Virus record (IMG/VR): IMGVR_UViG_3300018080_001440
Location: 1-25,830 of that record
DNA: 25,830 nucleotides
Strand: one strand, 5' to 3'
Source: a virus
Shown: piece by piece, positions 1-25,830 of the stretch
Position numbering within the stretch: the first letter of the stretch is position 1
Layout: each line of letters opens with the position of its first letter
Notes under the pieces: model-generated
What the model was told of the DNA's origin: nothing
The model's input: the letters and a program-made list of their open reading frames with translations, nothing else
The model's database searches: none
Translations under genes and position numbers: made by a program

Positions 1-644
1 GAACCAGATGATCCAGAAGAACCACTCGTACCAGAAGTCCCTGAGGAACCACTCGTACCTGATGAACCTGAACTACCAGAGGAACCAGAACTTCCACTTG
101 TTCCAGAACTTCCAGAGGAACCACTCGTACCTGAGGAACCTGAACTTCCACTTGTACCTGATGTTCCAGAGGAACCACTCGTCCCAGAACTACCTGAAGA
201 ACCTGAGCTTCCACCTGTACCTGACGAACCACTTGTACCGCTACTACCTGAACTACCACTTGTACCACTGCTACCCGATGAACCTGAGGTTCCAGACGAA
301 CCACTCGTACCTGATGTTCCTGAAGAACCTGATGTCCCACTCGTTCCAGAACTTCCACTACTACCTGATGTTCCAGAAGAACCACTCGTTCCAGAACTAC
401 CACTTGTTCCAGAACTACCTGAACTTCCACTTGTACCAGACGAACCACTTGTACCAGACGAACCACTTGTACCTGAGGAGCCGCTTGTTCCAGAAGAACC
501 GCTTGTTCCTGATGTTCCACTTCTGCCTGATGTTCCAGAGGAACCACTCGTACCTGAGGAACCTGATGAACCTGATGAACCTGAACTTCCACTCGTTCCT
601 GATGAGCCTGAGGAACCACTCGTTCCAGAAGAACCTGAACTACC
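1..644 (-). repeat. Coding Gly-X-Y (GSS/GTS) triplet repeat tract
   Basis: This is the DNA encoding about 71 consecutive Gly-X-Y triplets, nearly all GSS or GTS. The exceptions I see are one GRS and one GTG. There is no proline, so this is not a classical collagen composition. Synonymous codons vary freely (GGT/GGA/GGC/GGG; TCA/TCT/AGT/AGC), so the DNA repeat is imperfect while the protein period is exact; that suggests selection on the protein. The tract continues beyond the left edge, so its length is unknown. Confidence 0.95.
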
Positions 645-1442
645 AGCAGAATCTAACCATATTTCACCATTATATCTATATATATTATTATCATCAAGAG
701 CATAAGCTATATCACCTTCTGTTCCTCCTACTGGTAGTGCTGCGAAATTATTATATGTAGGAATATTTAGAGAACCTCCTACCGTTAGAGCAGTAGATAT
801 ATTCAATGTAGAACCATCCCAAGTAAGATTAGGGTCTTGGTCTATACCTCCTTCTACGCTTCCGCTTCCTCCAAGCGAACCGAATAAAAGTTGTTGAGGT
901 TCTAGATTGGCAAGTCCAGTATCGCTTAGAACAGTTCCTACGTAGATATATCCCTCTATCCACAATTCTCCAGAAGTTGTTATTAGAGAAGGGATATTAT
1001 CCCCCCAGAAATTTAAAACACCAGATTCGTAGTCAAAATGCCATTCTTCTCCATCCCCTCCAGGTGCGGCATCAGGAGAGATTTGGGTAGGAGACCTAGT
1101 CGGGTCGCCATCGTAAACTTTAATAGCATATTGAGCCCCATAGCTAGGTGGAATCCAATTAGTTTCATTAGTTTTCCAAGTTCTATTGGGTGGAGAAGTT
1201 CCATCTTCAACTGTCTTAATAGAAGAGGCTCCTGTTTTAACTAGGATTATAGAAGTATCTATTGCCGGAGGAGTGGATGGGATACTATTATCTTCTATCC
1301 AAACGTGCCTAGAATACGTTGGAACTTGAGATGGAACGGTTTCATTAGCTGGACTTTTATTGATAGATGTGTTAGTCTTAGTAAAACCAGCATCGACTTT
1401 CTTTAATAATAAATCAACTTTTTGAGCATCTGGTACAGCCAT
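1..1442 (-). CDS. Tail-fibre-type structural protein with Gly-X-Y repeat tract (3' end off window)
   Basis: Reading the minus strand from an ATG at 1442 gives 480 codons without a stop up to the window edge, so the C-terminus is missing. The start is MAVPDAQKVDLLLKKVDAGF; the ATG overlaps the stop of the upstream gene as TAATG, which implies translational coupling. Residues 1-150 hold a motif I associate with structural proteins of uncultured marine-type phages: KVD-LLKK near the N-terminus, then RTWKTNETNWIPP, then EWHFDYESGVLNFWGDN and a GYIYVGT strand. Residues about 150-265 are a beta-rich linker containing AYALDDNNIYRYNGEIW. From residue 267 to the edge every third residue is Gly, with Ser or Thr between. 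By position and composition it is probably a trimeric fibre or appendage protein acting in host recognition. The fold and receptor cannot be told. Confidence 0.85.
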   Translation of the reverse strand, partial: MAVPDAQKVDLLLKKVDAGFTKTNTSINKSPANETVPSQVPTYSRHVWIEDNSIPSTPPAIDTSIILVKTGASSIKTVEDGTSPPNRTWKTNETNWIPPSYGAQYAIKVYDGDPTRSPTQISPDAAPGGDGEEWHFDYESGVLNFWGDNIPSLITTSGELWIEGYIYVGTVLSDTGLANLEPQQLLFGSLGGSGSVEGGIDQDPNLTWDGSTLNISTALTVGGSLNIPTYNNFAALPVGGTEGDIAYALDDNNIYRYNGEIWLDSAGSSGSSGTSGSSGSSGTSGSSGSSGSSGSSGTSGSSGTSGRSGTSGTSGSSGTSGSSGTSGSSGTSGSSGTSGSSGSSGTSGSSGTSGSSGTSGSSGSSGTSGTSGSSGTSGTSGSSGTSGSSGSSGTSGSSGSSGTSGSSGTGGSSGSSGSSGTSGSSGTSGTSGSSGSSGTSGSSGSSGTSGSSGSSGSSGSSGTSGSSGTSGTSGSSGSSG

Positions 1443-4009
1443 TAGTTGCTTGCTCCTCTAAAAGATAACGAAGTGATGCTTTGTCCACTTGTCAATTTAA
1501 ATCTAACTATAATGTTATTATTCGTAGCAGTAGACGACGATAGCCCACCAAAAGTACATGTATATCTTTGATTGCTTATAGATGTATTTAAGGGCATTAC
1601 TGTTCCTAAAGATACTCCCAAAGAACCATTATTGTTTAATCCTGTATCTCCAGGATTTCCGCTTCCTCCATATGCTATAGACATATCCCACCATCCGTTT
1701 GTTGATACCGTATAGGTATCTGAAACTCCCGCCAATTCTACCCAGCACCCTGCTACTCCATTAGGAGCGGTAATCTGTATATCGAATTTTGAAACCGGAG
1801 TTCTGCTAAACCAAAAAGCAACATATTGATTAGCATTTTGACCTGACAGATTATCTCCTCCTGCTGGTAAGTATCCAGTAGAATAATTTGTAGTATTATT
1901 AGACAATAATCCACCGACTATTGCAGCGTCATGAGCGTCAAGAGTAGCAGACGCTACCCAGTCACTCGATGTTCCTGCAAAAGTTTCGGCAGGATTATCT
2001 CCATCAAGAGTATTTATTCTTTCTGCGTTATTGCCATTAGGAGAAGTTCCTAATTCAGAGTCATCTATATAGATGCTATCCTCATCGATATTTCCACTAT
2101 TATGTCCAGGTATTAATCCATTAATATAAAGAATATTAGGTGAAGAAATAGTAGTGTAGATTCCAAAATTGACAACATTTCTTCCTCTATACCTGATATT
2201 ATCTTCAGCATGAATGTTTGAGCCATCAAGAGTAACTGTTTGATTATTTGGGAAGACAATAGGTCCTGTTTGATTTATTGCTACAGGAGTGGAGTATCCA
2301 AGATCTGCGAAAGACTTTGTTTCGCTACCTCCAACTATTCCGTTCCCAGCATCATCTATTGTTATAACATCCGCTCCTCCGTAATATGTATATCCTGAAA
2401 GATTTGTCATGCTAATAGTATTCATATTCATTACACTTCCTGCTCCATAATGAAGGATACCAGAAGAATAAGAAGTGTTAGATGCTGAATTTTGGGTTAC
2501 AGTTGCTCCTGAGACAACTGGCAAAGAATTTAAATTGTCATATATGAAATAGACATCGCTTGTATCCCCTGCTACGCTATGCGTTATTTTAAACCTATTC
2601 CAACCAAGAGGTGTTAGAATATTATTTATACTAACATCAAAACTCATCCAAAAACCAGGTGTTGAAAGTGGGTAATCGACATTGTTAGAAATAACAAGAG
2701 AGCCATAAGTTCCGTTATCATTACCAGTTGTCATAACTCTTAAGCCTGCCGAAGAATTATTAACAACGGAAGTAACTGTCCCGGAATTACCTGGACCAGA
2801 ATCTTGTATTGTACTACTGCTTACAATTGTGCTAACTACTCTCGTTACGCTATCCGTTTGAGAGCCTATTGAACCGGAACCTGTATTATCTGGGATAGCC
2901 CCCGAACAAACTTTTGGGCTGTCGCCTATTGATTCTACCGACAATGAAGAACTAGGAAAAGCGGTAGGTTGTTCTGGAACTAGTAAACCTACGATATCGT
3001 CAAGAGTGTCAAAAGCCTTCTGACTTGTATCATCCGCAGAGGTTAAAGCTCCATCAAAATAAGTTGTGTCTGTATCGATAAAAGATGCAGTATGTTTATG
3101 CAAAGAGTCTGCAATACTTCCATTTGTTAAAGTAGTATATTGGGTAGATGTTAAATGCTTATAATCTCCTACGTTCAATCCATTTAAATCATTATGGTCA
3201 GGATGAGATATAGAGGTATGGGTATGCAAAGCATCTGCATTCGAACCGTCGGTTAAGATATTTAACTCCGCTCCAGTAGCGTTTGTATCTGTATGGCTTG
3301 CTATTGTATGTAATTCTTCATGTCTTTTAGAAGTATTTAAATTAAAACTTATTTTTTCCGCGGAAGTTAAATGAATACAGTCTCCAATGTTTAATCCTGG
3401 CAAATCGTTGTGACAAGGGAGTAGTCCTCCCCCACCCACTGCATGAGTATGCAAAGCGTCAGCGTTAGAGCCGTCAGTTAAAGTATTAAGTTCATCACCT
3501 GTAGCGTTTGTATCTGTATGGCTTGCTATTGTATGTAATTCTTCATGTTTTTTAGAAGTATTTAAATTAAAACTTATTTTTTCCGCGGAAGTTAAATGGA
3601 TATAATCTCCATCATTCAGTCCGCTTATATCGTTATGAGCAGAAGTTCCTCCTCCTCCACCTCCTGCGTGAGTATGCAAAGCGTCAGCATTAGAGCCATC
3701 GGTTAATTGAGTTAATTCTGCCGTAGTAGCGGTTACATCAGTTAGATCAGTTAATACGTGACCATGAATAACTTCTGCTCTATCGTCATGGGTGTGAAGA
3801 TATTCTTCTGATGATAAACTACCATTAGAGATATATCCGGATATAGTGGTAGAGCTTCTAGCCACAGATAGACTAGCATAAATCAGAAGGTCTATTCTCT
3901 GTCCAGCTTTGATTACTGGCATAGAAGGAATATCTGTTATCCTTATGCTGTTGTTCGTAACGTTAGTTACAAACCATGTCTCTCTAGGTCTTTGGATAGG
4001 ATCTGCCAT
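1442..4009 (-). CDS. Tail fibre / appendage protein with 75-residue repeats and HxH motifs
   Basis: An 855-aa protein. Residues 10-70 (TWFVTNVTNNSIRITDIP, then PVIKAGQRIDLL and ISGYISNGSL) resemble an N-terminal module I have seen in structural proteins of many uncultured phages and may anchor the protein to the virion. Residues about 98-305 contain repeats of about 75 residues built from LTDGSNADALHTH, a Gly-rich or variable spacer, HND-GLN-GDY-HLT and HEELHTIASHTDTNATG. Six His-X-His motifs lie at about residues 72, 82, 112, 187, 262 and 304. In T4 gp37 such motifs bind iron along a trimeric needle, so a metal-bound trimeric shaft is a reasonable inference. Residues 350-855 are Ser/Thr/Gly/Asn-rich and beta-like and would be the distal receptor-binding part. 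Its TAA overlaps the next ATG. Receptor unknown. Confidence 0.8.
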   Translation of the reverse strand: MADPIQRPRETWFVTNVTNNSIRITDIPSMPVIKAGQRIDLLIYASLSVARSSTTISGYISNGSLSSEEYLHTHDDRAEVIHGHVLTDLTDVTATTAELTQLTDGSNADALHTHAGGGGGGTSAHNDISGLNDGDYIHLTSAEKISFNLNTSKKHEELHTIASHTDTNATGDELNTLTDGSNADALHTHAVGGGGLLPCHNDLPGLNIGDCIHLTSAEKISFNLNTSKRHEELHTIASHTDTNATGAELNILTDGSNADALHTHTSISHPDHNDLNGLNVGDYKHLTSTQYTTLTNGSIADSLHKHTASFIDTDTTYFDGALTSADDTSQKAFDTLDDIVGLLVPEQPTAFPSSSLSVESIGDSPKVCSGAIPDNTGSGSIGSQTDSVTRVVSTIVSSSTIQDSGPGNSGTVTSVVNNSSAGLRVMTTGNDNGTYGSLVISNNVDYPLSTPGFWMSFDVSINNILTPLGWNRFKITHSVAGDTSDVYFIYDNLNSLPVVSGATVTQNSASNTSYSSGILHYGAGSVMNMNTISMTNLSGYTYYGGADVITIDDAGNGIVGGSETKSFADLGYSTPVAINQTGPIVFPNNQTVTLDGSNIHAEDNIRYRGRNVVNFGIYTTISSPNILYINGLIPGHNSGNIDEDSIYIDDSELGTSPNGNNAERINTLDGDNPAETFAGTSSDWVASATLDAHDAAIVGGLLSNNTTNYSTGYLPAGGDNLSGQNANQYVAFWFSRTPVSKFDIQITAPNGVAGCWVELAGVSDTYTVSTNGWWDMSIAYGGSGNPGDTGLNNNGSLGVSLGTVMPLNTSISNQRYTCTFGGLSSSTATNNNIIVRFKLTSGQSITSLSFRGASN
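3276..3598 (-). repeat. Two near-identical 98-bp direct repeats inside the tail fibre gene
   Basis: Blocks 3276-3373 and 3501-3598 match at 97 of 98 positions by eye (the difference is c/t in tgtcttttag versus tgttttttag). They are 225 bp apart, exactly 75 codons, so they are in phase with the protein repeat and encode the HLTSAEKISFNLNTSK / HEELHTIASHTDTNAT segment twice. The flanking repeat sequence is more diverged, which points to recent duplication or gene conversion. Confidence 0.95.
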
Positions 4010-4081
4010 TTGTTTTTTGCTCTTTACTAAAGTGTATCATTTAGTATTAGGTTATTCTGTGAAAATTCCTTGATAGAAATG

Positions 4082-4120
4082 AAAGAACCTCTACACTTTA
4101 TTTTCGTATAGCGGTTCTTT
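4082..4120 (-). terminator. Hairpin, possible weak or bidirectional terminator
   Basis: The arms aaagaacc (4082-4089) and ggttcttt (4113-4120) pair perfectly, and an inner cta/tag can extend the stem past one mismatch. The loop is AT-rich. It lies about 130 bp downstream of the stop of the 172-aa gene and about 70 bp upstream of the tail fibre gene. The bases after the stem on the minus strand are T-rich but broken (tttcatttct); on the plus strand a short T run follows. A terminator is plausible but not strong. The rest of the 4010-4250 gap shows only AT-rich DNA and no convincing gene. Confidence 0.35.
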
Positions 4121-4250
4121 TTGAGTAAGATAGAATTTTGAATATTTCCCTATATCAAAAGCGAATAGTTGAACTCAATTTTTCATTGTTACTAATTTCG
4201 TTCCTTTCTTATATATATATTAAGATAAGCTATCTTTCCCTTTGAAATTG

Positions 4251-4769
4251 TTAAAGAAAAATGAAATAGAACGGACAGAAATCTCTCTTAAGGAATATAG
4301 CTGGCATTAAGTTTCTATATATCTCATTTTGCTGGTTATCAGATAAGTTAAAAGAATTGTCAAAAACTATCGCATCTAATCCAGATAGATCTCTCCCCCT
4401 TATGTCATTATGAGAAGAACTCTGAAATGATTTGCAAAACTCTAAATTTCCAAAAGTATATATCCATCCGACATCAGGGTTTTTAAATAACTTCTCTTTT
4501 GTTTCGTTATATACTTTAGTAATACTCTCCACTGTATCGTGATTTGGGGAGAAACAACCGATATTTAAGCTTTCCTCTTCAATTAATCTCATAATAGCCT
4601 CAGTATGCCCTCCACGCCTCGATGTGCTAGCTCTGACGGTACAAAACTCTTTAGTCCATCTCATAGTTCCAATCTCTTTAAAAGATTCTTGATTCGCCAC
4701 CTGTGCGTTTTTAGATATCTCCATTAAAATCTTCAATGCATCATATACAAAATACTGCTTACTCTTCAT
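4251..4769 (-). CDS. Small P-loop-like protein of unknown function
   Basis: A 172-aa protein starting at ATG with AAAGGAG eight bases upstream. Residues 44-60 (TVRASTSRRGGHTEAIM) look like a degenerate Walker A loop (GGHT in place of GKT/S) and residues 132-138 (DAIVFDN) like a Walker B strand. I recall similar short phage proteins with an R-x-x-R-GGHT pattern, but cannot name a family or activity. There is no signal peptide and no obvious membrane segment; the last residues (FCPFYFIFL) are unusually aromatic. It lies downstream of the methyltransferase in the same AT-rich island and may be co-transcribed with it. A regulatory or nucleotide-binding role is only a guess. Confidence 0.7.
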   Translation of the reverse strand: MKSKQYFVYDALKILMEISKNAQVANQESFKEIGTMRWTKEFCTVRASTSRRGGHTEAIMRLIEEESLNIGCFSPNHDTVESITKVYNETKEKLFKNPDVGWIYTFGNLEFCKSFQSSSHNDIRGRDLSGLDAIVFDNSFNLSDNQQNEIYRNLMPAIFLKRDFCPFYFIFL

Positions 4770-4847
4770 AGGAACAACTCCTTTCAGGCCTTGCTCAACC
4801 CATAAAAATAATTAATTTTTTATATTTATCGGCAAAACAATGCATAT

Positions 4848-6041
4848 TCATTTCTTCGCGAAAATAAATATGGGTTCTGTATGATGTGTATCTTTGCCAT
4901 TTCTATTGAATTCATTATTTGCTAATCTCATATGGTAAGTCTTTTCTAGTTCCCAGTCTTTATTGCAGTAGGAACATAGATCATTCGCTATTTTATATTT
5001 TTCTATATTCTTGATATTTATTATTAATTTACCATCATCTTTTAAAATTCTTTTACTTTCGTCCACTAATACCCATAGGAATTTATTTAGCCAATCTTGA
5101 TATTCTTGATATCTATTACAGCTTTGGTCGCTATGTTGTGAATAGATTTCTACATTAAAATAAGGGGGGCTAGTAAAAACTATATCATATTTTTCCTTTA
5201 TTGTTGGCATTATTTTTTCGGCACACCCAAGATCAAATCTGAAACGATAATCATGTATTCTTTGTTCTAGCATATCATATTGAGTGGAAAAGAAATTCGC
5301 CATTTTCATGTTCCCTACAGCCGTTTTTCCATTAGGGTCTATCCCATGATACAATATATTTTTACCAGAGGCAATACACCCAGCGAGCCTGCCTCCATAT
5401 CCGGCACAAGGGTCTAACGCCTTCCCATCTTGAGGGCAGTGATTATCATAGATAAATTTAGCGATAACGGGTTTAAAATTACCTACCCCACGAGTTCCAT
5501 TACGGGTCTTTAATATTCTTCTCATTCCAGCAGAATTTGGGATTTTTCCCAATTCTAACCAACGATTTATGCAGTCTTTTAATCTATCATCATTATTGAA
5601 TGTTTCTATAGGAGAATTCTCCCCTCTACTGTAATATGCTTCCATCATATGAAGATGATAGTAATTAGCTAAATCTATACCTTGATGATTCATTTGTAAG
5701 TTGTCATTATCTAATAAAACTTTTTTAGAGCTTATTATCCTGTTCATCCTGTTCTCTCTATGTTCTTTTGTTAGAATATTATGGGGGAATCCGCTCTCTC
5801 TATAGTATCGGAATAAAAGTTCAACCACCTGTTCTTTTTTGTTAAAATCTCCTTGCTGATAAAGCGTCAGTAGTTCTTTAAAATGTTTAGTATCTGATAA
5901 GTTTTCCCAATAAGAAAAAACAGATTGTCTTAAGAGGTCACTTTTTTTTCTATTAAATAATTTTGATTTAATGTTTATAATATTATTTTCGACATCCGAA
6001 ACTCTTAAAATTATATTAGAATTACGTTTATTTTCTTTCAC
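4848..6041 (-). CDS. Orphan DNA methyltransferase (N4-cytosine or N6-adenine type)
   Basis: A 397-aa SAM-dependent DNA methyltransferase. The SAM-binding motif I is DPCAGYGGRLAGC at residues 210-222, followed by an acidic position in YHGIDPN (231-237), and the catalytic motif IV is SPPYF at 291-295. The SPPY form is typical of amino-methyltransferases (N4mC or N6mA), not 5mC enzymes. Residues 1-160 are a charged helical extension that may bind DNA; residues about 10-45 could be a ribbon-helix-helix, though this is uncertain. The start is GTG at 6041 with AAGGAG seven bases upstream, lying inside the end of the endonuclease gene (14-bp overlap). No restriction enzyme is adjacent, so it is probably a solitary phage methylase protecting virion DNA from host restriction. 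The target sequence cannot be read from the protein. Confidence 0.88.
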   Translation of the reverse strand: MKENKRNSNIILRVSDVENNIINIKSKLFNRKKSDLLRQSVFSYWENLSDTKHFKELLTLYQQGDFNKKEQVVELLFRYYRESGFPHNILTKEHRENRMNRIISSKKVLLDNDNLQMNHQGIDLANYYHLHMMEAYYSRGENSPIETFNNDDRLKDCINRWLELGKIPNSAGMRRILKTRNGTRGVGNFKPVIAKFIYDNHCPQDGKALDPCAGYGGRLAGCIASGKNILYHGIDPNGKTAVGNMKMANFFSTQYDMLEQRIHDYRFRFDLGCAEKIMPTIKEKYDIVFTSPPYFNVEIYSQHSDQSCNRYQEYQDWLNKFLWVLVDESKRILKDDGKLIINIKNIEKYKIANDLCSYCNKDWELEKTYHMRLANNEFNRNGKDTHHTEPIFIFAKK

Positions 6042-6663
6042 CTAGATACTCCTTACTGATTCTTTTTTTTCTATTTATCCTAAAACCTATTTTATTACAA
6101 TAGTCAAATGTATTAATAGTAAAGCAAAATGCCTTCTTAAGAGATCGGCTGTTAGAAACTTTTTTCATCCTGCCGTTTTTAACGGACAAACTTGTTAAGA
6201 TATTTTTAAATTCAACCGTCCAAGGAGATATATTCTTAAATCCAACTCTATATCTAATGTATCCATCAGATGCGTTAACTTTGCTAATCCATCCGTCAGA
6301 ATCCATAATCCCCTGTACAAAAGATTTTTTAAAAATATCGTTCTTGTAAATAAAATCAGGTATGACCGTTTTGTCTTTAGTTATTTTTTTTAAAAAATAA
6401 ACTATTTTTTTTGAACAAACAACAAGTTGATAGTAGGAGACTCTATTCCCCTTTTTTACAGTTTTAATATTACTCTTTTTATTAAACATTTCTTTAACTA
6501 TATTTTGACATTTTTCGCAAAAATCGTAATCCTCCGAAGTGATAGAGAATTGATAGGAGTTTTTACCAATATAGAGACAACCATCCCCCAAAAGAGAGCC
6601 TATTAAATAAGCAAAATCGCTTGTATATACATTTTCTAATATCTCGCAATTATTTTTAGTCAT
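6028..6663 (-). CDS. Free-standing LAGLIDADG homing endonuclease
   Basis: A 211-aa protein with two LAGLIDADG helices: YLIGSLLGDGC at residues 19-29 and SFVQGIMDSDGW at 114-125. Each ends in the acidic residue (GD and SD) needed for metal-dependent cleavage. The two motifs are about 95 residues apart, the usual spacing of a single-chain, pseudo-dimeric enzyme. There are no intein splicing blocks, so it is free-standing. It follows the capsid terminator and overlaps the methyltransferase start by 14 bp. The coding DNA is rich in A/T homopolymers, unlike the capsid gene next door, which suggests lateral arrival. It would cut an unoccupied allele of the same locus in a related phage and spread by repair. 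Confidence 0.9.
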   Translation of the reverse strand: MTKNNCEILENVYTSDFAYLIGSLLGDGCLYIGKNSYQFSITSEDYDFCEKCQNIVKEMFNKKSNIKTVKKGNRVSYYQLVVCSKKIVYFLKKITKDKTVIPDFIYKNDIFKKSFVQGIMDSDGWISKVNASDGYIRYRVGFKNISPWTVEFKNILTSLSVKNGRMKKVSNSRSLKKAFCFTINTFDYCNKIGFRINRKKRISKEYLGERK

Positions 6664-6689
6664 GTTATCCCTTTAAAATTAATATCTTT

Positions 6690-6723
6690 ATTATAGTTAA
6701 AATCCAATCACTTTTCTATTATA
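6690..6723 (-). promoter_or_regulatory. Candidate promoter region for the endonuclease-methyltransferase island
   Basis: Two TATAAT hexamers on the minus strand (6723-6718 and 6695-6690) lie 55 and 27 bases upstream of the endonuclease ATG and just downstream of a strong terminator, where a new promoter would be needed. No convincing TTGACA-like -35 box sits at 16-18 bases from either, and in DNA this AT-rich such hexamers can occur by chance. Confidence 0.25.
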
Positions 6724-6789
6724 ATACTATTTCTTATCGGAGAATCCTTTATTAAAACACAAAATGTATATACTTTTTAAAAATAGAGT

Positions 6790-6829
6790 AAAAAAAAAAA
6801 AGGCAGTCTCCGAAGAGACTACCCTTTAA
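6790..6829 (-). terminator. Rho-independent terminator after the capsid gene
   Basis: On the minus strand the sequence reads AAAGGGTAGTCTC, loop TTCG, GAGACTGCC, then a run of twelve T. The nine-pair stem has one G-U wobble and is closed by C(UUCG)G, an exceptionally stable tetraloop. Upstream A bases can pair with the start of the T run. It lies about 25 bp after the capsid stop codon and should end the highly expressed head transcript before the endonuclease gene. Confidence 0.93.
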
Positions 6830-6852
6830 TTTCTAACTAGTTAATCTTTAAA

Positions 6853-7725
6853 TTAACTTACTGATGCTTCCTGAACGTCGATTTTAGCAACTGCGTAATC
6901 ATTGATTACAACAATTCCTACCTCTTCGTAAATAACCCAACCTAGTCTTAGCTTCTTTGGATCGTCTGCTGGAAGAACTGTGATATCCTGACGGATAGGA
7001 AAAGCTCCAACACATTCAGGTGAGGCTACAATAAGAACGTCTGTTGAAGGCATTCTTGAACTCACATGTATGTCAGCAGTCCAAAGGTGACCATAAAGAC
7101 CTGTGGTGATGATTTCTCTTTGAGTTGCTTCGTCAAAGAAATCTTTACCAAAAGTTCTAATACTTGCATATTGGAAAGCATGGGTTACGATTTTAGCAGC
7201 AACAAGGTCATGTTGTTCGATGAACTTGAAAGCTTCGTTAATAGCAAGAACCTGAAGAGTTCCTGTATTAATTACTTGCTGTGCATCTGGTACAGCTGCA
7301 AGAAGAGCATTAAAGATGTTAGTATCTTCTTCCTTCTGGATAGCTTCTTTAGCCTTGATCTGTGCTCTGTCTACGATGTAGAATCTACGAGCTTTGATTT
7401 CAGACAAACGAACGGTTGGGTTCGCAGCGATTTCAAAAGTAGGGACAAGAACTTCTTCGCCTTCTTGAATCTGGTCTGGAACTGCACCTCTGCGAGATAC
7501 AACCCAGGCGATAGCAGCAACGTCACGTTCGTAACGAGCCAAAGCACCCTGTGGGAGTTCGTCAACCATAAGTAATTTTCTACCGACAGCTTGATATTCC
7601 AAAGCTCTACGGATTGGTTCTACCATTGCCTGAGCAAGTGCAGTTCTACCTTCGTCAGTCTGTAATGCCTGAGCGATAATCATTTCTTTATCTCGGTCTG
7701 TAAGACCATTTTTTGCGAATGCCAT
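6853..7725 (-). CDS. Probable major capsid protein (HK97-fold type)
   Basis: A 290-aa protein starting at ATG with AAAGGAG upstream (aaaaggagaatgaattatg). It resembles short capsid proteins of tailed phages: a charged N-terminal helix (1-40), a segment LPQGALARYERDVAAIAWV (57-75), GEEVLVPTFEIAANPTVRLS (about 88-107), ARRFYIVDRAQIKAKEAI (helical spine-like), an Ala-rich helical middle (NIFNALLAAVPDAQQV), and a beta-rich C-terminus with LGWVIYEEVGIVVIND. The gene order (protease/scaffold, then decoration-like protein, then this, then a strong terminator) and the regular codon use are what one expects of the most abundant virion protein. No clear cleavable propeptide is visible, which fits a separate scaffold. 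The fold is inferred, not aligned. Confidence 0.8.
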   Translation of the reverse strand: MAFAKNGLTDRDKEMIIAQALQTDEGRTALAQAMVEPIRRALEYQAVGRKLLMVDELPQGALARYERDVAAIAWVVSRRGAVPDQIQEGEEVLVPTFEIAANPTVRLSEIKARRFYIVDRAQIKAKEAIQKEEDTNIFNALLAAVPDAQQVINTGTLQVLAINEAFKFIEQHDLVAAKIVTHAFQYASIRTFGKDFFDEATQREIITTGLYGHLWTADIHVSSRMPSTDVLIVASPECVGAFPIRQDITVLPADDPKKLRLGWVIYEEVGIVVINDYAVAKIDVQEASVS

Positions 7726-7803
7726 AATTCATTCTCCTTTTAAATAATTACTTTTAAGTCTTATCCTTGATAACCTTAAAATGTAAATGTTAATGTTTTT
7801 AAT

Positions 7804-8394
7804 TTACACCATAAGTGTTATAGGTGTCCAAAGGTTATTTGCACTTGATGTTCCAAGAGCGATTGAACCGTCAGTTGTGTCTGTTCCAGGAACTCCTGAT
7901 GGATACTCCTGAGGTATTCCGACAACTCTACCAACTATAACGCCTGTTTCTGTTCCGATTGCATCAGCAGTTTCCATCAAACCACCGTCATCAGCGATAA
8001 GAAGATCGCCAACTGCCTGTGTTGCAACATCGGTAAGAAGGTCGTCGCTAAGCCAGAATTTTCCACCACCATTGTAAACAGTGATTTTACCTGATGCTAA
8101 AGTTTCATCATACATATCAGAAACTCTATTGCTAGTCCATCTTGTTCTAGCAGTGTCAGCATCTACAGCACCGATTGTAACTTGTGCTGAATAAGCAGTT
8201 GTCTGTCCTGCTGTTGTCAAAAGCGAATCGCCAGCGATACCAACGACTTTTGCTTTTAAAGCGGTTGTTGCTTGAATTGCTTCGCCAGCGGCGTTTAAAG
8301 CAATTGCCATTCCAGCACTTATGCCGGTTGACTGAGCTGCAGCTGATGTTATGTACATGTCAGCTATTACATGTTGTTCTACGATAAGAGCCAT
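7804..8394 (-). CDS. Probable capsid decoration / head-stabilising protein
   Basis: A 196-aa protein rich in Ala, Gly, Thr and Val with a good ribosome binding site (aaaaaaggagag before ATG). The start MALIVEQHVIADMYITSAA is followed by a beta-rich barrel-like pattern: AGMAIALNAAGEAIQATTAL, KVVGIAGDSL, TIGAVDADTA, GVIVGRVVGIPQEYPSG. This pattern of a property value updated over short strands is common in small head decoration or head-fibre proteins encoded directly beside the capsid gene. The assignment rests on position and composition; I recognise no specific family residue. It lies 49 bp after the protease/scaffold gene and 78 bp before the capsid gene, in the same transcript. Confidence 0.6.
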   Translation of the reverse strand: MALIVEQHVIADMYITSAAAQSTGISAGMAIALNAAGEAIQATTALKAKVVGIAGDSLLTTAGQTTAYSAQVTIGAVDADTARTRWTSNRVSDMYDETLASGKITVYNGGGKFWLSDDLLTDVATQAVGDLLIADDGGLMETADAIGTETGVIVGRVVGIPQEYPSGVPGTDTTDGSIALGTSSANNLWTPITLMV

Positions 8395-8443
8395 AATAGT
8401 CTCTCCTTTTTTAAATTTTAGTTTTAGTTTTAAAAATTATATT

Positions 8444-11400
8444 TTAACGATACATACGTCTTAACTGAATTGTTTCGTCATTGTCAGCATCTCTATTTTG
8501 CTGTTCTAAGCTAAACAATGAAGATATCTTACTCTGTAGTTCATCTACTGAACTAACTTTGTTAGCCTCTTCAAGAGCCTTTGCTTCTTTTATAGCGAGT
8601 TCTTCGCTACTTGCCTCATTTATAATTACGGCTTGAGACATTCCGTCTGATACTGTATCAAGTCCCTTCTTGCCAGCAAAGATAGCTTTTTCGATATCTT
8701 TGATCTGAGCAGACTTATATGTTGAGAGTTCTGCAACTTTTGCTTCAAGACCAGATGATTCAATCATCTTAGCCTGTAACATTTTAGCAGCTACTCTATA
8801 AGCCTCGGACTTCGAATCGCTATCAGTTTTAGCGATTACAGTTCCTTTATCTTTTGTAGTTTTTTCAGAATCTAATTCTTCTTGTCCCATCTGTGCATTA
8901 CCAGTAGCAACGTCTGGATGGTCTTTAGGAGAATCAGGTCTGTCACCTAGTGTTTCACTTTCGTGACCAATCATTGAGGCATTTCCTTTACCTTGAGTAT
9001 TCTCAGGTCCCTTAGCATCGAAAGATTCTTCTTTGCCAATTGTACTTTTGCCTTTAATAGGTTGTATATCTTTGTCATCAGCAACTGGTGCTGGTGATTC
9101 TAACTTTGTAGCTTCAAGAATTCTTTCAGCCAAACGAGATAGACCAGATTGGCTTGAACCGAATCCTGCCATATGCATCAAGTCTTCATCAGCAGATGCT
9201 AATTCCGTTTTACCTTGACCGTTTGTTCCTCCAGTATAAGTGTTGTCTCCTCCACTCAATCCAGCTTCGTCTTCGTGACCCATTGTTGCGTTGTCAGAAG
9301 GGATAACTGGTTGTGGCTTATCTTGAGGATTTAAATCAGTTGGCTCTTGTCCAATAGTAGCATTGTCTCTTGGTACTGAAGGTTTTTGACAGGAGGGGAT
9401 AGTCTCTTTTTCATGTCCCATTTGACTTCCGTTCTCTCCAGCAGTATATTGACCAATATCTTTAGAGTCTTGTGCTTTTTGTTGGCTAATTTCTTTTTCG
9501 CCAGCGGTAATAACATTTAAGACCTTGGATAAGTCCATTCCAATGTGACCAACTTTTCCTTGTCTGCTTTTCATACTAGAAGCTTCCTTAAAATCGTATT
9601 CGTTTTCAGCCAATGTAGGATCTACGTTAACTGTAACTTTCTTTTCCGAGAAAGGCTCCGAAAGTCCTTCTTCTTTTTCTTCATTTTCGAAATTAACTCC
9701 AATTCCATCAACAGGTTTAGACTCAGTCATATCCATCATAGGAGAAGATTCTTCCATTCCAAGCTCTTCAGGAGTAACGACCTCATCGATTCCACCCATT
9801 TCGCTTTCTTCAGCGATATCAGCAGTACCGTCCATATCGAGGTCTTCGTGATGCTCTTCCTCTTCTGGATTTTCGCCTAAAGCAACATCAAGTTGAGCAT
9901 CAAGCTGTTCTACAACGTCCATAGGAAGTTCTAGAGTAATTGTGCCTCCTGCGATATCGCCTCCTGCGAATGGATCTACATCTTCTTCAACGCCAACTTC
10001 AACTTCAAGACCAGAAGGACCATCCGGATCGCCATCTGGCTCTGAGCCGAACTCGTCATTTGAAAGTTCGTCAGCCAACAAGTCTTCAGGAGAAGCAACA
10101 GCAATTTTCAAAGCTTCGCAAACGCTAGCAGCTTGTCTAATGTTGTAACCATTTCTAATTTGGTCTTCAACGCATTCTTCATCGCCAGAACAGTCGTTCC
10201 AACTCTCAGCAACCTTAATAGCAATCTTATCTGTATAGATGTCTGCTTTCTTAAGTTGTGAGCAAACGCATTCAGCAAGAGCCTTACCTTCGCAAGGACC
10301 GCTTAATGCAACAGCGTTTTCGCCAAATCTACGAGAGAGTTTCTCAACGCAACTTTCAGTGGGGAAATCTTCGCCATAACCACCGAAAGCTAATTTGTAA
10401 TCAGCAACGACAGAACCTTCTTTACTAGCAGTTTTAATAGTTTTTAAAGCTCCAGCTTCTTTCAACTTGCTGATAGTTTTAACTTTACCCTTAATGTCAA
10501 GAGCGTCAAACTGAGCTTCTGTAATAGAAACAGATGACAATGCTTTTACAAATCTTTGTTTTGCTCTGTCGCAAGACGCACATTTAACATTGATACCTTC
10601 TATCATTGGGGTCCATTCCCATTGTGCCCATACTTGGTTAGCATCAGCCGATGTAGCAAAGGCAACTTTATATTTAGTTCCTGTATCAAGGCAAACTCTT
10701 TCGCCCGATGCAAGTTTCATAGTATTTGTTGTTCCTGAAGCAGGACTAACAGAACCGAGTTCGATTTTGCTAGATGCAAGCTTTGTTAACATTTCAGGAG
10801 TGATCTTCATCATAGCAGCAACTGCTGGCATTTCGCCCATGTTGCCCATTCCACCCATGCCTTCATCAGCAAGACCAGGCTCTTCTGGCATCTCATACCC
10901 TTCGCCTTCGAAACCTTCTTCTTCTGATTCTCCTTCTGTAGGAGTGGTTTCTGACCAATTATCCATTTCAAGATTAACCTTGATAGTGCCTGAACTTCCA
11001 CAGTTGTTGCATTTCATTTTACCAGAGATAACATCAACGTCTTTGCTTGAGCAAGCTGGGCAAATAGATCCTGGAGGCAGAGGTTCTTCTCCTCCTTCTT
11101 CCATAGTCATTTCGTCAGCCATTGGGTCTTCTGTTAAGTTTTCCATAGGTGCAGCTTCTGCTGGCATACCAGGAACTGATGCTCCGGCTCCAGGTGCTTG
11201 AGATACTCCCCCTTGTCCACCCATCTCTCCACCAAGCATTTGAGCTTCTTTAACAATGTCTTCTCTTGCAGAAGCCATCCCGATATTATTCTCGATTCCA
11301 CCCTGTTGTTCAGGTCTTGGAGATTTTATAGGCTTGCATTCGTCACATTCTCCTATCTCTTCGCCAAGTTCTTCGCCTTCTGGTTCGATGTCGATATCAT

Positions 11401-14400
11401 CGATTGGACCTTCCATAATACCTTCAATATCTTCTGCTCCTATTTCTTCGCCATCAGCAGATACATCTATAATAAGTTCGCCATTATCGCCAACTTGGAT
11501 TTTGATAACTGCTCCAACTTCTTCGCCAAGTTCTTCGTCGAATCCATCTTCTTCACTAATCATTTGTTGTGCGAATTTTTTAACGCCTTCGCAGAATGCT
11601 ACTTTGTTTGTAATGGGAGCATCAATATCAGAAAGTGTTGCTTCGATTCTATATTTACCGTCTTCTGGTCTACCCATAGCTTTAATAGCATTGCTCATAG
11701 CGTCAAACTTACTAGTAACTACTTTAGACCCGCCATTAGAAGCAAGCTTAGTTCTTACCATAGAGTCAACTTTAGCCATAACTGTTTTGTTTCTTACTGC
11801 GTGAGCGATAGAATCAAATACGTCTTCTGCTACCATTCCGAATACACCATTTGCAGAGACTGCAAGAGACAAAGCTTCAGTAGCCGAGATCGAAGAATCT
11901 TTAGAAGCAACCTTGCTAAAATAAGCTGATTTGCTCGCTAAAAGTTTTCTATCTTCTGCTTTATGAGGTAATGAGTTAATGATAGACAAGAATGATACTT
12001 TTGCTCTCAGTTCAGGACTATCAGCGATATTAGAAGCGATCTTTAAGATTTCTTCAGGAGACTTTTGATAATCAGAAATTGCGTCAGCAATAGATGCTGT
12101 AGCAACTTTCATAACTGAGAGGGAGTAATCCTTATTAGCCCATCTCTTAAGACCATCCGTCATACTCATATTTCTGAGTTGGTCTTCTGTGATTGTTTCG
12201 TAAGAACCAACAAATTTATGATTGCTAAGCAATTCTTTTAATTGGTTTTCTGTAATTGTTTCAGTATAATCTTCTGGAACCTTAGAACTTATCATATTGC
12301 TTGCTGCTGTCCATTGCTTTTCAGTGATTACTTCTGGGGTATCGTCAAAACGAACGATTGCAGCACTCGATGAGCCAAGCTGGTCTTCAGTAATAGTATC
12401 ATAAGTTCCTTGACGGACTTGAGGACTATCACTTGTAGTATCATTGCTTTTCTCTGTACCACCTATTTGTTCCTTACTTTCAGTAATTCCCTCATAAGTA
12501 GAATCTGTTCTAGGGTGTAGATCAGTATTCTTCTTCTCTAACTGCTTTTCTGTAATGACTTCTCTGTCCTCTGAGCCTGCCGCTACTTTTGTTTCTTTGT
12601 TGGTAGCCATGTCTACTCCTATTTCTTTTAAACCGGTGTTATTGTTTATTTTTCCTATAACGTTATCGATAGTATCTGTTAACATAGATACTTTAGTTAT
12701 TAATTTTGCATTTATGTCGTAAAAATCCTCTATTTTTCTTGAAGATTGTTTTGGTGCTGTCATTGTGCCTAGTCCGTTCATGTCTGTTGACCCTGCTGGA
12801 GTTGGTGCTGTAGCAGGAACTGGTGGGGCTACTGGTTGAGGCTGTGCTTGTGCTGGAACAACTTCTCCAGTAGTGGTAGCGTTCATTGAAGCGTCTCCTA
12901 CGACGGCAGAAGGGAGTCGAGCATAGCCCATTTCATTCAACTCGTCATAAGTAGCTTGCAAATCAGCCATAGCCTTAACGAGTTCGCTTACATAGTCCAT
13001 CGATACGTTTTCTTTTTGTTTTAACATACTTTGAACAACCATTTCAAGTTTACCCATTGAATCTTTAAGTAAATTAAGTTCCTCAACTCCACCTATTTTA
13101 ACTAAATCTTCTATTCCATCTTCATTAAGACTACTTGAATTTTTAATTAAAGCATCAACAGAGCGATTAAATGAAGCAACCTTTTTTTGAATTTCAGGAA
13201 CATGGAGAATACAGCTTACTCCACAATCATGACAAGCTGGATTAACTACAAATGAATTTTCAATAAATTTCAAACCATAGTTATGTTCAAATATTTGTTG
13301 TTTATTGTGGTCTAAAGCAACAGAAGATTCTTTAGTTGATTTGCAAAGAGGGCATTCCTCATCTGTATCAATTGGACTATTGTGATATTTACAATCTATT
13401 GTCCCAGAATATTTCTTATTCTTTCTACCAGCAATATGTTCGCAATACTCATCTGATGTCTGAGCTTTATTATGACAAACAGAGCAGATAGAATATTCTA
13501 CTGAACAACCCATAGATGTGTTAGACACTGCTATGTGGTTAACGCAATATGTGTGATCATCTTCAACCTCTATATCATAAACCACCCCATCATAATCAAT
13601 CTCTTCAATACTTTTTACTCTTCTTAATGTATTATCTTTTAAATTGTGCCACGATGCTGGCTCTACCTGAGATTTTTCTGCTTTTTTATATATTAATCTA
13701 TCTCTTAATATATCTGGAGTGGTTGTTTTTCCGAAAGTCACTTCATGAACAGGTTTATATCCCCATCTTCCATTAGCTTCTGTGATAATCCTATAATTTG
13801 TTCTGACCCCAATTTTCTCTAAAAGAAGTCTCAATTGGCTAGTTAAGTCTTGAGAAACTATCCCAAAACCATAATATTTTTCTTTAACCTTATAACCGTC
13901 TCCTTCCATAAACCCTGCTATCAACGATGCGGTTTTTGCCTTTCCAAGTTTCATTAGTTTAGAATTGAGAACTTTTCTATCGCTATATTCTCCGCATTTG
14001 TTATAGAACCATTCAGCAACATCTTTACCATAAAGATTTACTCTCGACTGAGATGCTTCAGGATAATAATTGACTGTTGGAGGGTTCCTATGAGAAGCGA
14101 AAGAGGTTTTTAATTTCTCTTCACATTGGTAAGCAAGAGTTTCCAATTCCGTATGAGCAAAACTGAAAATAACTGATTTTCTCTCTCCTTTCCTCTTTTC
14201 ATAACTTCCTTCTGCTAAAAACAATCCTATTAAAAAAGCCTCTTCTTCTGTTACAAAATCATCACAACTATCATCAATATACTTAGGTTCAATCAAAAAA
14301 TCACCATCTTGTAATTCGCAAGCTTTAATTTTTTGAATATATTCCTGATCAAATTCTACAGACTCGCCTCTTAAATTATGTCCTGTTTTAAATTTTCTAT

Positions 14401-15154
14401 TAAAAGTTTTGGAAGTGATTCTCTTGTCTTTTTTTGTAGCCAATTCTTCTTCGCATCCACAAGCACATAGTTTTGGCAATCTATATACCATTATATTATG
14501 ATGAGAAGTGCAAACTAAAGGTTGCTTATTACCTTCTAATTGAATAGAAACTAACGGATAATTATACCCCCTTTCCCTAATTCCTAATACTTTTTTAACG
14601 TTTCCCTTTCCAGAAATTACATAGTCTCCGTCCTCGATATCACATATATTTTTCTCAGTTCCATCCGACATTAATACTGGTGCGTCAGGAGGAAAACATC
14701 CAGTAATATATCCTTCTTCTATTCCTCTTGCTAATTTTGGATAAGCTACTTTGTCAACTCTTCCAATTATAAAAATACCACCTGCCTCTTTGTCGTACCA
14801 AGAGTGAACACATTCGCCTCTCGATTTTTCAACATCGTCATTTTGGTGGTTAGTAAAAAGAGGAACTCCAACAAAAGAAGGAGCCGCTAATTTAAGTTCT
14901 TGAGGCGAAAAAGCGTCACCATTATCATTTACTTCATCTTCTTTAATCGCGAAGACTTTTAAATATAAATGTTCTGGATGCTCTGAAGTCGCTGTCTTTA
15001 AATCAAAACCATTCAAATCTTCATTTTCTGCCATTTTATTAGCAGAAGCTGTTTTGATCTGATTAGGAAGGTTAAAAATCTCCCAACCTTTAGGTTTATT
15101 CAAAGCTGTCACCTCGTGTTTATATGAGAATGTCGCTATTTTTTCAAAAGCCAT
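8444..15154 (-). CDS. Prohead protease fused to giant acidic scaffold-like protein, intein-containing
   Basis: A 2236-aa ORF (1843 after removal of a 393-residue intein). Residues 1-152 plus 546-650 read as a phage prohead serine protease: FVGVPLFTNHQNDDV with probable catalytic His103, GGIFIIGRV, then after the intein TSMGCSVEY with probable nucleophile Ser547, and FIENSFVVNPAC at the domain end. A Cys/His cluster (C557, C560, C571, H573, C588, C601, C604, C641, C644) may bind zinc. After a Pro/Ala linker (768-790) come ITE-x-QL repeats (864-993), Ala/Lys helices, acidic tracts, a zinc ribbon (CPAC...CNNC, 1365-1385), a Cys-rich domain (1525-1680), NATMGHE-like repeats (1907-2092) and a helical C-terminus. 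It is probably a protease plus internal scaffold that shapes and then digests the prohead core. A good ribosome binding site and ATG at 12610 may give a separate scaffold. The start has GGAA upstream. Confidence 0.85.
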   Translation of the reverse strand: MAFEKIATFSYKHEVTALNKPKGWEIFNLPNQIKTASANKMAENEDLNGFDLKTATSEHPEHLYLKVFAIKEDEVNDNGDAFSPQELKLAAPSFVGVPLFTNHQNDDVEKSRGECVHSWYDKEAGGIFIIGRVDKVAYPKLARGIEEGYITGCFPPDAPVLMSDGTEKNICDIEDGDYVISGKGNVKKVLGIRERGYNYPLVSIQLEGNKQPLVCTSHHNIMVYRLPKLCACGCEEELATKKDKRITSKTFNRKFKTGHNLRGESVEFDQEYIQKIKACELQDGDFLIEPKYIDDSCDDFVTEEEAFLIGLFLAEGSYEKRKGERKSVIFSFAHTELETLAYQCEEKLKTSFASHRNPPTVNYYPEASQSRVNLYGKDVAEWFYNKCGEYSDRKVLNSKLMKLGKAKTASLIAGFMEGDGYKVKEKYYGFGIVSQDLTSQLRLLLEKIGVRTNYRIITEANGRWGYKPVHEVTFGKTTTPDILRDRLIYKKAEKSQVEPASWHNLKDNTLRRVKSIEEIDYDGVVYDIEVEDDHTYCVNHIAVSNTSMGCSVEYSICSVCHNKAQTSDEYCEHIAGRKNKKYSGTIDCKYHNSPIDTDEECPLCKSTKESSVALDHNKQQIFEHNYGLKFIENSFVVNPACHDCGVSCILHVPEIQKKVASFNRSVDALIKNSSSLNEDGIEDLVKIGGVEELNLLKDSMGKLEMVVQSMLKQKENVSMDYVSELVKAMADLQATYDELNEMGYARLPSAVVGDASMNATTTGEVVPAQAQPQPVAPPVPATAPTPAGSTDMNGLGTMTAPKQSSRKIEDFYDINAKLITKVSMLTDTIDNVIGKINNNTGLKEIGVDMATNKETKVAAGSEDREVITEKQLEKKNTDLHPRTDSTYEGITESKEQIGGTEKSNDTTSDSPQVRQGTYDTITEDQLGSSSAAIVRFDDTPEVITEKQWTAASNMISSKVPEDYTETITENQLKELLSNHKFVGSYETITEDQLRNMSMTDGLKRWANKDYSLSVMKVATASIADAISDYQKSPEEILKIASNIADSPELRAKVSFLSIINSLPHKAEDRKLLASKSAYFSKVASKDSSISATEALSLAVSANGVFGMVAEDVFDSIAHAVRNKTVMAKVDSMVRTKLASNGGSKVVTSKFDAMSNAIKAMGRPEDGKYRIEATLSDIDAPITNKVAFCEGVKKFAQQMISEEDGFDEELGEEVGAVIKIQVGDNGELIIDVSADGEEIGAEDIEGIMEGPIDDIDIEPEGEELGEEIGECDECKPIKSPRPEQQGGIENNIGMASAREDIVKEAQMLGGEMGGQGGVSQAPGAGASVPGMPAEAAPMENLTEDPMADEMTMEEGGEEPLPPGSICPACSSKDVDVISGKMKCNNCGSSGTIKVNLEMDNWSETTPTEGESEEEGFEGEGYEMPEEPGLADEGMGGMGNMGEMPAVAAMMKITPEMLTKLASSKIELGSVSPASGTTNTMKLASGERVCLDTGTKYKVAFATSADANQVWAQWEWTPMIEGINVKCASCDRAKQRFVKALSSVSITEAQFDALDIKGKVKTISKLKEAGALKTIKTASKEGSVVADYKLAFGGYGEDFPTESCVEKLSRRFGENAVALSGPCEGKALAECVCSQLKKADIYTDKIAIKVAESWNDCSGDEECVEDQIRNGYNIRQAASVCEALKIAVASPEDLLADELSNDEFGSEPDGDPDGPSGLEVEVGVEEDVDPFAGGDIAGGTITLELPMDVVEQLDAQLDVALGENPEEEEHHEDLDMDGTADIAEESEMGGIDEVVTPEELGMEESSPMMDMTESKPVDGIGVNFENEEKEEGLSEPFSEKKVTVNVDPTLAENEYDFKEASSMKSRQGKVGHIGMDLSKVLNVITAGEKEISQQKAQDSKDIGQYTAGENGSQMGHEKETIPSCQKPSVPRDNATIGQEPTDLNPQDKPQPVIPSDNATMGHEDEAGLSGGDNTYTGGTNGQGKTELASADEDLMHMAGFGSSQSGLSRLAERILEATKLESPAPVADDKDIQPIKGKSTIGKEESFDAKGPENTQGKGNASMIGHESETLGDRPDSPKDHPDVATGNAQMGQEELDSEKTTKDKGTVIAKTDSDSKSEAYRVAAKMLQAKMIESSGLEAKVAELSTYKSAQIKDIEKAIFAGKKGLDTVSDGMSQAVIINEASSEELAIKEAKALEEANKVSSVDELQSKISSLFSLEQQNRDADNDETIQLRRMYR
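8879..9436 (-). repeat. Degenerate NATMGHE-type protein repeats
   Basis: Residues about 1907-2092 of the same ORF hold six copies of a short motif spaced irregularly: GSQMGHE, NATIGQE, NATMGHE, KSTIGKE, NASMIGHE, NAQMGQE. Most are preceded by Pro/Asp/Gly-rich linker. Gly-x-Glu is constant, which resembles the small-x-Glu cleavage sites known for T4-type prohead proteases; that link is an inference. Confidence 0.85.
12176..12565 (-). repeat. Degenerate ITE-x-QL protein repeats
   Basis: Within residues about 864-993 of the protease/scaffold ORF there are six or seven copies of a short motif: EVITEKQLE, YEGITESKE, YDTITEDQLG, EVITEKQWT, ETITENQLKE, YETITEDQLRN. Spacing is about 18-30 residues. 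The DNA copies are diverged, so this is an old protein repeat. It could be a binding module for capsid subunits or a set of protease cleavage sites. Confidence 0.85.
12608..12620 (-). promoter_or_regulatory. Internal ribosome binding site and in-frame ATG for a scaffold product
   Basis: Inside the protease/scaffold ORF the minus strand reads AGGAG, five bases, then ATG GCT at 12610, in frame with codon 849. This is as good as the binding sites of the separate genes here. The ATG falls just before the first ITE-x-QL repeat, after the Pro/Ala linker, so initiation would give a 1388-residue protein lacking the protease domain, like lambda Nu3 made from inside gene C. It is inferred from sequence only. 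Confidence 0.55.
13520..14698 (-). mobile_element. LAGLIDADG intein in the prohead protease
   Basis: A 393-residue in-frame insertion, residues 153-545 of the host ORF. It begins with Cys1 (CFPPDAPVLMSDGTEKNICD, block A), has a TxxH block B (LVCTSHHNIMVY), endonuclease motifs FLIGLFLAEGSY and SLIAGFMEGDGY, block F VYDIEVEDDHTYCVN and ends HIAVSN followed by Thr as the +1 nucleophile. The penultimate residue is Ser rather than His, a tolerated variant. Removing it joins EGYITG to TSMGCSVEY, which restores a continuous protease core. Both acidic endonuclease residues (E and D) are present, so homing may still work. Confidence 0.95.
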
Positions 15155-15166
15155 ATTATTATTTCC

Positions 15167-15985
15167 TTAAAAAGTATCGTTATCAATATCACCGTGTTCT
15201 AGTTCGTTGATGAAATTTAAATCAGGTGTGGAATGCTCTATAACCAGCAAGGCACTGTCAAGGTAGTCTTCAGGAACGAATAAACCTATCCCTTTAGGTG
15301 GTGAATCTTTTATGATTGCTGGGATATTATCCTGTTGAAGAATTTTCTTCCACTGAGAAGCCATTTCCATATCTTCCGCATAAGCAACCATCACATAGCC
15401 TGCTATCTTTTTATAACTCGCTGTTCTCGATGTCTTACTTTCAGCAAAAGATGGTTGTCTTTTTTTGCTCTTATTCATTAATTGTTGCCATTTATCGTTC
15501 ATGGCATCATCTTCTTTTTGAGCGTTATAACCTGTTGTCTCGTCTCTCAACTTCTCTTCGAAATCATCGTCGACTGACCAAGGCTGTCGATAAGAGCTAG
15601 GCTTTCTAGCAGGTTTAGTTTCATTCATATCATTAACAGTTGTTTCTTCTATCTTATTATTGATAGCATCGGTTAATTGTTTAGAAGTCTCTGATGGGTA
15701 CCAGTTATCAAAAGCTATTCTTCCATCATCATATCTAATCCAATGGTCAGTTACTTCTTCTGCTCCTCCTCCGACATGTTCTCCAGCTTCTGGAAAAGAG
15801 ACATCTATCCAACCGCTGCTCCCTGATGGTTTTACTTGTATTTCGTTAATCACTACGCCAGAAAATTCATTTGCTATGTCTTCATCACTTTTATACCTAC
15901 CTACATCTTCTCCCAGCATACCTTCTGATTCGTATCTTCCCATATCGAATGCTTTTTTATAACTTGCTGTTTTTAATATTTTCAT
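15167..15985 (-). CDS. Two-part structural-region protein with C-terminal DUF2007-like domain
   Basis: A 272-aa protein with AAGGA upstream of ATG. Residues 1-14 (MKILKTASYKKAFD) match the start of the neighbouring 66-aa protein. Residues 42-115 form a domain with WIDVSFPEAGEH, DHWIRYDDGRIAFDNWYP and a following helix, which I associate with uncultured phages but cannot name. A charged linker follows. A second leader-like TASYKK occurs at 188-193, directly before residues 197-250 (YVMVAYAEDMEMASQWKKIL, IPAIIKD, GLFVPEDYLDSALLVIE). That part looks like the DUF2007 fold, a small alpha/beta 'putative signal transducing' domain. The internal leader suggests that two once-separate proteins were fused. 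Function unknown; it lies 12 bp before the protease/scaffold gene in the same transcript. Confidence 0.72.
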   Translation of the reverse strand: MKILKTASYKKAFDMGRYESEGMLGEDVGRYKSDEDIANEFSGVVINEIQVKPSGSSGWIDVSFPEAGEHVGGGAEEVTDHWIRYDDGRIAFDNWYPSETSKQLTDAINNKIEETTVNDMNETKPARKPSSYRQPWSVDDDFEEKLRDETTGYNAQKEDDAMNDKWQQLMNKSKKRQPSFAESKTSRTASYKKIAGYVMVAYAEDMEMASQWKKILQQDNIPAIIKDSPPKGIGLFVPEDYLDSALLVIEHSTPDLNFINELEHGDIDNDTF

Positions 15986-16004
15986 AATAATTCCTTAATA
16001 TTTA

Positions 16005-16205
16005 TTATCTTTTAAAAGGCTTAACCATTTCTGGTTCTTCGTTTTTAGTGTCTTTGCATTGTTTCTTTTTAACTTCCTGTACACATCTTTCATATTTATC
16101 AGGGTCTTCTCTTCCCACGCTGTCAGTACAGACTGCCCAAGGATTTGGATCCCATTTTTTTTTCTTTGATAATTTACTAAAAGAGGCAGTTTTCAATATT
16201 TTCAT
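16005..16205 (-). CDS. Small basic conserved phage protein (NPWAVC type)
   Basis: A 66-aa protein, Lys-rich, beginning MKILKTASFSKLSKKKK and then WDPNPWAVCTDSVGRED, KYERCVQEVKKKQC. The NPWAVC and ERCV-VKKK pieces are a pairing I recall from small unnamed proteins of many uncultured phages. Three Cys could form a zinc or disulfide pair. Its ATG overlaps the stop of the 57-aa zinc-ribbon gene (TAATG), so translation is coupled, and no separate strong binding site is seen. The shared MKILKTAS start with the next gene suggests a common targeting or packaging peptide. Function unknown. Confidence 0.75.
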   Translation of the reverse strand: MKILKTASFSKLSKKKKWDPNPWAVCTDSVGREDPDKYERCVQEVKKKQCKDTKNEEPEMVKPFKR

Positions 16206-16378
16206 TAGACGGGACTACCACATTTTGAGCAGTAACTGGCTTTAGCAGGTAGTTTGGTTCCACATGCTGTGCAGAAGATACCTGCGGCTTTATTGACCTT
16301 TTTGGCTTCTTTGATAGGCATTTTAGCCTTACCAAAGGTATAGTTAGTATTGTTTTTTTCACCACATTTAAGCATCAT
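16205..16378 (-). CDS. 57-aa zinc-ribbon protein
   Basis: A short gene read directly from the minus strand: start MMLKCGEKNNTNYTFGKAKM, end FCTACGTKLPAKASYCSKCG followed by SPV and TAA. Two CxxC pairs 11 residues apart form a classic zinc-ribbon. ATG at 16378 has AGGAG eight bases upstream (taggagaactgacaatg), and the stop overlaps the next ATG. A longer overlapping reading frame in this stretch (16177-16365) has no such motif or binding site and is not the gene. Role unknown; the 146-aa protein downstream of 20789 carries a similar ribbon. Confidence 0.85.
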   Translation of the reverse strand: MMLKCGEKNNTNYTFGKAKMPIKEAKKVNKAAGIFCTACGTKLPAKASYCSKCGSPV

Positions 16379-16417
16379 TGTCAGTTCTCCTAATAATATT
16401 AGATATTCTTTTATTTA

Positions 16418-16452
16418 AATAAACTTAGAAAATTCCTTTATTTAAGTTTATT
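16418..16452 (-). terminator. AT-only inverted repeat after the 174-aa gene
   Basis: A perfect 10-bp inverted repeat (aataaactta at 16418-16427, taagtttatt at 16443-16452) with a 15-nt loop overlaps the stop of the 174-aa gene. On the minus strand TTTATTT follows. The stem is weak (two G-C pairs), so it may be a leaky terminator or an mRNA-stabilising hairpin between the portal block and the following small genes. Confidence 0.35.
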
Positions 16453-16975
16453 ACCCTTTAACGTGCCGAGGAATATCGATATTCGCTAAATGGCTTAGAT
16501 TATATTCTGGTACTCCCTTTGGAAAAGGAATTCCCCATTTGTCAGACGCATGACTATAAGCAGCGACAACTGTCGAGAAATACTCGCCACTTGGAGCATA
16601 TATCTTTGCTTTTGGGTCATCAGGTAGCTTTTTAACTCCCGCAAAATATCTTTTCTTAAGGTCTTTTGTTACAGCAGGACCAACAACTACGAAATAATCA
16701 GAGTTAGTTGTATAGTCATGTCCCTCAAATCTCATATATGCCTTAGGTCCAATTTCTTTATCAAATTTCTTTTTAAGACCAATTGATTTCTCGTGATATT
16801 TTTCTTTCCAATTAATTCCCCTATCTTTAATTTTCTTACGTCCAGCTTGCTTACAAAGATTATCATATTCTTCTTTGCTCATCTTTAGAATATCTCCAGA
16901 AAAGATAGATGCTTCTATCTTTTTCCTGGCAACCTCGACATCAGATTGTATCTGTTTTAAATTAAATTTTTCCAT
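16451..16975 (-). CDS. Portal-coupled protein of unknown function
   Basis: A 174-aa basic protein whose ATG overlaps the portal stop codon (TAATG), so it is probably translated by re-initiation after the portal. Residues 1-65 are helical and Lys-rich (MEKFNLKQIQSDVEVARKKI, SKEEYDNLCKQAGRKKIKDR). Residues 78-174 look like a compact alpha/beta domain: GPKAYMRFEGHDYTTNSDYF, VVVGPAVTKDLKKRYFAGVK, KIYAPSGEYFSTVVAAYSHA, WGIPFPKGVPEY. I do not recognise the family and see no catalytic motif. Position after the portal suggests a head-assembly or portal-associated part. Confidence 0.72.
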   Translation of the reverse strand: MEKFNLKQIQSDVEVARKKIEASIFSGDILKMSKEEYDNLCKQAGRKKIKDRGINWKEKYHEKSIGLKKKFDKEIGPKAYMRFEGHDYTTNSDYFVVVGPAVTKDLKKRYFAGVKKLPDDPKAKIYAPSGEYFSTVVAAYSHASDKWGIPFPKGVPEYNLSHLANIDIPRHVKG

Positions 16976-19900
16976 TAGACTGTCCCTATTAGTATTAATT
17001 GTCCCATTTTATTAGGCATCTCAATTATATTAACACCTACTTTTCCTTCGTTAGCGACCATGTAATCATAAATTGGATTACTGCTTTCTCCATATCCAGC
17101 TGCATATTTCATAAGAGAGTGTCTGTCATTTGCTGATTTCTTAGATTTAGTAGCTTCTATTATATTTTTAGCGATAACCTCTTTAACGGCATTTGTCTGT
17201 TCTTCAACAGCGTCATCTCTAAATCTTAAAATCCTCCAACCGACATTAGCCAATTTTTGATCTCTAACCATATCTCTCTGTTGAAAATCTTCTCTTTGGT
17301 GCCAAATAGCCCCATCTGTTTCCACTCCAACTCCTATCTGAGGGTAAGCGAAGTCAAGGACAAACGGTCTTTGCTCGCCAGGAACTTTAACTTGGTATTG
17401 AGCAAATAATTCATGAGGAGATGGTATCTGTTGCAAAACTTTTAACATCTGTTGTTCTAGTTTCGTAAATTTTATCATCTGAGGCTGTGGTTGTTCTTGT
17501 TCTTGCTCAGCTCCACCTCCACCTCTCTTAGTTATCTTAGGCATATCGGCTCCAGCCGCAGCTCCCATAGGAGCAGCTCCTCCCATACCCATATCTCCTC
17601 CAGGCATTCCACCAGGTGCTCCACCAGGTGCTCCCCCCATATCTCCACCAGGCATTGCTCCAGCCATGTCGCCTCCAGGCATTCCACCTCCCATGTCGCC
17701 ACCGCCCATGCCCATAGTCCCCAAGTTGCCTCCTCCAGGCATTTGTCCTTGAGGTCCAGCCATAACTTGCTCTTCTCTTATCTTTTCAATCTCAGCATCA
17801 TAATCTAAATCCATCTCCTCGCAAATTGTTTGCATAGAAACTCCACCTTTATCATACCACTGCATAAGGGTTTGTATTTTATTTGTTTTATCTCTCAACT
17901 GCAAATCATTCCAAACCAACTTAGGATACAGATAAACTGTCTCTCCAAGCATTTCAGATTCCGACTCATCAATAAACCCTTGCATCATAGCAATAGGAAG
18001 GAAGATGTGTTTCTCCACCCACTCTTTAAGTTTATTACGCCAGTTATCAAGTCTCCTAATAAGAACCTCAATACCGACTTGGGCAGAGTTGCCCTGGATG
18101 GCTATTTTTCCTCTTCTCATAGTTACAAAAAGGTTATAAGGAACTTCGAAGCAGTAAATTTTGCCACTATATTGTTCCTTAGATATTTCTCGATTAGCAT
18201 ATTTTTTAGATTTAGATTCTAATACAGGGTTTTTGCCTTTAAGACCTTTCGAAATATAGACTACGTATTGTTGAAGATTAGTTGTATATTCGTGTCCAGT
18301 TTTATTAAAATATCTTTTACTGTTTTCTTTTTTATTGCATTCTGATATCTTGACAGTATATCCGCACTTAAAAGCTATCTCCGCGAAATCGTTAGCCAAT
18401 TGAGGACTGGAGGTATAATAAGCTGAATTAGTATTTTTTCTAAATTCATCTATTTTATTGCATTCACATCCGTCACCATTCATCATCGCTTCAATAACTA
18501 TCTCTAAACATTCAGAAGTCAAGTTTTTTATGAATGAAGATAATTTTTTATTTATTGCTCCATGTCCAAAATTAGTTTTAAGATATTCTGCAAGAGCAGG
18601 TTTATATACGGATATGCTCTCGTCATTATCATAATGAGTTTCAAACATATCTTCGAATAGTCCGTCAATATCTTTTCTAGCTTTTCCGAATTTAGATTGG
18701 CCAATTTGAATTGTTGTGCATTTCTGAGTTCTATTTTTTCTTTTTTCTTCTTTAGTCCAACCTTCAGAGACGTAATATCCTATTAATTTACAAAAATCAT
18801 AGATAGTATATTCTTCTTCTCCTATTTCTATAGATTTTTGGTAATCCCCCTCAAATCCATCTACTGTTCCTATGAATTTAGCTCTTTTTTTTACGTTCTT
18901 GGCTTCAATAAAATCATATTTATTTCCATCACGTTTTTGAGAATACATTTTATGATTAGGGGTACATAAGAAATCTATTTTATCGGTTTGAAAATGAATC
19001 ATTTCTCCTTCATAATCATAAACCCACTTCTCTATATATGGATGATATTCCATCTCTTTCGTATCTGGATTATAGCAAGCGATTTTATCATTCTTGTCTA
19101 TTTCGTCGTATTTTTTGAACCCAGAATCGGTTAAAGTGAGAGTCTTTTCGTCCATGCAGTTGTAACCACCCATTTCCCCGTTAAGAATTGCTTGATTAAG
19201 CATTAATCCATCAAGAATTTCTTTTCCGATATGTTCTAATTCTTGAGTAATATTATGGATTTTCCCCGTTGCTCCGTACCACTCATAATCAAAAGCATGG
19301 TGAGTAACGATAGTAAGGTTAGGGTCATTAGCCACAGCACCTAACTGCTGAACAACGTCCTGCAGATCTTCTTCTGTTGCTGGTCTTTTCTCATCTCCAA
19401 CTTTTACTACTCTAACAGGTAAAATTAATCTTTCTGCTATAATCCAGTTAGCTGTCATTATTTTTGTCTTGTAAGCTAGCATAGTAAATAGTCTTTGAAG
19501 CATAGAGACACCGTATGTCCCGTAAGGGCTTGCATTATGTCTGATATGACTTATAGATCTGTCGGAGAGAGGGATGTCTTGACCTGTAGAAATAAGATTT
19601 ATTAATTCTTTAGGAAGGCTTTCATATAAGTCTCTTGGCTCTTTTCTTGAAACAAGCATCTTCAATTCTTCGTCTGGTTTTAAGAAAAACTTAGGATCGT
19701 TTGCGATACTATTTGTTTTTATATCCATATAATCTGGATTTAATATTTTGACGGATTTAAAACCACCATCTGGGTGGTTGCAAGGTTTGCCATCTGGCTT
19801 AACTCCTCCTCCACGACAATGAGGGCAATCTATTTCTAAGAAAGGAAAAACATCTCCTAGCAAGAAATATTCATGACTTATCTCGTTAAGTCTTTCCGCT

Positions 19901-20331
19901 AATTCTAATTTATCTACAGCTCGTTCGAAATACTTTAAGATCTTTTTCTTTTTGCATTCGAGTTTAAAGCCATTCATACTAAAATTACTATAAAAATCTA
20001 CTCCTGCAGCTACTTTAGGTTCATTCATATAGTAGAACCTTGACCATTGGTAAATTTCCCTTCTCTTACTAGCTATCTGCCAGTTCTGAGGAGTGTGTAA
20101 TGGAGAGAAGAACATAGGCTGAGCCCATACTGCATTAGCTCCTGAACCTGCGAATTGAGCATTCTTAGTTATAGGTACGTTTACATTATGAGATGTTGCA
20201 TATCTCTTGCTTATGACATCAGCAGCTTTTACAGCAGGAGTATCCATGCTGTAGGCTCCTGTAGCGGCTGTTTTTCTTCTTATAGTTTCAGGAGAATTGT
20301 CTATTTTCATTTTTATAGGTTTTAATGCCAT
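16975..20331 (-). CDS. Portal protein with intein and C-terminal DUF559/Vsr-like nuclease domain
   Basis: An 1118-aa ORF (761 after intein removal). Residues 70-391 plus 749-850 are portal-like: the WQIASKRREIYQWSRFYYMN helix, YFLLGDVFPFLEIDCPHC with a possible zinc knuckle (C169, C172, C184, H186), ILNPDYMDIK, HIRHNASPYGTYGVSML, NWIIAERLILPVRVVKVGD and the conserved GEMGGYN/SAQVGIEVL stem region where the intein sits. Residues 858-940 are a Met/Gly/Pro-rich linker. Residues 950-1062 read as a DUF559/Vsr-type PD-(D/E)XK domain: TKLEQQML (E959), FVLDFAYP (D993), VGVETDGAIWH (E1004, D1006, H1011), RDMVRDQKLANVGWRILRF. The portal forms the dodecameric DNA entry ring at one capsid vertex. A nuclease on it is unusual. 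ATG has AAAAGGA upstream; the stop overlaps the next gene. Confidence 0.82.
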   Translation of the reverse strand: MALKPIKMKIDNSPETIRRKTAATGAYSMDTPAVKAADVISKRYATSHNVNVPITKNAQFAGSGANAVWAQPMFFSPLHTPQNWQIASKRREIYQWSRFYYMNEPKVAAGVDFYSNFSMNGFKLECKKKKILKYFERAVDKLELAERLNEISHEYFLLGDVFPFLEIDCPHCRGGGVKPDGKPCNHPDGGFKSVKILNPDYMDIKTNSIANDPKFFLKPDEELKMLVSRKEPRDLYESLPKELINLISTGQDIPLSDRSISHIRHNASPYGTYGVSMLQRLFTMLAYKTKIMTANWIIAERLILPVRVVKVGDEKRPATEEDLQDVVQQLGAVANDPNLTIVTHHAFDYEWYGATGKIHNITQELEHIGKEILDGLMLNQAILNGEMGGYNCMDEKTLTLTDSGFKKYDEIDKNDKIACYNPDTKEMEYHPYIEKWVYDYEGEMIHFQTDKIDFLCTPNHKMYSQKRDGNKYDFIEAKNVKKRAKFIGTVDGFEGDYQKSIEIGEEEYTIYDFCKLIGYYVSEGWTKEEKRKNRTQKCTTIQIGQSKFGKARKDIDGLFEDMFETHYDNDESISVYKPALAEYLKTNFGHGAINKKLSSFIKNLTSECLEIVIEAMMNGDGCECNKIDEFRKNTNSAYYTSSPQLANDFAEIAFKCGYTVKISECNKKENSKRYFNKTGHEYTTNLQQYVVYISKGLKGKNPVLESKSKKYANREISKEQYSGKIYCFEVPYNLFVTMRRGKIAIQGNSAQVGIEVLIRRLDNWRNKLKEWVEKHIFLPIAMMQGFIDESESEMLGETVYLYPKLVWNDLQLRDKTNKIQTLMQWYDKGGVSMQTICEEMDLDYDAEIEKIREEQVMAGPQGQMPGGGNLGTMGMGGGDMGGGMPGGDMAGAMPGGDMGGAPGGAPGGMPGGDMGMGGAAPMGAAAGADMPKITKRGGGGAEQEQEQPQPQMIKFTKLEQQMLKVLQQIPSPHELFAQYQVKVPGEQRPFVLDFAYPQIGVGVETDGAIWHQREDFQQRDMVRDQKLANVGWRILRFRDDAVEEQTNAVKEVIAKNIIEATKSKKSANDRHSLMKYAAGYGESSNPIYDYMVANEGKVGVNIIEMPNKMGQLILIGTV
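17146..17484 (-). other. DUF559/Vsr-like nuclease domain at the portal C-terminus
   Basis: These bases encode residues 950-1062 of the portal ORF. Order and spacing match the DUF559/Vsr group of restriction-endonuclease folds: an N-terminal Glu (E959), D993 in LDFAYP, the E-x-D of VETDG, a nearby His, an R-D-x-x-L helix and a final strand WRILRF. All the acidic residues expected for metal binding are present, so it may be active. It is in frame with the portal, with no stop or internal start with a good binding site in between. Confidence 0.75.
17512..17760 (-). repeat. Met/Gly/Pro-rich linker repeats in the portal protein
   Basis: Residues about 858-940 repeat short units such as MPGGDM, GGAPGGAP and MGGGDMGGG, then turn into an EQEQEQPQPQ stretch. 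The tract is low-complexity and probably disordered. It tethers the nuclease-like domain to the portal core and gives it reach. Confidence 0.85.
18088..19158 (-). mobile_element. LAGLIDADG intein in the portal protein
   Basis: A 357-residue in-frame insertion, residues 392-748. It begins CMDEKTLTLTDSGFKKYDEI (block A), has block B DFLCTPNHKMY, endonuclease motifs KLIGYYVSEGW and VIEAMMNGDGC, block F KIYCFEVPYNLFVTMRRG, and ends IAIQGN followed by Ser as the +1 nucleophile. The penultimate position is Gly rather than His. Excision joins NGEMGGYN to SAQVGIEVLIRR and restores the portal core. It shares architecture but little sequence with the intein at 13520-14698, so this is not a recent copy of it. 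Confidence 0.95.
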
Positions 20332-20348
20332 ATCTTCTTTCCTTTTAT

Positions 20349-20789
20349 TTAACCGTCAATTGCTAAGTCGAGACAAGATTTAGAAACCTCGTCTACACAT
20401 TCATCGACATTTCTTCTTTTTTTTCTTTTTATCACTTCACTAGGATCTACACATTGTAGAATTTCGTCTGATTCGTAAGGAACTAAATTCGGGTCGACGT
20501 CTTTTTCTTTAGGGTCGTCAACATCGGATTCTTTTTGTATAGACGCTGCTCTATTTAGGTTAACCCCTTTTTGGAATTGCATAGGATTGGATTGAGGATT
20601 AGCACTCCAAGGGTTGTATTGTCTACCCTTGTCTTGAACTTTACGCTGAAAGGCTTGTCCTACGTTTTGCTGGTTGTTGCCGCAATTTGGGCAAGAGAAA
20701 TCTTTATCACCTAAATTGCTTCCACATTGCGTGCATGTCCTTTGGGCTTGAGTTCCGCTATCTTTAGAGTCTAAGACTAGTTCTTTCAT
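20349..20789 (-). CDS. Zinc-ribbon protein, possibly the C-terminal part of a frameshifted fusion
   Basis: A 146-aa protein with a zinc ribbon at residues 19-36 (TCTQCGSNLGDKDFSCPNCG; C19, C22, C33, C36). Next come a middle region with AFQRKVQDKGRQYNPWSANP, an acidic stretch, and a C-terminal charged segment with a basic KRKKRR followed by NVDECVDEVSKSC. The ATG at 20789 has no convincing ribosome binding site. The frame stays open upstream of that ATG (LAFNENPKKEKDPFE) back to the A10 run at 20836-20845, where a -1 shift from the preceding gene would enter it. So this may be expressed as the tail of a 574-aa fusion rather than alone. It lies 18 bp upstream of the portal gene. Function unknown; zinc ribbons recur in several head-region proteins here. 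Confidence 0.72.
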   Translation of the reverse strand: MKELVLDSKDSGTQAQRTCTQCGSNLGDKDFSCPNCGNNQQNVGQAFQRKVQDKGRQYNPWSANPQSNPMQFQKGVNLNRAASIQKESDVDDPKEKDVDPNLVPYESDEILQCVDPSEVIKRKKRRNVDECVDEVSKSCLDLAIDG

Positions 20790-20830
20790 TTCGAACGGAT
20801 CTTTTTCTTTTTTAGGATTTTCGTTAAACG

Positions 20831-22072
20831 CTAGCTTTTTTTTTTAGATGAAGCTTCCTTCCAATTGAAAGGTTTGCTTCTATTTACATCTGGTCCACCC
20901 TCTACATCCCCAGCAGCTCTTGCGGCCTGAAGACGAGATTCAGTTGAGCCATACTCAGGAGGAGTAGCTCTTCTTAATTGACCAGGTTTTAATTGGTAGT
21001 TATTTGTTTCAGGTATATTGTGGTCAACTTCAAATCTTTTGTTAATATAGCCACCAACCCAATTGCCTTCTTTGTCTCTATAAGGACGAGAGTACTTATC
21101 CATAACAGCACCCCTCCAAATAGCTTCGTAGTCAACATCCCAAACATTATCAAAAGTTAGACCGAACCCTTTATTTCTTTCGACAATATGCCAATCAGAT
21201 ACTGGCTGACGATAGAAAGGGTCGAATCTCTTACTTTCTGGTCCATACATAATAACGCCTGTGTCCATAGTTTTTTGTTGTGCTGTTTTTAAATTGAACT
21301 TTTTAGATTTTGCTATTTTTTTTACATGCTCTTCCGCAAGTTTTTTGATAATTTCATTGGTGCTACCGACTGTTTGGAAGACTCCTTGGACAGCATTAGG
21401 GTCAACTTCTTTAATATTAGAGTCTAGTCTGTCATATATTTCTCCGGCTAAAATATCAATATTATCTATTTGTGTATCATCACCAACTGCTTCTATAAAT
21501 TGAGTTGCTAATTCGTCGACGTCTTCTAGGTACTCTGAAGAGGCATTCTGTTTTACGAAATCAATTACTTTAATAGTCCCGTCTTGCTCATATGCCAAGT
21601 CTTTCAAAAACTGTGTAAATTGTTCTCTATTTAGACCGTCTGCTATCATGTCTTGCTCGGCGTTAAATCGGTCTTCTCCAAGTTCTGGAGTATCGTTAAA
21701 ACTATCAGCACCGAATGGAGCGACAGGAGGCTGTCCGAATTGTGCCTGCTTATTTAAATTAAATGCTTTTATTTCTTTTCTATTTTTAGTCATAGCTCCG
21801 GTTTCCATATTTTGAGTTTCATTTAGATTATTAATAACTTGTTGAGTTTGTTGTTCCTGCTGGTTTATAGAGACTTCATTCAATCGCAATTCGACTTCAG
21901 CCATTTCGTTAGATATTTTACTTAATCTAACTTGAGTATCCATGATGATAGCTTTCGATTGGTTTATTTGAGAGCTAGCATCTTGAGGATCAACGGCTGT
22001 GAGTTGGGGAACACCTGTCTCCAACTCTATTAGTCCATTTCCAAAACTTTGCTGAATACCATTAACATTCAT
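20831..22072 (-). CDS. Structural-region protein with N-terminal coiled coil
   Basis: A 413-aa protein. Residues 33-95 are a likely coiled coil (SQINQSKAIIMDTQVRLSKI then Gln/Glu/Asn-rich heptads). Residues 130-240 are acidic helices. Residues about 270-375 form the best-ordered part: TGVIMYGPESKRFDPFYRQP, VSDWHIVERNKGFGL, YEAIWRGAVMDKYSRPYRDK, EGNWVGGYINKRFEVDHNIP. I recall similar unnamed proteins in uncultured phages but cannot assign a role. The last residues KEASSKKKS run into the A10 tract. The start overlaps the end of the previous gene by 11 bp, so translation is coupled. A head-completion, neck or core protein is possible. Confidence 0.78.
   Translation of the reverse strand: MNVNGIQQSFGNGLIELETGVPQLTAVDPQDASSQINQSKAIIMDTQVRLSKISNEMAEVELRLNEVSINQQEQQTQQVINNLNETQNMETGAMTKNRKEIKAFNLNKQAQFGQPPVAPFGADSFNDTPELGEDRFNAEQDMIADGLNREQFTQFLKDLAYEQDGTIKVIDFVKQNASSEYLEDVDELATQFIEAVGDDTQIDNIDILAGEIYDRLDSNIKEVDPNAVQGVFQTVGSTNEIIKKLAEEHVKKIAKSKKFNLKTAQQKTMDTGVIMYGPESKRFDPFYRQPVSDWHIVERNKGFGLTFDNVWDVDYEAIWRGAVMDKYSRPYRDKEGNWVGGYINKRFEVDHNIPETNNYQLKPGQLRRATPPEYGSTESRLQAARAAGDVEGGPDVNRSKPFNWKEASSKKKS
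20836..20845 (-). other. A10 slippery run, candidate -1 frameshift site
   Basis: On the minus strand the 413-aa gene ends TCT AAA AAA AAA AGC TAG. The A run allows A-AAA-AAA slippage one base back, which avoids the TAG two codons later and enters the open frame AAG CTA GCG TTT AAC that leads into the zinc-ribbon gene. A one-base homopolymer error in the assembly would look the same. Confidence 0.45.
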
Positions 22073-22880
22073 CAGATTCCATATTCTCCATCAAGCTATC
22101 AAAGAACCTATTCGTTACTTCACTACTCTTAAGTGACTTGCCATTAGATCTCCAAGATTCGTCAACTTCTGCTCTCTTTTTAGATACTTCTTCAGAGATT
22201 CTCTCTCCTCCAGTCTTTTCAGGTATTCTTTCAAAATCGCCAGAATCAAAAATACTCATATTGTTCTGGGATGCTCTGAAGTCAGTGCTTTCCACATTTC
22301 CAGTACCTGTACGATGAACGGAAGAAGCGTTTGTTTGTCCTTGATTCTGCAAGATATCTACTAAATTATCCATTCTCTCTTGTTCTGAGGTTCTTCTATT
22401 TGTAGCGATTCGCTCGCTTACAATTTCTTTCTCAGTTTTCTCTCCTATTTTTGAAGATTCTCTTGCGTTGCTCCAAGGATCAAAAATACTATTAGAGATA
22501 GGCATCTTTAATTGCTTACCAGAGCCTCCTGTATCAGTGATAGCGTCAGCATTTGCAGATATAATACTGCTACCATTAGATGTCATAGGGTCAAATCCTG
22601 AAAGACTTCTGCTCTTTTGCTCTTCTGATAATTTCGCTAAATGGTCAGAGCCGCTTCTTCTTTCGTTATCCATAGCTTTAGATATTTTTTCAGCGATATT
22701 GGCATCTCTTGTTAGATCGCCTTCACCAAAAAAACTATTAGATATACTTTGAGAACTGGTTGTTCTTAAGTTACCTTCTGAAGCTCTAGTGTTAGTCTTC
22801 TGTACCTCTGCTACTTTGTCAGGTGTTTCTGGCATAGTAAAAAGGTCGAAGCTAGTATTTTGTTTTGTTTTACGAAGCAT
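22062..22880 (-). CDS. Hydrophilic, probably disordered protein upstream of portal
   Basis: A 272-aa protein with little hydrophobic core: Ser, Asn, Glu, Arg and Lys dominate. Short recurring pieces such as SNSFFGEGD, SNSIFDPWS and MSIFDSGDF (small polar residues, then an aromatic pair and acid) are spaced by 60-110 residues and may be short linear binding motifs. Three Arg/Glu helical stretches (ERIATNRRTSEQERMDNL, GGERISEEVSKKRAEV) separate them. The ATG follows the previous stop by one base, with GGGAG upstream. There is no recognised domain. An assembly factor or scaffold accessory is possible, but this is inferred only from position. Confidence 0.7.
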   Translation of the reverse strand: MLRKTKQNTSFDLFTMPETPDKVAEVQKTNTRASEGNLRTTSSQSISNSFFGEGDLTRDANIAEKISKAMDNERRSGSDHLAKLSEEQKSRSLSGFDPMTSNGSSIISANADAITDTGGSGKQLKMPISNSIFDPWSNARESSKIGEKTEKEIVSERIATNRRTSEQERMDNLVDILQNQGQTNASSVHRTGTGNVESTDFRASQNNMSIFDSGDFERIPEKTGGERISEEVSKKRAEVDESWRSNGKSLKSSEVTNRFFDSLMENMESDEC

Positions 22881-22883
22881 TAT

Positions 22884-23585
22884 TTATTCTCCCATTATCT
22901 TTTTTAACTTTTCCATTAGTATATCGTCTTTTGATGCTGTTATCATCTCTCTTTGAGAGAATGCTGATACAGGTGTTTCTCTCTTAATCTCTTTCTTTCC
23001 TCCAGAACCGGATGGGCTTCCATAGACCTCGTCTAGATTATCTCTAACCATACTATCATCGCCTTCTTCTTCTTTCTTTGCAGAAGTAAGGTTAATCAAC
23101 CACTTTCCTTCTGAGCGTTCTGCTCCATTAAAGTTAAGATTAAACTGACTATTGATATCTTGAACTATTTTACTAAGCTCCTCGGTTTCAACTGTTTTGA
23201 TATTACCCATTTTATCGGGGTAATGCCTGTCAGGTATCTCGACCTTAATGTCTTTTGTTCCGTCTGGAGATACGCTTTCTTTAACAAATTTCTTTTTGAA
23301 TTCTTCTAAACGCCTTCCAGGATAACCGAATCTCTCAAGTGTTTTGAAGATGTAATCTGTTAACGTTGGTCTGTTATCATCAGGAATTCCATGAAGCCCC
23401 ACTTCGGGAGCCTCTGGAACTGCTTCTGGAACTTCTGGTATGTCAGGCAAATCATTACCCATGTCCTCAGGAGGGATTTCCTCTGGGGTAAGTTGTGGCT
23501 CACCGTCATTAAACCCCGGTGACGTTGGGGTAGAAATGACTTGCGAGACCATTAAGCGTGTTTTACCAGTGGGTACTATCGCCAT
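22884..23585 (-). CDS. Acidic/Pro-rich N-terminus plus small domain, unknown function
   Basis: A 233-aa protein with a good binding site (cggag, six bases, ATG). Residues 20-65 are acidic and Pro-rich (PQLTPEEIPPEDMGNDLPDI, VPEAPEVGLHG), likely extended. Residues 70-165 look folded: TLTDYIFKTLERFGYPGRRL, EEFKKKFVKE, VEIPDRHYPDKMGN, SKIVQDINSQFNLNFNGAER, GKWLINLTSAKK. The remainder is charged and ends in a Lys-rich helix (DDILMEKLKKIMGE). No family recognised. Its stop lies four bases before the next ATG. Confidence 0.72.
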   Translation of the reverse strand: MAIVPTGKTRLMVSQVISTPTSPGFNDGEPQLTPEEIPPEDMGNDLPDIPEVPEAVPEAPEVGLHGIPDDNRPTLTDYIFKTLERFGYPGRRLEEFKKKFVKESVSPDGTKDIKVEIPDRHYPDKMGNIKTVETEELSKIVQDINSQFNLNFNGAERSEGKWLINLTSAKKEEEGDDSMVRDNLDEVYGSPSGSGGKKEIKRETPVSAFSQREMITASKDDILMEKLKKIMGE

Positions 23586-23621
23586 AATAAACTCCGTTCT
23601 TTAATAGTTATAAATAAGATA

Positions 23622-24311
23622 TTACTTATCAGCTAACAATGCGTCAACAAAAGCATCTGGATAAATAGTCTTCCAATATTTGTCAAGCCTTGTCTTTTCT
23701 GCTGGTGTTAAGTTTGCAATCTTTTTGAAACCGGTAGTTGTGGAAGCTTCTTTAGTCTTTTCATCTTTGTCTTCATCTTTGTCATCATCTTTGTCATCCT
23801 TAGCTTTAAATTGATGCTCTTTTAAAGCTTCAGGTAAAGAGCCAGCTTCTTTAGTGTCTTTGTCTCCCTCGTCTTCCTTATTTTCTTCGCAAGGACCACT
23901 ACCTCGACCAGTACGAGGACCTTCCCCGTCGGGACCAGTACCATCTTGATTTCTAGCTACCTTCGTTCCAGCACTTGCTTCTACTTTAGGATCGTTAGTT
24001 AACTTCTCAGAACCTTCAGCTTTTGGTTGTCCACTGTCTTTGCCTTCTTCATCAGAGGGAGTAGTTTTAGCTTTTCCACCTTTGCCTCCGTCATTGTCTT
24101 TACCTCCAGCAACAGAGTCTTGGTTAGTAGATTCACCTTCTTGGTGCAAAGGTTCAACAGCCAACTGACCACTCGATGGGGCTTCGTCAGCTTCAGCAAC
24201 CTTAACGGCAGCTGTTTTTACGTTAGCGTTCTTCTCTTCAAGAAACTTCTGGCAGATTTCTTCGAAACTCTTAGTTTTTCCAACGCTGATTTTATTCGCA
24301 ATAAAATGCAT
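23622..24311 (-). CDS. Acidic low-complexity protein with a conserved C-terminal YWK/YPD motif
   Basis: A 229-aa protein with AAGGAG six bases before ATG. Residues 1-50 are ordered (MHFIANKISVGKTKSFEEIC, FLEEKNANVKTAAVKVAEAD). Residues 50-170 are Gly/Lys/Asp/Glu/Thr-rich and probably disordered (APSSGQLAVEPLHQEGEST, RTGRGSGPCEEN), including the Asp/Lys run DDKDDDKDEDKDEK. Residues 192-229 form a compact end: TGFKKIANLTPAEKTRL, DKYWKTIYPDAFVDALLADK. I recall this ending, and the SSGQ / RTG-GSGPC pieces, from unnamed structural-region proteins of uncultured phages. An internal core or scaffold-accessory role would fit but is inferred. The 118-bp gap before it is AT-rich and holds no gene. Confidence 0.72.
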   Translation of the reverse strand: MHFIANKISVGKTKSFEEICQKFLEEKNANVKTAAVKVAEADEAPSSGQLAVEPLHQEGESTNQDSVAGGKDNDGGKGGKAKTTPSDEEGKDSGQPKAEGSEKLTNDPKVEASAGTKVARNQDGTGPDGEGPRTGRGSGPCEENKEDEGDKDTKEAGSLPEALKEHQFKAKDDKDDDKDEDKDEKTKEASTTTGFKKIANLTPAEKTRLDKYWKTIYPDAFVDALLADK

Positions 24312-24429
24312 ATCTATCTCCTTGTTTAAATTTCAATAGCTTATTATAAAGCTTATACAATTATTATTATTAGTTACTGAAGGACTACTTAAAATCCTTT
24401 ATTTTTTATTTATGATGCTTGTCCTGCTA

Positions 24430-25830
24430 TCAAATAGTTGTTTGAGCTATTAAACTAGCGACATATTCTCGCAATTTTTTATTTGTCTTCATTGCCTCAA
24501 TATCTTTCATCATATCTCCTGTCAGGACGTTTGTAGAGGTTGGAGCAAATTGTTCTGGCTGTTCTTTAATTGCAGCATCCCCCTGATCGATTACTTTGTT
24601 ATTGTTTAAATCTTCCAGAGGTTCTTTTGTAAGAGTTGCTATCGGTTTGTATTCCCCTGCTATTATTTTCTGTATATCGTTACCAAATGTGTTCAAAGAG
24701 GCAACTACTTCATCAGCAGCGGCTATCGCTGTTCGGAAAGTAGTCATAGAAGAGATACTGCTAGTAATATCTGCTACTAATTTATTAATTCTAGTGTAAG
24801 CTTGTTTAGCTCTTGTTTGAGAAGCCGGATCTGCTGACTGGGTAGACATAGTCGCCATGTTAGCTGCTTCATTGCTTAAATCGTTAAGATAACTTTGAAG
24901 TTGTTGTTTTAAATTATTTACAAAATTTACAACGCCTTCTTCTTGATAGGTTCCTGGTTGTCTTGCTATTTTTAAATTATAGACAGGTGCAGACGCTCCT
25001 CTATTAGATAACATTTGTCCTGGTCCTGGATTAACAAAGTTGTTAACAGCATTTTGACCAGCTTGAAAAGCTTGCCCAGGCATTTGCTTAACAGTATTAA
25101 TAGCTTTACCAGCCATATCTTTCATTTTTTGGTTTCTAGCGTCTTGTGCCATTCCTTTTTGGTCTAATGCATTTTGATCAGTTTGAAATTGGTTTCCTGA
25201 CTGTATGGCATCTGACTTCATTGAATTGAATTGCTGCGAGAATTGCTTTGCTTTTTGGGATATACTTTTGAGTCTATTTACTATGTCTCCTGTGAGACCT
25301 TTCTCCCGACTCTTACCTGAAAAAGGGTTGATCTTTCTCGCTTTATTCATCCAATTTTCAAAGCCGCCTCCAAACTGTGCTTCTTTTAAAAGTTCGACAG
25401 AAACATTAGCTAATTTTTCGCTTAGTTCTTCTTGTCCGTTTTCTTTTAAAGTTTCGGCAATCTTGGATAGACTGTCAGCATCTGAAATGAGAGTATCGCT
25501 ATACTCCGCTTGTTTTTGCTCAAGAGATAAGTAGATGGAAATGCCTGGGCTTTTACCTTCAGCCATTTTTAATTCTACAGACTTAGCAAACTTCTTATTC
25601 TCTTTTTGTACCCAATCTGCTTGTTCTTGACTAGCATACTTAAAGAGGTTAGTGTCTTCTTGGGCATATTTTTCCCAGCCACTCTGATTATTATTTATGG
25701 CTTCGTTATATTCTTCCCAGCATTCTGTCCACACAACCTGAGCAGCCTTCTCTGGAGCTGTTGTTCTTTTCTGTCTATAGCAGTTATCCCAACATCTCTT
25801 TTGTCGTATCCAGTAACCTTGTGGACCTAC
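24430..25830 (-). CDS. Structural-region protein, 5' end off window
   Basis: The frame is open to the right edge, so the true start lies outside. The first visible residues are VGPQGYWIRQKRCWDNCYRQ, and a GTG at 25734 is internal rather than the start. The visible part is 466 residues. Residues 1-75 (counted from the edge) carry Cys/Trp pairs (RCWDNC, TECWEEY) and helices ending in LFKYASQEQADW. The middle is Gln/Asn/Ala-rich helical (AKQFSQQFNSMKSDA, AINTVKQMPGQAFQAGQNAV), the C-terminal half predicts long helices (VNFVNNLKQQLQSYLNDLSN, AYTRINKLVADITSSISSM), and the end is helical. Such Gln-rich helical proteins upstream of portal may be internal head or ejection proteins, but no family is recognised. 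Stop is TGA. Confidence 0.72.
   Translation of the reverse strand, partial: VGPQGYWIRQKRCWDNCYRQKRTTAPEKAAQVVWTECWEEYNEAINNNQSGWEKYAQEDTNLFKYASQEQADWVQKENKKFAKSVELKMAEGKSPGISIYLSLEQKQAEYSDTLISDADSLSKIAETLKENGQEELSEKLANVSVELLKEAQFGGGFENWMNKARKINPFSGKSREKGLTGDIVNRLKSISQKAKQFSQQFNSMKSDAIQSGNQFQTDQNALDQKGMAQDARNQKMKDMAGKAINTVKQMPGQAFQAGQNAVNNFVNPGPGQMLSNRGASAPVYNLKIARQPGTYQEEGVVNFVNNLKQQLQSYLNDLSNEAANMATMSTQSADPASQTRAKQAYTRINKLVADITSSISSMTTFRTAIAAADEVVASLNTFGNDIQKIIAGEYKPIATLTKEPLEDLNNNKVIDQGDAAIKEQPEQFAPTSTNVLTGDMMKDIEAMKTNKKLREYVASLIAQTTI

What the first reader, a model, noticed from the sequence alone, without database searches (positions are those of the whole stretch)
17146..17484. Portal protein fused to a DUF559/Vsr-like nuclease domain
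Seen: the portal ORF continues past a Met/Gly-rich linker into a domain with E959, D993, E1004-x-D1006, H1011, an RD-x-x-L helix and WRILRF. Known: this order is typical of DUF559/Vsr PD-(D/E)XK nucleases, usually free-standing or fused to other DNA enzymes. Inference: a nuclease tethered to the DNA entry/exit ring could trim packaged ends, help headful cutting, or act on host DNA at injection. I do not know of a described portal-nuclease fusion.
Basis: partly seen in the sequence, partly recalled or inferred. Interest (0 to 1): 0.75.

Follow-up and report, generated by a model that had tools for sequence, protein, structure and literature searches.

The report
Giant-phage portal carrying a built-in nuclease
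A family of very large, uncultured bacterial viruses has permanently attached a DNA-cutting enzyme to the ring through which its DNA enters and leaves the virus head. The arrangement arose once and has been kept intact since, which suggests it does an important but still untested job.

Summary
The 1,118-aa portal gene (16975-20331, minus strand; one 357-aa intein at residues 392-748) runs without a stop through a ~100-residue Gly/Met/Pro-rich disordered linker into a DUF559 domain (Pfam E 1.8e-9). AlphaFold and structure search give a Vsr-like PD-(D/E)XK fold (Z 13.9 to 3hrl, 13.2 to I-Bth0305I, 10.8 to Vsr).

It is not an assembly artefact: 27 distinct contigs, up to 548 kb, have the same one-chain fusion. 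They form one clade (100/99 support) beside Bacillus phage G-like portals that lack the domain. Active-site residues are nearly invariant, nuclease dN/dS (0.04-0.10) is like the portal core's, and one member has an intein inside the nuclease active site. The terminase keeps its own nuclease motifs, so this enzyme is additional. An unknown gene follows the fused portal in all 27.

Most likely it is a nuclease tethered inside the head that works on phage DNA during packaging or head completion, like the separate T4 gp4. An injected anti-host effector is the main rival. Function is untested. Portal-enzyme fusions (PBECR, 2H, InPase) are described; I found no described portal-DNase fusion.

The parts
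16975..20331 (-). Portal-DUF559 fusion gene, 1118 aa before and 761 aa after intein removal
   Evidence: ORF; PHROG portal E 5.9e-40; DUF559 E 1.8e-9
19159..20331 (-). N-extein: disordered N-terminus plus most of the portal core (residues 1-391)
   Evidence: 32% identity to phage G gp14 over the aligned parts; portal fold matches for the L042 homologue, Z up to 20
18088..19158 (-). Intein with LAGLIDADG-type domain (residues 392-748), GGYN|C...QGN|SAQVG
   Evidence: precise absence in L002; LAGLIDADG_3 E 0.002, below curated cut-off; tblastn hits of this stretch to many phage proteins
17764..18087 (-). C-extein part of portal core, ending at the crown (residues 749-856)
   Evidence: core HMM mapping; homologue's structural alignment to lambda/T4/SPP1 portals reaches about this point
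17470..17763 (-). Gly/Met/Pro-rich flexible linker, ~100 aa, with a conserved xKRG island before the nuclease in the main clade
   Evidence: length 101-121 and 51-61% G+M+P in 19 members measured; pLDDT about 25 in the L042 model
17125..17472 (-). DUF559 / Vsr-like PD-(D/E)XK nuclease domain (residues 954-1069); catalytic candidates E959, D993, E1004, D1006, H1011
16978..17124 (-). C-terminal tail (residues 1070-1118): K-x-[AS]-[AST]-type motif, then a small predicted helix-strand-strand unit; main clade only
   Evidence: alignment A4; model
16451..16975 (-). 174-aa gene of unknown family, start overlapping the portal stop by one base; a homologue follows the fused portal in all 27 members
   Evidence: no significant match in Pfam, PHROGs or PDB

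Best explanation
The gene makes a portal ring (twelve subunits assumed) in which each subunit carries, on a ~100-residue flexible tether from the crown (C-terminal, inner) end, an active PD-(D/E)XK DNA endonuclease. Up to twelve nuclease domains would sit inside the head at the DNA entry/exit point. The most likely job is processing the phage's own DNA during packaging or head completion (trimming or resolving ends and branched structures, or a second cut beside the terminase's), as the separate TnsA-like nuclease gp4 does in T4. Shown here: the fusion, the predicted fold, active-site conservation, a single clade, strong constraint, and a terminase with its own nuclease motifs. Inferred: twelve-fold assembly, luminal position (from P22-type portal topology), catalysis, and the packaging role. 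How the packaged genome escapes cutting is not known; structure-specific substrates, DNA modification, or the always-present downstream protein are candidates.
For: Fusion in one ORF in 27 distinct contigs, never as a separate gene there. Exactly one DUF559 match per fused record, including the 548-kb G001. All DUF559-bearing portals form one clade, 100/99, with no detected loss. D993, E1004 and H1011 are invariant in 26 domains, D1006 in 25 of 26. Nuclease dN/dS 0.04-0.10 against 0.02-0.10 for the portal core and 0.12-0.35 for the tail. Portal and nuclease distances correlate (Mantel r 0.90; 0.72 within the main clade; 0 of 5000 permutations as high). L016 has a 379-aa intein exactly inside the ExD active-site motif, E|C...HN|CDG. 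Fold. Model of the L042 homologue: ordered portal core, disordered linker, ordered nuclease. P22 portal C-terminus extends inside the virion (PMC5290284). T4 gp4 is reported to have non-specific DNase activity required for packaging (PMC7824862). No gp4-family protein was found in the fused-clade records searched. Clade-wide slow evolution fits a core virion function better than an arms-race effector (inference).
Against: No biochemical data exist. An unrestrained nuclease beside the packaged genome is hazardous. The gp4 family was not detected in phage G either, so a nuclease of that kind is not needed in every relative, and its absence does not show replacement. T4 gp4 and this domain show no sequence similarity. 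Luminal placement rests on homology of portal topology only and is not shown for this clade.
Confidence: 0.42

Rival explanations
1. Virion-borne effector: the nuclease is released from the portal by the head protease, or acts at the portal, and is used against host DNA, plasmids or competing phages at injection, with phage DNA protected by modification.
For: MuF-toxin and portal-PBECR/2H/InPase fusions are interpreted as packaged and injected effectors (PMC5576092, PMC5512222). A long flexible linker is present and a probable head-protease/scaffold gene lies in the same cluster. Methyltransferase genes are common in these genomes, five matching stretches in the 548-kb record. The always-present short downstream gene sits where an immunity gene would.
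Against: Polymorphic effectors vary and are swapped; here one domain type is kept across the whole clade at portal-like dN/dS. The recurring KxA[ST]-type motif, a possible maturation site, lies in the tail after the nuclease and was not seen in the linker of the sequences checked. Methyltransferases are also in relatives without the fusion.
Confidence: 0.3
2. Captured homing endonuclease: the domain descends from an EDxHD/Vsr-type homing endonuclease and still promotes spread of the portal allele.
For: Second-closest fold is the homing endonuclease I-Bth0305I; the same genes are full of intein-sized insertions; a related homing-type endonuclease gene lies next to the capsid gene of Chryseobacterium phage MA9V-2.
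Against: Present in every member of the clade and inherited with the portal, not sporadic; no DNA-binding module is predicted between portal and nuclease, only disordered linker.
Confidence: 0.06
3. Catalytically dead structural or DNA-binding domain that organises DNA at the portal.
For: Nuclease folds are sometimes reused as binding modules (general knowledge).
Against: Candidate catalytic acidic residues and His are essentially invariant in 26 domains; domains that lose catalysis usually lose these.
Confidence: 0.07
4. Assembly or annotation artefact joining two genes.
For: None found.
Against: Same uninterrupted join in 27 distinct contigs from many metagenomes.
Confidence: 0.01

Closest known systems
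Bacillus phage G portal gp14 (phrog_16240 portals)
   Same: homologous portal core (32% identity over the aligned parts) and a C-terminal Gly/Pro-rich extension
   Different: ends after the linker with a short tail; no DUF559 match anywhere in the phage G genome
Portal or MuF fusions to PBECR (predicted RNase), 2H and InPase domains (PMC5512222); MuF polymorphic toxins (PMC5576092)
   Same: an enzymatic domain covalently attached to a head or portal component
   Different: different enzyme folds, with PBECR predicted to act on RNA; MuF toxins reported as diverse and exchanged. Here one PD-(D/E)XK DNase-type domain is kept across a whole clade
T4 gp4 head-completion nuclease (TnsA-like, phrog_218)
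   Same: PD-(D/E)XK-fold virion-associated nuclease additional to the terminase nuclease
   Different: separate protein, no detectable sequence similarity, family not found in the fused clade
I-Bth0305I / Vsr / DUF559 (3hrl) nucleases
   Same: fold and active-site motif
   Different: free-standing or fused to DNA-binding modules; not on a portal

Membership tests
DUF559 / Vsr-like PD-(D/E)XK nuclease | Profile match above curated cut-off | tested here: met
   PF04480 37.9 bits against cut-off 20.6; 14 of 17 records, all fused ones
DUF559 / Vsr-like PD-(D/E)XK nuclease | Characteristic alpha/beta core fold | tested here: met
   AF2 core pLDDT above 90; Z 13.9 / 1.6 A / 92 aligned to 3hrl, Z 13.2 / 2.4 A / 96 to 3r3p, Z 10.8 / 2.5 A / 101 to Vsr 1cw0
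DUF559 / Vsr-like PD-(D/E)XK nuclease | Catalytic acidic residues and His kept | tested here: met
   invariant in 26 sequences except D1006, which is E in L048
DUF559 / Vsr-like PD-(D/E)XK nuclease | DNA cleavage | not testable with these tools
   needs biochemistry
Tailed-phage portal protein | Portal profile and fold | tested here: met
   phrog_16240 E 5.9e-40; intein-free homologue L042 aligns with lambda, T4, SPP1 and HK97 portals, Z 16-20
T4 gp4-type head-completion nuclease | Sequence homology to gp4/TnsA-like family | tested here: not met
   hhalign probability 0.4%
T4 gp4-type head-completion nuclease | Nuclease needed to complete DNA-filled heads | not testable with these tools
   needs phage genetics
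MuF / portal polymorphic toxin | Variable, exchanged C-terminal toxin domains | tested here: not met
   one domain type, one clade, inherited with portal
MuF / portal polymorphic toxin | Short immunity gene downstream | tested here: inconclusive
   an unknown short gene follows in 27 of 27; role unknown
EDxHD homing endonuclease | Sporadic distribution tied to a mobile element | tested here: not met
   clade-wide, inherited with the portal

The most novel reading that the evidence does not exclude
A lineage of giant phages has built a second packaging or head-completion DNase into the portal ring itself, giving up to twelve tethered nucleases at the DNA entry point inside the head, controlled by a dedicated companion protein encoded by the adjoining downstream gene.
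Probability: 0.25. Interest if true: 0.8.

Novelty: new variant of a known kind. Interest (0 to 1): 0.62.

Why it matters
Portals are usually thought of as DNA channels and sensors that recruit a separate nuclease (the terminase). A clade where the portal itself carries a conserved DNase would mean that DNA cutting can be part of the permanent virion vertex. It raises a sharp question, how a packaged genome of about 0.5 Mb survives next to tethered nucleases, and gives a concrete, testable route into packaging in giant phages that have no cultured member in the collection searched.

Tried and rejected
Artefact: rejected, 27 contigs. Replacement of the terminase nuclease: Pfam terminase models and the phage G terminase found nothing in the fused clade, but phrog_2 did, and the acidic motif positions of the RNase H-like nuclease are kept in the aligned terminases. 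Isolates: no portal-DUF559 fusion in 50,697 phage records; the three weak domain hits were a hypothetical-protein region in Bordetella phage PHB09 and two Chryseobacterium phage proteins, of which the one scanned is homing-endonuclease-like. A scan of bacterial genomes gave only distant DUF559 relatives, 25-43% identity. Restriction-modification partner: methyltransferases are common but also present in non-fused relatives, so not specific. gp4 replacement: no gp4 family in the fused clade, but none in phage G either. Literature searches for portal plus DUF559 or portal-nuclease fusions found no description of this architecture; the library is open-access papers only. The absence of DUF559 in non-fused relatives rests partly on fragments, but phage G and LR745208 are records of 498 and 485 kb.

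Full report
What is there. The window is a 25.8-kb virus record. Its minus-strand genes form a head-and-tail cluster: the portal (16975-20331), an unknown 174-aa gene, a 2,236-aa gene whose only head-related PHROG match is a weak head-maturation-protease hit, a major head protein, and a tail-fibre-like gene. The portal ORF is 1,118 aa. Residues 392-748 are an intein: the close relative L002 (95% identical in the core) lacks it and reads GGYN-SAQVG through the site. After splicing the protein is 761 aa.

The domain. DUF559 matches at E 1.8e-9. A 26-sequence alignment leaves D993, E1004, H1011, D1020, R1023, D1024, G1031, W1032, R1036 and F1037 invariant. AlphaFold gives a core with pLDDT above 90. 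Structural alignment puts it closest to DUF559-like 3hrl (Z 13.9), the I-Bth0305I catalytic domain (Z 13.2) and Vsr (Z 10.8); a profile search of PDB sequences independently returns 3hrl and 3r3p.

The fusion. The model of the intein-free L042 homologue (761 aa, from a 547,943-bp contig) has an ordered portal core (residues ~76-497), a disordered linker (493-597) and an ordered nuclease (600-713). The core aligns with lambda, T4, SPP1 and other portals (Z 16-20), in several up to near their C-terminal crown ends. The linker is 101-121 residues and 51-61% Gly+Met+Pro in the 19 members measured. In P22 the portal C-terminus extends inside the virion (PMC5290284), so the nuclease is inferred to hang inside the head; this is inference for this clade.

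Relatives. Scans with the nuclease and the portal alignments gave 27 distinct sequences, the window included, with both halves in one ORF. L003 and L004 are identical over 16.5 kb and count once. L010, whose contig ends before the C-terminus, cannot be scored. More distant portals of the phage G type (L005, L021-L032, L006) have no DUF559. A maximum-likelihood tree of 412 portal-core columns puts the 25 fused members long enough to include, plus L010, in one clade (100/99), so a single gain and no observed loss is the simplest reading. Long branches (L006, L021) make the sister group unsure.

Constraint. dN/dS of the nuclease is 0.04-0.10 in five pairs, like the portal core (0.02-0.10) and mostly below the tail (0.12-0.35); dS is near or above 1 in many comparisons, so the ratios are rough. 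Portal and nuclease distances are correlated (Mantel r 0.90 over 24, 0.72 in the main clade; 0 of 5000 permutations as high). In L016 a 379-aa intein lies between the E and the D of the nuclease ExD motif; joining its flanks gives E-C-D-G. Inteins characteristically sit at conserved active sites of important proteins (general knowledge), so this independently points to a constrained active site.

Function. The clade's terminases (phrog_2) keep the Asp positions of their RNase H-like nuclease, so the portal domain is extra. T4 has the same doubling: terminase plus gp4, a TnsA-like nuclease whose DNase activity is reported to be needed for packaging (PMC7824862), although gp4 itself shows no sequence similarity. 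That analogy, the clade-wide retention and the slow evolution make a packaging or head-completion role my first choice (0.42). The effector reading (0.30) follows described portal and MuF fusions (PMC5512222, PMC5576092). Homing and structural roles are less likely.

Companion gene. A short protein is encoded directly after the portal, often overlapping its end, in all 27 fused loci, including the divergent L017-L020 group, and was not found in phage G, LR745208 or other non-fused records. It has no significant match in Pfam, PHROGs or PDB. It is a candidate regulator, but clade-specific co-inheritance alone could also explain it.

Novelty. Portal domains fused to predicted RNase, 2H and InPase enzymes are published (PMC5512222). 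A portal fused to a PD-(D/E)XK DNase, fixed across a giant-phage clade, was not found in the papers or phage records searched. I file it as a new variant of a known kind.

Noticed in passing
window 18088-19158; L012, L016, L020, L046 portal ORFs: Portal genes of this clade carry none to four large insertions, most of intein size, at about four core sites (core-model positions ~26, ~34-46, ~251-269, ~305); L020 has four.
   Followed up: partly
L016:4438-5574: A 379-aa intein sits exactly inside the nuclease active-site motif (E|C...HN|CDG).
   Followed up: yes
window 8444-15154 and L003 9542-16327: The long protease/scaffold-like gene carries an intein at two different sites flanking the TSMG motif in the two phages (G|C..N|TSMG and TSMG|C..N|CSVEY); the L042 genome's copy lacks both.
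   Followed up: no
window 8444-15154 and other structural genes: A [KR]-x-A-[ST] motif occurs 14 times in the 2,236-aa gene against 2.8 expected by shuffling, and a similar motif follows the portal nuclease in nearly all main-clade members; possibly a maturation cleavage site.
   Followed up: partly
window 4848-6663: An N6/N4 DNA methyltransferase-like gene overlaps a LAGLIDADG endonuclease gene.
   Followed up: no
window 3-1442: Tail-fibre-like protein with a long Gly-Ser-Ser/Gly-Thr-Ser collagen-like repeat that runs to the window end.
   Followed up: no
L064, L065 (record of L022): The terminase gene of this phage G relative is split: two pieces matching phage G gp1 lie about 660 bases apart with stops, suggesting an intron or insertion.
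   Followed up: no
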